Assembly (NCBI RefSeq): GCF_019654955.1
Contig: NZ_BPEV01000001.1
Coordinates: forward strand, 124,001 to 188,000
DNA length: 64,000 nucleotides
Source: Shewanella sp. KT0246
Lineage (GTDB): Bacteria > Pseudomonadota > Gammaproteobacteria > Enterobacterales > Shewanellaceae
Reading direction: 5' to 3'
The notes under the pieces are model-generated. The model made no database searches. It was not told the DNA's origin and saw only the letters and a program-made list of their open reading frames with translations. The first letter of the stretch is position 1. Each line of letters starts with the position of its first letter. Made by a program: the position numbers and the translations under genes. Below, in pieces: positions 1 to 64,000 of the stretch.

Positions 1-1
1 G

Positions 2-787
2 TTTTATCGTCGCCAACAAGGCTTAAAACCGACCGCACTTGCTGAGCATTTATATCTCCCGATTTGTGAATTTTGTGAATCTGCCTCAAATATAGAAAGA
101 ATAGCTTGTGCAGGTAATAAAACTAATTCATCTAATGTGCTTAATATTGCAGTGACGCCAATTATCATGACGTCACTTGCTATGTCATTAGGCCGTGAAG
201 AAGTTATGGATGTATTAGGTAAGGTTAGGGTACATCTGTGGAATGAAAACTCAGAAGAAAAAATTCACCAAGGGGATATTGATCTTGGCATTAATTTCGG
301 CGCAGCTTGCGCGACAGAGTTAGAATCAGAAATCATCGGTGTATCAGAGTCAACTTCGATAGTTGCCCGTCGTAACCACCCCATTTGGGAAAGTGGGCAT
401 ATAAGTTTGGAAGACATAGCCAATCATCCTTTCTTGATACTTGAAGGCAAAGGTTTTAATGATAAATTAGACCCTTTTCAGATTTACTGTCGTCAATCTG
501 GAATTGAACCCCCAAGTATCAGTAGAGCGACCTCGATTTCAGAGTGGTTTTGTCATTTACTCACTATGAGAAGCTTTAGTTTTATGTCTACCGCAGAATC
601 ACAGATATTGGCAAAAATTGAAGAAATTAGAGTAGAAAAACTGCCTGCTTATGAAAGGCAAAAACTTGTAGGAAAGTGTTTAGTACCTGAATATAACCTT
701 ATTGAACGCTCAACGCCGTATCGTCGGTATTGTGAGAAAAGCAGAGCGATTATTGTGGAATCTTTGAAGCAGATAATTAGCTTATAA
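2..787 (+). CDS. LysR-family transcriptional regulator, 5' part outside window
   Basis: The reading frame enters from the left edge and runs to a TAA at 785-787, so only the C-terminal part is present (about 261 residues). The first visible residues (FYRRQQGLKPTALAEHLYLP) look like the end of a LysR winged helix-turn-helix, where a K-P-T-x-A-x motif leads into the linker helix. The rest fits the periplasmic-binding-protein-like effector domain. An internal GTG at 137 is not the real start, because the frame and the domain continue upstream of it. The target and effector cannot be told from the sequence. It is followed by its own terminator, so it is probably independent of the cytochrome gene downstream. 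Confidence 0.8.
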   Translation, partial: FYRRQQGLKPTALAEHLYLPICEFCESASNIERIACAGNKTNSSNVLNIAVTPIIMTSLAMSLGREEVMDVLGKVRVHLWNENSEEKIHQGDIDLGINFGAACATELESEIIGVSESTSIVARRNHPIWESGHISLEDIANHPFLILEGKGFNDKLDPFQIYCRQSGIEPPSISRATSISEWFCHLLTMRSFSFMSTAESQILAKIEEIRVEKLPAYERQKLVGKCLVPEYNLIERSTPYRRYCEKSRAIIVESLKQIISL

Positions 788-852
788 TTTTCTCTATTAA
801 AACACTATTTTTGAGCTAAACTATAGTCGTATTTACGAGTTGATAAATTAGA

Positions 853-881
853 GCGAAGGCATATTGCCTTCGCTTTTTTTA
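853..881 (+). terminator. Rho-independent terminator after the LysR gene
   Basis: Perfect 8-bp stem GCGAAGGC / GCCTTCGC with a 5-nt loop, followed by eight T residues. Confidence 0.85.
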
Positions 882-911
882 TTTCAATTTTTAAATGTGA
901 AAAAAGATTAA

Positions 912-925
912 TTGATCTCAATCAA
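912..925 (+). promoter_or_regulatory. FNR/EtrA box
   Basis: TTGAT-CTCA-ATCAA is an exact match to the FNR consensus TTGAT-N4-ATCAA. It lies about 190 nt upstream of the decaheme cytochrome start. FNR homologues (EtrA in Shewanella) activate or repress genes in response to oxygen loss, so this predicts oxygen-dependent control of the cytochrome. The -10 and -35 elements were not resolved. Confidence 0.7.
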
Positions 926-1114
926 TTTAATAAAACCATATAGTTATGTAAATTTCACATTTGAAAATTGCCAACCTCGAATTGTAAAATTCTGTGTCAA
1001 GAATCTTCAAATTTCAATCACAAATGTAGCACAATATTAATACATCTAAAGAGGTATCTTTTATATTTGAACGACTGCGAACGCAGAGTCAAATACCTTA
1101 AAAAATGGGATACG

Positions 1115-3412
1115 ATGATGAAAAATTATAAAAAGTCGATACTTGCAGCGGCATTGATGACAGCCGTTGGGCTAACAGGCTGTAGTGATGGCGAAGATGG
1201 GCAAGATGGACAAGATGGTGCTCCTGGGCAAGATGGCGAACCAGGTACATCCATTGGTAATGTCGTTGATACAGTTGATGCAGCTACTGATTTTGTGCTG
1301 ACAGTTGCACCAGAAGATATCGTGGTTGTAGGCAGTGAAGATTTTGCAGTTAAATTTACCGCAACAGGTAAAAATGCGAAAGGTGAAGAATTACCTTTTA
1401 CCGGATTAGATCAAGTAGCGTTTTATGTGATGAATCAAGCGGCTAATGATACCGATACCGGTGCACCCATTTTATGGGAAAGCAATGGTTTAGCGAATGA
1501 CTTTAGCTATAGCATGTATTGTACGCTTACCGGTACTGCTGATTCTTGGGGGACAGAGGTTGATGCCTGTACTTTAGTTGAAGATGAAGCCAATCCTGGT
1601 ACATACACCGGTACTTGGGAGCATGATGGCAATGCACCGATAGTACTTGAAAACGGTGATGCAAATAGCCTTCATCGCGTCATGGTTCGTACCTACAATG
1701 TTGTAGATAGTTCAGGTACTGCTATTTCAGACAAATTACTTTCTACTCCAATTGACTTCATTCCTGCAACTGGTGAGATTGCGATTTCAGAAAAAGATTC
1801 TGTATCTAATGCTGCATGTATTAAGTGTCATGGCCAATTAGACGGTTATGATGATGCTGACGCACGTATAGGTAATATTGATGCTCATCATAACTACCAA
1901 AAAGTAGAGAATTGTGTTGCGTGTCATAACCCTGCTTATGCTGGTGGCGAAGATGACCCAACAGTGGGTTGGAATGCTAACTGGAATGCAATGATCCATA
2001 CACTTCATGCTGGTCATCATCTTGATCTTGAAGGTGAAGCTGAAGAAATGTTTGGTGAAATTGGTTTCCCTGCTGAGCTGAATGAATGTACTACATGTCA
2101 TGACAGTGGTACTCAGTGGAATGATAATGTCTACGCTGAAGCGTGTGTGTCTTGTCATACAGATGTTGACTTTGAAACAGGTGATGGTCACTTAGGTATT
2201 GTGCCTGAAAGTGATGCGGCTTGTTCTGGTTGTCATGGTGCGGGTAGCTTAAGCCCACTGGAAGCTCATGGTGTCGGTGATAGAGCTGTGTTATCTGATA
2301 AATTCATCATTGATATCCAATCTGCAGTTGTTGAAGATTCTGAAGTTGATGGCATGAGCACATTAGTTGTTACCTCTGAAGTGAGCATGAATGGCGAGCT
2401 ACTGGACGCAACAACATACGCTGCAATGGCTGACTACATGACTAATAGTGGACGTGGTCTGTTAATTGGTACTCTTAATGCCGATACTGGTGCACTTACC
2501 CATGGTTATGGCGCTGATGGTGGCTTTAAGATGGACTTTGTTGGCGGCGTAATGAGCGCTGATGGCATTGTAGTCAACGAGGCTGAATTTGCTACTGACT
2601 TATTAGTAGGGCCAATTTACGCGACTGCTGAAGTACAGTTATGTGGCGCTGATGGCGAAATTGTTACGTGTACAACCGATGACGATGGCAACATTGAAGA
2701 AACCGGTGTCGCTAACCAAGCTGAAACTAAGTACTTTAACTTAACAGATGGTGACGCTGCGGTTGAAATGCGCCTTGCAGATGCTGATCGCACATCAATT
2801 AGCGAAGCTAAGTGTAATGCTTGTCATGGTAACCTGACTCATGTGAAAAGTACTCACGGTGTAACTGAGTTTACCCAATGTGCTTATTGTCATAGTGAGA
2901 ACTTAGGTGGCTCTCCAAGCTATCATCCAACTGCAGTTTATAAGACGGATGAAGTTGATGCTGACGGTAATGCTATATGGGGCACAGTTGAAGGGTTATC
3001 TTTTGCTAACCGTGATCTTGTAACCGTATCTCACCGCTTCCATGCTGGTTATTTTGATGGCACACCTGCAATTTACCGTGATGCCGATGGCGAACTAAAT
3101 GGTTACTCAGCGCCTTTAAATAACTGTAATTCATGTCATAAAGACGATAGCACATTATTTGCTGCTGACGGTGGATTGACATCTGGTAAGCGCTCTGTTG
3201 AAACTGACGCAGGCTTTATCTCTCCAATCTCTGAAGCTTGTCGTAGTTGTCACGTTAGCGCTTCTGCTTTAGCTCACTTCAAGAGTAATGGCGCATACGT
3301 TCAAGACGAACCAGGTTCAGTTGTTGATTTACCTGTTGAATCTTGTTCAACCTGTCACGCTGAAGGTAAGACTTATGGTGTAGATGTCATGCACTCAGGC
3401 ACTAGTCATTAA
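1115..3412 (+). CDS. OmcA/MtrC-family decaheme c-type cytochrome, outer-membrane lipoprotein
   Basis: Extracellular electron conduit that passes respiratory electrons to metals or other external acceptors. Ten CXXCH heme motifs are visible: CIKCH, CVACH, CTTCH, CVSCH, CSGCH at residues ~235-375 and CNACH, CAYCH, CNSCH, CRSCH, CSTCH at ~565-750. Each pentaheme block follows a heme-free beta-rich stretch, the four-domain plan of MtrC/OmcA/MtrF. The N-terminus is a lipoprotein signal with lipobox LTGC (Cys23), so surface anchoring is expected. A short collagen-like run of seven G-x-y triplets (GEDGQDGQDGAPG and on) follows the Cys. The start is set at 1115 (or 1118) because the signal peptide begins there; the open frame extends to 968 without a signal sequence. 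At 765 aa it is nearer OmcA (735 aa in S. oneidensis) than MtrC. No MtrA/MtrB partner is in the window. Confidence 0.93.
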   Translation: MMKNYKKSILAAALMTAVGLTGCSDGEDGQDGQDGAPGQDGEPGTSIGNVVDTVDAATDFVLTVAPEDIVVVGSEDFAVKFTATGKNAKGEELPFTGLDQVAFYVMNQAANDTDTGAPILWESNGLANDFSYSMYCTLTGTADSWGTEVDACTLVEDEANPGTYTGTWEHDGNAPIVLENGDANSLHRVMVRTYNVVDSSGTAISDKLLSTPIDFIPATGEIAISEKDSVSNAACIKCHGQLDGYDDADARIGNIDAHHNYQKVENCVACHNPAYAGGEDDPTVGWNANWNAMIHTLHAGHHLDLEGEAEEMFGEIGFPAELNECTTCHDSGTQWNDNVYAEACVSCHTDVDFETGDGHLGIVPESDAACSGCHGAGSLSPLEAHGVGDRAVLSDKFIIDIQSAVVEDSEVDGMSTLVVTSEVSMNGELLDATTYAAMADYMTNSGRGLLIGTLNADTGALTHGYGADGGFKMDFVGGVMSADGIVVNEAEFATDLLVGPIYATAEVQLCGADGEIVTCTTDDDGNIEETGVANQAETKYFNLTDGDAAVEMRLADADRTSISEAKCNACHGNLTHVKSTHGVTEFTQCAYCHSENLGGSPSYHPTAVYKTDEVDADGNAIWGTVEGLSFANRDLVTVSHRFHAGYFDGTPAIYRDADGELNGYSAPLNNCNSCHKDDSTLFAADGGLTSGKRSVETDAGFISPISEACRSCHVSASALAHFKSNGAYVQDEPGSVVDLPVESCSTCHAEGKTYGVDVMHSGTSH

Positions 3413-3472
3413 TCAATCGCGTTTTGTAAGCGTTAGCATTTCCTGTTATTCCTGGAAGAGGCAGTGAAATGT

Positions 3473-3500
3473 AAAAAGGAGCCGTAAGGCTCCTTTTTTA
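3473..3500 (+). terminator. Rho-independent terminator after the decaheme cytochrome
   Basis: AAAAAGGAGCC / GGCTCCTTTTT stem with a GTAA tetraloop and a T tract, 61 nt after the stop codon. Confidence 0.9.
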
Positions 3501-3888
3501 TTTACATAAATTAAACCTTTATTGATGATTACTATCAAACCACCATGGATTTATTGCATTAATAAATGGCAGGAAATGTAATCAGTAACTTTTCATTTCT
3601 GATGTTCATTTTTGTGATTAAGTACAAGAATCGTCACTCATGGCTTCACTTATTTAGGGGGTTCTAAACTAGTTAAGTACATATATCTGTAACAGGTGTC
3701 ACGATTTATTTAATTTAGTGATAACAAGCAAGTATTGGCATCAGTTGCTTGGTTGTTTGCGCACGTTAATATGCAAATTATTGAATTTAATGTGTATAAA
3801 TTTCTATTTGTTTACCTTGGTTCTATAGGTTATTCATCGTTTAAAAGTCATTGATTTGCTTGTCACAATGGGCCTCGATTAAAATCAG
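3501..3888. other. Intergenic region, no gene seen
   Basis: AT-rich spacer between the cytochrome terminator and the satP leader. No convincing reading frame, tRNA or repeat was recognised. It probably carries the satP promoter, but no well-spaced -35/-10 pair could be fixed by eye. Confidence 0.5.
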
Positions 3889-3970
3889 CGCCGTAAAGAT
3901 TAACCATCGTTAATCTAAACGGCGTAGGCTTTCTACAGCGTTGCTTTGTAACTGACTCAAATGGGCAGTT
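3889..3970 (+). promoter_or_regulatory. Structured leader upstream of satP
   Basis: A strong hairpin at 3889-3924 has an outer stem CGCCGT/ACGGCG, an A-A internal loop on each side, an inner stem AGATTAAC/GTTAATCT and a CATC loop. A second, shorter pairing (AACTG at 3950-3954 with CAGTT at 3966-3970) follows. It lies about 70-150 nt before the satP ATG and has no T tract, so it looks like a 5'-UTR structure or regulator site rather than a terminator. It matches no riboswitch class I know. Confidence 0.4.
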
Positions 3971-4040
3971 TAACGAGGGAGGGTTGGCGTTTTGTTTTCG
4001 CCGTGACTGACTTAATTGTCATTTCCAGCAGGAATATTCC

Positions 4041-4697
4041 ATGTCGACACCATTAGCCCACTCAACATCATCAGTTCATTCAACGCCTCTGGCCAACCCA
4101 GCACCATTAGGTTTAATGGGATTTGGTATGACAACGATTTTACTTAATATCCATAATGCAGGTTTTTTCCCTGTCGATGCGATGATCCTTGCCATGGGTA
4201 TTTTTTATGGCGGTATTGGCCAAGTGATCGTTGGGATGATGTGCTTTAAACGAGGCGATACCTTTGGTACGACAGCATTTACCTCATATGGTTTATTTTG
4301 GTTAACCTTAGTGGGTTTGTTGGTTATGCCTGAAATGGGTATTTCACAAGCAAGTCCTGCAAGCTTTATGGGCTGGTACTTAGGATTATGGGGCGTATTC
4401 ACTGCGTTTATGTTCGTTGGTTCATTGCGCTACCCTCGTGCTAAACAAGTAGTATTTGGTTCGCTAACAATATTGTTCTTCTTATTGGCTGCACGTGATT
4501 TCACTGGTTCTGAACTGATAGGTACTATTGCAGGCTTTGAAGGCATTTTCTGTGGTGCCAGTGCAATTTACTTCGCTATGGCGCAGGTACTGAATGCTGA
4601 ATATGGTCGCGTTATTTTGCCTATTGGTGAGCTAAAGCAAGTTGGTAAAGAAGTTAATACAGACGTTGACTCAAGTGCAATTTTAAAGGCAGCGTAG
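4041..4697 (+). CDS. satP: Acetate/succinate uptake permease, GPR1/FUN34/YaaH family (SatP)
   Basis: Inner-membrane transporter of the acetate uptake family, moving acetate and succinate with protons. The family signature N-P-A-P-L-G-L-M-G-F is at residues ~19-28, just before the first membrane helix, and six hydrophobic helices follow, as expected for this ~190-220 aa family. The N-terminal 18 residues are Ser/Thr-rich and poorly conserved. The ATG at 4041 has a plausible ribosome site (CAGGAA, 4029-4034). It stands alone between its leader and a bidirectional terminator. Acetate is a common end product of Shewanella anaerobic metabolism, which suits its position beside a respiratory cytochrome, though no functional link is proven. 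Confidence 0.9.
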   Translation: MSTPLAHSTSSVHSTPLANPAPLGLMGFGMTTILLNIHNAGFFPVDAMILAMGIFYGGIGQVIVGMMCFKRGDTFGTTAFTSYGLFWLTLVGLLVMPEMGISQASPASFMGWYLGLWGVFTAFMFVGSLRYPRAKQVVFGSLTILFFLLAARDFTGSELIGTIAGFEGIFCGASAIYFAMAQVLNAEYGRVILPIGELKQVGKEVNTDVDSSAILKAA

Positions 4698-4742
4698 CAG
4701 TTTAAATTAAATCCTTTGGTTTTATTTCATTAGGTTTAAGGC

Positions 4743-4772
4743 AAAAAAAGCTGACATCACTGTCAGCTTTTT
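4743..4772. terminator. Bidirectional terminator between satP and the POT transporter gene
   Basis: AAAAAAGCTGAC / GTCAGCTTTTTT stem with a 6-nt loop between two converging genes. It has T tracts on both strands. Confidence 0.88.
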
Positions 4773-4799
4773 TATTAACAAGCATTAAATTGGCTTGTA

Positions 4800-6326
4800 T
4801 TAACTCTGCTGCAATCGATACAGCCATTTTCCATAAAGGAAAATACCAACCGCAGAAATCGTACCAATAGCTGCAATGATATACCACGCCATACCGATGT
4901 TATGGCTGTTATAAAGTAAGGTCGTTAACTCTTGTGCTGGCTCTCCTGTAAAGGTGACTAGAGTGGTAAAAGCTTCACCTTGTGGGATTGCATCAATCAT
5001 AGTCGCATCCATGCCACGTTCAGCAAGGAGTTGCAATGAGAACACTTCTTTCGACGCATACATTTCATATAGCTTAGGGCCAAAGTAGCCTTCTAGTGTC
5101 CAGCCTATCCCCTGAGGTAACATCACAAAGCCTAGATACATGGCTTTTTTACCTTCAGGAGCAATATTCCCCATAAACTCGTTTTTCTTTGGGCTTATCA
5201 TCATTTCGCCAAATGAGAACATCGCAATCGCCAGAACTATCATCCATGCGGCATTAGTTGCACCAATAAACACAAAGGCAAGGATACTCAACAAGCAGCC
5301 ACCGAGCATTGCTGTAGTAATACGGTATTTAGCAGTAAGTGCCGCCACCAAGAAACAAGTCGTCATGATCATGCCAGCATTAAGGTTAAGCATGCCTTCT
5401 GGCATCACCTTAGTACCCGTATTATCAAGTCCTAACCAAAACTGGAAAAAGCCATTGGACGTGCCTTCAGGACCAAATAGCGAGGTCACAATCACGCTGG
5501 TATCAACCCATTCGGCAATGTGAATCGGCAAGACATCGAATAGGGCGTTAAATAAGAACCAGAAGCCTGCAAACACCAACATGTAGTAAATAACCACAGG
5601 CTTTTTAAGCTCGTTTAATGCATCGCGCCACAAAGCTTCTTGCTTAATTTCGCCAGATTTAATTTTACGATTACGTTCTAAACGTTCTTCTTTACCTGGC
5701 TCTTTATAGGCCAGTAAAAATAGGAAGTTAAATGAAATGATTGCCGCACAAGCGTAAAACACGTTGTCCCACGAAAGCTGACGCATGTGAACAGCGACTA
5801 ATGGACCAAGGAAACCACCAATATTAACCACTTGGTAGAATATCCCCCAAGCCATAGAAGTATTTTGTCTTCCGGTTGAGAGGACTAAGGTGCCTTGTAT
5901 GCCGGGTTTAAAGATCCCGGTACCCGCAGCCAACAAGATGGCACCGAACAAGAAGCCATAAAAACTTGGGAATAGGGCCATCACTAAGTAGCCAGCGATT
6001 TTGATAATCGTTGAGGCAAAAATCGTTTCTTTGTAGCCTACACGATCTGAAATACCGCCAGTAAACACGGGAATAAAGGTTTGCATAAATGCCCAAATAG
6101 CGATGATGACACCATAATCGCTAAGGCTAATACCTAGACCACCTTCAGAAGTTGGCGCTTTCGCATAAAGGCCTGCACTGGCTTTTACGCCATAGTAAGC
6201 GATACGTTCAACCAGCTCCATGCCGCCGACGATCCAAAAAATATAACTGAGACTGGCGATCGATGCCCACATTCCCAGCTGTTTAACTTCACTTAGGTCG
6301 TTGCCTGAGTGTGAATTATCACTCAT
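4800..6326 (-). CDS. MFS transporter of the proton-dependent oligopeptide (POT/PTR2) type
   Basis: Polytopic inner-membrane protein of 508 aa with 12 or more hydrophobic helices. Near the N-terminus it carries ELVERIAYYG, matching the ExxER-x-x-YY motif of POT peptide/proton symporters, and later FYQVVNIGGFLGP, matching the second PTR2 signature (FY-x-x-[IV]-N-x-G). The central part has long extramembrane segments, longer than in E. coli DtpA. The likely substrate is di- or tripeptides, but this branch is divergent and the substrate cannot be read from the sequence. It stands alone and converges with satP. Confidence 0.8.
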   Translation of the reverse strand: MSDNSHSGNDLSEVKQLGMWASIASLSYIFWIVGGMELVERIAYYGVKASAGLYAKAPTSEGGLGISLSDYGVIIAIWAFMQTFIPVFTGGISDRVGYKETIFASTIIKIAGYLVMALFPSFYGFLFGAILLAAGTGIFKPGIQGTLVLSTGRQNTSMAWGIFYQVVNIGGFLGPLVAVHMRQLSWDNVFYACAAIISFNFLFLLAYKEPGKEERLERNRKIKSGEIKQEALWRDALNELKKPVVIYYMLVFAGFWFLFNALFDVLPIHIAEWVDTSVIVTSLFGPEGTSNGFFQFWLGLDNTGTKVMPEGMLNLNAGMIMTTCFLVAALTAKYRITTAMLGGCLLSILAFVFIGATNAAWMIVLAIAMFSFGEMMISPKKNEFMGNIAPEGKKAMYLGFVMLPQGIGWTLEGYFGPKLYEMYASKEVFSLQLLAERGMDATMIDAIPQGEAFTTLVTFTGEPAQELTTLLYNSHNIGMAWYIIAAIGTISAVGIFLYGKWLYRLQQS

Positions 6327-6664
6327 ATTTCACCCTTTATTATAATTATTATTAACAATAAGCTGGCAGACACTTTACCTAATTTGAAACAAAATACAAA
6401 AGAACTGTGATAAAAATTGCACTTTATGACGAATGTTAAAATTTTGGACGGATATTTGCCGCGAAGAAATACTTAGATAACTGAAATGTCGATGTATTAT
6501 CAGTCAAGTTGATGCTTTTTTGATTTTGGATAACCGTTCTTCAGATTTTAATTTAACCAGTTAAACCTCAGCAGTAGATGAATTTAACATTCAGCGCAGT
6601 GTCAAAGCCTCAGTCATGATTTAAGCAAAAATAGGCCGACTAGATTAGGAAAACAAGCGGCTCA
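6327..6664. other. Intergenic region, no gene seen
   Basis: Spacer between two minus-strand units. It should hold the promoter of the POT gene. On the minus strand just after the barrel gene there is a weak GCCG/CGGC pairing followed by ATTTTTG near 6630-6660, which may end that operon. Nothing else was recognised. Confidence 0.4.
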
Positions 6665-7891
6665 TTAAAAATACCAACGAGTGGCTAGTTGCCATTGTTG
6701 TTCAAGTAGCTCTTGTGGTAAACCTTGTTCAACTTTTGCATCGCGAGTAGAGTCAATTCGATTGTATTCTGCTTGGATAAACCAGCTTTTTTGCAAGCGA
6801 TATTGATAAGACAAAGTAAGGGCATTGCCTTGTTCATTGTTGTTATCGTCAAGGGTGGCATCATTGTCCGATACTTCAAAATCTTCAGCTCGAACACTAA
6901 CACGATGTTTATCCCAGCGTTTGCTTATTAGAATAAATGCGGCTTGATAATCATTGTTGACGACATCAATACCGTCAGGCGACTGCATTAATGTACTGCC
7001 GAGCATTAATTGGCTAATTAACTCAATGTTATAAGGTAAACGCCATTTAAGACCCGCATGTGAGAACTGAGTTAGCCAAGCGTATTGGCCATCTTTTACG
7101 ATACGAGTATTGGCATTATTATCATAATAACCTAGTGATACCTCGCCATTCCCTTTCATTTTCCATTGGCCATGTATTTGATAACCAAAGCGATTATCTA
7201 GCTCAATAAAGGGATCGGATTCTTTCGCTTGTTCATCAAGGCTGCCTCCTTCAAGACTTGGCATATTACTTAAAGGCAGGGACTCTTGCAGTAATGTTTG
7301 TCGTGAGCTGATTGTCCAGCCATGCCAAGAAAGCATGGCTCCTGCAGTATCATTGTTTTGGAACAGAGCAGCTGAAACAGAGAAATCATTTTTTGATGAG
7401 TGAAATTTACCAAGACGTTCTAAGGTTATTTCTGCGCCAAGGTGGCGAAACTCTTCACCTAACCAACTGTTTATGGCTGAATTTGTGAGAGTGTAGGGCG
7501 ATGACCAAGCAGTAGCGATATTTTCTAATGAAATGTCTGGGTACATTAGGCCTAATCTGGTTTTTATTCGTAAGCCATTTTCCCAAGGTAAACTTCGATA
7601 ATTTATAAAAGCTTCAGTAATCCCAACGCCATTTCGGTTACCATCGACATAACCATTGGCGGTAACATGTGCTGAGAGAGCATTTTCCCAATCGACTTTA
7701 TATGTCACTCCGACTTGGGATAGTGACAGTTGGCTACCATCATCAAATCGAAACTTTCCTAAACCGCCATCGACATAGGATTGTGTCCCTTGTGTATGGC
7801 TTGCTCTTAAGTCAATAATGCCTGATATATGATGATCTGCAGCTATAGCGCCATAGCTGCTTAAACATAATATCAAAATCCATTTTTTCAT
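6665..7891 (-). CDS. Predicted outer-membrane beta-barrel (porin-like) protein
   Basis: Exported protein of 408 aa. A classical signal peptide (MKKWILILCLSSYGAIA, cleavage before ADHH) is followed by alternating polar/hydrophobic strands rich in aromatic residues. The last three residues are WYF, the terminal-Phe signal used for outer-membrane barrel insertion. I do not recognise a named family. Its start lies 41 nt after the stop of the GGDEF/EAL gene on the same strand, so it is probably the last gene of a three-gene operon with that regulator and a cupredoxin. A structural or transport role in the outer membrane is inferred from fold features only. Confidence 0.65.
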   Translation of the reverse strand: MKKWILILCLSSYGAIAADHHISGIIDLRASHTQGTQSYVDGGLGKFRFDDGSQLSLSQVGVTYKVDWENALSAHVTANGYVDGNRNGVGITEAFINYRSLPWENGLRIKTRLGLMYPDISLENIATAWSSPYTLTNSAINSWLGEEFRHLGAEITLERLGKFHSSKNDFSVSAALFQNNDTAGAMLSWHGWTISSRQTLLQESLPLSNMPSLEGGSLDEQAKESDPFIELDNRFGYQIHGQWKMKGNGEVSLGYYDNNANTRIVKDGQYAWLTQFSHAGLKWRLPYNIELISQLMLGSTLMQSPDGIDVVNNDYQAAFILISKRWDKHRVSVRAEDFEVSDNDATLDDNNNEQGNALTLSYQYRLQKSWFIQAEYNRIDSTRDAKVEQGLPQELLEQQWQLATRWYF

Positions 7892-7932
7892 CCGTGAACC
7901 TTATTATTTTAAATTATTACGGACTTACCTAG

Positions 7933-10296
7933 TTAGCTGTAACTCGACTGAGTTAACCACTGAGTCAACCGAGTCGCATCGACTGGTTTTGAAAGATAAA
8001 AACCTTGCCCCATTTCACAGCCACGCTGCGTTAACCATTTTAGTGAACCCTCATCTTCAATCCCTTCTGCCACGACTTTTAGCCCTAAATTATGGGCAAG
8101 CTGTAGTGTTGAGTTAACAATGATTTGATCGTCTTCATTAATCATAAGGTTTTGCACAAAAGACTTATCAATTTTGAGTTCATCAACAGGTAACTGTTTA
8201 AGTTGCGCTAATGAAGAATAACCCGTGCCATAATCATCAATAGACAGTTTTAGACCGTGTTGCTTAAGCTCTGTTAACTGTTTGATGGCATGCTCAGGAT
8301 CGGCAACAACCGCATCTTCGGTGATTTCCAGTGTAAGCGCCTCAATCGGCACGCGTTTATCTTTTATGGTCTGTAATACGTAATCACAGAACTGATTATC
8401 TTTTAAATTTTCAGGTGAAATATTCACTGCGATAGCAAGCTCAATGCCTTGCTGTTGCCAACGAAGGTATTGATCCAATGCTTCATTAATCACCCACTGT
8501 GTTAAGGCGTTCATTTGACCCATTTGTTCTGCGATGGAAATAAAGCTATCTGGGGGGATCATGCCTCTGACAGGGTGTTGCCAGCGAACTAATGCTTCAA
8601 CATGAGTGACTTTATTCAGTGTTAAGTCGAGTTTAGGTTGGTAGAACAGCACTAGCTCATCTTGTTCGATAGCAGGTTTTAAATCATTAACTAACTGAAG
8701 CCTGTCTAAGGTATTAACATCTATTTGCTGGTGGTAGATTTGTAGGTGTAAACGATTTTTCTTGGCATGTTGAAGCGCGGTATCAGCTTGGCGTAATAAG
8801 GTTTCAAGATCGCTAGGGTAATAAACAAAGCTGATCCCTATGGTGGTTTGTAAGTGCAAAGAGATATCTTGATAGCAAAACTCAGTTTCAACGCTTCGCT
8901 GGATTTTTTTAATTAATGCTGTCAGTGTTTTTTGTTCTGTATGTTCGATAGCCAGTACAAATTCATCTCCACTTAAACGACACACTAAATCAATTTCATC
9001 AAAGCTTGCTAAACGTCGTCCAATTTCTTTGATGACAACATCGCCAACGATATGACCTAAAGTACCGTTTATTTCTGTCATTCTGCGAATGTTGATTAAA
9101 CAGATAGCGATAGGCGACTTATCTTCAAACCAATTTGAAGTGACTCGTATAAGCTCGTTTTTGTTGCCAAGACTTGTAAGAGGGTCATGATAGGCCTGAA
9201 AAGTAATTTTGTTTTCTCGACTTAATATGGCCTGTTGCATCGCGGTAATTTCTTCTGCTAGCTCGTGCATCTCCGCGCTGCTACCAACCTCGACTTTAGA
9301 ATTATAATTCCCCTTGGCAATGAACCTTGCTTGTTTAATGAGTAGCGTAAGGGGTTTAGTTACGCCTCTAGCGATAACAAATGCAACAAATAAAGAAATT
9401 GGTAACATCAGTAGAATAAGTAAAACTTGTTGAAACCAATGTTTTTGCGCTGATTCTAGTGCATCACTGCGACTTAAAAACATGAAAGCATGTAGTTGGC
9501 GTTCATCATTGTCTTTTAGGCTGACTTCACCTAAATCAGATTGCCATAAAATATAATCATCATGGGGTTGATTTTGCTTAATAAAATCGGATATGACTTG
9601 GTTGTCTGTTTTAGAAAAACTTGAACTTGATAGGCTGATTAACTGATTAGTGTACTGCTCAGCAGTGAGTACGAATCCTGTGTTTAGACCTGTTTGTTGT
9701 GATAGTGACTGAGTTAACTCATCACCGATGACATAACCAAATCCCACCCAACCTATGATGTTTGAAGCTCCACTGGTTAATGGCGAGAAACGTAGCTGAT
9801 AAACATGGTTCTCGAGAGGGTATAAAGGGCTAATAGTCTCAAATTCCGTCGCCAATGACATACGGAATGCTTTGTCTTGCTCAGGGCCAACCTTTACTTT
9901 TCCCTGATTTGGCCCATCTGGGGTAGTGAGTAATTGACCGATGACTTTTCCTTCAATATCAACGGCAATGGCAAGATCTGCATTGATGCGTTTTCGATGA
10001 TTGTTTAATGCGACGAGAAAGCTACGGCTGTCATCGTCAATAAAGACATCTTTAAGGCCAAAATCTTTCGCTGCAGTTTCCGCAAAAGCAGATAAATAAT
10101 AATTTCGATTGTCGTATTCAGACTTAAAAACTAACTCTGCCACAGAAAGTTGGTTTGCAAGTTGGTGCTGCTCTAGGCGCTTATTAGTGTAATAAGTAAT
10201 GGCAAACGAGATTGCCTGCACTGCGATTAAAAGCACCATAAAAAAGGCAAAAATGCGAGTTTGAATACTGTTGAACGATTTAAGCATTTTTAGCAT
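7933..10296 (-). CDS. Membrane-bound c-di-GMP regulator: periplasmic sensor, HAMP, GGDEF, EAL
   Basis: Order of parts: membrane helix ~13-35, periplasmic sensor region ~36-280, second helix ~285-305, HAMP linker, GGDEF domain ~370-515, EAL domain ~535-780. The GGDEF motif is degenerate (SGDEF, ~441-445), so cyclase activity is doubtful. The EAL domain keeps key motifs (EALVRW ~567, NISPEN, LEITED, SIDDYGTGYSSL, LKIDKSF, VAEGIE), so it is probably an active c-di-GMP phosphodiesterase. Its ATG shares one base with the stop of the upstream cupredoxin gene (TAATG), which indicates translational coupling. The periplasmic domain facing a secreted copper protein suggests the sensor may read that protein or its redox state; this is inference. 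Confidence 0.88.
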   Translation of the reverse strand: MLKMLKSFNSIQTRIFAFFMVLLIAVQAISFAITYYTNKRLEQHQLANQLSVAELVFKSEYDNRNYYLSAFAETAAKDFGLKDVFIDDDSRSFLVALNNHRKRINADLAIAVDIEGKVIGQLLTTPDGPNQGKVKVGPEQDKAFRMSLATEFETISPLYPLENHVYQLRFSPLTSGASNIIGWVGFGYVIGDELTQSLSQQTGLNTGFVLTAEQYTNQLISLSSSSFSKTDNQVISDFIKQNQPHDDYILWQSDLGEVSLKDNDERQLHAFMFLSRSDALESAQKHWFQQVLLILLMLPISLFVAFVIARGVTKPLTLLIKQARFIAKGNYNSKVEVGSSAEMHELAEEITAMQQAILSRENKITFQAYHDPLTSLGNKNELIRVTSNWFEDKSPIAICLINIRRMTEINGTLGHIVGDVVIKEIGRRLASFDEIDLVCRLSGDEFVLAIEHTEQKTLTALIKKIQRSVETEFCYQDISLHLQTTIGISFVYYPSDLETLLRQADTALQHAKKNRLHLQIYHQQIDVNTLDRLQLVNDLKPAIEQDELVLFYQPKLDLTLNKVTHVEALVRWQHPVRGMIPPDSFISIAEQMGQMNALTQWVINEALDQYLRWQQQGIELAIAVNISPENLKDNQFCDYVLQTIKDKRVPIEALTLEITEDAVVADPEHAIKQLTELKQHGLKLSIDDYGTGYSSLAQLKQLPVDELKIDKSFVQNLMINEDDQIIVNSTLQLAHNLGLKVVAEGIEDEGSLKWLTQRGCEMGQGFYLSKPVDATRLTQWLTQSSYS

Positions 10297-10994
10297 TAGT
10301 ACCCTTCCAGAAAGTCAAAGTCATCTAAACTTTGTTGACTAGGAATGTCATCCATAGAGGCATTTATTTGTATTGTTAGGGCTTCAGGTAATGGGGTGCT
10401 AACTGTTTGGCTATATTTATTATCTTCAATTTGTAATTGAGGATGCCAGATGTTGAGCTGATATTCATTATCAGGGACAGAGTCAAACTCGACATGACCT
10501 AGATTATTGGTGACAGCATAAAATGGTGTGTCGACCACTAATACGTGACCACTCATCCAGTCATGTATATTACAGCCCATCGAAATATGACCTGCTTGAT
10601 CGAACACCATATCTTTTTGGGCATTATCTTTACGTAGTTTAAACGAGAATCGCTTTGGCCCTGAAGCTGAATAAATATGGTGGGTAATATCATCGTCATT
10701 AACAAACTTGAGCTGGTAACCTTTTTGGATAACGGTGATATAGGGGCTAAATTGTTTGTTTTGTTGATGTACTTCAACAGGGGGCCTAGCAGGTAATAGG
10801 GCGTCAGCAGGTTTTGGTGTCATGGGGGTAAGATAGACCACCATATTTGCCATAGGAGAAGTATTGGCATCAACTAAAAGAAATTGCTGACTCATTGTTG
10901 GTAAGCTGACTAGGGTGCTGATTGTTGCACTTATTAATGCGCTAAACTTTATGTTTGTTGTTATTAGCGACTTTACTGCTATGACTGTGTTCAC
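10296..10994 (-). CDS. Periplasmic cupredoxin-like protein ('methylamine utilization protein' type)
   Basis: Secreted small blue-copper-like protein. Candidate type-1 copper ligands are visible: a His in ITHHIYS and the cluster GCNIHDWM, giving Cys, His three residues on and Met six residues on. A second beta-sandwich-like part follows. The start is placed at GTG 10994 because AGGGG lies five bases before it and the next residues (NTVIAVKSLITTNIKFSALI) begin a signal peptide; a GTG at 11066 would add 24 residues without a clear ribosome site. First gene of the cupredoxin-GGDEF/EAL-barrel operon. Copper binding is predicted from motif only. Despite the common database name, no methylamine dehydrogenase genes are nearby. 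Confidence 0.75.
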   Translation of the reverse strand: MNTVIAVKSLITTNIKFSALISATISTLVSLPTMSQQFLLVDANTSPMANMVVYLTPMTPKPADALLPARPPVEVHQQNKQFSPYITVIQKGYQLKFVNDDDITHHIYSASGPKRFSFKLRKDNAQKDMVFDQAGHISMGCNIHDWMSGHVLVVDTPFYAVTNNLGHVEFDSVPDNEYQLNIWHPQLQIEDNKYSQTVSTPLPEALTIQINASMDDIPSQQSLDDFDFLEGY

Positions 10995-11140
10995 TTTGAC
11001 CCCTAGTATCACTTTGGTTGAGATATCTAACCTGCTGATAAAAGTGTTGCCCTTTACCAAGCACACTATGACTTAGCAAAATAAGAACGGAATTAAGCTT
11101 ATAATATTTCACAAATTAAAGATATTTTCATAACAAAAAT

Positions 11141-11173
11141 AAATCGAAGCCAAATATTATTTAGCTTCGATTT
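11141..11173 (-). terminator. Terminator of the SEC-C gene
   Basis: Inverted repeat AAATCGAAGC / GCTTCGATTT with a 13-nt loop. Read on the minus strand it is followed by ATTTTTGTT. It lies about 90 nt downstream of the SEC-C gene stop. Confidence 0.7.
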
Positions 11174-11263
11174 TTATTGTTTGCTTCTATGAGAGACTGG
11201 TGCTGAGTGGCACCTTTACACAGGAGGGTTTATATTGAGCGGGAAAACGCTTAAGTGATGGGA

Positions 11264-11599
11264 TTAACCACAACACTTCTTATATTTTTTGCCACTACCA
11301 CAAGTGCATGGATCGTTGCGGTTTATTTTTGCTTCAGCAATGACTGCTTTGGGTTTATTTAAAATCCCTTCTAATTGCAGGATATCTTCGGCAACTTCTG
11401 GGTTAATTGTGATATTAGCCAATAACTTATGCTGCTCAACTATGAGCTGAACTTCATGCATACGGCTTTCATTTTGCACGGTTAATTTCAGCGGGTTGGT
11501 AGCGGTTCCAATTTTAGCTTGGCGTTTAGTGTTGTAGCCACTTTCGCCGTAGGCAGGTTTTGGCGTTTGACGGCCTTTAAAGAAAAATTTGTCTGACAT
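11264..11599 (-). CDS. SEC-C metal-binding motif protein (PBPRA1643 family)
   Basis: Small protein of 111 aa ending in a SEC-C zinc motif ([17 protein letters not shown]), the same C-x-C-x8-C-C tail found at the end of SecA. The N-terminal part ([21 protein letters not shown]) is conserved in a family of marine gammaproteobacterial proteins. No signal peptide or membrane helix is seen. The function is unknown; SEC-C tails bind zinc and in SecA contact SecB and ribosomes. It appears to be transcribed alone. Confidence 0.8.
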
Positions 11600-11823
11600 A
11601 TTCGTATCTGCCTATCGGTAAAAAGTAAAAGTTGACTATCAATTAGCGCGGTATCATATGGATTAAGTCGTTAGCCAAATTCCACAAAAATTGAAAAATA
11701 TTCTAGAGGCGATGCTTATACAGCAAATCGTTGCTGTTGACTAATAAAACAGCCTTAAATCATCTTTTTATGTTGATATTGCTACATGAACTCTAAAATT
11801 CGACTCAGTGCAAGTAAAGCTGC

Positions 11824-12240
11824 TTATTGGTAATTAACTTCAATTGTGTAACTGACTTGTTGAAGTCCTGTCAGTTTGTCATCAATGACATCTACTTTTC
11901 CGCCAACTTCAATTACGGTTGTGGAATCTGATAAAGAAAATGACTGTTGTTGGGTGCCATTGGGTAAAATTGGGGTAAAGGCGATATTGGCATTATCACT
12001 TGGGTATACCACAACATTAATCAATGCTTGTTCGTGACCGCTAATAGCAAACTGGCCTAATTGATTGTCAGAGCTAATACAACCAGAACCTTGGCGGGAA
12101 AACTGATCGAGCTGACAGTTAACGCTGATTTGATTGCTAATTATTCCTAGGTTTATTGCTTGAGTTTGCTCGATTGCAATTGGAGACACGAGTGTAAAGT
12201 GAGCTTGGGCTATAGCTGTTGTTAAGATAAATAAGGACAC
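11824..12240 (-). CDS. DUF4402 secreted protein, probable minor subunit of the chaperone-usher pilus
   Basis: 138-aa exported protein, last gene of the pilus operon, 68 nt after the usher stop. A hydrophobic signal-like start is followed by an Ig-like beta region that ends in VSYTIEVNYQ, comparable to the end of the major subunit at 16500 (THALTYTLSVTY). Two Cys (in NCQLDQ and GSGCIS) could form the disulfide seen in many pilins. The GTG start is the only usual start codon in the open frame after the usher stop; it has no clear ribosome site, and the frame is open 22 codons upstream, so the true start is uncertain. By position it may be a tip or adaptor subunit. Confidence 0.65.
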   Translation of the reverse strand: MSLFILTTAIAQAHFTLVSPIAIEQTQAINLGIISNQISVNCQLDQFSRQGSGCISSDNQLGQFAISGHEQALINVVVYPSDNANIAFTPILPNGTQQQSFSLSDSTTVIEVGGKVDVIDDKLTGLQQVSYTIEVNYQ

Positions 12241-12308
12241 AAGCTTTTCCCAATCGGTGCGATAGATTAATTGTAGTCGTTGGTGGATATATACGCAGTA
12301 TATTGTTG

Positions 12309-15300
12309 TTATTTAGATTCTCGCTTGAGTGTTTGTGTGGGGAAGGTCACATATTCGCCTGGCGCGAGCGTAATGGATTGCGATTGTCGTTGTTTGTTTA
12401 TTTCTATTTGATATTCACCTGGCACCAATTGCTCAAACATAAAGACTCCGTCATATTCTACTCGCGCATGATATTTAGCCTCTTGTTTATCGATAAGGGT
12501 GATAGGTATTCCTTTGGCAGCGACACCGTCATCATAGAACACTTCGCCGTCTAACTCTGCTGTAAACAACACGGGGAAAAGCACTTCCGCAACATTGCCC
12601 GGATGGGCTTGAATTAATAAAGTACTGTTAAGGGGTAATAAAAAAGGATCGGGCAGTGAACGTTCATTTAGTACAAGTTTATGAGGTCTTGATGTTTGAA
12701 TATGGGTTATGAGAAGTTGACCATTATCATCGGTTTCACTATCAGCATTGGTGTGACCGGAAAATTGCAGTCCACTCATGGCCAGTTCATTGTCATCGAA
12801 TAGGCCATTATTATTATCATCCTGAAAGGCAATTATTTTAACACTCCCCGTATTTAAATGGCTTACTCGATCCAATAGCCAAGTATTATCGGCTGCGATT
12901 AACAGCGCGGAGCTACTCCATTTGAATTGTGCAAACCAGTCGCCTTCAGAGTCATTTTCAACAGAAAACCTAAGGGTGCTTGTATCTAAAAAGTAAGATA
13001 AAGAATTCTTAACAGTGACTTCTGCACTAGCCATAGGTTGATAGCGAACTTCAAATTGATAGTTACTGCTGTCGGTAAATGAAGTGCTGACATTGGATAC
13101 TAGTTGAGTTAATTCTGTATCTGGTATCAGAGCGAGATCTGCGTAGCTTCGTAAATACCAATCATCAATCCGACCTGAAAGCGCAAGTCTGTTTGCCCAC
13201 ACCTCATTGCTAGCGATATTTTGCCAACTCAATTCATTGCTTAATGATAGGTGCTGCAATTGGCCTGCAACCGTAGCCGCAATAAACAAACTATCGCTAC
13301 CTAGGTTTTGGTCTTGCCAGCGGCCACTGAGCGCCCAGCTCATGTTTGTGTGCTCTAAGTTACCACTTAAATTAACGCTGGCGAGTTGTTTTAGCTGATT
13401 GTCTTGATTATCCCAAGATTCAAAATCATTATATTTTGCCCATTCTGTTTGCCAGTCAATTAACTCGTTACTGCCTTGGGCGATGAGGTTGGCCGCTGTA
13501 CCTGTTTCATTACCCGTGAGGTTAAGCTGCCATACACTATTATCTGTCAAAAGATTTAGAGTGACAGTCGGATTGAAAAGCCATTTATCTTTTGATATCT
13601 GTTGCTCAATGATGGCAACTCCAGCTGTAAAATTATCTGTAACCGCCCAATTTGCACTAGCATAAACTTGCTTTAAATTATCTTGTTCACGCTGCATTGC
13701 CCCAAAATTCATTCCAAAGCTATTGGCTTTCATTTGCGAAGGGTCTAGTAACTTACTGAAAGATTCTGTGCGGGTTTCGCCATTGGGGCCGAAAAAACGA
13801 AGTTGATATTGGTTTAAGCCAATATAATAGGGGACTTGTTCAAATCGGTATTGGCCGTTATCCGTAATTCGTTGTACGCCAATTAAACCGCCATTTCGAT
13901 AAAGTTCTACATCCCAACCTGGTTCTAACTCGCCATCAATGACGAGGTATCGAATATCATCAGTAAAAGCATCGCCAGCATTAATAACGACACCCTCACC
14001 AGTGCTTGAACTGGAAACAAGCGCTAAGTTATGGGAGTCGATACTGCCAAGTCTATAATAGTTAACCCAAGTATCAGCCATTTGTTTTTCAATATAAGCA
14101 TTCAGACTTTCTCCATAGTCTGACCATGAATACCCTGCGTAGGCGCTGTGACCTAAAAGATGAGTACGAGCTTGGATGAAACCATCAAATCTGGGTTCTT
14201 GTGTGTCTGTTTGTTTACGTTGGGATACACCTAAATCAGCATGCAGCGCTAAATCACCCAAGTTAGCGTATTGGGTGTTAATGTGGCGTTGATTTGTTGG
14301 TGTGTTCGCTTTTTGCTGGTCGTTGAATTGTTGATAGCGTTTTTGTCGAGCGAGTAATTGGCTTAAAGGGACTAGCGTGTTTTCACTTATTTCGAGCATT
14401 TGTCTTGCGTGATCAAATTTAATCTCTAATCCTGTTATCTGTTTAACCACAGAAATATCTAGATATAAATCCCAATCATCAAAATACACTTGAGTTGCGC
14501 TGTGTTCGCAATCGCTATTTTGGGCTGTAAAGCGCATAAGCCCCTGGTTAATTTCCACAGGGTTATCTGTTGTTAAATACCAACCGGTCAAACTGAGTGG
14601 ATACATTTCTGTTTGTAACGGCATCATCAGGATATCTGCTAAAAATTGCATGGGCAGATATACAACTCCATCGTTTTGATAAATGAACATTTCATCACTT
14701 AAGCGTTCACTACCATAGTTAAATTGACTGACAAGAAATTGCTCTTCATTTGCAGCAGATGAAATGTAGGTTCGATTAATTAATCCTGAGCAAGTTAATT
14801 CATTTACTTTAGGGCTAGCCACTTCAGGTGTAGAAATGGGCTGCTTTGGAATAGGCTGTTTAGAAATAGAGTCTTGAGAAATAGCGTGTTTAGTACTAGT
14901 TTCTTCTGGATGAATAGCTAACGAACTCGATGGCTGTGACGAAAGATAAATAGGGGCGGTTACTGTACTTACGGCCATATTTTGTTGTGTAAGATTGGAT
15001 GAGTGGGGCGTCTTGATGCTTTGAGTTTGAACATTGTTATGTTCTGCTTCAATTAATTTTCTATTGTCTAATTTGTTGATTGTTTCTTGCGGCATTCCAG
15101 TGGAAAAAGCAGACTTACTGACCACTTGTGCTGGGGTTATTTGATTTTCATTATCTGTATTGTCAGCGTTATTACTAACGACACTATCATTAATTGCACT
15201 ATCACTTTTTGCGTGATAACTCCTAGCTATAGAAGGATTTAGAATGATTTCCTTTATAGCTTCAGGCTCATGAATTTTTCTAGCTCTTGTTATTTGTTGC

Positions 15301-15458
15301 GATGGAGGAGGGAGCTCAAGTGATGATAAAAAAGTGTGTTGATCTGACTTCCAGGGCTTTAAAGACTCAAGCCCTGGATTGACTAATTCGATATAAAACA
15401 AAAGTAAGCTAATGGCTAAAGCATATTTTGCTAATCGATTTATCTTCCGTTTGATCAC
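12309..15458 (-). CDS. Divergent chaperone-usher outer-membrane usher with unusual N-terminal anchor and linker
   Basis: 1049-aa protein in the usher position between a PapD-like chaperone and DUF4402 subunits. The N-terminus has a basic stretch and one hydrophobic helix (~12-30), then a ~190-residue low-complexity Ser/Thr/Gln/Pro-rich linker. A folded domain follows from ~215, then a long beta-strand-rich barrel region from ~400 containing a plug-like beta domain (DGELEPGWDVELYRNGG). C-terminal Ig/carboxypeptidase-regulatory-like segments (DGEVFYDDGVAAKGIPITLI) end it. Classical FimD signatures are not obvious, so the usher call rests on context and architecture. The GTG start has only a weak ribosome site. 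It probably threads chaperone-bound subunits through the outer membrane. Confidence 0.65.
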   Translation of the reverse strand: MIKRKINRLAKYALAISLLLFYIELVNPGLESLKPWKSDQHTFLSSLELPPPSQQITRARKIHEPEAIKEIILNPSIARSYHAKSDSAINDSVVSNNADNTDNENQITPAQVVSKSAFSTGMPQETINKLDNRKLIEAEHNNVQTQSIKTPHSSNLTQQNMAVSTVTAPIYLSSQPSSSLAIHPEETSTKHAISQDSISKQPIPKQPISTPEVASPKVNELTCSGLINRTYISSAANEEQFLVSQFNYGSERLSDEMFIYQNDGVVYLPMQFLADILMMPLQTEMYPLSLTGWYLTTDNPVEINQGLMRFTAQNSDCEHSATQVYFDDWDLYLDISVVKQITGLEIKFDHARQMLEISENTLVPLSQLLARQKRYQQFNDQQKANTPTNQRHINTQYANLGDLALHADLGVSQRKQTDTQEPRFDGFIQARTHLLGHSAYAGYSWSDYGESLNAYIEKQMADTWVNYYRLGSIDSHNLALVSSSSTGEGVVINAGDAFTDDIRYLVIDGELEPGWDVELYRNGGLIGVQRITDNGQYRFEQVPYYIGLNQYQLRFFGPNGETRTESFSKLLDPSQMKANSFGMNFGAMQREQDNLKQVYASANWAVTDNFTAGVAIIEQQISKDKWLFNPTVTLNLLTDNSVWQLNLTGNETGTAANLIAQGSNELIDWQTEWAKYNDFESWDNQDNQLKQLASVNLSGNLEHTNMSWALSGRWQDQNLGSDSLFIAATVAGQLQHLSLSNELSWQNIASNEVWANRLALSGRIDDWYLRSYADLALIPDTELTQLVSNVSTSFTDSSNYQFEVRYQPMASAEVTVKNSLSYFLDTSTLRFSVENDSEGDWFAQFKWSSSALLIAADNTWLLDRVSHLNTGSVKIIAFQDDNNNGLFDDNELAMSGLQFSGHTNADSETDDNGQLLITHIQTSRPHKLVLNERSLPDPFLLPLNSTLLIQAHPGNVAEVLFPVLFTAELDGEVFYDDGVAAKGIPITLIDKQEAKYHARVEYDGVFMFEQLVPGEYQIEINKQRQSQSITLAPGEYVTFPTQTLKRESK

Positions 15459-15509
15459 GGTAGGATTAATCAGTTAAGAGTTATTATCAATGAATGTCCT
15501 TTTTAAACA

Positions 15510-16301
15510 TTAAAAATTAACGGTTTGCTCAACCGTTTTTGCTTCAAATAAACCATCATTTTCGATGTATTTTACCAATAGTTTGGTATTGGGTTTTAGA
15601 GGTTCATTCAGTGTAATTGCAAAAGAACGACGTTCATTCTCAGTATAAATAGACGCATTTTTCAAACTACCCAAAAGTTCGTTAGTATCAGCATCAAACA
15701 CCTCTACATCACCATAACTGCTTCTTTGTCCTTCACGGACGATTTCGACAATTAACTGCTGTTTATCGTCTTGAATATTGAGACCGTTAGACTCGATAGT
15801 GAGTTCAGCTGTTAACTGCCCTACACGCATGATCACAGGAATAGCAATACGTAAGTAGGCAGTAACCGATAGTTTCATTGTGTCAGATGGCTTACTTGCT
15901 TCTGATTCAGTGGTAGGAGCAAGTGGAATTTGATGAAACACAATGTAGCTTCGATATTCTCCTGATTTAATATCTTTTGGTGGTCTTACAGCAAGACGGA
16001 CTCGGGTACCTTGCTCGGGTGACAAACTGACTCTCCTTGGTGAATAGCGAGTAAAAGGGGTCAAGGATGTAGAGGGAACCTCAGATTCGAGCAGTTCAAA
16101 CTCACCAGAATCTAATAACCGTTTATCTTCAAGGTAAATTTCATAGCGTGAAGTTTCACTGCTTTTGTTAACCAATGAAAACACGGCACTCTTATCGCGT
16201 TTATTATCGAGTTCAACGCGTGTGGGGGTAACTAAAAGGTTTGCATACACACTTGGAACTAAAAAGAGAACCAAAGTGGCAAGAAGGAATATTTTTTTCA
16301 T
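15510..16301 (-). CDS. Periplasmic PapD-like fimbrial chaperone
   Basis: 263-aa exported protein (signal peptide MKKIFLLATLVLFLVPSVYA). The Ig-like first domain carries the usual layout: LLVTPTRVELDNKR at its start, an F-S-L-V-N-K-S strand, and the SPRRVSLSPEQGTRVRLAVR block corresponding to the conserved strands before the subunit-binding edge. A second beta domain follows. Such chaperones donate a strand to pilus subunits and deliver them to the usher. It lies 51 nt before the usher gene and about 200 nt after the major pilin, separated from the latter by a hairpin terminator. Confidence 0.82.
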   Translation of the reverse strand: MKKIFLLATLVLFLVPSVYANLLVTPTRVELDNKRDKSAVFSLVNKSSETSRYEIYLEDKRLLDSGEFELLESEVPSTSLTPFTRYSPRRVSLSPEQGTRVRLAVRPPKDIKSGEYRSYIVFHQIPLAPTTESEASKPSDTMKLSVTAYLRIAIPVIMRVGQLTAELTIESNGLNIQDDKQQLIVEIVREGQRSSYGDVEVFDADTNELLGSLKNASIYTENERRSFAITLNEPLKPNTKLLVKYIENDGLFEAKTVEQTVNF

Positions 16302-16406
16302 GGCAATGCCCAGCTAAATTTATATGCAACATGTTGCAATTATTATAATTTTTTATTGTTAGCTTACTTCGAGCTTGTTTTGTAAATCAGTTGAGATATA
16401 AGAATT

Positions 16407-16433
16407 AAATCCCGTAAAACCACTACGGGATTT
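16407..16433 (-). terminator. Attenuator-like terminator between major pilin and chaperone
   Basis: Perfect 10-bp stem AAATCCCGTA / TACGGGATTT with a 7-nt loop and a poor T tract (TTTAATTC) on the minus strand. It lies after the pilin stop and before the chaperone start. A leaky terminator here would give more pilin than assembly-machinery transcript, a common plan in fimbrial operons. Confidence 0.6.
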
Positions 16434-16499
16434 AGTTTACGTTTTCTTAAATAGATTAACCACCTATTTGTAAGTTACTAATATTAAAAATCAATAATA

Positions 16500-16967
16500 T
16501 TAGTAGGTTACTGAAAGCGTATAAGTTAGTGCGTGTGTACCTGGAGCAGCACTTGCTGCAACAATATCCAATGTACCACCTACGTCAACAGCAAGTGTGT
16601 TACTAGCAACAGTACCAGTTGCACTAGCAAGTGTTGGCGTGAAAGTGACACCAGATACAGAAGTATCTGCAGCTGAAAGCGATAAGTTAACCGTGCCATC
16701 TGCAGCTGTTACTGTGAATAAACCGGTATTGGCAGTATTACCACCTGCAACACAAGCTGCGCCAGAAGTGGTGTCTGAATAATCTAAAGCACATTGTCCA
16801 TCAGCTGCAATAGATACATCGCCGAATTCCATTTGCTCAGTTTCAGCGACTGTTATCGGGTAAACCAAGTTGAAATTTGCTGTGCCTGTCGCATCTTCTG
16901 CACCGGCTTGAGTAGAAAGAAGTAATGTTGAAGCTATAACTGTAGATAATAGTATTTTTTTAGTCAT
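16500..16967 (-). CDS. DUF4402 protein, probable major pilin subunit
   Basis: 155-aa secreted protein with a signal peptide (MTKKILLSTVIASTLLLSTQAGA). The mature part is a single Ig-like beta domain rich in Ala, Thr, Ser and Gly, with two Cys (GQCALDY and GAACVAG) able to form a disulfide, and it ends THALTYTLSVTY. This is the DUF4402 pattern, comparable to spore-coat-U-like and other pilins assembled by chaperone-usher systems. First gene of the locus, with a leaky terminator behind it, which fits a highly made structural subunit. On the minus strand a TATAAT is seen at 16994-16989, about 22 nt before the start codon. Confidence 0.78.
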   Translation of the reverse strand: MTKKILLSTVIASTLLLSTQAGAEDATGTANFNLVYPITVAETEQMEFGDVSIAADGQCALDYSDTTSGAACVAGGNTANTGLFTVTAADGTVNLSLSAADTSVSGVTFTPTLASATGTVASNTLAVDVGGTLDIVAASAAPGTHALTYTLSVTY

Positions 16968-17625
16968 TTTTATGTTCCAAGGTAAAATATTATAGTTTTA
17001 ATAGCCCATACTTTTTGTGCGGATAATTATCGTATTTAAACAACGACTTATTTGCAGGGCAAAGTCAAAGTAACATTGTTGAAATATTTTGCAACACTTT
17101 GATTACAATTTCAGGGTGTACTTTTGATGTAACTGAAAGTTCTAATTTATAAACTAGGTGAATATGGGGTGAATAGTTAAAAAGTATTAGATTTCAAACT
17201 AGTGTTTAACTTGCTGAAAATCAAAAGTATAAACCATAGGTTTTGAGGTTTTTAAATACAGCTTTTAGTGCGGGCAGTTCTATAAATACACTGTTTATGT
17301 ATGTTTTATGCGTAATGTTAAACTTTTGTGACAGTGATTGTGTGGTTGTTTTTAATCTTTTGTGTGCGCTTTTAAAACTGAATTTGTATTGTATAGTGAC
17401 TTTATTTGTATCGACTGAATTGATAAAAGAACAATGCCAAATTACTTTGATTGTTGATTTTTTATGATTAGATTGAGAAGATGTTAAAGTTTGTACAAAG
17501 TGATACATTCAGAAGATTTGTATTAATGTGCTGTTGGGGCTTACTTTTACCTGAAATCGATTTTTTTGATCTTTAGATTTCTAATATGTTGATAATAAAA
17601 ATAAATTTATACGGGCAATATATTT
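16968..17625. other. Divergent intergenic region between pilin genes
   Basis: About 650 AT-rich bases between the minus-strand pilin operon and the plus-strand DUF4402-like gene. Overlapping open frames on both strands between 17221 and 17508 have biased composition, lack ribosome sites and look non-coding. The region probably holds two divergent promoters and regulator sites. No inverted repeats typical of a phase-variation switch were found by eye. Confidence 0.5.
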
Positions 17626-18126
17626 ATGCGGTTTACTGATTGTGTTATTAAACCATTTGACGCTTTAAAATTATGTTTGTTAGCTTTGTGCTCGAGCTTA
17701 ATAAGCTTGACCGCCTCAGCACAAATAGCCATCACTGAAATTCAACCAATAAAATTTCCCACAGTTCTACAAAATAGCGGTTCTAGCACTACTGTAGTCG
17801 TGAATTGGAAAGGCGCAATTGGTAATTCAACTAATTCTACTTTGCTGGATAATGACTATTATCAAGGCCGATATTTTATTACCTCTGATGGTTCTTCTCC
17901 CATTGATATCAACTTTATGAGTTTAGATAATGAACCATTAATCCAACTCAAAAACTTTAAGATCCGTTATAAAAACACCACTTATAAAACATTTCCTGTA
18001 TTGGGGTTAGATAATCCTGGGATAGCTGGAGAGTACATAGATATTGGGGCAAAGGTGGTGGCAAATAAGAAGTCGAGTCAAGGGTTTAAGTATCCCCAAT
18101 ATACCTTGAGTGTGAATGAGCAATAA
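17626..18126 (+). CDS. Secreted DUF4402-like pilin-type protein
   Basis: 166-aa exported protein with a signal peptide (hydrophobic core LCLLALCSSLISLTASA, cleavage near AQIA). The mature part is all-beta, beginning AITEIQPIKFPTVLQNSG, the same kind of opening (strand, then F-x-T/G-x-V) as DUF4402 subunits, and ending YPQYTLSVNEQ like the two subunits across the spacer. It contains no Cys in the mature part. It is transcribed away from the pilus operon and converges on valS. It may be an extra subunit or a related adhesin; the family assignment is weaker than for the other two. Confidence 0.55.
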   Translation: MRFTDCVIKPFDALKLCLLALCSSLISLTASAQIAITEIQPIKFPTVLQNSGSSTTVVVNWKGAIGNSTNSTLLDNDYYQGRYFITSDGSSPIDINFMSLDNEPLIQLKNFKIRYKNTTYKTFPVLGLDNPGIAGEYIDIGAKVVANKKSSQGFKYPQYTLSVNEQ

Positions 18127-18167
18127 TGGGTTAGCTGTTTAGAGTCGATTAACGCTTAACACCCAAT

Positions 18168-18200
18168 AAAAAAGCCATCAACGGACATTGATGGCTTTTT
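18168..18200. terminator. Bidirectional terminator between the pilin-like gene and valS
   Basis: AAAAAGCCATCA / TGATGGCTTTTT stem with an 8-nt loop and T tracts on both strands, between convergent genes. Confidence 0.88.
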
Positions 18201-18234
18201 AACGCTGCTATTTATTCACGATTTTGTGAATTAG

Positions 18235-21150
18235 TTAGCCTTCTAATTTAGCAAGTTCAGCCTTCTGCTCAGTAAGCTTTTCAATATCACGTTGATATTC
18301 AGCTTGCTTAGCACGTTCTTTCTCAATTACGGCAGCAGGCGCTTTAGCAACAAATCCTTGATTAGATAACTTACCTTCGATGCGCTTAAATTCACCTGCA
18401 GCTTTTTCAAGTAACTTATCGATACGAGCCACTTCCTTAGCGACATCAATTAAACCTGCCATAGGAATAAGTAATTCCATGTCACCCACAAGTTGTGTGG
18501 TAGACATTGGCGCAGTTTCACCATCAGCTAGAACAGTCATTGACTCAAGTTTGGCTAGTGTTTTGAAGAAGGTTTGATTTGCTTCAAGTCGGGCTTTATC
18601 TTGCTCACTGACACCACGTAAAAGTGCATTTAATGGCTTAGAAGGCGCAATGTTAAGCTCTGCACGAATATTACGTACAGCAGTAATCACTTGCTTAACC
18701 CACTCAAGATCATCCATTGCTTGGGCATCAACTTTAGCTGCATCAAATTCTGGGAATTGAGCCAGCATCAATGTCTCACCTTCAACACCAGCAAGCGGTT
18801 TTACACGCTGCCAAATGGTTTCAGTAAGGTAAGGCATCATTGGATGCATTAAGCGCTGCATTTGCTCTAATACTGTAACCAGAGTATGGCGAGTACCGCG
18901 AAGCTGAGCTTCAGTGCCACTTTGCATAACAGGCTTAGTTAGCTCTAAGTACCAGTCACAGAATTGGTTCCAAGTGAACTCGTAAATAGTGTTAGCAGCA
19001 AGATCAAAACGGTAGTTAGCCATGTGATCGTCATAAGCTTTAACGGTTTGATTAAACAAGCCGATAATCCAGCGATCAGCAAGTGATAGCTCCATTTCAC
19101 CTGGTTTGCCATCAACTAATAGTTGACCACAATCTAACGCTTCACCAATAGCATCTTCATCAGCACCTTCAGTTTGAACCTCGGTGTTCATTAATACGTA
19201 GCGTGAAGCATTCCAAATCTTGTTACAGAAGCTGCGATAACCATCTAGGCGTTTCATGTCCCAGTTAATGTCGCGACCCGTTGATGCCATAGAGGCTAAT
19301 GTAAAACGAAGGGCATCGGTGCCGTGTGCTTCTATGCCTTCGCTAAATTCTTTACGGGTACTTTTTTCAATTTTAGCGGCCATTTTAGGCTGCATCATAT
19401 TACCAGTACGCTTTTCAACCAGTGACTCAAGGTCGATGCCGTCAATCATGTCTAGTGGATCAAGAACATTACCTTTAGATTTAGACATCTTATTACCGGC
19501 TTCATCACGGATAAGTCCAGTGACATAAACCGTTTTGAAAGGCACTTGAGGTTTACCATTTTCATCTTTGATGAAATGCATGGTCATCATGATCATGCGG
19601 GCAACCCAGAAGAAGATAATATCAAAACCAGTCACCAACACATCTGTTGGATGGAATGCCTTTAGCTCTTCAGTATTTTTCGGCCAACCTAAAGTTGAGA
19701 ATGTCCATAACGCTGAGCTAAACCAAGTATCTAATACATCGTTGTCTTGGCGTAATACCACAGAATCATCTAATTTATGCTTAGTACGAACTTCTGCTTC
19801 GTCACGGCCAACATACACTTTACCTGACTCGTCATACCAAGCTGGGATACGGTGTCCCCACCAAAGTTGACGCGAAATACACCAGTCTTGAATATCGCGC
19901 ATCCAAGAGTTGTACATGTTCTCGTATTGTTGAGGCACAAACTTGATATCACCGTTATCTACGGCTTCCATAGCTGTTTTCGCCATAGGTGCAACTGATA
20001 CATACCATTGGTCGGTCAGTAATGGCTCGATTACCACACCAGAGCGGTCGCCGTATGGCACTTTTAATCCGTGAGGATCAATTTTACCTAATAAACCTAG
20101 TGTCTCGAACTCTTCAACAATCGCTTTACGTGCTGCAAAGCGCTCAAGACCTGCATAACGCTCAGGTAAGCTGTTATCTAGCTCGTTGTTTGCAGTGCCA
20201 TCAGTGTTGACGACTTCAGCCTGACTGCGAATGTCTGCATTGATGGTTAATATGTTAAACATAGGCAGGGCATGACGTTTACCGACTTCATAATCGTTAA
20301 AGTCATGAGCTGGAGTGATTTTCACACAACCTGTACCAAACTCCATGTCAACATAGTCATCAGCAACAACTGGAATGCGGCGGTTTACAATTGGCAGCAA
20401 AATGAATTTGCCAATTAATGATTGGTATCGTTCGTCATCAGGATGAACTGCAACGGCGCTGTCACCTAACATGGTCTCTGGACGAGTGGTGGCCACTTCT
20501 AAGTAGTCTTTACCGTCAGCAGTTAGTGCGCCGTCAGCTAGCGGGTAGCGGAAATGCCACATGCTGCCTTGCTTTTCTTTATTTTCAACTTCGAGATCAG
20601 AAATTGCGGTGTGCAGTTTAGGATCCCAGTTTACTAGTCGCTTACCACGGTAAATCAATTCATCATCATATAAGCGTACAAACACTTCTTGTACGGCTTC
20701 TGACATGCCTTCATCCATAGTAAAACGTTCACGTTCCCAATCTACCGATGCGCCAAGGCGACGTAGTTGTTTAGTGATGGTTCCACCAGACTCTTTTTTC
20801 CAGTCCCAGATACGGTCGATGAAGTTTTCACGACCTAAATCGTGACGGCCTAAGCCTTCTTCTGCAAAAACTTTACGCTCAACCAGCATTTGAGTTGCGA
20901 TACCAGCGTGATCGGTACCCACTTGCCAAAGGGTGTTTTTACCTTTCATACGCTGGTAACGAGTCAACGTATCCATAATGGTGTCTTGGAATGCATGACC
21001 CATGTGCAAACTACCCGTCACGTTTGGTGGCGGGATCATGATGCAATAATTACCTTTTGACTCATCGCCATGTGGTTTGAAGTAGCCTTGCTCTTCCCAG
21101 TTTTGGTAAAGAGATTGCTCTATTGACTGCGGATTATATGTTTTTTCCAT
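18235..21150 (-). CDS. valS: Valyl-tRNA synthetase
   Basis: Class I aminoacyl-tRNA synthetase that charges tRNA-Val and edits Thr-tRNA-Val. The HIGH-type motif is HMGH at residues 49-52, just after [10 protein letters not shown]. The KMSKS motif is in [10 protein letters not shown] near residue 554. The CP1 editing insert lies between them, and a C-terminal coiled coil ([17 protein letters not shown] onward) ends in KLEG. The length, 971 aa, is close to the family norm of ~950. It is the last gene of the pepA-holC-valS order, 58 nt after holC, as in E. coli, and is probably co-transcribed with holC. Confidence 0.97.
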
Positions 21151-21208
21151 GGGATTTTTGTTTTCTCAATCTAAATTAATAGTTGGTATTGTTAACGAAT
21201 CAACTGAC

Positions 21209-21661
21209 TTAAACGCCAGTGAACTCAGTTGTTGTGAGCTCAATGCCTAGTTGCTTGTACTCTCGATAGCGAGCACGCGCAATGTGTTTAAGCGCATCAT
21301 CATTAGCAACAAAATCGATAATATGCGGAAAGTTAACCGCAAATGATGGCACTTGTTCTGCAAGATTGATGAGTAATTGACGACTTTTATTAGCGCCTAA
21401 CTTATCAAAACCAATCTCAACTGGTGAGCCCGTTACCGGTCCTTCCCCTTTTAAATTGTGGGGAACAAAAGCCGTTGGCTCAAATTGCCAAAGTAATTCG
21501 TCAATAGCGTATGCCTGCTGTTTGTCTTGGCAATGAATATAAATTAGTTGCTGCTGACGATAATGCTTTTCTGCTAATTGGCAGGCACTTAACAATACAC
21601 TTTCGATAGCACTTGGCTGTGTATTGATGGCGGGCATTAAGTAAAACAGAGTCTTTGGCAT
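21209..21661 (-). CDS. holC: DNA polymerase III chi subunit
   Basis: 150-aa clamp-loader accessory protein. Chi pairs with psi (HolD) and links the replicase to SSB. Family features visible: an N-terminal Rossmann-like fold starting KTLFYLMP, the DELLWQFEPTAFVPHNL segment, and GEGPVTGSPVEIG, all conserved in HolC. It sits between pepA and valS, the usual gammaproteobacterial order, which supports the call. Confidence 0.92.
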   Translation of the reverse strand: MPKTLFYLMPAINTQPSAIESVLLSACQLAEKHYRQQQLIYIHCQDKQQAYAIDELLWQFEPTAFVPHNLKGEGPVTGSPVEIGFDKLGANKSRQLLINLAEQVPSFAVNFPHIIDFVANDDALKHIARARYREYKQLGIELTTTEFTGV

Positions 21662-21785
21662 GCTTTTACTATATTTGACGAAGTAAAGACGGATTTTACA
21701 CTAAAAGCAACTCTTGGGGCTAGGGCGTACAGGGGTTAAATTAACAATTAGACGTGTTTGTTATTTAATTCATTTAGAAAAATAA

Positions 21786-21815
21786 AAAAGGTGAAGAAAC
21801 ACTTCTTCACCTTTT
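21786..21815 (-). terminator. Terminator after pepA
   Basis: AAAAGGTGAAGAA / TTCTTCACCTTTT stem with a 4-nt loop. On the minus strand it ends in TTTTTTATT, about 40 nt after the pepA stop. This suggests holC-valS have their own promoter or rely on read-through. Confidence 0.82.
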
Positions 21816-21853
21816 ATTAGAAAGCTCAATATATCGGCTTGTGTAAATAAGGC

Positions 21854-23362
21854 TTATTCGCCTTGATCTACGCCTGCACGATTAATAAGGAATTGGCTTA
21901 AGATTGGTACTGGGCGACCCGTTGAGCCTTTATTTGCACCACTGTTCCAAGCAGTACCAGCAACATCAAGATGTGCCCAGTTATATTTCTTAGTAAAGCG
22001 AGATAAGAAACATGCTGCAGTAATAGACCCTGCTGGACGACCACCTAAGTTAGTCATATCAGCAAATGGGCTTTCTAGCATTTCTTGGTATTCATCCCAA
22101 ATCGGCATACGCCATGCACGGTCACCAGATTGTTCACCTGCATTCAATAGCTCGTGAGCTAATGGGTTATGAGATGAGAATAAACCTGATGCATGTTTGC
22201 CTAGAGCAATAACACAAGCGCCAGTTAAGGTGGCTGTATCAATAACGAGTTCAGGGTCGAAACGTTCAACATAGGTCAACACATCACACAACACTAAACG
22301 GCCTTCAGCATCAGTATTTAGTACTTCAACAGTTTGACCTGACATTGTGGTTAGAATGTCACCCGGGCGGTAAGCATCGCCCGCAGGCATGTTTTCACAA
22401 CCCGCAAGTATGCCGATAACATTGATTGGCAAGTTCATTTCACATAGCGCTTTCATTGCGCCGATAACACCAGCTGCACCGCCCATGTCATATTTCATCT
22501 CATCCATGCCATCGCCTGGTTTTAATGAAATTCCGCCTGAATCGAATGTTAGACCTTTACCGACAAGTACAATTGGCTTTTCAGTTTCATCTACTGCGCC
22601 TTTGTACTCCATCACAGTCATGATTGATTCATTAGCACTTGCACGGCCAACCGCTAAGTATGAGTTCATACCCAGTTTAGCCATTTGCTCTTCGCCAATG
22701 GTGGTCACGGTTAAATTGTCATGAACTTCGCCAATTTGACGGGCTTGTGAAGCAAGGTAAGCAGGATTACAGATGTTTGGTGGCATGTTTGCCACATCAC
22801 GACACAAGTCCATACCAGCAGCAACGGCCATTCCGTGATCGATTGCGCGTTCACCAATGGTTAGCTCACGACGCGTTGGCACATTGAATACCATTTTACG
22901 TAATGGACGACGAGTTTCACCTTTTCGGGTTTTTAAAGTATCAAAGCTATATAAACTGTTATAAGTTGTTTCAACAGCTTGGCGTACTTTCCAATAAGTG
23001 TCGCGACCTTTAACGTGTAGTTCTGTTAAGAAGCAGACTGCTTCCATAGAACCTGTTTCGTTTAAGGTGTTAATGGTTTTAGTTATGATTTGTTTGTATT
23101 GGCGTTCATCTAGTTCACGCTCTTTGCCACAACCAACTAACAAAACGCGCTCACTGAGTACGTTTGGTACATGATGCAATAAAAGCATCTGTCCAGGTTT
23201 GCCTTCTAAATCACCGCGTCGAAGTAGGTTACTGATATAACCTTCACTGATTTTATCCAATTGCTCCGCGATACCAGATAAACGACGTGGTTCGTATACA
23301 CCGACAACGATACAAGCTGAACGTTGTTTCTCGGGGCTGCCGCTCTTTACGCTAAACTCCAT
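21854..23362 (-). CDS. pepA: Leucyl aminopeptidase (cytosol aminopeptidase, M17)
   Basis: 502-aa M17 metallopeptidase removing N-terminal Leu and other residues; a hexamer with two metal ions per active site. Seen: the metal and active-site stretches [27 protein letters not shown] and the signature [10 protein letters not shown]. The ATG at 23362 (MEFSVKSGS) is preferred over a GTG two codons earlier, because AGGAG lies five bases upstream of it and homologues begin MEFSV. Divergent from lptF across ~250 bp, the arrangement conserved in gammaproteobacteria. In E. coli PepA also binds DNA (XerCD and carAB sites); whether this one does is unknown. Confidence 0.96.
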
Positions 23363-23616
23363 GAGCACTCCTAGATTATTAAAGACAAATTTTTATATTT
23401 ATTAGATAATGTTTTAATTAGGCCTGTTAGGCCATATTTACAAACCTTTAAGGAAATAAATCCTTGGTAATTTTCTGCTATGCAGCTAAATGAATTACAC
23501 TTAAGGAAGCTCACGAGCTGGTCAGAAAACTATCAATAACTGCTGAAAGCAGACATTTTATAGTGAACTTACTCTGATACTAGCAAAAAGACAAGTTTAG
23601 ACAGTGGATCCTACCT

Positions 23617-24729
23617 GTGATTGTATTTAGATACTTGATCGTTGAAGTTTTAAAAGCCCAATTTGCGATACTTTTGGTGCTGTTAACTATTTTTATTAGC
23701 CAACAATTTGTGCGTGTCTTAGGGGATGCCTCAAATGGCGAGTTCCCAGCATCTTTAGTGCTCACATTATTAGGGCTAAATTTACCGCAGCTTACTGTGC
23801 TGGTGTTGCCGTTGAGTTTTTTCTTAGCGATATTACTTGCTCATGGGCGAATGTATGCCGAAAACGAAATGGTGGTACTCCATGGCGTTGGGATCAGTGA
23901 ATGGTATGTGACTAGGGTAACCTTACTCATTGCAGTTGCGAATCTGGTATTTACTGGTGTGTTATCTGTTTACGTTGGCCCATGGGCTGAAGAGAAACAA
24001 AACCAAGTATTAGAGCAGGCGCAATCTGAAGCAGGTTTAGCAGCTATCACCCAAGGACGATTCCAAGCAAGCCCCAATGGTCGCGCAGTATTGTTTGTTG
24101 AGAAAATATCAAAATCTAATGAGTTACAAAATGTATTTGTGGCGCAACTCCCTGATCCTGAAGATGAAGAAGGCCTCACCAATGTGGTGGTGTCTGAACA
24201 AGGTCGAGTCGTAGAAGATCGCTTTGGCAGTCAGCAATTACAACTGGATAATGGTATTAGATATCAAGGTAGTGCCCAACATCTTGATTACCAAATGATT
24301 GAATTTGGTGGCTATCGGATGGAAATTAAAGAACAAGAAGTGGATGAAAGGCGAAGAAAATTATCGGCTTTACCTGTGAATGAACTGCTTAGCACACCAG
24401 GTCCTGAAGCCGTAGCTGAGTTTCAATGGCGCTTGGCTTTACCATTAGCCATTCCATTAATGACCTTAATTGCTGTGCCGTTAGCACGGGTAAATGTGAG
24501 GCAGGGTAAGTTTGCCAAGATGTTCCCTGCTATTTTACTGTATTTAGGCTATTTCGGTTTGATGGTTGCAGGACGTAAAGCATTAGAAGATGAAGTGATT
24601 CCATTAGCGTTAGGTATGTGGTGGATCCATGGCTCTGCGCTGATAATGGGCTTGTTTTTGTTAGGTAAAGAACGTCCAAGTGGTGCCAAGTTACTGCAAG
24701 TGTTTAAACGCAAGCAGGTGGCATCATGA
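23617..24729 (+). CDS. lptF: LPS export ABC permease LptF
   Basis: Inner-membrane permease of the LptB2FG complex that extracts lipopolysaccharide from the inner membrane and pushes it onto the LptC-A-D bridge. 370 aa with hydrophobic helices ~15-120 and ~275-355 flanking a periplasmic beta-jellyroll, as in the YjgP/YjgQ family. The start is GTG at 23617 (MIVFRYLIVEVLK), matching homologues. The last four bases overlap the lptG start (ATGA), so the two are coupled. Confidence 0.95.
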   Translation: MIVFRYLIVEVLKAQFAILLVLLTIFISQQFVRVLGDASNGEFPASLVLTLLGLNLPQLTVLVLPLSFFLAILLAHGRMYAENEMVVLHGVGISEWYVTRVTLLIAVANLVFTGVLSVYVGPWAEEKQNQVLEQAQSEAGLAAITQGRFQASPNGRAVLFVEKISKSNELQNVFVAQLPDPEDEEGLTNVVVSEQGRVVEDRFGSQQLQLDNGIRYQGSAQHLDYQMIEFGGYRMEIKEQEVDERRRKLSALPVNELLSTPGPEAVAEFQWRLALPLAIPLMTLIAVPLARVNVRQGKFAKMFPAILLYLGYFGLMVAGRKALEDEVIPLALGMWWIHGSALIMGLFLLGKERPSGAKLLQVFKRKQVAS

Positions 24730-25784
24730 AGATATTAGATCTCTATATAGCTCGCGTTATCATTAGTACATCAGCTTTGTGCCTGCTTATCTTGACCGGT
24801 TTATCTGGAATTATTAAGTGGGTTGATCAATTGCGTGTAGTAGGGCGCGGCGCATACACCATGCTAGATGCGATGATTTATGTGATTTTCCTGATCCCGC
24901 GTGATATCGAAATGTTTTTTCCTATTGCGGTATTACTCGGTGCATTAATCGGTATGGGAATGTTGGCATCAAACTCAGAGTTAGTTGTGATGCAGGCGTC
25001 GGGTATGTCACGTTTGCAAATCACTATTTCTGCGATGAAGACGGCTATTCCTTTAATGATTATTGTGATGGCTTTGGGAGAGTGGGGCGCACCTGTTGCA
25101 GAGCGCAGCGCTAAAGAGTTACAAGCAACCAAAGTATCAGGCGGGAGTTTAATTAAATCTCACCGAGGGGTTTGGGCGCGTGATGGCGATTTGTTTGTGA
25201 ATATTGGCGAGGTTGAGACAATTAACACCTTAAATAACATCACTTTTTATGAATTTGATGACGATTTAAAGTTAAAAACCATGACGCAAGCAATGCGAGC
25301 TAATTTTGCGAATGGTGTGTGGCGATTATTGGATGTTAAAAACACCCACATCACAGAAGATAAAATCACCTTAGAGTATCAAGAAGAACGGGTTTGGAAT
25401 TCGACATTGACCCCTGACAAACTCAGTGTGGTGTCTGTTAAACCTGAAGCATTGAGTATTCAAGGCTTAATAGGATATTTAGATTATCTCAAAGTGAATC
25501 AACAAGATCCCAGCCGTTACGAATTGGCATTATGGCGTAAGATAATGCAGCCAGTGACAGTGGCAGTTATGATATTAGTAGCATTGTCATTTGTATTTGG
25601 TCCATTAAGAACTGTGACCATGGGAGCAAGAGTATTGCTCGGTGTAGTGGCAGGATTTAGTTTTTATATTTGTAGTGAAATATTTGGTCCGCTGAGTATT
25701 GTTTATGGCTTACCTGCTTATATAAGTGCAAGTATGCCAGCCTTGCTATTTAGTGCCGGGGCGCTTTACTTTATTAGGAAGTAA
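24726..25784 (+). CDS. lptG: LPS export ABC permease LptG
   Basis: Partner of LptF. 352 aa, opening MKILDLYIARVIISTSALCL with a first helix, then a periplasmic beta domain (~140-270) and three C-terminal helices including LSFVFGPLRTVTMGARVLLGV, a well-conserved LptG stretch. It is translated from an ATG overlapping the lptF stop by four bases. A bidirectional terminator follows. Confidence 0.95.
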   Translation: MKILDLYIARVIISTSALCLLILTGLSGIIKWVDQLRVVGRGAYTMLDAMIYVIFLIPRDIEMFFPIAVLLGALIGMGMLASNSELVVMQASGMSRLQITISAMKTAIPLMIIVMALGEWGAPVAERSAKELQATKVSGGSLIKSHRGVWARDGDLFVNIGEVETINTLNNITFYEFDDDLKLKTMTQAMRANFANGVWRLLDVKNTHITEDKITLEYQEERVWNSTLTPDKLSVVSVKPEALSIQGLIGYLDYLKVNQQDPSRYELALWRKIMQPVTVAVMILVALSFVFGPLRTVTMGARVLLGVVAGFSFYICSEIFGPLSIVYGLPAYISASMPALLFSAGALYFIRK

Positions 25785-25857
25785 CCTAACGTAGAAATAA
25801 GCATTAGGAACAAGCACTAGCGCGACAAAAATATAGCTGCACGTGATAGTGATGATT

Positions 25858-25897
25858 AAAACCAGCCTCTTTGTTATTCAGAGTGGCTGGTTTTTTT
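25858..25897. terminator. Bidirectional terminator between lptG and the diguanylate cyclase gene
   Basis: AAAACCAGCC / GGCTGGTTTT stem with a 17-nt loop that can pair further (TCT/AGA), followed by seven T. It lies between convergent genes. Confidence 0.85.
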
Positions 25898-25904
25898 ATG
25901 GCTG

Positions 25905-27014
25905 CTAACTGGCTATTTTAGGATGAACACTATCTCTGCCATGTTCTTTAGCATAGTAAAGGTGTTCATCGGCTTGAGATATCGCAGAGTCTACTGAATG
26001 CGTGATGTCAGCTTTACCAATACCGATACTGACAGTAATTGGGATGGTGATATTTTCATAAATAATAGGGTTATTACGAATGGTTTGTCTGATTTTTTCA
26101 GCCACCTCATAAGCATCATTAAAAGGTGTTTGGGGCAGTAATATTAAAAACTCTTCTCCTCCCCAGCGAGAGATCATGTCTTGTTTACGAAGAGTTCCAG
26201 TAAAAAGTTTTGCTAATTTAACCAGAACCTCATCCCCATAAGAATGGCCATATTGATCATTCACCTGCTTAAAAAAGTCCACATCAACAAGTAAGATACT
26301 CATAGCATGTTGATTGCGCAGCACTCTGGCATACTCATAATTGAGCTGTTCCATCATAGCTCGGCGGTTAGGAATATCAGTGAGGTGATCGCGAAGCGCT
26401 TGTTGCTCAAACTTCTCACTGAGCTGCTTCACGTGTAAAAAAGACTGGTGACGGGAATACTCATAATAACCAGATAAAAACGTTAAGGTTAGTAACGAGT
26501 AGAGCACCCGTGTTTTAAATTCATAGGTATAAGTCGCTAGTAATAGTTGGTCATTGGGATAAAACATAATGATGCAATAGCAAGTTATAAAGCCGAGAGT
26601 ATTTCGTAAGCCGCCTTTTAAACCACCAAAAAACATCATTACGGGAGGCACTAAGAATATCCACAAAGGCCCAGTATTATTGGCTCCACCACTATAGACA
26701 AGGTAGATCATTAAGGTCAGTAAACTGAGCTGAATTAAGGTGCCAGAAGCTTCAAAACGGTATTGCTTTAGGAAAAGCCAATGATTCTGTAGGGAAAGAA
26801 AAAATAACACGCAGGACAATAATAGAACGATTGATAAACTACTATTATTTTCAAAATAGGCATTGATGCCCAATATAAAAGTAATGGAAAAACCAACCAT
26901 GCCAAACCAGTTGATAATTAGAATCTTATGACGTTTTTCGGGTTCGTCATAAAGCTCTGTACCGCGGTTCAGATAATTTAATAGCAATTTTTTAATCGCA
27001 ATCAATGTATTCAA
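25905..27014 (-). CDS. Membrane diguanylate cyclase (GGDEF)
   Basis: 369-aa protein. Six hydrophobic helices fill residues ~30-195, then a GGDEF domain covers ~210-365. The active motif is intact (GGEEF, ~281-285), preceded by exactly five residues after RKQD, which fits an RxxD product-inhibition site. DHLTDIPNRRAM and DVDFFKQVNDQYGHSYGD, typical of active cyclases, are also present. It should synthesise c-di-GMP from two GTP at the inner membrane. The membrane part matches no sensor I know by name. It forms its own unit. Confidence 0.92.
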   Translation of the reverse strand: MNTLIAIKKLLLNYLNRGTELYDEPEKRHKILIINWFGMVGFSITFILGINAYFENNSSLSIVLLLSCVLFFLSLQNHWLFLKQYRFEASGTLIQLSLLTLMIYLVYSGGANNTGPLWIFLVPPVMMFFGGLKGGLRNTLGFITCYCIIMFYPNDQLLLATYTYEFKTRVLYSLLTLTFLSGYYEYSRHQSFLHVKQLSEKFEQQALRDHLTDIPNRRAMMEQLNYEYARVLRNQHAMSILLVDVDFFKQVNDQYGHSYGDEVLVKLAKLFTGTLRKQDMISRWGGEEFLILLPQTPFNDAYEVAEKIRQTIRNNPIIYENITIPITVSIGIGKADITHSVDSAISQADEHLYYAKEHGRDSVHPKIAS

Positions 27015-27233
27015 AACTTTTGTTCGTCCCTTTACGTAAATATTCCTTAAATAAGCTGAAACAGTCGCGTTATTTCAACGCCTTAAAGTTGAATTTTTCA
27101 TCTTATAGTCTTATTAAGATACTCCAGTATGCTTGTATCGCCAAGTAACATTCGTATGCTAGTGTATGTCATTAATATCTATTGATTTACTATCGACACT
27201 TTCTTAAATGAGTGTGAGGTATTTGGCAATAAA

Positions 27234-27261
27234 AAAGCCAATTGACAGTGCAATTGGCTTT
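27234..27261 (-). terminator. Terminator after the RDD gene
   Basis: AAAGCCAATTG / CAATTGGCTTT stem with a 6-nt loop. Read on the minus strand it ends in TTTTTTATTG, about 40 nt downstream of the RDD gene. Confidence 0.85.
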
Positions 27262-27304
27262 GATGGGTATTCCTATACGTAATAGTAGGAAATGAAAGTG
27301 GACT

Positions 27305-27814
27305 CTATGCGCCGCGCCAATTTCTCATCTGGTTCGCTTCTACTGATAATACAACGACTTCTGAACGGGTCATTTTATCTTGTAAGGCTAACTTGTCAGG
27401 ATTAATTAGAATAAATAAATTGCCGATCCCTGCAAAAGACCAAACCACACGTGCTACAGCAGTAATGAAACTTAGGTTTTGTCCATTTGGATGCTGAACT
27501 TTTAAGCGCCAAGCTCGCATGCCTAAGGTTTGACCGCCGCGGCTCCAAAAAATGGCATAAAAGCCAGCAACACATACCACTAACCAAAGCTGATAAAAAC
27601 CCTGATAAAGTGGAGTTTGATTCAGTAGATCTGAAACGTGTTCATGGCCATTCATGCTGATTACACCGGTACTTGTTAGGCCAAAAAAAAGTCCGAATCC
27701 AATCACACCAGCAACCATATAAACGGCTACTGCAAGTAAAGCGTCATAAATCATAGCGCCACAGCGTTTAATAAAGCTGGCTCTAGGAAAGTTAGCGTGT
27801 TCTGTATTAATCAT
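27305..27814 (-). CDS. RDD-family membrane protein
   Basis: 169-aa inner-membrane protein with three to four hydrophobic helices. The start of the domain (SFIKRCGAMIYDALLAV) has the conserved Arg and Asp of the RDD family, and RGGQTLGMRAWRLKV is the typical central motif. Function in this branch is unknown; some RDD proteins are linked to ion or proton exchange. It starts 15 nt after the DUF2960 gene stop, so the two are probably one operon. Confidence 0.88.
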   Translation of the reverse strand: MINTEHANFPRASFIKRCGAMIYDALLAVAVYMVAGVIGFGLFFGLTSTGVISMNGHEHVSDLLNQTPLYQGFYQLWLVVCVAGFYAIFWSRGGQTLGMRAWRLKVQHPNGQNLSFITAVARVVWSFAGIGNLFILINPDKLALQDKMTRSEVVVLSVEANQMRNWRGA

Positions 27815-27829
27815 GATAGCCCTATTGAA

Positions 27830-28096
27830 TTAGCTAGTCGTTGTCTCTTCGTCGTCTTCTCTGACAAATTTGATACTGGTAAACCCAAAGCGAGCAAACT
27901 CAGTTTTACGGAATTCTTTTTCAGCTTTAGCGCCTTTTTTAGAGGTCATTGCCACTTGTTGTTCCATTGCTAAGAAGCCTGTTAAATCGATTCCTTCAGC
28001 TTCTGCTGCGGCTTCGTATAAGTCGTGATGAACATCATAGCTAAATGGGATAACTTTGGTTTTACCTTTAAAGATATAAATGACTTGGCGAGCCAT
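27830..28096 (-). CDS. DUF2960 family protein
   Basis: 88-aa soluble, charged protein beginning MARQVIYIFKGKTKVIPFSY, with EAEGIDLTGFLAMEQQ and EFARFGFTSIKFV. These blocks match the small DUF2960 family of Shewanella and Vibrio. No signal peptide, helix or known motif is seen, and the function is unknown. It is upstream of and close to the RDD gene. Confidence 0.85.
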   Translation of the reverse strand: MARQVIYIFKGKTKVIPFSYDVHHDLYEAAAEAEGIDLTGFLAMEQQVAMTSKKGAKAEKEFRKTEFARFGFTSIKFVREDDEETTTS

Positions 28097-28402
28097 GGAA
28101 ACTCCTAAAATCGGATTCTGAGGTATGAGTAAAATAGATTCATACGGCTAAATAAACATGCTGCATTTCTCATGCTGACACAGCAGCAATAAGTTGGCTA
28201 TTATAACCAAAGCTGATGGCGCAAGATAGCACTGATGGTTATGCTTTTAGTGTCAGTTATCACCAGCTCAATCAAGTTTTAATGCAAACTTTAAATTGGG
28301 GTAAATTTTTCTGATAACTTAGATAAATAAAAGGTGCATTGCGCTTCGTTTGCTATTCATAGTGGAAAATCAATCGTGTGATGACATAAATAAGGAATGT
28401 CC
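28097..28402. other. Intergenic region, no gene seen
   Basis: About 300 bases between divergent DUF2960 and DsrE genes, presumably holding two promoters. No clear hairpin, repeat or regulator site was recognised. Confidence 0.4.
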
Positions 28403-29053
28403 ATGTCTGCAAGAGTTAAGCTCGGTGTTATTGGTGTTATAGGAATCGTGTTAATTGGTTTTATGCTGCCAGTTCAGGCAGGAATGGAGGTATTCAAGAA
28501 TGGCACAGCAATTAAAGGTTACGGCAAAATAGCCGCTGTAGATTCTCAGCTTTCAATACCGCAAAATACGGTGTTTAAAGTGGCGTTTGATATGAGTAAA
28601 GCTGCTAATGCTGGAGAGGTTAATCGCAATTTAAATACCCTGGCGAGATTTATTAATATGCATGTGGCTGCGGGTGTAAAGCCCGAAAATATCCAATTAG
28701 CCATGGTGGCTCACGGCGCATCGGTAGCTGATTTAGCCAATGATGAATTTTACGATCAATTTTACCTAGCTAAGCAAAGTAAACAAGGGCAGCAATTAAA
28801 TCAAACTAACAAATCTACAAAGACCGCAGACACAAGAGCTTCAACCGTTAATGAAGCAAAATTTGCTAATGCCAATAAAGATTTGGTGAGTCAGCTAGTT
28901 AACCACGGAGTGAAAATCTATATTTGTGGTCAGAGCGCGGCTTATTATGAATTAAATAATACATCGCTATTACCTGGTGTGGATATGGCGTTATCGGCGA
29001 TGACAGCTCATACAATATTAGCGCAGCAAGGATATAGCCTAAATCCTTTTTAG
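28403..29053 (+). CDS. Exported DsrE-family protein
   Basis: 216-aa protein with a hydrophobic signal sequence (VKLGVIGVIGIVLIGFMLPVQAG) and a C-terminal DsrE/DsrF-like fold. Features are IQLAMVAHGASVADL, then NHGVKIYICGQSAAYYEL with the family's conserved Cys, then LPGVDMALSAMTAHTILAQQGY. DsrE proteins relay sulfur or bind small ligands; periplasmic versions are poorly understood. The second ATG (28403) is chosen because the TAAGGA ribosome site at 28391-28396 is six bases before it but touches the first ATG (28397). A ~25-residue Gln/Lys/Thr-rich insertion breaks the domain around residues 130-160. Confidence 0.82.
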   Translation: MSARVKLGVIGVIGIVLIGFMLPVQAGMEVFKNGTAIKGYGKIAAVDSQLSIPQNTVFKVAFDMSKAANAGEVNRNLNTLARFINMHVAAGVKPENIQLAMVAHGASVADLANDEFYDQFYLAKQSKQGQQLNQTNKSTKTADTRASTVNEAKFANANKDLVSQLVNHGVKIYICGQSAAYYELNNTSLLPGVDMALSAMTAHTILAQQGYSLNPF

Positions 29054-29128
29054 TATTGAAGTTGAAAAAGAGGTGGCTGAAAGTAATAGCTGATTCCGAT
29101 CGCTTTAGCAGCTAGGGGGAATTGTTTA

Positions 29129-29938
29129 TTAATCCTCTTCGAGACGCATTGCTTCTTTTATCTCGTCGCTACCAAAGCCTTTTCGGGATAAATAGGCGTA
29201 AGCTTTCGATTTTTCTTTGTAGTCTGATAAGTCGTAACGTTTTTTATCTAGTTGGGTTTTACAGCTCTGATAAAAGTCTATTTCTTCAGTAAGACTTAAT
29301 TGATATACCGTGTCTTCAAAGTCACTGACATCTATTAAGCGCTGTTTTAACTCTTGTAAAATGACCTTCTCACCTTTGCCTTTGTTATAAAGCTTAATAA
29401 TTTCAGTTTTTAAGTCTGACTTGTCAGCCTTAATAGATAATTTACTCCGCAGCGTGTCTCGTTGTGGGTGATGAGCTAAAGCGTGATCGGTTTCAGCACG
29501 AGAGAAGCCTTTGGTACTCATTTGAGCGTAAACTTTTTCTTTGTTGGTGCTGTAAAAGGTTTCAAACTTATTAAGTAATCTTGAAGCCGCCATTTCATAT
29601 GTATCAACGTTTTGATTTTCGATAACTTGCTCAATCGCCTGTTCAATTTCAGAGGCCGAAACACCACGTTGTTGTAACTTTCTTTTAATCGCGCCAGTAC
29701 CTATTTCATTATGAAAAGCGAGTTCGCAGTAGCGAACGGCAAAATCCTGATTGCTTTTTAGATAACCACTTTCGATAAGCTTAGCTATTACAGTGTCAAT
29801 CCACTGTTGATTATCAGTTTTTCGCTCAAGTTTGCTGCGGATTTCACTAATGGTGAAATCCTGTTGGCTTAAATGCCAATAGGCACTATTAAAAACATTA
29901 TCAATGGTCTTAGCTTGGCGAAGGGGTTGGCGCTGCAT
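29129..29938 (-). CDS. RecX-like protein, extended
   Basis: 269-aa protein made of RecX-type three-helix repeats. Near the N-terminus, AYWHLSQQDFTISEIRSKL followed by WIDTVIAKLIESGYLKSNQDFA is the canonical RecX opening. Similar repeats return at GTGAIKRKLQQRGVSASEIEQAI and at the C-terminus (AYAYLSRKGFGSDEIKEAM). RecX caps and disassembles RecA filaments. At 269 aa it is well above the usual ~150 aa of E. coli RecX, and recA is not nearby, so it may be a paralogue with a modified role. Confidence 0.72.
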   Translation of the reverse strand: MQRQPLRQAKTIDNVFNSAYWHLSQQDFTISEIRSKLERKTDNQQWIDTVIAKLIESGYLKSNQDFAVRYCELAFHNEIGTGAIKRKLQQRGVSASEIEQAIEQVIENQNVDTYEMAASRLLNKFETFYSTNKEKVYAQMSTKGFSRAETDHALAHHPQRDTLRSKLSIKADKSDLKTEIIKLYNKGKGEKVILQELKQRLIDVSDFEDTVYQLSLTEEIDFYQSCKTQLDKKRYDLSDYKEKSKAYAYLSRKGFGSDEIKEAMRLEED

Positions 29939-30040
29939 AACGAAATTATCTTATAAAAAGAATTCAATGGAGTGTAGCAGAACAGCGCTGTGAAGAGCAC
30001 TGCCGCTAGATATGAAACTTGCTTTTCTTGGCGCTAATTA

Positions 30041-30169
30041 TTATTTAGCTTCGCTTTTAAAATGGGATATTCCCCAGAATAAAATGCCGGTACCAGAACA
30101 AGATAAGAAAAAGAATAAACCTAAGCCGACGGGAGAGCCCCAAGACATAACAGTGTAAAGCACTTCCAT
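30041..30169 (-). CDS. Small single-span membrane protein (42 aa)
   Basis: A short minus-strand frame with ATG at 30169 and TAA at 30041. The product starts MEVLYTVMSWGSPVGLGLFF and continues through a hydrophobic stretch to a charged tail, HFKSEAK. One membrane helix is expected at ~13-33. A ribosome site AAAGGAAA lies just upstream. The codon use, the G-S-P-V-G-L-x turn and the positively charged end suggest a real small membrane protein, possibly a subunit or regulator of a larger complex, but no partner is evident. It is too short for usual gene-length cut-offs. Function unknown. Confidence 0.6.
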   Translation of the reverse strand: MEVLYTVMSWGSPVGLGLFFFLSCSGTGILFWGISHFKSEAK

Positions 30170-30361
30170 GTTTCGTTTCCTTTATTGCGATAATAACTAG
30201 ATTGAAGAGGATTTTTTCGATATTAATGAAATCAGTATAAGCGAGTGAATCCACAAATCCAGACTAAAAAATCAAAATCAACTTTGAAGCTGAAGTTTTA
30301 AAAAGCATGAGCAGCAAGTGGGAAAAGTTTACTAGGTGAAATAGGTGGGCTAAAGACTAGA

Positions 30362-30389
30362 AAGGTCGCGGATATGTAGCCACGACCTT
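30362..30389 (-). terminator. Possible terminator after the DUF2913 gene
   Basis: AAGGTCG / CGACCTT hairpin, extendable inward by GG/CC across one mismatch. Read on the minus strand it ends CGACCTTTCTAG. The T tract is short, so the call is weak. Confidence 0.4.
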
Positions 30390-30465
30390 ATGGGTCAAAA
30401 GTAACTTTAATGATTTAAATATCAATACTTAATAAAGCTACTTAACTAATACTATTTATCTTAAA

Positions 30466-31125
30466 TTACTGAACTAGAAAACAAAGCGCTTTAAGTTGGT
30501 TGTTAGGTGCAATGATATAGGTTTTATGGTGTTTGATTAGACTGGTCTTTTTGTTACCAGGGCTGACTAATAAACCTTTTTCTAGGGCTTTGGCTGCAAA
30601 ATGGTTTTCATCGCCACGCACATAAATAGGCAAAGGTTTAATTAGCTTTTCACCATCAAAATGGCTTTGAAGCTGTAACTCACATACGACTAAGCTAGAC
30701 TGCCCATTACCTGCCAGCTTGAGTTTAGTACTACTGTTATCTGAAAAGGCACTGTCTGAGATGACAAACCAATCTTCGTTTTCAAGTTCCGTCAGTAATT
30801 GAGTCACGCTTTGTAGTTGGGTTAACTCAGCTTGTTCAACTAGGCGATATTGCTTTGCGATACGTTCAAACAGTTGCGGCAACATAGCGCCAGCACCTTG
30901 GCTGCGAGCCATTCTTATCCAAGCTGAAATATCATCGGCGACAATTTTAGAAAAACGTTTTATCCGAAATGACTCAACCAACCATGCACATAAAAAATGG
31001 CTCTCTTGAGCAGGAGTGCGGGTGGCTTTTTGATTTTCAGCAGAATCTTGCAGAGCTTTAATGCCAGCTTCTGCAACGTCTAAAATGGCTTGGTTGTATG
31101 TTTGGGTTTGCACTATTTTTGGCAC
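30466..31125 (-). CDS. DUF2913 family protein
   Basis: 219-aa soluble protein. ESHFLCAWLVESFRIKRFSKIVADDISAWIRMARSQGAGA is the conserved core (H-x-L-C-x-W-L ... I-x-x-W-I-x-x-A-R-x-x-G) of DUF2913, found in Shewanella, Vibrio and enterobacteria. No catalytic motif or localisation signal is seen, and the function is unknown. The start is a GTG at 31125 (MPKIVQTQTYNQ). Transcribed alone. Confidence 0.82.
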   Translation of the reverse strand: MPKIVQTQTYNQAILDVAEAGIKALQDSAENQKATRTPAQESHFLCAWLVESFRIKRFSKIVADDISAWIRMARSQGAGAMLPQLFERIAKQYRLVEQAELTQLQSVTQLLTELENEDWFVISDSAFSDNSSTKLKLAGNGQSSLVVCELQLQSHFDGEKLIKPLPIYVRGDENHFAAKALEKGLLVSPGNKKTSLIKHHKTYIIAPNNQLKALCFLVQ

Positions 31126-31281
31126 CGTTTATTAAATTACTCCATCACGGAAGTCATCTATGATGGAGCATTGCGACTAATCTATTTTCGATGAATGTAT
31201 TGTAGCAGAGGAGGTTTAATTGCCGCTACAAACTTAACTCAATGCTGCTGTATATGCCGCTTAATAACGATGAACTACAGC

Positions 31282-31917
31282 TTATTGCTGCTGAAGTAAT
31301 TTAGCTGCAGTTAAAATTAATTCAGGTGCAGGACGAACTTTGTAGTTTGGATTAATGTACTGGAAATGAACCAGTCCAGATTTGTCAGCCACGTAAACGG
31401 CAGGAACAGGAAGCACTAAACGTTTGTCACCTTCAGGTGTTGTCCATAGCGGGTTATCAACGCTTAACTTAGCTTGATACATAGAGGTTACTTTTTCGCT
31501 GGTATAAAACGCGATGCCAAATGCTTGAGATGCTGCCATTTTTTCATCGGATAATAGCAAGTAATCTAGCTCGTTATCATTGATTGATGCTTTAAGTTTC
31601 GCAGGTGAGTCAGGTGAGATACCCACTAATTGAAAACCCATTTCGATGAGTTTTGGTTCAATAGCTTTTAGCTGACCCATTTGCACATTACAAAAAGGAC
31701 ACCAGCCGCCACGGTAGAAAAAGAAGATAGTCGGCTTTTTAGCTGTAAGCTCTTCTAAGTTTACTTTATTGCCTTCAACATCGTGCAGATCAACGTTGGG
31801 AATTTGCTGGCCATTCATCAATGGCATAACGTGGTATTCATCACTTGCAATGGGTTTAGCCATTGAAGGGGCGCTAAATAAAGCCACTGCGGCGACTAAC
31901 ATAAGTTTTTTTAACAT
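31282..31917 (-). CDS. Periplasmic peroxiredoxin-like protein (AhpC/TSA superfamily)
   Basis: 211-aa thioredoxin-fold protein with a signal peptide (MLKKLMLVAAVALFSAPSMA). The active motif is YRGGWCPFCN, with two Cys in a C-P-F-C arrangement as in the PRX-like group, after KPTIFFF. ISPDSPAKLK and LSDEKMAASQAFGI follow the usual peroxiredoxin plan. It probably reduces peroxides or exchanges disulfides in the periplasm. The ATG at 31917 is chosen because the signal peptide starts there and GGA is seven bases upstream; in-frame starts at 31929 and 31935 would add a hydrophilic front. Confidence 0.83.
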   Translation of the reverse strand: MLKKLMLVAAVALFSAPSMAKPIASDEYHVMPLMNGQQIPNVDLHDVEGNKVNLEELTAKKPTIFFFYRGGWCPFCNVQMGQLKAIEPKLIEMGFQLVGISPDSPAKLKASINDNELDYLLLSDEKMAASQAFGIAFYTSEKVTSMYQAKLSVDNPLWTTPEGDKRLVLPVPAVYVADKSGLVHFQYINPNYKVRPAPELILTAAKLLQQQ

Positions 31918-32089
31918 GCTGAAATCCATATTCAATTAAAAGGGATGATCTGATTGAATGTCCTAAATAGACATTTCTTATGGTTGAGCGTTACGCATCG
32001 TTCAAATTCGCTTTAACAGCGACTAGGGTCTATTGGTCTTTGCTGGTTGAGTTTTGTTCGAGTTAAAACGTTTTTAACCGAACCCTTCG

Positions 32090-32190
32090 GGCAGCGTATG
32101 TTGGCCATTTTTACTGCGTTATCGACTTTTTATGTAGAATAACTACACCACAAAGTCTCTACCTTGTATAAGTGGCCACAATTCGCTGCC
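32090..32190. repeat. Long imperfect inverted repeat (~101 nt) in an intergenic spacer
   Basis: Nested complementary blocks fold the segment into one long hairpin: GGCAGCG (32090-32096) with CGCTGCC (32184-32190); GGCCA (32103-32107) with TGGCC (32173-32177); TAC (32112-32114) with GTA (32166-32168); GACTTT (32124-32129) with AAAGTC (32152-32157); GTAG (32134-32137) with CTAC (32043+100 region, 32143-32146). The apical loop is AATAA. No coding frame is seen. It looks like a small dispersed or MITE-like repeat, or a structured RNA. It lies between the peroxiredoxin promoter side and the helicase terminator. Confidence 0.6.
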
Positions 32191-32318
32191 AAAACAACCT
32201 TGAAAGATCATCAGACACTAATACTAGACCCGAGCATAGCAGTTTTTATTTCATCGAATTCGGATAAAAGTGAATGTGGATTTACTTTTTGTTATTAAGG
32301 ATAAAAGCATGCAATAAA

Positions 32319-32339
32319 AAAGGCGCTATTAGCGCCTTT
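32319..32339 (-). terminator. Terminator after the DEAD-box helicase gene
   Basis: AAAGGCGCT / AGCGCCTTT stem with a 3-nt loop. On the minus strand it ends in TTTTTTATTGC, 26 nt after the stop codon. Confidence 0.88.
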
Positions 32340-32364
32340 AATGAAGTCAAAACTCAAATAGAGA

Positions 32365-33666
32365 TTACTTAAGCTTTTTGTATTTTACTGTGCTGCTAGA
32401 TTTACCTACGGTAACACGGCGACCTTCCATGTTGCGCTCTGCGGCAACTTGAGCACCAGCACTATCTGAGCGCTGTTGTTTCTTAGCGAAGCTGCGACGT
32501 TTTTGAATTTGCTTGAGCAATAATTCACGGCTTCCCACTTCATAGCCTGCCACTGTAATACGGCGAATTGGCTGACCGATTAGCTTTTCGATATCAGCTA
32601 AAGTGCGCTCTTCTTCACGACTTACAAATGAAATTGCAGTACCTGATTTACCCGCACGGCCGGTACGACCAATACGGTGAACATAATCTTCTGCAAGGAA
32701 CGGTAAGTCGTAGTTAACGACGTAGCCAAGATTTTGAATATCTAAACCACGAGCAGCCACTTCAGTTGCGACTAACACGCGAACTTTACCTTCAACAAAT
32801 TCACGTAAAGCACGGCGACGGCTACCTTGGGCTTTTTCGCCATGAACAACCGCAGATGGAATCCCATCTAAGTTTAATTCTTTGACCAATACATCTGCTG
32901 CATCACGAGTTGCTGTGAAGACGAGAACCTGCTGCCAGTTTTTAGTACCAATTAATTCAGATAACAGCTCACGTTTACGACGCTGCTCTACGGGGTAAAC
33001 CACTTGGCTTACTGTTGCTGCTGTAGTGTTTTGCTTATCAGCAGTAATCACTTTTGGCTTATCAAGCATTTCGTTAGCCAGCTTTTTAACTGACGTTGAA
33101 AAGGTTGCTGAGAATAATAAGTTTTGACGCTTCTTATTAACTGCTTGGAGTATTTTTTGAATGTCAGTGCTAAAACCCATGTCTAACATACGGTCAGCTT
33201 CATCCAACACTAAAAATTCAACGTTTGAAAGGCTTAGGTTACAAGCAAGAAGATGTTCTAATAAACGGCCCGGTGTGGCGACAATAATGTCTGCACCACG
33301 TTTTAGCTTTTGCGCTTGAGTTGCAACCTTAACACCACCGTAAATGGTCAGTACTTCAATATTGATATTTTTACTGTAGTCGTTAATGTTTTCGGCAACT
33401 TGAGCGGCTAATTCGCGTGTTGGGGTAAGAATTAATGCACGAGTATTTGAATGCTGAAGTTCACGTGGATTTTCAACCATTTTTTGTAGCATAGGTAATG
33501 CAAACGCTGCTGTTTTACCTGTACCGGTTTGAGCACTTGCTAGTACATCTTCACCACGACGAATTGCCGGGATAGCTTGCTGCTGAACAGGTGTCATAGT
33601 TTTATAACCGCAATCAGCGATCGCACTTAGTATTTCTGGGGCGAAGCTAAAAGATTCAAATTTCAT
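32365..33666 (-). CDS. DEAD-box ATP-dependent RNA helicase, RhlE-like
   Basis: 433-aa helicase that unwinds RNA duplexes in ribosome assembly or mRNA turnover. All motifs are visible: Q motif (F-A-P-E-I...MTPVQQQAIP), ASAQTGTGKT (I), PTRELAAQ (Ia), TPGRLLEH (Ib), LDEADRMLDMGF (II, DEAD), LFSATF (III, SAT), VLVATEVAARGLDI (V), YVHRIGRTGRAG (VI). The short basic C-terminal tail (KQIQKRRSFAKKQQR and on) fits RhlE-type enzymes that bind structured RNA. Shewanella has several RhlE paralogues, so no symbol is given. Single-gene unit. Confidence 0.93.
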   Translation of the reverse strand: MKFESFSFAPEILSAIADCGYKTMTPVQQQAIPAIRRGEDVLASAQTGTGKTAAFALPMLQKMVENPRELQHSNTRALILTPTRELAAQVAENINDYSKNINIEVLTIYGGVKVATQAQKLKRGADIIVATPGRLLEHLLACNLSLSNVEFLVLDEADRMLDMGFSTDIQKILQAVNKKRQNLLFSATFSTSVKKLANEMLDKPKVITADKQNTTAATVSQVVYPVEQRRKRELLSELIGTKNWQQVLVFTATRDAADVLVKELNLDGIPSAVVHGEKAQGSRRRALREFVEGKVRVLVATEVAARGLDIQNLGYVVNYDLPFLAEDYVHRIGRTGRAGKSGTAISFVSREEERTLADIEKLIGQPIRRITVAGYEVGSRELLLKQIQKRRSFAKKQQRSDSAGAQVAAERNMEGRRVTVGKSSSTVKYKKLK

Positions 33667-33881
33667 CGGTAGATATTCCTATGGTAATCACGTTATTCAA
33701 CAGTTTAAATGCTTGCCGATTGTAGATAGAAGTATAACGGCTATTACAAGCGGCGGCGGAGTATAACAAATAAAATTGATTAATTCTTAACTTAATTTTT
33801 AACAAACTGGTTTAGTTGATTAATCAGGGTTTTAATTATGCTTTGTTCGGTTAGAAATCACCTCAAATGTTGGCATAAAAA

Positions 33882-33905
33882 AGCCAAGCTTTAACTAGCT
33901 TGGCT
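33882..33905 (-). terminator. Terminator after the 594-aa M24 peptidase gene
   Basis: AGCCAAGCT / AGCTTGGCT stem with a 6-nt loop, followed on the minus strand by TTTTTATGCC, about 46 nt after the stop. Confidence 0.83.
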
Positions 33906-33950
33906 CTCTAAATGGTTAACTTTTATTTACTGAACTCAGTTCAGCAGTGA

Positions 33951-35735
33951 TTAAATGGCTTGAGTCACTTGAGTTAGCCACTCTAAATCTTTGCCTTGCA
34001 TCAATGGCGAAATCGTTTTGAATACTAGAGCGTGATACTGATTAAACCAATTAATTTCAGCTTCAGTGAGTAATGATTTATCAACTAAGCGCTTATCCAT
34101 TGGGATAAGTGTAAGTGCATCAAACTCCATCATTTCTCTTTCAGAATTTACAAGCTTCGACGGCACGATGGCAACTAAGTTTTCAATACGGATCCCAAAC
34201 TCATCTGCGCGGTAATAACCTGGCTCGTTTGACAGCACCATACCAGGTACCAATGCAACGTTATTAACATTCTTACCGATACGTTGCGGGCCTTCATGAA
34301 CACTTAAGAAGTGCCCAACACCATGACCTGTACCATGGTCATAATCAAAACCATGTTGCCATAAGTACTGGCGAGCAAAGCCATCAAGTTGTTGACCTGA
34401 CGTGCCTTTAGGAAATTTTGCTTGGTCTAATGCAATATGACCTTTTAATACCAGAGTGAACATTTTTTGTTGCTCAGCGGTGACATGGCCAATCGCCACT
34501 GTACGGGTCACGTCTGTTGTACCATCAATATATTGTGCGCCTGAATCAACAAGGTAAATGCTGTCCATGGCCATTTTACTTGGGGTGCCATCAAGGTGAT
34601 TGTAATGGCACATAGCGCCATTGCCACCAGTGGCTGAAATGGTGTCAAAGCTTGGCTCACGATAAAGCGGGTCAGTTAAACGAAATGATTCAAGTTTGTC
34701 AGCAAGCTCAGCTTCGTCATGCATGACATTGGCAGCCACTTCTCGGTCAAGCCACGCAAGGAAACGGCTGACGGCAACGCCATCTCTAACATGGCTTTCA
34801 CGCATACCATTAAGCTCGGCCGCATTTTTTTGTGCCTTAGGTAGTGCCACAGGATCGCTACCAGCAATCAAGATTGCCCCGGCGTTTTGGGCTGTGAGTT
34901 GGCTCCAAGCGTTGGCGGTATTAGGGTCTGCAAGTAATTTAACCCCTTCTAACTGCGCAAGCGCATCGGCAAGTAATGACTCATCTTTAAACTCAACGCC
35001 AGTGCCAACATGTTCTTTAAAACCTTCAGGCAGTTTATTAATGTCAGCAAATAAGGTTGTATCGCCATTAGCTGATAACAATGCACAACCTAAAGTGACA
35101 GGTAATCTAGGTACATCGCTACCGCGAATATTCAATAACCAGCAAAATGAATCTAATGCCGATATCAGCGCCATGTCTGCGCCTTCTTTCTCAACCAATT
35201 TTCCAATTTGCTGGCGTTTATCTAAACTGTTTCGACCAGCGCCTTCATGACTAAACAAGGTAATCAGTTCACTTGAAAGAGCGGGGCGGTCATGCCAATG
35301 GATATCAATCGGGTTTTCATCAACACAAACTAAGCTTAAGTTGGCTTTAGTGAGTTTTTGCTCAGCTTGTTGATACCAAGCTAAAGTGTGTAAACGACTG
35401 TCGATGCCGACTCTTTTTCCTTCGCCCAGTTGCTCAATCAACCACTCGATCTGCGGTGTATCATATAAGCTTTGGTAGCTAAATAATTCGCCATTTACTT
35501 GCTGTTTAACTTGAACCGTGTAGCGACCGTCAATGAAGATTGCAGCGCTGTCTTTTAATACGATGGCCATGCCAGCAGAACCGGTAAAATCAGTAGCCCA
35601 AAGTAAGCGTTCGTTACGCTCAGGAACATATTCACCGAGGTATTCATCAGCTCTAGGAATAATGAATGCATCTAGATTGTTTTTAGTAAGCTCTTGACGA
35701 ATAGCGTTAAGGCGCTGGTTAATGATCTCTGACAT
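33951..35735 (-). CDS. Xaa-Pro aminopeptidase P-type M24B metallopeptidase (three-domain form)
   Basis: 594-aa cytosolic enzyme releasing an N-terminal residue that precedes Pro. Two creatinase-like N-terminal domains (~1-305) are followed by the pita-bread M24 catalytic domain and a short C-terminal domain, as in eukaryote-type aminopeptidase P (XPNPEP1). Expected metal ligands are seen in order: YLVDSGAQY (Asp), TTDVTRT (Asp), HGTGHGVGHFLSVHEGP (His), LSNEPGYY (Glu), FGIRIENL (Glu). Start ATG at 35735 (MSEIINQRLNAIRQ). It lies back to back with a second, shorter M24 enzyme. Confidence 0.92.
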   Translation of the reverse strand: MSEIINQRLNAIRQELTKNNLDAFIIPRADEYLGEYVPERNERLLWATDFTGSAGMAIVLKDSAAIFIDGRYTVQVKQQVNGELFSYQSLYDTPQIEWLIEQLGEGKRVGIDSRLHTLAWYQQAEQKLTKANLSLVCVDENPIDIHWHDRPALSSELITLFSHEGAGRNSLDKRQQIGKLVEKEGADMALISALDSFCWLLNIRGSDVPRLPVTLGCALLSANGDTTLFADINKLPEGFKEHVGTGVEFKDESLLADALAQLEGVKLLADPNTANAWSQLTAQNAGAILIAGSDPVALPKAQKNAAELNGMRESHVRDGVAVSRFLAWLDREVAANVMHDEAELADKLESFRLTDPLYREPSFDTISATGGNGAMCHYNHLDGTPSKMAMDSIYLVDSGAQYIDGTTDVTRTVAIGHVTAEQQKMFTLVLKGHIALDQAKFPKGTSGQQLDGFARQYLWQHGFDYDHGTGHGVGHFLSVHEGPQRIGKNVNNVALVPGMVLSNEPGYYRADEFGIRIENLVAIVPSKLVNSEREMMEFDALTLIPMDKRLVDKSLLTEAEINWFNQYHALVFKTISPLMQGKDLEWLTQVTQAI

Positions 35736-35956
35736 GATGACTCCATGAAGGTTGCTGATTGGCTCAGTCTTATTAAGGAAGGGCGATTATCGCAATTGCG
35801 TTAGGCTATTTGCAAGTAAAGAGCTTGCAAACCGTTCTGTTACTGCACTGATAATCTTGTAAACATATTTTATAACTTTATATTGTATACATTTTTGATT
35901 TGCAGTTTACACTATGACAAATATCTCTTCATTACTTAACTTTTTTGGAGTCATTT

Positions 35957-37171
35957 ATGACCATCGGTGTCGGTATTCAAACCCCAGAACAAGCGTTAGC
36001 CAGTTTGTCTGATATGACCACAGATGTTGCCAGCATTGGGTTGCATGAATTTGAACAACGTATTGCTAAAGCCCAAAGCTTAATGCAGCAACAAGGTATT
36101 GCAGCAATCTATATTAATGCTGGTACTAATTTGTACTATTTTACCGGTACTAAATGGTACGCCAGCGAGCGTGTTGTGGGTGCGATTATCCCTGCAAATG
36201 GTGATGTTGAGTACATTGCACCTGCTTTTGAGCTAGATACCTTAGAAGGCTATATGGCGATTAAAGGCAAGGTTAATACGTGGCAAGAAGACGAAAGCCC
36301 ATATGATTTATTTGCTCAAACTCTAACAAATATGGGCATTGAATCAGGTAAAATTGGCATTGATGAATCCACCGCCTTTTTTATCTTTGATGGAATGCGA
36401 CTTGCTAATGACAAGCTAAATTACATTAATGCCAAAAGCATCACTGCTGGCTGCCGAATGATTAAATCAGCAGCTGAAATTGCTTTACTTCAACGCGCTA
36501 AAGATATGACCTTAGCGGTACATGTGGCTGCGGCGAGCATGCTTTATGAAGGGATTACGACTGCAGAGGTGGAAGCCTTTATCCATGAAGCGCATAAACG
36601 TGTTGGCGCACCTGCAGGCTCATATTTCTGTATTGTGTTATTTGGCGAAGATACCGCATACCCGCATGGGGTTAAATCACCTAAAACCCTCGATAAAAAT
36701 GACACAGTATTGATTGATACAGGTTGTCAGTTAGGTGGTTATAACTCAGATATTACTCGTACTTATGTGTTTGGTGAGCCAAGTGAGCGTCAGCGCAACT
36801 TATGGGTACTTGAGCAACAAGCACAACTCGCTGGGTTTGCAGCAGCGCAAATTGGCCAAACGTGTGCCAGCGTTGATAAAGCTGCTAGAGCAGTGATTGT
36901 CGATGCGGGTTTTGGTCCAGGATACGATGTACCAGGTTTACCTCATCGCACAGGGCATGGCGTTGGTTTGGACATTCATGAGTGGCCTTATCTTGTATTA
37001 AATGATCAAACGCCACTTGAAGCAGGTATGTGTTTCAGCAATGAGCCCATGTTATGTGTACCTGGGGAGTTTGGTGTACGCCATGAAGATCATTTCTATA
37101 TGACTGAGTCAGGCCCAGTGTGGTTTACCCAGCCAGCTAAGTCGATTGATGACCCTTTTTATTTAGGCTGA
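35957..37171 (+). CDS. M24B Xaa-Pro peptidase (short form)
   Basis: 404-aa cytosolic metallopeptidase of the aminopeptidase P/prolidase group. A creatinase N-domain (~20-155; NLYYFTGTKWYASERV) is followed by the M24 domain with DTGCQLGGYNSDITRTYVF (two Asp), PHRTGHGVGLDIHEWP (His), FSNEPML (Glu) and FGVRHEDHFY (Glu). The ATG at 35957 is taken because GGAG lies six bases before it; a TTG at 35945 would overlap that ribosome site. The substrate is probably X-Pro peptides. Divergent from the 594-aa M24 gene, sharing a ~220-bp spacer. Confidence 0.9.
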   Translation: MTIGVGIQTPEQALASLSDMTTDVASIGLHEFEQRIAKAQSLMQQQGIAAIYINAGTNLYYFTGTKWYASERVVGAIIPANGDVEYIAPAFELDTLEGYMAIKGKVNTWQEDESPYDLFAQTLTNMGIESGKIGIDESTAFFIFDGMRLANDKLNYINAKSITAGCRMIKSAAEIALLQRAKDMTLAVHVAAASMLYEGITTAEVEAFIHEAHKRVGAPAGSYFCIVLFGEDTAYPHGVKSPKTLDKNDTVLIDTGCQLGGYNSDITRTYVFGEPSERQRNLWVLEQQAQLAGFAAAQIGQTCASVDKAARAVIVDAGFGPGYDVPGLPHRTGHGVGLDIHEWPYLVLNDQTPLEAGMCFSNEPMLCVPGEFGVRHEDHFYMTESGPVWFTQPAKSIDDPFYLG

Positions 37172-37187
37172 TTTATTGCAGATTTTG

Positions 37188-37223
37188 GATTTAAATAAGA
37201 GGTTAGATTTAAATAAGAAAGTA
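37188..37223. repeat. Two direct copies of an 18-bp unit downstream of the M24 gene
   Basis: The unit GATTTAAATAAGAGGTTA and its variant GATTTAAATAAGAAAGTA are adjacent, followed by a partial third start (GATTTGAGC). Located between the stop codon and the terminator. Confidence 0.6.
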
Positions 37224-37246
37224 GATTTGAGCAAACCACAGTCATA

Positions 37247-37281
37247 AAAATGCCCGATTGGTTAAGCCAATCGGGCATTTT
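37247..37281. terminator. Bidirectional terminator between the M24 and FKBP genes
   Basis: Perfect 14-bp stem AAAATGCCCGATTG / CAATCGGGCATTTT with a 7-nt loop, between convergent genes. Confidence 0.92.
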
Positions 37282-37300
37282 CATTCAGTAGAACAATTGA

Positions 37301-37771
37301 TTAGTTAATGGCTAAAAGCTCAACTTCAAAAATTAGTACAGAACCGCCTTCAATTTTACCTGCAGCGCGATTGCCGTAAGCTAATGTGCTTGGTACAAAA
37401 AACTTAAATTTGTCGCCTACATTCATTAACTGTACGCCTTCAGTCCAGCCAGGGATTACGCGATTAAGCGGGAAATCAATACTTTCACCACGGTCAACCG
37501 AGCTATCAAAAATCGTCCCATCGATTAATGTGCCATGATAATGAACGGTAACAGTATCAGTAGCTTTAGGGTATTCACTACCTTCGCCTTTATGCATCAC
37601 AAGATACTGCAAGCCAGAAAGCGTGGTGATAACCCCTTCTTTTTCTTGGTTCTCAAGTAAGAAAGCATTGCCTTTAGTTATGTTTTCTTGTGCTGCTTTC
37701 TTATTGTTTGATTGAGTGAAAAAGTAAAAAATGAGTCCTGCTATCACGCATACTGCCAAAACGACTTTCAT
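37301..37771 (-). CDS. Membrane-anchored FKBP-type peptidyl-prolyl isomerase
   Basis: 156-aa protein. An N-terminal hydrophobic helix (VVLAVCVIAGLIFYFF) is followed by a short helical linker and an FKBP domain (~50-155) with TVTVHYHGTLIDGTIFDSS, PLNRVIPGWTEGVQLM and LAYGNRAAGKI, the conserved ligand-pocket blocks. It speeds cis-trans isomerisation of prolyl bonds and probably acts on proteins in the periplasm. It lacks the long dimerisation domain of FkpA and Mip, so it is a short form. Confidence 0.9.
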   Translation of the reverse strand: MKVVLAVCVIAGLIFYFFTQSNNKKAAQENITKGNAFLLENQEKEGVITTLSGLQYLVMHKGEGSEYPKATDTVTVHYHGTLIDGTIFDSSVDRGESIDFPLNRVIPGWTEGVQLMNVGDKFKFFVPSTLAYGNRAAGKIEGGSVLIFEVELLAIN

Positions 37772-37992
37772 AGTATTGATTCCTATGTATATTTTTATGT
37801 TTATATCGCTGAAAAGCTTAAGGTTGTAGCTGAGCTACCAGTGAGCTTTCTTGTATTATTAGCTTTCGATATAAACGCTTGTAGATAATCTAGTTATGCA
37901 TGTTACTGATTGAATTTAGCAGGGTAAAGCGAAAGCTTGAAATCTTATGCTTAGGTTTTATCAGACCGCGAATTTATTAGCGGAATGTGACA

Positions 37993-38328
37993 TTATTGAG
38001 TGAAAAAGGTGATGTAAGCCATCAAGGATGCGAAAGAAAAATTCAGTAAAATCATCAAGCGGTAAATCCATTTAAAAGGTGTTTTTTGGGTTTTATGACG
38101 AAACACTTCCTGAGCCACAATCCCAGCTGGCCATCCACCAATAAGTGCAAATCCATGGAGTGTTTGTTCCTGAATACGCCATTTTTGCTTACTGGCGGCA
38201 CGTTTATCACGCCAAGTGATGAAGGCACTGATAACGTTAACTGCTACTAAGTAGTAACCTAAATTAATTGAAACCATAAAACCAACCACTAACATGATGG
38301 TTAAACTAATAAGACCGAAAATTTTCAT
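37993..38328 (-). CDS. DUF1294 membrane protein
   Basis: 111-aa inner-membrane protein with three to four helices. The conserved DUF1294 core is AFITWRDKRAASKQKWRIQE and LIGGWPAGIVAQEVFRHKTQK. In many bacteria this domain is fused to a cold-shock domain; here it stands alone with no such fusion. Function unknown. Confidence 0.88.
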   Translation of the reverse strand: MKIFGLISLTIMLVVGFMVSINLGYYLVAVNVISAFITWRDKRAASKQKWRIQEQTLHGFALIGGWPAGIVAQEVFRHKTQKTPFKWIYRLMILLNFSFASLMAYITFFTQ

Positions 38329-38424
38329 ATTGGGTTCTTCATTTTATTTTCTAAACTAATTTTCTAAGGAATAGCCTCTAAAAGCTAGTCTGAACTTTTA
38401 AAATGACACAATAGTTGATTAAAG

Positions 38425-39039
38425 CTACTTTAAAAACTCAGCATAAATCTCTAAATCGATTTCATCACCGACAATAGGAATATAACTGCTCATACCAAAG
38501 TCAGATCGTTTTATTTGTCCAACAGCACTAAAGCCAACGGTATACTTTCCTGTCATCCAGTTATCAGCGCCGCCATGAAATGTTGCTTTAAACGTGACTG
38601 GCTTTGTCACTCCACGCAAGGTTAAATCGCCGCTGAAGTTAAAACTGGTATCAGAGATAGGTGTAACGGTGTGGCTTGTAAATACAGCTTGAGGGAACTT
38701 GGCACTGTAAAACCAAGTGTCTTCTTGTAATGTCTCGGCTAAGTCAGGATTATTAATATCGATAGAGTTTATTTCAACAACAGCGTTGAGAGTGGCAGCT
38801 GCCATATTGTTAGGGTCAAAGTTAAGCTCAGCGTCAAATTGATTAAAGCGGCCCACATAGGTTGATAAACCAAGGTGCTGGATTTTAAATATTAACGCAG
38901 CGTGGTTTTCATCTAATTGATATTCACCAGATTGCAGTTCAACTAACTCAGACTCAACGCTAGGCGCAACCCAGCTCACACAGCTAGTTAAAGATAATAG
39001 TGCAATACCGGTTATCAATAATTTTGTTAATGGATTCAT
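38425..39039 (-). CDS. YceI-family lipoprotein
   Basis: 204-aa protein with a lipoprotein signal (LLSLTSC, Cys20). The YceI lipocalin-like barrel follows: YQLDENHAALIFKIQHLGLS, INSIDINNPDLAETLQ, FNFSGDLTLRGVTKPVTF, and SDFGMSSYIPIVGDEIDLEI at the end. These match the YceI family, which binds isoprenoid or fatty-acyl chains. The role in vivo is uncertain. Most YceI proteins are soluble and periplasmic; the lipid anchor here places it at a membrane. Confidence 0.9.
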   Translation of the reverse strand: MNPLTKLLITGIALLSLTSCVSWVAPSVESELVELQSGEYQLDENHAALIFKIQHLGLSTYVGRFNQFDAELNFDPNNMAAATLNAVVEINSIDINNPDLAETLQEDTWFYSAKFPQAVFTSHTVTPISDTSFNFSGDLTLRGVTKPVTFKATFHGGADNWMTGKYTVGFSAVGQIKRSDFGMSSYIPIVGDEIDLEIYAEFLK

Positions 39040-39085
39040 GCGCCTTCCTTGATATAGTTATTCGCTATGTATATCAACTTACAGA

Positions 39086-40375
39086 TTATTGACGAACAGC
39101 ATTGTTCATCACCAGCTTGCGCCATAACGCTTCTAACGGACCTTGTGTAAAGTAACGAAGATACATTGGCGCTAACACTAACTGTAACAGTGTTATGACC
39201 ATTGTGATAAGGAAATAGTCGACTCTATTCAATGTCATATATAAGTCGGCTGAATAATGATTGATGCCATATCGAAATATCGCCACGCCAATTAGAGATT
39301 GTAGGATATAACAGCTAAAGGCGAGTTTACCTACGGCTTGAAACGAAGAGAGGGCGTGATGACTGTTTTGGCAGACCTTTACCACCAAATGAATGTAAAT
39401 GAGTGCCATAGCGAATGCACTTAGCATCATTAATACAGACGAAAACTCGACTAGAACAGGACTTGCTGAAAAGCTCAATACTGAGTCAATACTTGATAAA
39501 ATGACCGTCACTAAAATACACTTTAAAATTGTATTTTTATCTAAGCCATATTCAAACACACCTTGCTGATACAGTGCCATTCCCCACATCATTAACCCAG
39601 CAGCAAACCACATTAGAGTAAGTGGAATAATCAGCAACATAAAGCCTACTTGCATCAATTGCAGTAACACAATATCCATATAACCTGATGACCAGTCGTT
39701 GAGTTGCTGCAGGTGTAATTCTGAGCCTCTAAAATATTGCTCATCTTCTATCGCTAAACTAAATAACGCCACCAAAGCTAATGCGGCAAAGATGAACTGG
39801 CTGGCGCGTTTTTTAATCGTGTTTATATCTGAATTGATATAATTAAGTGCTAAAAATGCGCTGATACCATAAGTCAGTAAGATATCGCCACCCCAGATGA
39901 AAACTCCATGGAGTAACCCAAACACTATTAGCCATTTTAAGCGCTTTTTAATTAATGGATAAGCGGGTAATCCATTTGCTTCAAAGCGGCGGTATTGAAT
40001 TAATAACCCTGCTCCAAACAATATTGATAGTAAGCTTAAAAACCGTCCTTCAAGGAAGAAGTTACTAAATATCTCTAGTATTTTGTCAGATTGAATTTGT
40101 GGTAAATGAGGTGCGTAGCCGTAAAAACTGTCATTCATGAAAAAGATATTCATGAATAAGATACCCAATATGGCAATGCCTCTAAGTGCATCTATATTGG
40201 TATTACGATTGCCATGACTTTCGTTAATCGTATTAGTTCGTTGGTTAAATGGGTCAGCAGTTATATTTGCTGCTGTACTAGGACTTTTATTAGTGATTGT
40301 ATTGGAGGTTGTATTAGTTTTAGCAGCAACAGAGGGCTTACTAATATGAGCTGCAGAATCCTTTTCGCTAATCAT
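39086..40375 (-). CDS. DUF418 membrane protein (YeiB-like)
   Basis: 429-aa polytopic inner-membrane protein. A ~60-residue Asn/Thr/Ser-rich N-terminal tail precedes NIDALRGIAILGILFMNIFF, the typical opening of the acyltransferase-3-like/DUF418 superfamily. About ten helices follow, with the DUF418 domain at the C-terminus (KLAFSCYILQSLIGVAIFRYG). Function unknown. The long low-complexity tail is unusual for the family, and the true start could be later. Confidence 0.85.
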   Translation of the reverse strand: MISEKDSAAHISKPSVAAKTNTTSNTITNKSPSTAANITADPFNQRTNTINESHGNRNTNIDALRGIAILGILFMNIFFMNDSFYGYAPHLPQIQSDKILEIFSNFFLEGRFLSLLSILFGAGLLIQYRRFEANGLPAYPLIKKRLKWLIVFGLLHGVFIWGGDILLTYGISAFLALNYINSDINTIKKRASQFIFAALALVALFSLAIEDEQYFRGSELHLQQLNDWSSGYMDIVLLQLMQVGFMLLIIPLTLMWFAAGLMMWGMALYQQGVFEYGLDKNTILKCILVTVILSSIDSVLSFSASPVLVEFSSVLMMLSAFAMALIYIHLVVKVCQNSHHALSSFQAVGKLAFSCYILQSLIGVAIFRYGINHYSADLYMTLNRVDYFLITMVITLLQLVLAPMYLRYFTQGPLEALWRKLVMNNAVRQ

Positions 40376-40491
40376 ATCTTTATTTTTATTATGTTTTTTA
40401 AGTGGTAGTAAACAGAAAGCCTAACAGCCTGAGATTAAAAAAGATACAGGGTTAAGCTTTCGGAAAGGGGTGAAGTTTCAGGTTGTCTGAG

Positions 40492-40968
40492 TTACTTTTG
40501 TGGTTTTTCAGAAATCCATAATTTGATGGTGCCTTTTACCACGACATTACCGCCAGTATCGTATGCATTTACTGGGACTAATAAGTCACCGACTTGCCAT
40601 TGCTCAGGAGTCACTTCAGCGACACATAAAATATCACTGCCTGCTTTAGCTGTGTAATCCACAGACATCCCTTTAGGTATCCAACGAAGATGTTTTGGTA
40701 CTGAAGCTTCAGCCATAACCCCCATTGCCATTTCTAAGCCGTTACAAATCGCAATCACATGTACGGTTTGAATGTGGTTATGAACTGCTTTGCGCTTTTT
40801 AATTAAACAAGCACAGCGATTTTCTTTAAGTTCGGTCACAAGTGGTTTTACGGTGGCAAAGTAGGGCGCCATTCTCGAGACCATGATTGAAAAAATCTTA
40901 TGCCCAAAAGGGTACTTAGTGACTTTATTGTATAAAGCTAATACGTGGTTGGGTTTTGTGCTGCTCAT
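40492..40968 (-). CDS. DUF4442 hotdog-fold protein
   Basis: 158-aa protein with a thioesterase-like hotdog fold: ENRCACLIKKRKAVHNHIQTVHVIAICNGLEMAMG is the conserved central helix region, then GMSVDYTAKAGSDILCVAEV. Family members resemble acyl-CoA thioesterases (PaaI/YiiD type), but the substrate is unknown. Single gene facing away from the DUF368 gene. Confidence 0.85.
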   Translation of the reverse strand: MSSTKPNHVLALYNKVTKYPFGHKIFSIMVSRMAPYFATVKPLVTELKENRCACLIKKRKAVHNHIQTVHVIAICNGLEMAMGVMAEASVPKHLRWIPKGMSVDYTAKAGSDILCVAEVTPEQWQVGDLLVPVNAYDTGGNVVVKGTIKLWISEKPQK

Positions 40969-41207
40969 ATCAATCCTTCTCTTATTAGAATTATTTTAAC
41001 ATCTGGTCTGATGAGTTGTTTGGGCTTTAGCTTAACATTCTTGTAACCGATTGCACATAAGCGAATTAAATTGAAAAAAGATTAATTAGTTTCAGGCAAA
41101 GTTGCAGGTATAATTCGGCTAAACACTTTTGGCACTTCTGACATTTTTGCTTGTCACAACACCAGATATTTAAAATTTAGTTTCAGATGTTTGATTAAGG
41201 ATTGGCT

Positions 41208-42137
41208 TTGCAGCAACTATTAAATTATTTCAAGGGAATGGCGATGGGGGCAGCTGATGTTGTGCCAGGTGTATCGGGCGGCACAATTGCGTTTATTACT
41301 GGGATTTTAGAGCCTTTATTAGATGGGATTAAAAAGATTAATCCGTCGCTATTCGGCATTGTAAAACAACAAGGCGTAAAAGCGGCATTTATGCACATTA
41401 ATGGCCCTTTTTTGGTGGCCGTATTTGGCGGGATCCTCACCAGCATATTTAGCCTTGCTAAGCTTATTTCATGGTTATTAACTAATCACCCTGTACCAGT
41501 TTGGTCGTTCTTTTTTGGCTTAATCTTGTTTTCTGTTATTCACATGCTCAAACAAGTCAAAAGCATCAACCTATTGCGTTGTGTCTTATTCGTTTTAGGT
41601 GTTGCCTTTGCATGGTTTATTACTGTGTTAAATCCAATAGAATTGGATGCTGGTTACCTTAATTTCTTCTTTGCTGGTTGTATCGCGATTTGTGCGATGA
41701 TTTTACCGGGCATCTCCGGCAGCTTCATTTTATTACTGTTAGGGCTATACCCAGCGGTGCTAGCAGCAGCAAGAAGCTTTGATATCTTGCTACTTGCATG
41801 TTTTGCTCTTGGTTGTGTCGTCGGTCTACTAAGCTTCAGCCATGTGTTATCTGCCATGTTACGTAAATTCCATGATGAAACCTTGTTGTTTCTAACGGGG
41901 CTAATGCTAGGAACACTTGGTAAAATTTGGCCTTGGAAAGAAGTGCTCACTTGGCGCGAAAACTCTAAAGGTGAGCAAGTGCCTTTACTGGAGCACAATA
42001 TTTCTCCGATGCAATTTGAGCAATTAACAGGTCATTCATCGCAATTAACTACTGCCATCGTGTGTCTATTGTTGGGAATAGGCTTAGTTTGGGGCTTAGA
42101 GAAATTTGGTGAGCATTCAGCTCAAAAAGAGTCTTAA
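41208..42137 (+). CDS. DUF368 family membrane protein, candidate polyprenyl-phosphate transporter (PopT type)
   Basis: 309-aa protein of about eight to ten helices. It opens with the DUF368 signature KGMAMGAADVVPGVSGGTIA and has the internal repeat AICAMILPGISGSFILLLLG. DUF368 proteins have been implicated in returning undecaprenyl phosphate across the inner membrane for reuse in envelope synthesis; the role here is by family. The start is placed at TTG 41208, since the AAGGA site (41197-41201) is six bases upstream; a TTG at 41202 is too close to it. Confidence 0.87.
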   Translation: MQQLLNYFKGMAMGAADVVPGVSGGTIAFITGILEPLLDGIKKINPSLFGIVKQQGVKAAFMHINGPFLVAVFGGILTSIFSLAKLISWLLTNHPVPVWSFFFGLILFSVIHMLKQVKSINLLRCVLFVLGVAFAWFITVLNPIELDAGYLNFFFAGCIAICAMILPGISGSFILLLLGLYPAVLAAARSFDILLLACFALGCVVGLLSFSHVLSAMLRKFHDETLLFLTGLMLGTLGKIWPWKEVLTWRENSKGEQVPLLEHNISPMQFEQLTGHSSQLTTAIVCLLLGIGLVWGLEKFGEHSAQKES

Positions 42138-42165
42138 TTCATCTTCACTTATTTCAAACTCCATA

Positions 42166-42191
42166 TTTACTGGCTTTAACGAGCCAGTAAA
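42166..42191 (+). terminator. Hairpin after the DUF368 gene, probable terminator
   Basis: Perfect 10-bp stem TTTACTGGCT / AGCCAGTAAA with a 6-nt loop, 28 nt after the stop. The following bases (TTCTATTG) are only moderately T-rich. Confidence 0.5.
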
Positions 42192-42320
42192 TTCTATTGT
42201 GATTAATGCTGCACCCCCCTTAAACCATTCTTCAAATTCAATCATTTCAAGATAACAAAATAAAAATATTTCTTTTTATTAAAATTTAATGAGTTAAAGG
42301 CTAATATCAATAGACATTAG

Positions 42321-42346
42321 TGATCTTAAAAACATTACAACACGTA
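42321..42346 (+). promoter_or_regulatory. Candidate ECF (ChrR/RpoE, ECF11-like) promoter of ybgA-phrB
   Basis: TGATCT (-35) and CGTA (-10), separated by exactly 16 nt, 30 nt upstream of the ybgA start. The same element with the same spacing precedes the lipid cluster at 48034. It resembles the TGATC...GTA promoter of the singlet-oxygen sigma factor RpoE of the ChrR system described in Rhodobacter and Vibrio-type bacteria. Confidence 0.6.
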
Positions 42347-42375
42347 ATGCTGTTTAAGCCACAAGGAGTCGTATC

Positions 42376-43335
42376 GTGAATAAAGAAGTCTTTAATCCAG
42401 AAAAAATACAAATCGGTATCAGCAGCTGCCTGTTAGGTCAAAAAGTACGTTTTGACGGCGGCCATAAAAACTCAAATTACTGCAATATCGACCTCGCTCC
42501 ATTTTTTGACTACATCAGTGTTTGTCCGGAAATGGCTATAGGTATGGGTGCTCCGCGTAAGACTATTCGTCAAGAGCTCGACGGCGATAAAATTTATTTA
42601 AAAAGCGCCGATGGCAGTATTGATGTAACCGATAAGCTTGAAGAGTATAGCCAAAAACGCGTTGGTGAACTCGATTTTATTGGTGGTTACATTCTTTGTG
42701 CTAAGTCCCCAACTTGTGGAATGGAGCGGGTGATTGAATACAAGTACGGTACCAATAATGGTACCAAAAGTGGCGTGGGTGTATTTGCAAAAAAATTAAT
42801 GGATACCTACCCAGAGTTGCCTGTGGAAGAAGAGGGCCGCTTGCATGACCCAGTAATTAAAGAAAATTTTATCACTCGAGTATATGCGTATCATGAGTGG
42901 CATACCTTGCAAGCTGAAGGCTGGACCAAGCATAAACTAATGCAGTTTCATGCGCGTTATAAGTACCTTTTAATGGCTCATAGTCCTCAATGGTATCGTG
43001 ATTTAGGGCCGATATTAGCGAATATTGATGATCTTGATGCCACTGCGCAAACCTATTTTGTAGGTTTTATGACGGCGTTAAAGATTAAAGCGACCCGTAA
43101 AAATCACACCAGCACTCTGCAGCATATTCAAGGGTACTTTAAAAAGCACCTGTCAAAAGAGCAGAAGCAAGAGCTGACTGAATCAATCATGAAGTATCGT
43201 GAAGGACTACTGCCTTTACTTGTGCCTATCACGCTGATTAACCATTATTTACGAGAATATCCGACCCCGTATATTGAAGGGCAGGTTTATCTTAATCCAC
43301 ATCCTGAAGCGCTAAGACTTCGTTACGCTTACTAG
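42376..43335 (+). CDS. DUF523-DUF1722 (YbgA-type) protein
   Basis: 319-aa protein with two domains: DUF523 (~8-150), with SSCLLGQKVRFDGGHK and AKSPTCGMERV, whose Cys residues suggest a metal or Fe-S site, and DUF1722 (~190-305), similar to E. coli YbgA (HTLQAEGWTKHKLMQFHARYKYLLMAHSP). This gene is often found next to photolyase, as here (phrB begins 135 nt downstream). Start GTG at 42376, with AGGAG seven bases upstream. Exact function is unknown; linkage to light or oxidative damage response is inferred from context and from the candidate ECF promoter. Confidence 0.87.
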   Translation: MNKEVFNPEKIQIGISSCLLGQKVRFDGGHKNSNYCNIDLAPFFDYISVCPEMAIGMGAPRKTIRQELDGDKIYLKSADGSIDVTDKLEEYSQKRVGELDFIGGYILCAKSPTCGMERVIEYKYGTNNGTKSGVGVFAKKLMDTYPELPVEEEGRLHDPVIKENFITRVYAYHEWHTLQAEGWTKHKLMQFHARYKYLLMAHSPQWYRDLGPILANIDDLDATAQTYFVGFMTALKIKATRKNHTSTLQHIQGYFKKHLSKEQKQELTESIMKYREGLLPLLVPITLINHYLREYPTPYIEGQVYLNPHPEALRLRYAY

Positions 43336-43369
43336 TTAAGTTTATTACTCAGCCTAAAACTTAGTGATG

Positions 43370-43403
43370 CAGATAGACGTTGATAAACAGCAACGTCTAT
43401 CTG
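43370..43403 (+). promoter_or_regulatory. Perfect 13-bp hairpin between ybgA and phrB
   Basis: CAGATAGACGTTG pairs with CAACGTCTATCTG around an 8-nt loop. There is no T tract after it. It may be a processing or stabilising stem, a weak terminator or a protein-binding palindrome. Confidence 0.5.
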
Positions 43404-43470
43404 TAAACCTGTTGATATATTTTTTGTTGATAAGTATTTGTTAATAAATATTGCTGTTATTAAGGTTGCA

Positions 43471-44997
43471 ATGATGAAAACTCTGATTTGGTTTAGACAA
43501 GATTTACGCCTTGCTGACAATCTAGCTGTTTGTGAAGCTTTTGAATTTGCACTGCGACAATCAGCGTCACAAGAGAAATCTTCTGCTCAAGTCGAGGCTA
43601 TATACATAGTCAGCCCTCTGCAATGGCAAAGTCATGATGTAGCGGCAATTCAAATAGATTTTATTGAACGCCATGTGAATATTTTGGCGCAAGGATTAGC
43701 CGCTCTTGGGGTCAAACTCAATGTGGTTACATTACCTTGGTTTGATGATGTAATGGATTGGATGCCAAGTTTTTTGGCCGAAAATCAGATTGAGCAAGTC
43801 TTTGCCACCCAAGAGCCTGAATTTAATGAGCGCAAACGAGATCAGCAATTGCTGGATATTGGTTTGCCCATCACCTTTGTTGCTCAAGATTGCATTATTA
43901 ATGCAGGTGAGGTGAACAATCTATCAGGGCAGATGTATAAAGTGTTCACGCCATTTTCTAAAAAGTGGCGTGAGATAGTAGCAAGTAAAATGATTGTACC
44001 TTTATCAGTACCTACCCCTATCGGTGCTGCGCTTGCAACTCCTGCTGCTATCAAATTTGATGCAGATAAACGTTCAAGTAAATTGTGGCGAGCCGGTGAA
44101 GGCGAAGCGAAACGAATACTCGCTCAATTTTGCCAGAACCATATTCAAGATTATCAGCTCGATAGGGATTTCCCTGCGCTAGACAATACCAGTAAATTAT
44201 CACCTTACTTAGCGATTGGCGTGATTAGTGCTAAGCAATGTTTAGCCGCTGCGTTAAACCATTATCCTGATGTGCTGGTGGACGACACTAGTCCTGCTAA
44301 AACTTGGATCAATGAACTAGCGTGGCGAGAGTTTTATCGTCATTTGTTAGTCGCTTTTCCGCGCCTTTCAAAAGGTAAAAGCTTCAATGAAAAAGGCGAC
44401 TATGTACTATGGCGAAACGATAAAACTGAATTTGCGGCATGGTGTGAAGGGCGCACGGGTTATCCAATCGTTGATGCCGCGATGAGGCAGCTTAATCAAA
44501 CGGGTTGGATGCACAATCGTTTAAGAATGGTCGTAGCGAGTTTTCTGACTAAACACTTGCTGATTGATTGGCGCTGGGGTGAAAAATATTTTAGAAAACA
44601 ATTAATTGATGGTGATTTAGCGGCCAACAACGGTGGCTGGCAATGGTCTGCTGGCACAGGCTGCGACGCTCAACCTTATTTTAGAGTGTTTAACCCGATG
44701 AATCAGAGTAGTAAATTTGATCCAGATGCCAGCTTTATTAAACGATTTGTTCCCGAGTTATCGAATCAACCGCTAAAAGCCATTCACCAGCCGCTATTTG
44801 TTGAAGGAGCTGATGATTCAGCACTCGATACGATGGACTTATTTTGTGTAGACTCTATAGAGGTCGGCTTTGGAGCTGATAGCGCTGTAAGCAACAGTTC
44901 AGCTGAGGCTTCAACTGTTGCGTATCCATCACCGATTGTAGAGCATAGCTCTGCGCGAAAACGCGCTATTGAGGTGTTAAGTTCGTTAAAGCGATAA
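43471..44997 (+). CDS. phrB: Class I deoxyribodipyrimidine (CPD) photolyase
   Basis: 508-aa flavoprotein that repairs UV-made pyrimidine dimers using light. The N-terminal antenna domain begins KTLIWFRQDLRLADN. The FAD-binding C-terminal half has WINELAWREFYRHLL, GRTGYPIVDAAMRQL, TGWMHNRLRM and NNGGWQWSAGTGCDAQPYFR, all hallmark class I photolyase blocks. The start is the first of two adjacent ATGs (43471), with AAGG five bases upstream; an open frame back to 43438 adds a hydrophobic stretch unlike homologues. A C-terminal extension of ~45 residues (from ~455) is low in conservation. Probably co-expressed with ybgA. Confidence 0.93.
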   Translation: MMKTLIWFRQDLRLADNLAVCEAFEFALRQSASQEKSSAQVEAIYIVSPLQWQSHDVAAIQIDFIERHVNILAQGLAALGVKLNVVTLPWFDDVMDWMPSFLAENQIEQVFATQEPEFNERKRDQQLLDIGLPITFVAQDCIINAGEVNNLSGQMYKVFTPFSKKWREIVASKMIVPLSVPTPIGAALATPAAIKFDADKRSSKLWRAGEGEAKRILAQFCQNHIQDYQLDRDFPALDNTSKLSPYLAIGVISAKQCLAAALNHYPDVLVDDTSPAKTWINELAWREFYRHLLVAFPRLSKGKSFNEKGDYVLWRNDKTEFAAWCEGRTGYPIVDAAMRQLNQTGWMHNRLRMVVASFLTKHLLIDWRWGEKYFRKQLIDGDLAANNGGWQWSAGTGCDAQPYFRVFNPMNQSSKFDPDASFIKRFVPELSNQPLKAIHQPLFVEGADDSALDTMDLFCVDSIEVGFGADSAVSNSSAEASTVAYPSPIVEHSSARKRAIEVLSSLKR

Positions 44998-45079
44998 CGC
45001 TATGAATATTAACTGACAAGTCACAGTTGTTTTGATATGGCAGATTTTCCCAAGTCGCCTTATTCGAACGACCTTACTC

Positions 45080-45104
45080 AAACCACCTTAGGGTGGTTTT
45101 TTAT
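45080..45104 (+). terminator. Terminator after phrB
   Basis: AAACCACC / GGTGGTTT stem with a 4-nt loop followed by TTTTATT. About 80 nt after the stop. Confidence 0.85.
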
Positions 45105-45210
45105 TGAACTATTTTTGATGACATACTTTGCGAGAGATCACAGATTCAGCTAGGTTAATAAGACTATTCATTTTTTATGATTGCTGGATGAAAGATAACA
45201 ACATACAATA

Positions 45211-45233
45211 AACATATATTTTAAATGCATCTT
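45211..45233 (+). promoter_or_regulatory. NsrR-type nitric-oxide repressor site upstream of nnrS-nrfA
   Basis: The 23-mer matches the NsrR palindrome (AAGATGCATTT-A-AAATGCATCTT) at 19 of 22 arm positions. The right arm AAATGCATCTT is perfect and the left arm matches 8 of 11. It ends 29 nt before the nnrS ATG. NsrR is an Fe-S repressor released by NO, and nnrS genes are classical members of its regulon. Confidence 0.7.
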
Positions 45234-45262
45234 TTGTTTTTTATTAAAAAGGCTTGATAACT

Positions 45263-46474
45263 ATGCTAAATATTGATGATCCAGCTGAAACTGAAAAAAC
45301 CGCTGCAATATGGCGATTAGCATTCAGACCTTTCTTCTTAGGTGGTGCAGCTTTGGCGATGTTGTACATCCCACTATGGTTAATGGGCTGGTATACACCT
45401 GAGTACAGTTTATTTAACAGTAACTTTTGGTCAAATGTATTGCCGCTATGGTGGCATCCTCATGAGTTACTATTTGGTTTCGCTATGGCGATTGTGTGCG
45501 GCTTCTTACTCACAGCAGTACAAACCTGGACTAATCAACCTAGTCTAAAAGGTCCCACTCTTGCCATCACATTTAGTAGTTGGTTGTTAGCAAGGCTGTT
45601 ACTCCTGCTGCCTTTTGATATTCCATTATATTTTCCTGCACTATTTGACAGTATATTTTTAGGCATTGCTGCTTTTACGATGTGGCGTTGTGTTTATCGT
45701 GTTAAGCAATGGCAAAATATCGGTTTTTCGATCATGCTTACAGTAGCCCTGATTGTTAATCTTGTGAGTTATTACGCATTACAAGAACGTAATTTCATTT
45801 TAGCTAATCAAATATGGCAAGGAATGTTATTTTGGCTGGCGCTGTTGATTACCATTGTGGGAGGAAGAGTTATTCCTTTCTTTACTGCAATGCGAGTTAA
45901 GCAAACCAAAGCCGAACCGATTTTTGCACTAGAAAAAAGCCTATTAGTATTAATGATTACACTGGTTGTGCAAGCCATTTTTAAAGTTTTACCTATGGCA
46001 GTTGAACAAGTGTTATTGATTAGCGCTGGTATATTGCATTTGATTCGAATAAGTCGCTGGTTGCCTCATAAAACATTGAAAGAGCCAATGCTGTGGTCGC
46101 TGCATTTATCATATTTATCTTTACCCATCGCTTTGTTGGGCTTAGGTTGGTTCATTAATAATGAATTTGCTTACCGAAGTTTATTACACTTATTTGCCAT
46201 AGGTTGCTTAGCTTCATTGTGTTTATCAATGATTTCTAGAGTATCTCTTGGGCATACCAGCAGAAATATATATCAAGGCCCGAATATGGTATTGGCTTTT
46301 GCCAGTTTACCTATTGCAGCTTTATTGCGTGCGGTAATGCCGTTGATATTTCCGGCGCAAACCCAAACTTGGTTATGGTTAGCGGGTGGATTTTGGTTTT
46401 TAGCTTTTGGACTTTTTGTTTGGCATTACAGTCCAATTTTATCGCGTCCTCGAATTGATGGACGTCCAGGTTGA
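45263..46474 (+). CDS. nnrS: NnrS-family membrane protein
   Basis: 403-aa polytopic heme/copper-type inner-membrane protein, about 12 helices, that eases damage under nitric-oxide stress. The family start is visible (WRLAFRPFFLGGAALAML), as are WWHPHELLFGFAMAIVCGFLLTA with conserved His and GGRVIPFFTAMRV. The ATG at 45263 is chosen, with AAGG about ten bases upstream; a TTG at 45254 is too close. An NsrR-like site lies directly upstream, and nrfA follows after 52 nt, so the two likely form an NO-inducible operon. Confidence 0.92.
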   Translation: MLNIDDPAETEKTAAIWRLAFRPFFLGGAALAMLYIPLWLMGWYTPEYSLFNSNFWSNVLPLWWHPHELLFGFAMAIVCGFLLTAVQTWTNQPSLKGPTLAITFSSWLLARLLLLLPFDIPLYFPALFDSIFLGIAAFTMWRCVYRVKQWQNIGFSIMLTVALIVNLVSYYALQERNFILANQIWQGMLFWLALLITIVGGRVIPFFTAMRVKQTKAEPIFALEKSLLVLMITLVVQAIFKVLPMAVEQVLLISAGILHLIRISRWLPHKTLKEPMLWSLHLSYLSLPIALLGLGWFINNEFAYRSLLHLFAIGCLASLCLSMISRVSLGHTSRNIYQGPNMVLAFASLPIAALLRAVMPLIFPAQTQTWLWLAGGFWFLAFGLFVWHYSPILSRPRIDGRPG

Positions 46475-46526
46475 TAACAACATTATGTTCTCGAACCATT
46501 TTTTGATGATTTTTAAAGGAAGAGTT

Positions 46527-47933
46527 GTGAATATGCAATTAGCATTGTTTGCTAAAAAACACATAGCAGTTAGCCGATTAAGCAAGCGTGTTAGCACTAT
46601 CTTAATTTCTATTTTAGGTGCTACAACCTGTGCAACAGCCATTGCCAAAGCTGACGTTAACGAAGCTAAGTTTCCAGACCAATTTAAAACTTGGGCTGAA
46701 ACTGAAGAGCAAACAGAACGCGAAGATATGCTTGCTAGTTACCCTGCCAATATTATTTTATGGGCGGGCTCTTCTTTTGCTAAAGAATATCACAGCCCTC
46801 GTGGTCACCAATTTGCAGTGGCGGATGTCACTCAAACATTACGAACTGGCGTGCCACCAAAAGAGGGCGAAAAGGGCACTTCAGCCAGTTGTTGGACTTG
46901 TAAAACACCTGATGCACCTCGTCTAATTAAAGAAATGGGTTTTGAAGGATACTCAGCATCTAACTTTACTGATTTAGGCACTGAAATTAACAGTGTGGTT
47001 TATTGTACAGACTGTCATGTAGACGGCAGTGCTGACTTAGCTTTACCACGTCCTCATGCACAAAATGCAATGAAAAAAACTGGGATACCTTTTGATAAAC
47101 AAGATGTGTCGATGCAAGGTGCACAAGTGTGTGGCCAATGTCATGTGACCTATTATTTTCAGCCAGAAAAAAGCAATGTGGTTAACATGCCGTGGATTTT
47201 CGGCAGCGACACTGACAATATCCTGAAGTACTACGATACCCGCCGTTTTTACGAGTGGATCCACCCAATTTCGAAAACGCCAATATTAAAAGCGCGTCAT
47301 CCTGAGTTTGAGCATTGGAGCCGCAGTAAGCATGCTGAAGCGAATGTGACCTGTATTACCTGTCATATGCCCGTTGAAGAAAATGCCAAAGGCGAAGAAT
47401 TTACCAACCATAAAGTTGATAAAGCACTGCCGCATTTCGATAAAACCTGTATCGGGTGTCACGATAGCAAAGAAGAGATTACTGCCAAGCTAGATGCTGA
47501 CAAGCATGAAATTGAAACAATGGCACGTGAAGTTGAAGGCTTATTGGTTAAAGCTCACTATGAAGCTAAGGCGGCATGGGATGCAGGTGCTAACTGGGAG
47601 CAAATGAACAGTGCAATTATGGCTATTCGTCATGGCCAATGGCATTGGGACTTCGCTATGGCATCTCACGGACTATATGCACATAATCCAGATGAAGGTC
47701 GTATGTTACTCACTCGAGCCACATCACAAGCCAAAATGGCGCGAGCCGTGTTAGCTCAAGTGTTAGAAGGTTTAAAAGTGACTAAGGTTGAATACCCAGA
47801 TATTAGCTCTAAAGAGTCTGCACATGCAGCTGTGGGTATTAATGAAGCAAAACTGTCTGAAGCTAAGCAAATGTTCATTAAGGATGAAGTTGAAAAACAC
47901 TGGAATCCAATTGCTGTAAGAGGTTACAAGTAA
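46527..47933 (+). CDS. nrfA: Pentaheme cytochrome c nitrite reductase (ammonia-forming)
   Basis: 468-aa periplasmic enzyme reducing nitrite to ammonium and also able to reduce NO. Heme sites: the catalytic CXXCK (CWTCK, ~122-126) and four CXXCH (CTDCH, CGQCH, CITCH, CIGCH). VCGQCHVTYYF contains the Tyr next to the Ca site, KTPILKARHPEFEHWSRSKH carries the conserved His ligands, and HMPVEEN is typical. The signal peptide is long (ISILGATTCATAIAKA region, cleavage ~42). The start is GTG 46527 (AGGA six bases upstream) or ATG 46533; an open frame runs back into nnrS but is not used. No nrfBCD follows. Pairing with nnrS suggests a NO-detoxifying role. Confidence 0.95.
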   Translation: MNMQLALFAKKHIAVSRLSKRVSTILISILGATTCATAIAKADVNEAKFPDQFKTWAETEEQTEREDMLASYPANIILWAGSSFAKEYHSPRGHQFAVADVTQTLRTGVPPKEGEKGTSASCWTCKTPDAPRLIKEMGFEGYSASNFTDLGTEINSVVYCTDCHVDGSADLALPRPHAQNAMKKTGIPFDKQDVSMQGAQVCGQCHVTYYFQPEKSNVVNMPWIFGSDTDNILKYYDTRRFYEWIHPISKTPILKARHPEFEHWSRSKHAEANVTCITCHMPVEENAKGEEFTNHKVDKALPHFDKTCIGCHDSKEEITAKLDADKHEIETMAREVEGLLVKAHYEAKAAWDAGANWEQMNSAIMAIRHGQWHWDFAMASHGLYAHNPDEGRMLLTRATSQAKMARAVLAQVLEGLKVTKVEYPDISSKESAHAAVGINEAKLSEAKQMFIKDEVEKHWNPIAVRGYK

Positions 47934-48000
47934 CTATCAGTTAAGACATTGTTAGATGATAATGCTGTCATTGAACAATAATTAGCGGTTTAGTATTTGA

Positions 48001-48034
48001 AAAAGCGTATAGAGCAATCTATACGCTTTTTTTT
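48001..48034 (+). terminator. Terminator after nrfA
   Basis: AAAAGCGTATAGA / TCTATACGCTTTT stem with a 4-nt loop and eight T. Its last T abuts the next promoter element. Confidence 0.92.
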
Positions 48035-48059
48035 GATCTGTAGCTAACGAATAGGCGTA
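48034..48059 (+). promoter_or_regulatory. Candidate ECF11-like promoter of the lipid cluster
   Basis: TGATCT-N16-CGTA, the same bases and spacing as the element before ybgA-phrB. It lies directly behind the nrfA terminator and about 180 nt before the first gene of the cluster, so a long leader would result. Confidence 0.55.
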
Positions 48060-48239
48060 TTGACCGTTAAATACATTATTTAATTTTTGTTTGATTATTT
48101 TTAAGACAAATTCCTCAACTAAGATTAATATTAATAGATAACTACTCGTTTTTATTGTTAAAAAGTAAAAGTGACAAGCTTGTTGAGTAACGATAAAAAA
48201 TAAACAAGATGTTTAAAGAGATGGTTCAAGGAGAGTTAA

Positions 48240-48791
48240 ATGCACAGTAGCACTAATCTTGTTAGTGAAATGCCTGAGCCGATGAGCTTCGATGATTATA
48301 CGCAGCCACAAATCATTGATGACTTCATTAGCATGTACCAGCGGCTTAACAAGGATACTCTGCACCTTTTAAGTCAGGTATACAGTAATAATATTGTGTT
48401 CCAAGACCCTTTGCACAAAGTAGAAGGGCTAGCTAATCTGACGAATTATTTTGCCAATCTCTATGAAAACGTTGATTCGATATCATTTGATATACAGCAA
48501 GTGAATGTTTCCCAGTCACTGTCTCAATCCCAATCCCAATTACAAGCAAAATCACAGTCGCAACTAGAAGCAGAACAAAAGTCACAAGCCTCAATATTCT
48601 GGAAAATGACTTACAGCCATAGCAAGCTTAATAGCGGGCGTGATATTCATGTGGAAGGTATGAGCCACCTTATTTTCAATGACAAAATTACTTCTCATCG
48701 TGATTACTTTGACCTTGGTCAGATGCTTTATGAACCGTTTCCTATATTGGGCAAGCTTATTCAAATGGTTAAGTCTAAGGCATCCTCATGA
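48240..48791 (+). CDS. NTF2-like (SnoaL) protein with Ser-Gln repeat insertion
   Basis: 183-aa protein of the nuclear-transport-factor-2-like fold: IIDDFISMYQRLNKDTLHLL, VYSNNIVFQDPLHKVEGL and the C-terminal VEGMSHLIFNDKITSHRDYFD match small bacterial members that accompany the SDR/amine-oxidase/DUF1365 cluster. A run of S-Q-rich residues at ~91-117 (SQSLSQSQSQLQ...) interrupts the domain. Ribosome site AAGGAGAG is just before the ATG. Likely a structural or ligand-binding helper of the pathway; first gene, overlapping the SDR gene by four bases. Confidence 0.82.
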   Translation: MHSSTNLVSEMPEPMSFDDYTQPQIIDDFISMYQRLNKDTLHLLSQVYSNNIVFQDPLHKVEGLANLTNYFANLYENVDSISFDIQQVNVSQSLSQSQSQLQAKSQSQLEAEQKSQASIFWKMTYSHSKLNSGRDIHVEGMSHLIFNDKITSHRDYFDLGQMLYEPFPILGKLIQMVKSKASS

Positions 48792-49579
48792 CAGCTGATA
48801 TTCAAGCCAAAACCAAAAAAACGAGTCAGGTATCGAACTCTAAAATTGCGGTACTAATAACTGGAGCAAGTTCTGGTATCGGTCTAGCACTAGCAATGAA
48901 GTACGTTGATCAAGGCTATCAGGTGTTTGCTTGTGGACGTAATGAGCAATCACTGCAAAATATCAAAGGAGCTTATCCGCTTGTTTTTGATATTAATGAT
49001 AAAACTCAAATTGAAAATGCTGCCCAGCTACTTAAAGCAGCGTTGATTAAATCTCAATCCAGCCTAAACTCTGTGGTACTGAATGCTGGCAGTTGTGAGT
49101 ATATCGATGATCCAGTTCAGTTCGATGGGGCTTTATTTGAACGGGTAATTCAGACCAATGTCATTTCAATGGGCTATTGCTTACAGCACTTTTTACCCTT
49201 AATTGCGACAAACGGCAGGGTGGGGTTAATGAGTTCAAGCGCAACATATTTACCTTTTCCAAGAGCTGAAGCCTACGGAGCATCCAAGGCTGCAGTTAAC
49301 TATCTTGCCAGCAGTCTACGTTTAGACTTGAAAGCTCACAATATTGGCGTAAGTGTAATTTGTCCTGGTTTTGTGAAAACACCATTAACAGACAAAAATG
49401 ACTTTGCTATGCCGATGCAGATTAGTGCCGATAATGCCGCTGACGAAATCATTTATGGCATGAAGATAGGCCGAAATGAAATACATTTTCCAAAGCGCTT
49501 TACCTTGATACTGAAGTTTTTATCTTGCTTGCCTAACGTGATAGTTAACAGCTTACTCAGCCCAAAACCAAATAATTAA
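48788..49579 (+). CDS. Short-chain dehydrogenase/reductase
   Basis: 263-aa classical SDR. The cofactor motif is ITGASSGIGLALA (TGxxxGxG), NAG is at VVLNAGSC, and the catalytic Ser-Tyr-Lys set is seen in GLMSSSATYLPF and AYGASKAAVNY (YxxxK). It should oxidise or reduce a hydroxyl or keto group, here probably on a lipid given the neighbours. Start ATG overlaps the preceding stop (ATGA). Confidence 0.92.
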   Translation: MTADIQAKTKKTSQVSNSKIAVLITGASSGIGLALAMKYVDQGYQVFACGRNEQSLQNIKGAYPLVFDINDKTQIENAAQLLKAALIKSQSSLNSVVLNAGSCEYIDDPVQFDGALFERVIQTNVISMGYCLQHFLPLIATNGRVGLMSSSATYLPFPRAEAYGASKAAVNYLASSLRLDLKAHNIGVSVICPGFVKTPLTDKNDFAMPMQISADNAADEIIYGMKIGRNEIHFPKRFTLILKFLSCLPNVIVNSLLSPKPNN

Positions 49580-49650
49580 ACAGAGTGAAAATCGTAAACG
49601 AAGCTAATATAACGATAATAATTATAAAAATAACAACCTGAAGGATTAAT

Positions 49651-50919
49651 ATGAAAAAAATTGCCGTAGTCGGATCAGGGATCTCAGGATTAACATGCGC
49701 CCATTTACTTAGCGAGTTGCATGAGGTGACTGTATTTGAAGCTAATGATTACATTGGTGGTCACACAGCAACAATTGATGTTGAAGTTGCAGGAAAACCT
49801 TATGCTATTGATAGCGGGTTTATAGTGTTTAATGACCGAACCTATCCAAGATTTCAAAAGCTAATGGCACGCTTGGATATTAAGTCATTACCGACTGAAA
49901 TGAGCTTTAGTGTACAAAACACTAAAACGGGGCTTGAGTATAATGGCCACACTCTTTGGAGCATGTTCGCTCAACGCCGTAACTTATTAAAACCTGATTT
50001 TTATCGTTTTTTAGCAGAGATCGTTAAATTTAATAATCAATGCAAAGGAATTTATGAAGCTGAAGATTATCAAATTGAAACCTTGGGTGAGTTTTTAGAT
50101 AAAGAAGGGTTTTCTGACTTCTTTAGTGAGCATTATATTTTGCCAATGGGCGCAGCAATATGGTCTGCCAGCATCAATGATATGCGCGCGTTTTCACTGC
50201 GATTCTTTATTCGTTTCTTCCACCACCATGGTTTGCTCAATATTAGCGACCGCCCGCAATGGTATGTCCTTGAAGGCGGCTCACGAAGCTACATTCCTGC
50301 CCTTATCAAGCCGTTTAAAGAACGACTGTTTTTAAACTCAGGGGTGACTTCCATTGAGCGCAAAGCAGATGGGGTTAATATCCGAATAAATAATGGTGAA
50401 GTGCAATATTTTGACGAGGTAGTACTGGCTTGTCACAGTGATCAAGCATTAGCCATGTTAACTGATGCCTCAGAAGATGAGCTGCAAGTATTAGGTGCTA
50501 TGGCTTATCAAAACAATGAAGTGGTTTTACACACCGATGTGGGATTATTACCAAAAAGAAAAGCAGCTTGGGCCAGTTGGAATTATCGTCTCGAAGGTAC
50601 TGACGCAGAAGATATTGCCAATAAACCTGCTAGCGTGACTTATAACATGAATATTTTACAGCGTTTGCCAAAAGACGCGCCTACATTTTGTGTCACCCTT
50701 AATCAGACTGACCTGATTGATAGCAGCAAGATATTACGTAAATTTAATTATGCCCATCCAGTATTCAATGAAGCCAGTATGAATGCCCAAAAAGAACGAT
50801 CGCGGATTTGTGGTGTGAGGCACACACATTTTGCGGGTGCTTATTGGTATAACGGCTTCCATGAGGATGGCGTACGCAGTGGCTTAGATGTCTGTAATAA
50901 CTTTGGCATCAGCTTATGA
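49651..50919 (+). CDS. FAD-dependent amine-oxidase-type oxidoreductase
   Basis: 422-aa flavoprotein. The dinucleotide motif GSGISGLTCAHLL is at residues 8-20, followed by FEANDYIGGHTAT and GVRHTHFAGAYWYNGFHEDGVRSG near the end, the latter a conserved FAD-contact block. This family is encoded next to DUF1365 and cyclopropane-synthase-like genes in many bacteria, and in plant cyclopropane synthases it is fused as the N-terminal domain, so it probably acts on the same acyl chains (desaturation or oxidation). Overlaps DUF1365 by four bases. Confidence 0.88.
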   Translation: MKKIAVVGSGISGLTCAHLLSELHEVTVFEANDYIGGHTATIDVEVAGKPYAIDSGFIVFNDRTYPRFQKLMARLDIKSLPTEMSFSVQNTKTGLEYNGHTLWSMFAQRRNLLKPDFYRFLAEIVKFNNQCKGIYEAEDYQIETLGEFLDKEGFSDFFSEHYILPMGAAIWSASINDMRAFSLRFFIRFFHHHGLLNISDRPQWYVLEGGSRSYIPALIKPFKERLFLNSGVTSIERKADGVNIRINNGEVQYFDEVVLACHSDQALAMLTDASEDELQVLGAMAYQNNEVVLHTDVGLLPKRKAAWASWNYRLEGTDAEDIANKPASVTYNMNILQRLPKDAPTFCVTLNQTDLIDSSKILRKFNYAHPVFNEASMNAQKERSRICGVRHTHFAGAYWYNGFHEDGVRSGLDVCNNFGISL

Positions 50920-51734
50920 TTGCAGACTTAAGTGATTGCTCTAGCCAATTTAGCAGTGGCATTTATCAAGGGGAAGTGAGTCACAGACGCTTCACTCCCA
51001 AATCTCATAGCTTTAGCTATGACATGGCACTGATGGCGATAAATCTTGATGAAATCAGACAACTTGAAAAAGTAAGCCGGTTATTTGGCATGTCAAAATG
51101 GTCGTTACTTAAATTTAACCCGCAAGATTACCTAAATAGCTTAGCTAGTCAGTTTGAGGAGCAAGCTGTTGAACAATTAGAAACTGATAACAGCATATTG
51201 TCCCCAGCATCAGCGCTTAAGCAACGGGTGATGTGGACCATTAAGCAACTTGGAGCCAAGTTTGATTGCGATGAAGTTATATTTGCTGGTCAAATTAGGC
51301 ATTTCGGCTTTTATTTTAGTCCTGTCAACTTCTATTTTTGTTATCAAGCTGGCCAGCCGATATATATGCTGGCGGAAGTCAGTAATACTCCTTGGGATCA
51401 ACGCCATTGTTATTTAGTTGATATTCAAGATACTCAAACCACAGACAAAGTATTTCATGTTTCACCTTTTTTAAACCTCGATATGCATTATCAATGGAAA
51501 ATTGTCCCCCCTAGTAAACGCCTTAATGTCACTATTCAAAATCGCGATGATGATAATAAAAAGCTGTTTGATGCAAGCTTACATTTACAGCGTAAGCCGT
51601 TTAGCTCGGCTAATGTCAGGCAGATGCTGACAGCTTTTCCTGTGATGACAATGAAGATTATGTGGGGTATTTACTGGCAGGCATTTAAGTTATTTGTCAA
51701 AAAAATTCCTTTTGTTGCACATCCTCAAACTTAA
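50916..51734 (+). CDS. DUF1365 protein
   Basis: 272-aa protein opening FSSGIYQGEVSHRRFTPKSHSFSYDMALMAINL, the DUF1365 signature (G-x-V-x-H-x-R-x-x-P-x-x-H-x-F). RHFGFYFSPVNFYFCY and AEVSNTPWDQRHCYLV follow, then VSPFLNLDMHYQW. A lipid-linked role is known only from gene neighbourhoods with amine oxidase and cyclopropane synthase; biochemical function is not established. Its start overlaps the preceding stop. Confidence 0.9.
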   Translation: MIADLSDCSSQFSSGIYQGEVSHRRFTPKSHSFSYDMALMAINLDEIRQLEKVSRLFGMSKWSLLKFNPQDYLNSLASQFEEQAVEQLETDNSILSPASALKQRVMWTIKQLGAKFDCDEVIFAGQIRHFGFYFSPVNFYFCYQAGQPIYMLAEVSNTPWDQRHCYLVDIQDTQTTDKVFHVSPFLNLDMHYQWKIVPPSKRLNVTIQNRDDDNKKLFDASLHLQRKPFSSANVRQMLTAFPVMTMKIMWGIYWQAFKLFVKKIPFVAHPQT

Positions 51735-51810
51735 ATTAAACCAAAAGACATCTTGTTTCGTACTGAAAACCAATCGATACAGAAGCATTAAGTAGGAAGC
51801 GGAGAGATAC

Positions 51811-53082
51811 ATGGAAAATACAGCAACGAATGCAAGCTTAGTACAAGCGACTATCTCAGACGGTTTTGCAAAGAAGATTTTATTACGTGCATTACAACAT
51901 CTCTCTGGTGGCTATTTAACAATAGTTAGCTCTGACGGCAAATCCGCTGCAGAGCAAAGCCTTTCTTTTGGTGATTTTGAATCCGATTTACATGCAACGA
52001 TACAAGTCTCTCATCCAAGTTTTTATAAACAGATTATTTGGGGCGGCTCTATTGGAGCAGGTGAAGCTTACATCCAAGGTCATTGGTCTAGTCCTGATTT
52101 GACTAAAGTGGTGCAGTTGTTTGCACGTAATCTTGCTTTGCTGGATAACATTGAGCGTTACTTTTCATGGTTTAGCGTTGGAATGAACCGACTGACTCAT
52201 GTTTTTAATCGCAACTCTGCTGCGGGGTCTAAGCGCAACATTTTGGCCCACTATGATTTGGGTAATACGATGTATGAGCAGTTTTTAGATAAAGAAATGC
52301 TTTATTCAAGTGCACTATATCCGCACAGCGGAGCAAGCCTAGAAGAAGCGCAGCTGCATAAACTACATACCATTTGTGAACGTTTAGATTTAAAACCCGG
52401 TCAAACTTTGTTAGAAGTCGGTACAGGTTGGGGCGCTTTAGCAATATATGCTGCCAAGCATTTTGATGTTGATGTAACAACCACAACCATATCAGATGCA
52501 CAGTACGACTATGCTGTTGCGAGAGTGGAGCAAGAAGGCCTTGGCAATAAAGTCACCCTGTTAAAAGAAGATTACCGTTTGTTGACGGGCGAATATGACA
52601 GAGTGGTTTCAATTGAAATGATTGAAGCGGTTGGGCATGAATACTTACCTGGATTTTTTAAAAAACTAGAAACATTGTTAAAACCAAATGGCCGCATGCT
52701 AATTCAAGCTATTACCATAGCGGATCAACGCTACGACAGTTACCGTAAAAGCGTTGATTTTATTCAACGCTATATATTCCCTGGTGGTTGTTTACCGTCG
52801 GTGAGTGAGATGAATAAGCATATCGCCAAGCAGACCGATATGGTGGTTTGGTCCATTGACGATATGGGCAAAGATTATGCACAAACCCTCAATCAGTGGC
52901 ATGAACGTTTTGATAAGGCGCAACAACAGATTAAGCAGTTAGGCTATGGTGATGATTTCATCCGCATGTGGAAATTTTATTTGAGTTACTGTGAAGGTGG
53001 ATTCTTAGAACGTACCACCAGCACTGTGCACCTTGTTGCGGTGCGACCACAATATCGCACAACTTTAGCAAGCGGTGCTTAA
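51811..53082 (+). CDS. Cyclopropane-fatty-acid-synthase-like SAM methyltransferase
   Basis: 423-aa enzyme. SAM site: LLEVGTGWGALA (~200-211). Lipid methyltransferase blocks: HYDLGNTMYEQFLD, EMLYSSALYP, SIEMIEAVGHEY, DFIQRYIFPGGCLPS. Compared with E. coli CFA synthase, three catalytic-site residues differ: Cys139 is Ser167, His266 is Gln299 and Tyr317 is His364, while Glu239 is kept (Glu272). YSSA, EMIEAVG and L-x-Q are shared with plant-type cyclopropane synthases, so this is that branch, not the canonical Cfa. It may cyclopropanate or methylate unsaturated acyl chains. 76 nt after DUF1365, 3 nt before DUF2878. Confidence 0.9.
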   Translation: MENTATNASLVQATISDGFAKKILLRALQHLSGGYLTIVSSDGKSAAEQSLSFGDFESDLHATIQVSHPSFYKQIIWGGSIGAGEAYIQGHWSSPDLTKVVQLFARNLALLDNIERYFSWFSVGMNRLTHVFNRNSAAGSKRNILAHYDLGNTMYEQFLDKEMLYSSALYPHSGASLEEAQLHKLHTICERLDLKPGQTLLEVGTGWGALAIYAAKHFDVDVTTTTISDAQYDYAVARVEQEGLGNKVTLLKEDYRLLTGEYDRVVSIEMIEAVGHEYLPGFFKKLETLLKPNGRMLIQAITIADQRYDSYRKSVDFIQRYIFPGGCLPSVSEMNKHIAKQTDMVVWSIDDMGKDYAQTLNQWHERFDKAQQQIKQLGYGDDFIRMWKFYLSYCEGGFLERTTSTVHLVAVRPQYRTTLASGA

Positions 53083-53085
53083 ATC

Positions 53086-53610
53086 ATGCTTCTATCTGGC
53101 CATACAAACATCATTAACGCTTGTGCCTTTCAAGTGATTTGGTGGGCCGGAGTGCTTGCTGGAAATCAATTAGTTATTATTCCAGCCTTACTGATTGTTT
53201 GGCATTTTGTTGTCAGTAAACAAAAAAGGCATGACGTAAAAGTATTGTTTATTTGTGGTTTGCTAGGTGTACTTGTTGACTCTTTACTGACAATGTCAGG
53301 CTTTTTTGAGTTTGCAGTATTCCCTTTATGGCTCGGGCTACTTTGGGGCTATTTTGCGATTTCATTGAACTACAGCTTGGGGTTATTTAATCATTTACCC
53401 ATCGCTGCACAGTCTTTGTTGGGCGGGATTTTTGGCAGTTTGAGTTACATTGGTGGAGCTAACCTCGGCGCCGTTGACTTACCACATGGGTTGCTGGTTT
53501 CGGCTCTAGGTTTATTTATCATTTGGAGCTTACTATTTCCGATGTTTCTACACTTAGCCAACATTATTGGTTTGAAGCATTCTAGAACAGTATTTGAAAA
53601 GAGTATTTAG
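53086..53610 (+). CDS. DUF2878 membrane protein
   Basis: 174-aa inner-membrane protein with five to six helices. NIINACAFQVIWWAGVLAGN and LFICGLLGVLVDSLLTMSG are typical of DUF2878, as is PLWLGLLWGYFAISLNYSL. Function unknown. It nearly always sits beside the cyclopropane-synthase-like gene, as here. It may be a partner for handling the modified lipid. Confidence 0.9.
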   Translation: MLLSGHTNIINACAFQVIWWAGVLAGNQLVIIPALLIVWHFVVSKQKRHDVKVLFICGLLGVLVDSLLTMSGFFEFAVFPLWLGLLWGYFAISLNYSLGLFNHLPIAAQSLLGGIFGSLSYIGGANLGAVDLPHGLLVSALGLFIIWSLLFPMFLHLANIIGLKHSRTVFEKSI

Positions 53611-53611
53611 T

Positions 53612-54379
53612 ATGAGTTTTAGTGAAGACATTACTCTAATTGGGGAAAACGATATGCTGAATAGTCATGAGTTGCTAAGCAAGGTTAATTTATCTTTTAG
53701 TAGGTTGTTAAGCTCATTAAAGTTAACAAGATTACTAGTTGTGACTAGTTCAATGGTTTTTATTACACCAATTACTTTTGCTGAAAATATTGCAGACATT
53801 TCTCCGTTAACCGAACCGCAAGGTATTGATTTACGAACTAACACTTCATCAGAAAGTCGTTCTCCAATAAATAATTCACTAATAAAAAGCGACACACTCA
53901 GCCAAACACAACTCCACAGCTCTACTCAGATTGAAGCTTCATTCGATACTATGCAAATGGTGGGTGAGGCCGATATGGATTTACTTTGGTTTTCAATTTA
54001 CAGCGCCAAGTTGATGTCCGTAGATGGTGAATATCAGCAGAACCAATTTCCGTTGAAACTTGAGATCGAGTATCACCGTGATATCGAAGCCGAAGATTTA
54101 ATTGAAGCCACTGTAGACCAGTGGCAACACATAGGCATCGATAATCAAGATATAGCAAGATTGCAACAACAAATTGAGCAAGCATGGCCTGATGTTAAAG
54201 AAGGCGATAAGTTGAGCTTTATGATGCACAACCAAAATTTAGGGCAATTTTATTTCAATGACCAAGCTCTACCTATTATCCAAGAGCCGGGTTTTGCTGC
54301 AGCATTTTTAGATATTTGGTTATCTGAGCAAACAAGCAGACCGGAACTTCGTCAAGAATTGATTGGAGCCACTAAATAA
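53612..54379 (+). CDS. Chalcone-isomerase-like exported protein
   Basis: 255-aa protein. A signal-like hydrophobic segment (LLVVTSSMVFITPITFA) is followed by a ~65-residue Ser/Thr-rich spacer, then a chalcone-isomerase-like domain (DMDLLWFSIYSAKLM, FPLKLEIEYHRDIEAEDLIEATVDQW, PGFAAAFLDIWLSE). Such periplasmic CHI-like proteins bind fatty-acid-type ligands. The ATG at 53612 directly follows the DUF2878 stop; a TTG at 53594 inside the previous gene is less likely. Its stop overlaps the DUF3833 start (TAATG). Confidence 0.82.
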   Translation: MSFSEDITLIGENDMLNSHELLSKVNLSFSRLLSSLKLTRLLVVTSSMVFITPITFAENIADISPLTEPQGIDLRTNTSSESRSPINNSLIKSDTLSQTQLHSSTQIEASFDTMQMVGEADMDLLWFSIYSAKLMSVDGEYQQNQFPLKLEIEYHRDIEAEDLIEATVDQWQHIGIDNQDIARLQQQIEQAWPDVKEGDKLSFMMHNQNLGQFYFNDQALPIIQEPGFAAAFLDIWLSEQTSRPELRQELIGATK

Positions 54380-54924
54380 TGAAAAAATTCAGCCAAATTA
54401 AATCCTATTGCTTGGTGGCGTTAGCTGCATTGACATTAATGTCTTGCTCTTCAGCATCTATAGAGGATTATGACAAAACCACGCCAATATTAAACCTACA
54501 GACATTCTTCGACGGCAATCTAACGGCTGCAGGTATCGTACAGGATTACTCTGGCACAGTAACACGCAAGTTTACGGTTACTATGGAAGCGAGTTGGCAA
54601 GGCAATAAAGGAATCATCGATGAGCGTTTTATTTACGATGATGGCGAGAAGCAAACACGTATTTGGCACATTACCGACTTAGGCGACGGTAAGTATGAAG
54701 GTACGGCCAATGATATTACTGGCATCGCCACAGGTGAAGCAAAGGGGAGTGCACTTCGCTGGGCTTACGAGATGAATTTAGTCGTGGATGATTCAGAATA
54801 CGAAGTCTATTTCGATGATTGGATGTTTTTAGTCGATGACAATACCATCATTAATAAAAGTGACATCATTAAGTTTGGTGTGACAGTGGCGCAAGTTACC
54901 TTAGTGATTCAAAAACAGCCTTGA
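54379..54924 (+). CDS. DUF3833 lipoprotein
   Basis: 181-aa protein with a lipoprotein signal (ALTLMSC, Cys23) and a lipocalin-like DUF3833 barrel: LNLQTFFDGNLTAAGIVQDYSG, ERFIYDDGEKQTRIWHIT, RWAYEMNLVVDDSEYEVYFDDWMFL. DUF3833 proteins accompany the cyclopropane/DUF2878 cluster in Shewanella and Vibrio. Likely an envelope carrier or sensor for the modified lipid; function unproven. Last gene of the cluster, translationally coupled to the preceding gene. Confidence 0.9.
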   Translation: MKKFSQIKSYCLVALAALTLMSCSSASIEDYDKTTPILNLQTFFDGNLTAAGIVQDYSGTVTRKFTVTMEASWQGNKGIIDERFIYDDGEKQTRIWHITDLGDGKYEGTANDITGIATGEAKGSALRWAYEMNLVVDDSEYEVYFDDWMFLVDDNTIINKSDIIKFGVTVAQVTLVIQKQP

Positions 54925-54974
54925 GGTAACGAGCGCTAGATTATCTGAGTGATGTTTGGTTGCCAGCCTGTAAG

Positions 54975-55319
54975 TTAGCCTTTTAACTTAGAGTTATCAG
55001 GTTGTTTTTTATCGTAATACTCAAACGGGAATACGTTCCTAATACGCTGGGTCAATTTATCACCCACGTTAGCCGAAACATGTAATCTGACATCACCTAA
55101 CTTTTCAGCTCTGATAGTACATGTTAGCTTTTCCGCTTTGGCGATAGCTTTACACTCACGAGAGAAACGTTCAGGGATTTTTCCTGAATGTCTATTGAGT
55201 TTTCCATCCTTAAAATGCATCTCAAATATTTTTAACCCTCTAGAACCTGAAAAAATAAGTTTGTAGGCGATAACGAAAAAAACCAGTACAAAGAATACTT
55301 TAAAACCCATTTCAACCAT
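54975..55319 (-). CDS. DUF3634 family protein
   Basis: 114-aa protein with one N-terminal membrane helix (VFFVLVFFVIAYKLIF) and a basic cytoplasmic or periplasmic domain (FEMHFKDGKLNRHSGKIPERF, KLTCTIRAEKLGDVRLHVSANV, RIRNVFPFEYYD), conserved in DUF3634. Function unknown. It converges on the DUF3833 gene with only 50 nt between, and no clear terminator was seen there. Confidence 0.85.
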   Translation of the reverse strand: MVEMGFKVFFVLVFFVIAYKLIFSGSRGLKIFEMHFKDGKLNRHSGKIPERFSRECKAIAKAEKLTCTIRAEKLGDVRLHVSANVGDKLTQRIRNVFPFEYYDKKQPDNSKLKG

Positions 55320-55575
55320 GCTTAATTCCTTCTATAGAACAACGTCTTCAATATTTAAGATACTCTGCTATCCCAATAATGCAATTTTATTTGTAGCTTT
55401 CAAACCCAGTTCACACTTGTTAATTCTATCTCGAAACTTAAATCGAGTTTGGTGGACTTATAATCGTTAAACACCGCAATGTTGGTTAATATAAAAGGCT
55501 TAACTTAAGCTAATGCTGAGCTTATTATTAGCCAATATACATTCGTTAGTAGAATTAACATTAGGGACAGATGCG

Positions 55576-57027
55576 ATGACATCACTACAAGATATATCGA
55601 TTTTTCGGCAGCAAGCCTTTATCAATGGTGAGTGGTGTGATGCTAATTCAGCGCAGACTGAACAAGTTATTAATCCCGCGACCAATGAGGTCATTGGCTC
55701 GGTGCCACAAATGGGCGTTAAAGAAACGAATCAAGCAGTGATAGCAGCTCAAGCTGCATTAGCACCTTGGCAAGCATTAATGGCTAAAGAACGCCAAACT
55801 GTATTAATGAAATGGCATTCACTTATCCAAGCTCACACTGAAGAGCTCGCACTGATTATAACGCTAGAGCAAGGTAAACCGCTTGCCGAAGCTAAAGGCG
55901 AGGTAGCATATGGCGCCTCGTTTATCGAATGGTTTGCTGAAGAAGCAAAACGCGTTTACGGTGAAACTATCCCTGGGCACCAGCCTGATAAAAGGATTTC
56001 GGTAATTAAACAAGCAGTTGGTGTTACCGCTGCAATTACGCCATGGAATTTCCCCCTTGCCATGATAACTCGTAAGGTAGCACCTGCTTTGGCCGCAGGT
56101 TGCACCATGATAGTCAAACCTGCCCCTGATACGCCTTTTACCGCTCTGGCATTAGCGGTACTTGCTCAAAGAGCAGGAATTCCTGCTGGTGTGTTCAATG
56201 TCATTACGGGTGATGCTAAGTTAATTGGTGAGGTCCTGTGTAGTAGTAAAGTGGTCAGAAAGCTGTCTTTTACTGGCTCAACAGCTGTGGGGGTAAAATT
56301 AATGCAACAATGCGCCCCTACAATCAAAAAGCTGTCTTTAGAGTTAGGTGGCAATGCGCCATTTATTGTTTTTAATGATGCCGATATTGATGCGGCGGTT
56401 ATCGGTGCTATTCAAGCTAAGTATCGAAATGCAGGGCAAACTTGTGTTTGTGCCAACCGAATTTATGTTCAGTCAGGTGTGATTAAGGAATTTACCGAGA
56501 AGTTTGTTGATGCGGTTACTAAATTAAGAGTAGGTAATGGGGTCGATGATGACAGTGTTATAGGCCCATTAATTAACCAAGCAGCGGTTGATAAAGTGCT
56601 TTCACATATTCAAGATGCAGTGGCTTTAGGTGGTGAAGTGCTTTTAGGTGGTAAAAGGCATGAGCTTGGTAAACATTTCTTTGAACCAACAATCATTGGT
56701 AATGCTAATCAGCAAATGAAGTTAGCAGCAGAAGAAACCTTTGGGCCAGTAGCGCCTATTTTTGAGTTTGATGATGAAGCACAAGCGATAGAAATGGCCA
56801 ATGATACTGACTTTGGTTTAGCGGCTTATTTTTATGGCAGAGATATCGGCTTGGTTTATCGAGTGTCTGAAGCTTTAGAGTTTGGCATGGTGGGAGTGAA
56901 CACTGGCTTAATTTCTACAGAAGTTGCACCATTTGGCGGAATAAAGTCATCTGGTATCGGCCGAGAAGGTTCAAGGCATGGATTAGAGGAGTATTTAGAG
57001 ATGAAGTACGTTTGTTTATCGATTTAG
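55576..57027 (+). CDS. gabD: NAD(P)-dependent succinate-semialdehyde dehydrogenase family protein
   Basis: 483-aa aldehyde dehydrogenase oxidising succinate semialdehyde to succinate. Family features: ITPWNFPLAMITRKVAPALAAG (cofactor entry), FTGSTAVG, catalytic Glu in LSLELGGNAPF, nucleophile Cys in NAGQTCVCANRI, and the C-terminal GGIKSSGIGREGS typical of GabD. The ATG at 55576 is chosen, with AGGGA eight bases upstream; an open frame from 55513 adds residues not found in homologues. No gabT is next to it. A tandem-repeat array begins at its stop codon. Other aldehydes are possible substrates. Confidence 0.88.
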   Translation: MTSLQDISIFRQQAFINGEWCDANSAQTEQVINPATNEVIGSVPQMGVKETNQAVIAAQAALAPWQALMAKERQTVLMKWHSLIQAHTEELALIITLEQGKPLAEAKGEVAYGASFIEWFAEEAKRVYGETIPGHQPDKRISVIKQAVGVTAAITPWNFPLAMITRKVAPALAAGCTMIVKPAPDTPFTALALAVLAQRAGIPAGVFNVITGDAKLIGEVLCSSKVVRKLSFTGSTAVGVKLMQQCAPTIKKLSLELGGNAPFIVFNDADIDAAVIGAIQAKYRNAGQTCVCANRIYVQSGVIKEFTEKFVDAVTKLRVGNGVDDDSVIGPLINQAAVDKVLSHIQDAVALGGEVLLGGKRHELGKHFFEPTIIGNANQQMKLAAEETFGPVAPIFEFDDEAQAIEMANDTDFGLAAYFYGRDIGLVYRVSEALEFGMVGVNTGLISTEVAPFGGIKSSGIGREGSRHGLEEYLEMKYVCLSI

Positions 57028-57096
57028 GCACTTGGTTTAAACTCTTGATTTAGGCTCTTAATTTAGTCCCTTAATTTAGAGGCTTGATTTAAAGAT
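57019..57096. repeat. Degenerate 13-bp tandem repeat, six units
   Basis: Six consecutive 13-bp units of the form TTgATTTAGgcyc: TCGATTTAGGCAC, TTGGTTTAAACTC, TTGATTTAGGCTC, TTAATTTAGTCCC, TTAATTTAGAGGC, TTGATTTAAAGAT. The first unit overlaps the stop codon of the dehydrogenase gene. Confidence 0.7.
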
Positions 57097-57205
57097 TGAG
57101 TAGATGTGTATTTTTGAAAAAGTACGTCTAATTTCTCAATCGCTATTTATGCCTTATGCGATGTGATGCATAATTAACCATACTTGAAATAATACATTGA
57201 GAACT

Positions 57206-57937
57206 ATGCTTTTTTCCTTACTCGATATTTTAGCGTTAACGTGCTTTTTTTCTTGCTGGATGGGCTACACCATATTTGCCCGTAAGAAAGCTAAAAACAC
57301 TAACTGCATTGCTCGCTGCTTGCACCAACATCGCATTCATTGGATGTCTGAGGTCATGAAAAAAGAAATTCGAGTGGGTGAAGCATCGCTGCTGGCAAAC
57401 TTAGAACGCAATATTGCCTTTTTTGCTTCAACTACCTTACTGGTTTTAGCGGGTGTATTAACGCTTTTTGCGCAAGTTGAGCGACTTGAGGATGTGATCA
57501 GCTCAATCCCATTTGCCGCAGAGCCAAACCATGCGTTAGTTCAGGTTAAATTAGCACTGCTTGCGGGTATTTTCGTATTAGCGTTTTTTCAATTTACTTG
57601 GTCAATGCGTCAATATGGTTTTTTAAATGTGATGATAGGTGCTGCGCCGATTGATCCAACTGGAATGGATAAAAATTTAGCTGCTTACTCGCGCCAAATG
57701 GCTACTGTGGGCGATCAAGCCGCTCACTCATACAACTATGGCCTTAGAAGCTATTACTTCTCTATGGCGGCTTTGTGTTGGTTCTGGAATCCATTATTAC
57801 TTATTGTTGCCAGCTTGCTGGTGGTATATACCTTGTATCGCCGTGAATTTAAATCTCGTGCTGTAAGAGCGATTACGGCAGCTCAAACACATCTAGAAAT
57901 TGCTCAATCATTGAAAGAAAAACAGCATCAAAATTAA
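57206..57937 (+). CDS. DUF599 membrane protein
   Basis: 243-aa inner-membrane protein with about four helices. WMGYTIFARKKAKNTNCIARCLHQHRIHWM and LERNIAFFASTTLLVLAGVLTLF match DUF599. RQMATVGDQAAHSYNYGLRSYYFSMAALCWFWNP is its conserved second half. Function unknown. ATG 57206 is preferred to a TTG at 57197. It converges on the XRE regulator. Confidence 0.87.
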   Translation: MLFSLLDILALTCFFSCWMGYTIFARKKAKNTNCIARCLHQHRIHWMSEVMKKEIRVGEASLLANLERNIAFFASTTLLVLAGVLTLFAQVERLEDVISSIPFAAEPNHALVQVKLALLAGIFVLAFFQFTWSMRQYGFLNVMIGAAPIDPTGMDKNLAAYSRQMATVGDQAAHSYNYGLRSYYFSMAALCWFWNPLLLIVASLLVVYTLYRREFKSRAVRAITAAQTHLEIAQSLKEKQHQN

Positions 57938-58012
57938 ATTAACTACTGCTAAAATTAATCACTGTTAGTTTTGCTTTTAATTTTATAACCATAGCTGTGA
58001 GATGGTATGAAT

Positions 58013-58963
58013 CTAAACACAACTTCGAGTTAAATTGAGGAATAGGCTACTGGAAATTAATTCTTGTCTATTAAGTTTATAGGAAACAAAGCTACGGCGT
58101 TTTCCTTGATACTTTGCGCCTTGCATTTTTTCAGTAAGGGTTTCACCTAAAGAAACAACTTCACCGCTTAAAAAGTCCATTAACTTAACGCCGATATCAG
58201 AGCGAGCCTTGTAGCCAAAAGCAATGTTGGTTTCTGTCTTTGCCAATGTAACAAGTAATTGTGAAAGAAAGTCTTCGGTTACGTGTTTGCCTCCCAAGTA
58301 AGTACTAAGCATATAAAGGCAACCTGGTAGATATTCATCGATTAAGTGATCAGGTGTTAGCTGACTATCTTTAAGAGAGTTATCGGACAGTTTTGCAAAG
58401 GTATCTTCGCTGACTTTTACTATAAAGATATGCCCAGCCAGTATTCCGTTAACTAAATAAAAAGATACTTCAGTTGACTCAACTTCGGCTAAAGCTTTGA
58501 TAAAGTCTTGAGTCCAGTACTCGCGACCTTTGGTCAAGTTAGAGTGGTAATTGGCTATCCAGCCATACATTTGCTCAGCCTCATCAGCTTGCTTGCAGAG
58601 CTTATCGAAACTGACAGTATCTTGTGAGATATAAGGGTGGGCACCCATTACATGGTTGTAATGGAATTGCTGTTCGATCATTTTATTAAAGCTATCTAAA
58701 GAAGGAAGTTGCTTTAACTCAAAAGCTGCGTCGCACAATAATTGTTGAGGTTGATCGTTAAAATACTCTATTAGTGCCACTTGTCTTCTAAGATTAGGGC
58801 TTATCTTTGCACGTTCCCAACGGCTGATTGTGAGTGCATCGACATTTTCAAACAAAGAGTCGTATTCTGCGAGCTTTAAAGCAAGGGATTCCTGTGAATC
58901 TCCGGCCTCGTTGCGTCGCTGCAAGATATATTCTGCAATATCGCTAAAACTCTGAACAGTCAT
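58013..58963 (-). CDS. XRE-family regulator with uncharacterised C-terminal domain
   Basis: 316-aa protein. The N-terminal ~75 residues form a helix-turn-helix of the XRE/Cro type (ILQRRNEAGDSQESLALKLAEYD, ALTISRWERAKISPNLRRQVALIEYF). The rest, ~90-316, is a globular domain of alternating beta and alpha parts (EVSFYLVNGILAGHIFIVKV, LLVTLAKTETNIAFGYKARSDIGVKLMDF), which resembles an acyltransferase-like fold to the eye but matches nothing I can name. It probably senses a small molecule. Single gene divergent from the lipoprotein. Confidence 0.7.
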   Translation of the reverse strand: MTVQSFSDIAEYILQRRNEAGDSQESLALKLAEYDSLFENVDALTISRWERAKISPNLRRQVALIEYFNDQPQQLLCDAAFELKQLPSLDSFNKMIEQQFHYNHVMGAHPYISQDTVSFDKLCKQADEAEQMYGWIANYHSNLTKGREYWTQDFIKALAEVESTEVSFYLVNGILAGHIFIVKVSEDTFAKLSDNSLKDSQLTPDHLIDEYLPGCLYMLSTYLGGKHVTEDFLSQLLVTLAKTETNIAFGYKARSDIGVKLMDFLSGEVVSLGETLTEKMQGAKYQGKRRSFVSYKLNRQELISSSLFLNLTRSCV

Positions 58964-59024
58964 CGTATTCCTTAAGTTAGCTTATAGCCTTGTGAAATCA
59001 CCCAGTGAAATAATTCTTTGAGAA

Positions 59025-59075
59025 AGCGCTTTGAAAAAGCCCTTGAAATAGCCCTTGGAATTAGCCCTTTGAATG
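59025..59075. repeat. Degenerate 12-13-bp tandem repeat, four units
   Basis: Units AGCGCTTTGAAAA, AGCCCTTGAAAT, AGCCCTTGGAATT and AGCCCTTTGAATG are adjacent in the spacer between the XRE regulator and the lipoprotein gene. Confidence 0.6.
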
Positions 59076-59219
59076 CTACTCATTAAATTATCATCTACTA
59101 GAGTTCATTATCTAGGCATTGGGTAAATTTTTTTTCCGCATCATGCCCTCATTTAATCATGTTGCATTTGTTCTAATGACAAACATTAAACAAGCAGCAA
59201 CATTTTTTGAGGTAAAACC

Positions 59220-60035
59220 ATGAACAAATCAGCAAAAGTTTTAGTGTTAGTGGCAAGTGTGTCATTCCTGAGTGGTTGCGCAAGCAGTGGTGCAGTAAAT
59301 GAAGATGGTAGCGGCAATAATCGCGGCTTAAAAACAGGAGCTGCGGGTGGCGCTATTTTAGGACTTGCTATGGGCGCTGCAGCAGGTGATGCGAGCTTAG
59401 CGTTAAAAGGTGCCGCTATAGGAGGTGCTGCAGGTGGTTTGGCTGGGGCAAGTGCTGATTATGCTAATGATAGAGAAGATTACCGCAATGAAAATGGTAA
59501 TAAAAATATCAATATTAATGGACTCCCTCAAAGTAAAGTGAGTGACGCCCAAACGGCTGTAAAATCTACACCGCAATCTTGGGACAAACTTGATCATTTT
59601 AGCGGGGAGTGGCAAGTCAATATTTGGGCGCTAAATGATGAAGGGAACAGAGTCGAAGCCTCAGCGAGTGCAAATGGTGCACTATTAAAAACAACAAAAA
59701 CACAATTGAGTGTAGATAATGTCCAAATGAACGGAGAAGTACAGTCCTTAAGTGGCAAAGTCGATTTAGCGTTTAGTCCAGAAGACGGTTATCAGATTAT
59801 GACAGAGTTTAACGGTAACGAAAATATGAGGTTTGTCGGTGAAGTCGATGACCAAGGCCGTTATAGCTATTACCCTGTTGGGGTCAATGGCTCTACCTAT
59901 TCTGGTAATGAGCGTTCTACAATGAGACTTGAGCTAAGATTTGTTGGAAAAGATGTTTTTCTAGTAGACAGTTTTATTCAATCGAAAGGTGAAGAGGTGC
60001 AAATCCAATCATATCGTTTTACACGTCAAAGCTAA
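59220..60035 (+). CDS. Glycine-zipper lipoprotein
   Basis: 271-aa protein with a lipoprotein signal (VSFLSGC, Cys20). Residues ~38-80 hold Gly/Ala-rich helices (TGAAGGAILGLAMGAAAGD, GAAIGGAAGGLAGA), the glycine-zipper pattern of SlyB/YMGG-type envelope lipoproteins. The C-terminal ~150 residues form a beta domain (HFSGEWQVNIWALNDEGN, LELRFVGKDVFLVDSF) with lipocalin-like strands. Function unknown; probably outer-membrane associated. Ribosome site GAGGTAAAACC lies before the ATG. Confidence 0.78.
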   Translation: MNKSAKVLVLVASVSFLSGCASSGAVNEDGSGNNRGLKTGAAGGAILGLAMGAAAGDASLALKGAAIGGAAGGLAGASADYANDREDYRNENGNKNININGLPQSKVSDAQTAVKSTPQSWDKLDHFSGEWQVNIWALNDEGNRVEASASANGALLKTTKTQLSVDNVQMNGEVQSLSGKVDLAFSPEDGYQIMTEFNGNENMRFVGEVDDQGRYSYYPVGVNGSTYSGNERSTMRLELRFVGKDVFLVDSFIQSKGEEVQIQSYRFTRQS

Positions 60036-60084
60036 TTTAGCTGAACTAAATATTGAAGCATTAAACCAATTTTTAGATATGAAA

Positions 60085-60112
60085 AAGCCGCTTAAATTTC
60101 TTTAAGCGGCTT
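60085..60112 (-). terminator. Terminator downstream of tRNA-Ile2
   Basis: Perfect 12-bp stem AAGCCGCTTAAA / TTTAAGCGGCTT with a 4-nt loop. On the minus strand it is followed by TTTC. It may also serve the convergent lipoprotein gene. Confidence 0.8.
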
Positions 60113-60120
60113 ATCAAAAT

Positions 60121-60197
60121 TGGTGGCCCCTCCCAGACTCGAACTGGGGACCTGACGATTATGAGTCGTATGCTCTAACCAACTGAGCTAAGGGGCC
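60121..60197 (-). tRNA. ileX: tRNA-Ile2 (CAU anticodon; reads AUA after lysidine modification)
   Basis: 77 nt including an encoded CCA end. The acceptor stem is a perfect GGCCCCT / AGGGGCC, the D arm is GCTC/GAGC, the loop is CTCATAA with anticodon CAT at 60163-60161, and the T arm is CCCAG-TTCGAGT-CTGGG. The body begins GGCCCCTTAGCTCAG, as in E. coli ileX (tRNA-Ile2), not as in elongator or initiator tRNA-Met. The C34 of this tRNA is expected to be changed to lysidine by TilS. It lies downstream of rpoD as in E. coli. The 27-43 pair is mismatched. Confidence 0.88.
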
Positions 60198-60364
60198 GAC
60201 TTAAGACAGTCGTCACTATCAAAAGCGGAGGGAAGTATACGAAGTTTATTACTGCTTGTCACCACTGAATTTGCTAGAAACTCACTTCTTGGAGCTGTTT
60301 GGTTATCTGTTAATCAATCTTGAGTTCATTAGTGCCAGAGTTCTCTGATTTTTAACAATAAAAA

Positions 60365-60385
60365 GCCCGCTATTAGCGGGCCTTT
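60365..60385 (-). terminator. Terminator after rpoD
   Basis: GCCCGCT / AGCGGGC stem with a 3-nt loop, followed on the minus strand by TTTTTATTG. Lies 45 nt after the rpoD stop. Confidence 0.85.
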
Positions 60386-60403
60386 TGTTTGAACTCTATT
60401 TCT

Positions 60404-60435
60404 GACTTACTCGTCTTTTTTGGACTTACTCGTCT
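60404..60435. repeat. 13-bp direct repeat spanning the rpoD stop
   Basis: GACTTACTCGTCT occurs twice, at 60404-60416 and 60423-60435, separated by six bases (TTTTTG). On the coding strand the second copy contains the last codons and TAA of rpoD; the first is a downstream duplicate. Confidence 0.7.
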
Positions 60436-62258
60436 AAGAACGATTTTAAGATTTCAGAGCGAGAAGGGTGACGTAGTTTACGTAACGCTTTCGCTTCAAT
60501 TTGACGAATACGTTCACGTGTTACGTCAAACTGCTTGCCTACTTCTTCAAGAGTATGGTCGGTGTTCATATCGATACCAAAACGCATACGCAATACTTTA
60601 GCTTCACGAGCAGTTAGGCCTGCTAAGACTTCGTGAGTTGCATTCTTTAAACTTTCGCTTGTAGCTGAGTCTAAAGGAAGCTCTAAAGTATTATCCTCAA
60701 TGAAGTCACCTAAGTGCGAATCTTCATCATCACCAATTGGTGTTTCCATTGAAATCGGCTCTTTAGCGATCTTCAACACTTTAAGGATCTTATCTTCAGG
60801 CATTAACATGCGCTCAGATAACTCTTCTGGTGTTGGTTCGCGACCCATTTCTTGTAGCATTTGACGTGAAATACGATTTAGTTTGTTAATCGTTTCAATC
60901 ATATGTACTGGAATACGGATAGTACGTGCTTGGTCAGCAATAGAACGAGTAATTGCTTGACGGATCCACCATGTTGCATAAGTCGAGAACTTATAACCAC
61001 GACGGTATTCAAACTTATCTACTGCTTTCATCAAACCAATGTTACCTTCTTGAATCAAATCCAAGAACTGTAAGCCACGGTTGGTGTACTTTTTAGCAAT
61101 AGAAATTACTAGACGTAAGTTTGCTTCAACCATTTCTTTCTTCGCACGACGAGCTCTTGCCTCACCGATTGACATACGACGGTTGATGTCTTTAATTGCA
61201 CGGATGATTAAGCCGGTTTCTTCTTCGATTGCAGCGAGTTTAGTGCTGCAACGAACAACGTCTTCTTCAACCATTCTTAAGCCTTCAGCATAAGGCTTAT
61301 TGCTATCTTTTTCTGCATGGAACCAAGCTAAATCGGTTTCGTTGCCAGTGAAGAACTTAACAAAGTTTTTCTTAGGCATTTTAGCTTGTTCAACGCATAA
61401 TTTAAGAATCAAACGCTCTTGAACACGTACGCGATCCATCATGGTGCGCATGCTTTTAACTAAGCGATCAAACTGTTTTGGAATTAAACGGAATTCTTTA
61501 AAGAGTTCGCCGATAACAAACAAAGCACCAATAGCTTCAGGATGGTCACGACCTTTCTTCTCAATAACTAACAGACCTTTTTCATAAGTCTCACGTAATT
61601 GAGTAAACTTCTCTTTAGCTTCTTCAGGACATGGACCTTTTGGGCCTTCCTCTTCTTCATCGTCCTCGTCGCCGTCATCATCTTCATCTTCAAGTTCTTC
61701 TTCAGATAACTCAGAACCAACGTGTGTAGCTGTAGGGGCTACATCGTCGTCATCTGGGTTAACGAAACCTGCAATGATGTCAGTTAAACGAAGCTCATCC
61801 GCTTCATACTTATCAAACTGTTCGAGAATCATCGCAATGGCTTGCGGATATTCTGAAACAGAACTTTGAACCGTATTAATACCTTCTTCAATACGTTTTG
61901 CGATGACGATTTCGCCTTCGCGGGTCAATAGTTCAACCGTTCCCATTTCACGCATGTACATACGTACTGGATCGGTTGTACGACCTAATTCGCTCTCTAC
62001 CGTTGCAAGTGCTGCTGCTGCTTCTTCTGCTGCATCTTCATCGGTGTTGTCCTCAGACATCATGATATCATCGGCATCTGGCGCTTGTTCGTAAACGCGG
62101 ATGCCCATGTCATTGATCATCTGGACAATATCTTCAATCTGATCTGAATCGACCATGTCAGCTGGCAAGTGGTCATTGACTTCAGCATAGGTTAAATAAC
62201 CTTGCTCTTTACCTTTAGCAAGCAACAATTTAAGTTGCGACTGCGGAGTATGCTCCAT
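60426..62258 (-). CDS. rpoD: RNA polymerase primary sigma factor (sigma-70)
   Basis: 610-aa housekeeping sigma factor. Region 1.1 opens [31 protein letters not shown], and region 1.2 has [23 protein letters not shown]. An acidic spacer (~185-205, [17 protein letters not shown]) is the non-conserved insert. Regions 2.3-2.4 carry [18 protein letters not shown], region 3 has GREPTPEEL, and region 4.2 has [17 protein letters not shown]. The ATG at 62258 matches the E. coli start (MEQNPQSQ); an ATG three codons earlier is possible. It follows dnaG, as in the macromolecular-synthesis operon, and has a ~150-bp spacer that may hold its own promoter. Confidence 0.97.
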
Positions 62259-62408
62259 AGATATCATCCAAGTTGGGGAAACTGAAATAACGACTGGACA
62301 CCTGCCGAAGCATAAGTGTCAAGCAAATCGTCAATTATAGCTGTATGAACTAAAGTACGCTAGTCCATGACATTGCTTAACTGAACATTTTTAAAATAAA
62401 AAATGCAG

Positions 62409-64000
62409 TTATGCGATGCCTTTCATTATTGAAATCAGCTTCGTTAGCTGAATTTTTTCAGCTTTCGTTAGAGTTTGTTTAAGACTCAATTCCTGATAAC
62501 GCTGCTCAATATATTGATTGTTCAACCAGATCAGGGTTTGTTTAAACTCTTGAACTAAGTTTTCATCCGCCACTTGGTGGTCCCATTGGGCCAATTTAAT
62601 CAAGGCACCTTTTTGCTCGTGCTCTCGATATATCTCAAGTAGTTGTGCGCTGTTAAACTGTTGTTCGCGAGTTAAATTTAACAAATCAATTAGCAAATCA
62701 ATGCCAGCAATTTGTATGTGAGCTAATGCAGGTTGGGCACCTAAGCCATAACCTAAATCAGGTCGCTGTACTAACAAAGCAATGGCTAATCGCAATGGAG
62801 TTCCGCGGCCTTGTAAGCCCTTTTTATTCATAGGTTGTTGTTGTTTTACGGCAAAACCTAATTTTTTCTTTAAATCATCTGCGCTGTTCATACCGATCTT
62901 GTGCGCAAGATTTTCTAACAATAAATTCTGTAAAACAGTATCTTGTACTCGTTCAATAAGCGACATGGCTTCTTTAGCCAGAGCACTTTTGTCGGTACCG
63001 TATTGATTGGTTAATGTCTCAAATAAAAATGCAGGTAAATCAAGCGCATCGAGCATTAACTTTTCAAAACCTTCTTTACCGACTTGGCGAACCATAGTAT
63101 CTGGATCTTCACCTTGTGGTAAAAACATAAATCTAACAACATCACCAGGCTTTAATAAAGGCAGGGCAGTTTCTAATGCACGCCATGCCGCCTTTTTGCC
63201 AGCTTTATCGCCGTCATAACAACAAATGACTTCTTTTGCACTACGTACTAATAGCTGGAATTGTTCAGCTGTAGTGGCAGTACCTAAGGATGCAACTGCG
63301 TAATCAACGTCGAATTGCGCTAGCGCAACTACATCCATATAACCTTCAACAATCAATACTTGTTGAGGGTCTCTATGTCTTTGCTTCAATTCATAAAGGC
63401 CGTAAAGCTCATTACCCTTATGAAATATGGGCGTTTCTGGAGAATTCAAGTATTTCGGTGTTCCATCGCCTAAAACTCGACCACCGAAGCCAACTACACG
63501 ACCACGACGGTCACGAATAGGGAACATTAATCGATCGCGAAAGCGGTCGTAACGTTTGCCGTTATCGTTGGCAATTAACATGCCTGCTGTAAGTAGCTTG
63601 TCTTGCGCTGATTGGTTTTGGCGGTAACGACTAAGTAATCCGTCCCAGCCGTCAGGCGCAAAACCTATTCCAAAGTGTTCAACCACATTGGCTGAAAGTC
63701 CTCTGAAATCTAAATAATCTAATACTTTTTGTTTGTCTGAGTGCTGACGTAACTGGCTTTGATAAAAGAGATTAGCTTCTTCCATCAATTGGTATAAGTC
63801 GCGACTCAAACCTTGATCTTTTTTAGGACCAGTACCTTGTTCTCTTGGTACATCTAATCCTAATTTACCTGCGAGTTCTTCGATGGCGTCAACGAATTCA
63901 AGCCTATCGTATTCCATAATGAAATCGATGGCGTTGCCATGGGCACCACAACCAAAGCAGTGATAAAACTGTTTATCTCGACTGACAGTAAAAGAAGGAG
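62409..64000 (-). CDS. dnaG: DNA primase, 5' part outside window
   Basis: The C-terminal ~530 residues of primase; the frame stays open to the right edge. At the edge, HCFGCGAHGNAIDF is the end of the N-terminal zinc-binding domain. The TOPRIM core is visible: VLIVEGYMDVVALAQF (catalytic Glu), CYDGDKAGKKAA (DxD), and RDRLMFPIRDRRGRVVGFGGR before it. The C-terminal DnaB-interaction domain ends in KLISIMKGIA. It makes RNA primers for DNA replication. rpsU should lie just outside on the right; rpoD is downstream. Confidence 0.97.
   Translation of the reverse strand, partial: PSFTVSRDKQFYHCFGCGAHGNAIDFIMEYDRLEFVDAIEELAGKLGLDVPREQGTGPKKDQGLSRDLYQLMEEANLFYQSQLRQHSDKQKVLDYLDFRGLSANVVEHFGIGFAPDGWDGLLSRYRQNQSAQDKLLTAGMLIANDNGKRYDRFRDRLMFPIRDRRGRVVGFGGRVLGDGTPKYLNSPETPIFHKGNELYGLYELKQRHRDPQQVLIVEGYMDVVALAQFDVDYAVASLGTATTAEQFQLLVRSAKEVICCYDGDKAGKKAAWRALETALPLLKPGDVVRFMFLPQGEDPDTMVRQVGKEGFEKLMLDALDLPAFLFETLTNQYGTDKSALAKEAMSLIERVQDTVLQNLLLENLAHKIGMNSADDLKKKLGFAVKQQQPMNKKGLQGRGTPLRLAIALLVQRPDLGYGLGAQPALAHIQIAGIDLLIDLLNLTREQQFNSAQLLEIYREHEQKGALIKLAQWDHQVADENLVQEFKQTLIWLNNQYIEQRYQELSLKQTLTKAEKIQLTKLISIMKGIA

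Follow-up and report, generated by a model that had tools for sequence, protein, structure and literature searches.

The window, a stretch of 64,000 nucleotides from Shewanella sp. KT0246, very probably carries the ufaD–ufaO–ufaM pathway for furan fatty acids within an operon for the response to singlet oxygen and light stress, as judged from its sequence. Genes for a FAD amine-oxidase-like, a DUF1365 and a CFA-like protein were consecutive by ORF coordinates and Pfam (Table 1). They represent the families of UfaD, UfaO and UfaM of the furan pathway, in the gene order of R. palustris RPA2571–2569, and the RPA2571–2569 trio, ufaM, ufaD and ufaO, was described as necessary and sufficient (PMC7380195). 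Synteny and family are the basis on which the CFA-like enzyme of the window is predicted to be UfaM. The product of the Shewanella operon would most likely be antioxidant membrane furan fatty acids; furan is destroyed by singlet oxygen in published work. S. putrefaciens is cited as producing furan acids in a review that also gives a proposed route, in which cis-vaccenate is methylated and a second double bond follows (PMC3528120), and the gene cluster is now tied to this chemistry, reported for the species in the 1990s. By analogy with the characterised pathway, UfaM would use SAM to convert cis-vaccenoyl chains on phospholipids to 11-methyl-12-octadecenoyl chains, UfaD, with FAD and O2, would convert these to the conjugated 11-methyl-10,12-diene, and UfaO, the DUF1365 protein, would close the furan ring with O2. 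The operon is largely ordinary, the pathway having already been worked out in Rhodobacter.

Table 1. Genes and promoter-like sites of the operon, in window coordinates
Feature	Coordinates	Strand	Evidence
RpoE2/ChrR-type (ECF11) promoter-like site TGATC-N17-CGTAAT, upstream of ybgA-phr	42321..42348	+	exact motif match
ybgA-like: 2-thiour_desulf + DUF1722	42376..43335	+	Pfam
DNA photolyase (phr)	43471..44997	+	Pfam
NnrS and cytochrome c552 (NrfA) genes, between phr and lipid sub-operon	45260..47933	+	
Second RpoE2/ChrR-type promoter-like site TGATC-N17-CGTATT, upstream of lipid sub-operon	48034..48061	+	exact match
SnoaL/NTF2-like protein	48240..48791	+	Pfam PF12680
SDR-family oxidoreductase	48788..49579	+	Pfam PF00106
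UfaD-like FAD amine-oxidase-family protein (predicted acyl desaturase)	49651..50919	+	Amino_oxidase PF01593, 1.2e-22
UfaO-like DUF1365 protein (predicted O2-dependent furan-forming enzyme)	50916..51734	+	PF07103, 2.9e-76
UfaM-like SAM-dependent fatty acyl methyltransferase (predicted), usual annotation 'cfa'	51811..53082	+	CMAS PF02353, 2.5e-83; trees, residues
DUF2878 protein	53086..53610	+	PF11086, 6e-37
Chalcone_3 (chalcone-isomerase-like) protein, signal peptide by eye, start codon uncertain	53612..54379	+	PF16036, 1.3e-11
DUF3833 protein, lipoprotein by eye, predicted calycin-like beta-barrel	54379..54924	+	PF12915, 1.3e-69

Pfam confirmed the identity, place and order of the six genes that the first-pass annotation had treated as a unit (49651-54924), but the unit itself was drawn too short, the SnoaL/NTF2-like and SDR genes lying upstream (from 48240 and 48788). 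By ORF coordinates, the genes for the amine oxidase and DUF1365 share 4 bases, 3 bases separate the CMAS and DUF2878 genes, and those for the chalcone-isomerase-like and DUF3833 proteins share 1. The photolyase gene lies further upstream of the lipid genes. That annotation had taken the unit for a split version of the plant cyclopropane-synthase architecture. The likeness to the plant fusion agrees with published work, in which Arabidopsis AT3G23510 (AtUFAMD1) is described as matching R. sphaeroides UfaM (Q3J4I7; 34%) and UfaD (Q3IYV7; 38.5%), with a separate DUF1365 protein, AtUFAO1, matching UfaO (Q3IYV8; 26%) (PMC10940516). In the plant, the UfaD- and UfaM-like parts form one chain, whereas in the window they are separate genes with DUF1365 between them; the bacterial split version is, however, the characterised furan pathway itself. 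Among the three products that had been thought possible (cyclopropane, methyl-branched or furan), the furan, reached through a methyl-branched intermediate, was best supported by the plant and bacterial Ufa likeness.

The triad was consecutive in 40 of 41 Shewanella loci and in 67 of 80 loci from other Pseudomonadota, and the UfaD-like gene adjoined DUF1365 in 41/41 and 77/80, respectively, as judged among the 15 families searched, so that genes of other families could intervene. The arrangement is far beyond what chance would give, as the recurrence of the triad across Pseudomonadota shows. DUF1365 was found in 92 of 117 Shewanella genomes, the same 92 that carried a cassette-type CMAS when the lists were compared by eye. 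The pathway described for R. sphaeroides and R. palustris (PMC7380195) shares with the window the three families, the RPA2571-2569 order and control of the ChrR/sigma-E type; the window adds the SnoaL/NTF2 and SDR genes upstream and those for the DUF2878, chalcone-isomerase-like and DUF3833 proteins downstream. In R. sphaeroides, proteins of 402, 186 and 245 residues are encoded downstream of ufaO. Locus L084, with the same layout, has MFS_2, DUF3833 and SDR there, so RSP1088 is probably a DUF3833 protein.

We take Cys139, Gly236, Glu239, His266, Ile268 and Tyr317 to be the active-site (bicarbonate-site) residues of Cfa. By HMMER alignment to E. coli Cfa (PDB 6bqc), a member of the same family at 34% identity, and by MAFFT, the window enzyme kept Glu239, Ile268 and Tyr317 and differed at three of these six sites (Cys139→Ser, Gly236→Glu and His266→Gln). 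The motifs YSSA and EMIEAVG, noted earlier, were both present. The loss of three catalytic residues had also been claimed; the changes at Cys139 and His266 stood and that at Gly236 was new, but Tyr317→His was rejected as a misalignment. E. coli Tyr317, in 'GADY', pairs with the Tyr of 'GKDY', and the His in question pairs with a later Tyr, in 'WYERF'. With one of the three losses a misalignment, the missing catalytic residues make a weaker case. Gln266 and Glu236 were found in all 69 rows for linked enzymes, whereas canonical Cfa had His in 4/5 and Gly in 5/5. Cyclopropane-forming plant enzymes carry similar residue changes, and Gln266 alone is therefore compatible with a cyclopropane product. 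Burkholderia cenocepacia Cfa showed Arg at one of the six sites, Leu at another and a gap at a third; it may be frameshifted, since its match was in two pieces.

In a 57-row tree, the cassette enzymes, that of the window included, formed one clade (support 100/100) and canonical Cfa a separate one (100/99). This tree kept 57 of 95 rows, with 14 distant unlinked, two actinobacterial and three long linked rows dropped and the rest thinned, and the choice was made after the result of the first tree was known. In the first, 95-row tree, which held long distant rows, support for the cassette group was only 94, and an AU test did not reject a sister relation between canonical Cfa and the 33 cassette enzymes from Gammaproteobacteria (p 0.526). 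A 'linked' CMAS was the nearest on the same strand of a locus (110 of 121 loci), and in 82 of these 110 its distance from DUF1365, measured on stop-to-stop frames, was between -100 and 500 bases. A position inside canonical Cfa, the outcome that would have spoken against the first-pass reading, was not found in either tree; the window enzyme appears from the 57-row tree to group with the cassette-linked enzymes outside canonical Cfa, a placement that the 95-row tree leaves open.

According to published annotations, the enzyme would instead synthesise cyclopropane fatty acids with the aid of helper enzymes and be induced for membrane toughening. S. oneidensis cfa (SO_3379) and V. cholerae VC1122 were published as cyclopropane synthases, the window enzyme scored 280 bits against the CMAS family, and the AU test allows a sister relation to canonical Cfa. 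Nevertheless, we regard this explanation as improbable. The enzyme failed the NCBIfam cyclopropane synthase cut-offs (PRK11705 284 vs 400 bits, CPFASynBruc 270 vs 600, CfaB 222 vs 650), it co-occurred with DUF1365 in all 92 Shewanella genomes that have it, and His266 and Gly236 were changed throughout the linked rows. Moreover, ufaM of the gammaproteobacterium Halomonas, a member of a consecutive trio, is described as yielding methyl-branched 11-methyloctadec-12-enoate in E. coli; the same strain also contained cyclic fatty acids, which would fit a cyclopropane synthase (PMC12089945). E. coli, the host, carries a cfa gene of its own. In the 3.5 kb covered around E. coli cfa, DUF1365 and amine-oxidase genes were absent. 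The evidence suggests that 'cyclopropane synthase' is a misnomer for the CFA-like gene in these bacteria. Only 5 of the 117 Shewanella genomes, G000 not among them, had a Cfa-like enzyme 50–53% identical to that of E. coli, against 92 with the cassette type, and we suggest that cyclopropane-synthase readings in Shewanella and Vibrio photo-oxidative responses be rechecked.

The final product of the cassette might also be a methyl-branched or methyl-diene chain, or a diverged UfaO might form a different O2-derived product, since identity of the window DUF1365 protein fell to 22-30% with the most divergent cassette members aligned and the furan product is here predicted. We find this as improbable as a cyclopropane product. 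Residues H23, R25, Y166, K178 and Y192 were kept in 75/75 rows and E154 and D71 in 74/75, the window protein conserving all of them, and S. putrefaciens is cited as a maker of furan acids. The model of the window protein had a pLDDT of 94.5. By sequence, no solved structure matched DUF1365 better than E 0.27, and a fold search gave zero matches at E ≤ 0.001. A second look returned OlmO and nitrobindin at Z 5.9, under the telling level of the tool, so a calycin-like fold of DUF1365 is only a lead. The cofactor of DUF1365 was described as unknown in 2020 (PMC7380195). For the FAD amine-oxidase-like protein, the nearest solved relative by sequence was LkcE. A link to anti-phage defence was rejected, as PADLOC, run on five proteins, gave only a weak 42-residue desaturase-like match to the FAD protein.

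It is also conceivable, but slightly less likely than either alternative above, that envelope lipid trafficking by the products of the last three genes is the real function and the enzymes supply a minor lipid. These genes were nearly constant in the 80 Shewanella loci (DUF2878 78/80, Chalcone_3 78/80, DUF3833 77/80), and the chalcone-isomerase-like gene had its own upstream promoter-like site in 19/80, although in the window no such site was found upstream of it with one mismatch allowed. In contrast, of the 80 loci outside Shewanella, all drawn by DUF1365, only 24, 20 and 30 had DUF2878, Chalcone_3 and DUF3833, respectively, within ~9 kb, compared with 80, 80 and 73 for FAD, DUF1365 and CMAS. 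The SnoaL/NTF2-like and SDR genes were each found in 80/80 Shewanella loci, and NnrS and NrfA genes lay between phr and the lipid genes in 20/80. The DUF3833 protein was predicted by model and fold search to be a calycin-like beta-barrel, and its Cys23 was kept in at least 90% of 57 rows. From sequence, an envelope-lipid role of the DUF2878, chalcone-isomerase-like and DUF3833 proteins is plausible. Under the furan reading, these three and the SnoaL/NTF2 and SDR proteins would probably bind, move or dispose of modified or oxidised chains after synthesis, the weakest step of the proposed mechanism.

A joint and more speculative reading, which we think rather unlikely, is that UfaO is a nitrobindin-like calycin barrel in which the conserved polar residues His23, Arg25, His31, Asp71, Glu154, His164 and Tyr166 hold an O2-activating metal or haem for furan formation, and that the DUF3833 lipoprotein, itself calycin-like, and the chalcone-isomerase-like protein act together as a relay in the envelope, binding furan chains or their oxidised products. 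If true, the operon would form a complete module for the synthesis, use and disposal of an antioxidant that is sacrificed in the membrane, and the name 'cfa' would be wrong for many genes in marine bacteria. Shewanella offers a tractable non-phototrophic laboratory genus for the function of furan fatty acids, and the part of the five accessory genes in handling these is testable in it.

Regulation was assessed with the motif TGATC-N17-CGTAWT, derived from S. oneidensis RpoE2 promoters. The window held 2 exact sites (at 42321 and 48034) vs 0.03 expected. RpoE2 released from ChrR would, as inferred from sequence, transcribe the operon from both, photolyase included. In S. oneidensis, the predicted RpoE2-ChrR regulon includes the operon SO_3386-SO_3374 (PMC4336711), which likewise places ybgA, phrB and cfa together behind the same promoter motif, in the same genus; there the gene was read as a cyclopropane synthase and one promoter was listed, upstream of SO_3386 (ybgA), whereas the window has internal NnrS and NrfA genes and a second site upstream of the lipid sub-operon. 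An exact site at the same place as that at 48034 was found in 69 of 73 ChrR-positive vs 1 of 7 ChrR-negative Shewanella cassettes, and the 80 loci held 164 sites on the operon strand vs 3 on the opposite strand. These statistics come from 80 Shewanella out of the 92 with a cassette; the remaining 12, all ChrR-positive, were left out, and a few loci were truncated at contig ends. Six ChrR-negative Shewanella kept most of the cassette with zero exact sites, so another regulator may act there or the cassette may be decaying. G078, the sole ChrR-negative genome with a site, is an assembly of about 810 contigs, and ChrR may be missing from it through fragmentation.

Across the 117 Shewanella genomes, 85 had both the cassette and a ChrR over the cut-off, 7 only the cassette, 2 only ChrR and 23 neither. 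The source genome has an rpoE-chrR pair (TIGR02451 2.1e-57 at C21) with sigma-70 and ChrR cupin domains. Its rpoE locus (L006) held no exact site; a one-mismatch site lay at 8837, against an expected 0.58 for the whole locus. For the window, control by a different regulator from ChrR, such as the MerR encoded between ybgA and phr in L105, was rejected, the 135-base gap of the window being too small. Outside Shewanella, only 27/80 loci had an exact motif in the 9 kb upstream of DUF1365, and matches to rpoE and chrR lay within ~9 kb of the cassette in 40/80 and 43/80; such matches also lay beside a Mesorhizobium terrae cassette. In R. sphaeroides, the furan pathway was published as also required for ChrR turnover, and for V. 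cholerae VC1122 induction by blue light was reported.

All six genes named in the first-pass annotation (FAD amine oxidase, DUF1365, CFA-like enzyme, DUF2878, chalcone-isomerase-like protein and DUF3833) agreed with their Pfam matches, and they are very likely a member of the ufaD-ufaO-ufaM furan fatty acid cassette, with a putative furan product. The unit is larger than these six genes. By Pfam and ORF coordinates, a SnoaL/NTF2-like gene and an SDR gene, overlapping by 4 bases, lie immediately upstream of them. Farther upstream are ybgA and a DNA photolyase gene (phr), with NnrS and cytochrome c552 (NrfA) genes intervening before the remaining genes. The commonest order of the searched families in 80 Shewanella cassette loci was ybgA–phr–SnoaL–SDR–FAD–DUF1365–CMAS–DUF2878–Chalcone_3–DUF3833, and NnrS–NrfA was found inside this order in 20 of the 80. 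Same-locus matches to rpoE and chrR were present in 21/80 and 23/80 loci, respectively. One Shewanella locus (L105) has a MerR-family regulator gene between ybgA and phr; further loci with a long ybgA–phr gap may hold such a gene. In the window, ybgA and phr are just 135 bases apart.

Coordinates of features in the window and in fetched loci
Feature	Location	Remark
Promoter site	window 42321	precedes one half of the split operon
NnrS and cytochrome c552 (NrfA) genes	window 45260-47933	between phr and the lipid genes, inside the light-stress operon
Promoter site	window 48034	precedes one half of the split operon
SnoaL/NTF2-like gene	window 48240	
SDR gene	window 48788	
MerR-family regulator gene	L105:3561-4655	Shewanella
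Two-frame CMAS, genome G001	L172:9796-11024	ChrR-negative
Two-frame CMAS, genome G083	C1:3033244-3034277	ChrR-positive
Rhodobacter-like layout	L084:9628-12228	
FAD oxidoreductase and Cfa-type enzyme	L215:2637-5233	Roseibium plasmid
rpoE to second CFA-like enzyme	L223:1-3462	Mesorhizobium terrae plasmid

The neighbourhood loci were selected through the DUF1365 gene, so the adjacency counts are conditional on that gene. Among the searched families, the FAD gene adjoined DUF1365 in 41/41 Shewanella loci (the window included) and 77/80 other loci, and FAD, DUF1365 and CMAS were consecutive in 40/41 and 67/80. The sole Shewanella locus without the consecutive triad was that of genome G113, whose CMAS is on another contig. 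In whole genomes, DUF1365 was found in 92 of 117 Shewanella, and the same 92 (lists matched by eye) carry a CMAS that is 37–43% identical to E. coli Cfa. A CMAS with 50–53% identity was found in 5/117 genomes and was not found in the window's genome, where the sole other PF02353 match was weak (29.7 bits). This adds that the majority of sampled Shewanella carry the cassette-type enzyme and not a close Cfa relative. The CMAS split over two overlapping frames in G001 and G083 represents a frameshift, from either mutation or sequencing error.

Residues were numbered as in E. coli Cfa and compared between 110 linked enzymes (the nearest same-strand CMAS in DUF1365-drawn loci) and 16 unlinked CMAS from the same loci. 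All 110 linked enzymes had His266 replaced by Gln and Gly236 by Glu, and Glu239, Ile268 and Tyr317 were invariant. Tyr317 had earlier been read as replaced by His, and the corrected residue call is an addition of this analysis. Position 139, Cys in E. coli, was most often Ser (85 enzymes), with Ala or Cys in 12 each and Gly in a single enzyme. The unlinked CMAS, 15 of which share just 20–29% identity with the window enzyme, kept His266 in 15/16 and had Glu at 236 in 15/16, so Glu236 is not cassette-specific. In a 95-row set, Gln266 and Glu236 occurred together in 69/69 linked rows; canonical Cfa had His266 in 4/5 and Gly236 in 5/5, and the five other cyclopropane-synthase-like rows had both (5/5).

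Phylogeny could have put the CFA-like enzyme within canonical Cfa, a placement that the first-pass annotation had named as speaking against its reading and that was not found. In a careful 57-row tree, one clade (100/100) brought together 47 linked rows and a single unlinked copy, with canonical Cfa separate (100/99). Support for the cassette group was 94 in a quick 95-row tree, for which a grouping of canonical Cfa with gammaproteobacterial cassette enzymes was not rejected by an AU test (p 0.526). Together, these values argue firmly against placing the enzyme inside canonical Cfa, and they make a single clade of all cassette enzymes likely, depending on sampling.

Plasmids of Agrobacterium and Sphingobium (L216, L217) also carry a Cfa-like enzyme with His266, adjacent to genes for a SulP transporter and a universal stress protein. 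On the Roseibium plasmid, an FAD oxidoreductase (no Amino_oxidase match) and a Cfa-type enzyme with His266 lie downstream of a sigma factor gene, without DUF1365. On the M. terrae plasmid, FAD-DUF1365-cfa is accompanied by a divergent set of genes in the order rpoE, chrR, alpha/beta hydrolase, DUF1295 and a second CFA-like enzyme. DUF1295 and this additional enzyme may represent further steps in lipid modification.

The published RpoE2/ChrR-type motif (TGATC-N17-CGTAWT) had two exact matches in 64 kb versus 0.03 expected. The 80 Shewanella loci held 164 sites on the operon strand versus 3 on the opposite strand. A site ahead of SnoaL was present in 69/73 ChrR-positive versus 1/7 ChrR-negative genomes, and one ahead of the chalcone-isomerase-like gene in 19/80 loci (18 ChrR-positive, 1 ChrR-negative). 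In the first 41 loci, the SnoaL site was found in 29/33 without and 7/8 with NnrS–NrfA, so the internal promoter is independent of that arrangement. This conserved promoter and its near-absence in genomes without ChrR are further additions. The CMAS lies in two frames in ChrR-negative G001 and apart from the cassette in G113, also ChrR-negative; the neighbouring frames of G113, G065, G030 and G085 are near-identical, so the ChrR contrast is not a tally of independent losses. Counting matches over the cut-off, cassette and ChrR agreed in 108/117 Shewanella genomes (85 both, 23 neither; mismatches 7 and 2). Outside Shewanella the exact motif lay upstream in only 27/80 loci, and the strict pattern is thus not transferable to the whole phylum.

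The window cassette is not new in kind. The R. palustris UfaM, UfaD and UfaO genes are reported as RPA2569, RPA2571 and RPA2570 (PMC7380195), and the furan genes are described as part of the core σE–ChrR regulon and as necessary for singlet oxygen to cause turnover of ChrR (PMC6852236). RpoE2 control was predicted for the S. oneidensis operon SO_3386–SO_3374, with its cfa interpreted as a cyclopropane synthase (PMC4336711). V. cholerae VC1122, interpreted in the same way, is reported to be substantially up-regulated by blue light (PMC5241685). The A. salmonicida genes NTF2–SDR–FAD–DUF1365–cfa–DUF2878 appear, in the passage describing them, without experimental information on function (PMC10012899). 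None of these Shewanella genes was seen named as a furan gene in open-licence literature, mostly among title-level matches; the Dufour 2008 core-regulon work may already imply such a role.

Accessory partners are not restricted to Shewanella, since Cupriavidus pinatubonensis and Azoarcus KH32C have FAD–DUF1365–cfa–chalcone isomerase–MFS–DUF3833–SDR–NTF2. In the Rhodobacter-like locus, a divergent rpoE–chrR accompanies FAD–DUF1365 (ufaO) followed by MFS_2–DUF3833–SDR. Its protein lengths resemble those stated for R. sphaeroides RSP1090–1087, which suggests by analogy that RSP1088 is a DUF3833 protein. In R. sphaeroides, an unaltered fatty acid profile is reported on deletion of any one of RSP1087, 1088 and 1089 (PMC7380195), and from this and the layout we infer that the partners would act after synthesis. 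V. cholerae VC1123, a DUF2878 protein, is reported as important for colonisation in a paper whose main text lacks the words 'furan', 'cyclopropane' and 'light' (PMC12971978). DUF3833 appears to be a lipoprotein. In a fold search, the model of this protein (pLDDT 95) weakly resembled small barrels, with a designed barrel (2.3e-4), BFA1 (2.4e-4) and the fatty-acid-binding-like Ycf58 (4.8e-4) at the top and nitrobindin lower (4e-3).

Sequence search found no solved-structure relative of DUF1365. Its model was confident (pLDDT 94.5, pTM 0.91), and the nearest folds listed were small barrels (Z up to 5.9), a lead towards a possible small-barrel fold. In a 75-row alignment, His23, Arg25, Tyr166, Lys178 and Tyr192 were invariant, with Asp71 and Glu154 kept in 74/75, His31 in 69/75 and His164 in 68/75; a metal or haem site would be a guess. 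Among eukaryotes, a single Arabidopsis protein is reported to hold UfaD- and UfaM-like parts (PMC10940516). A review mentions a search under way for similar fatty acid modification in Chlamydomonas (PMC8491031), where singlet-oxygen induction of two 'CFA' genes and a DUF1365 gene is reported to require SAK1 (PMC4067076).
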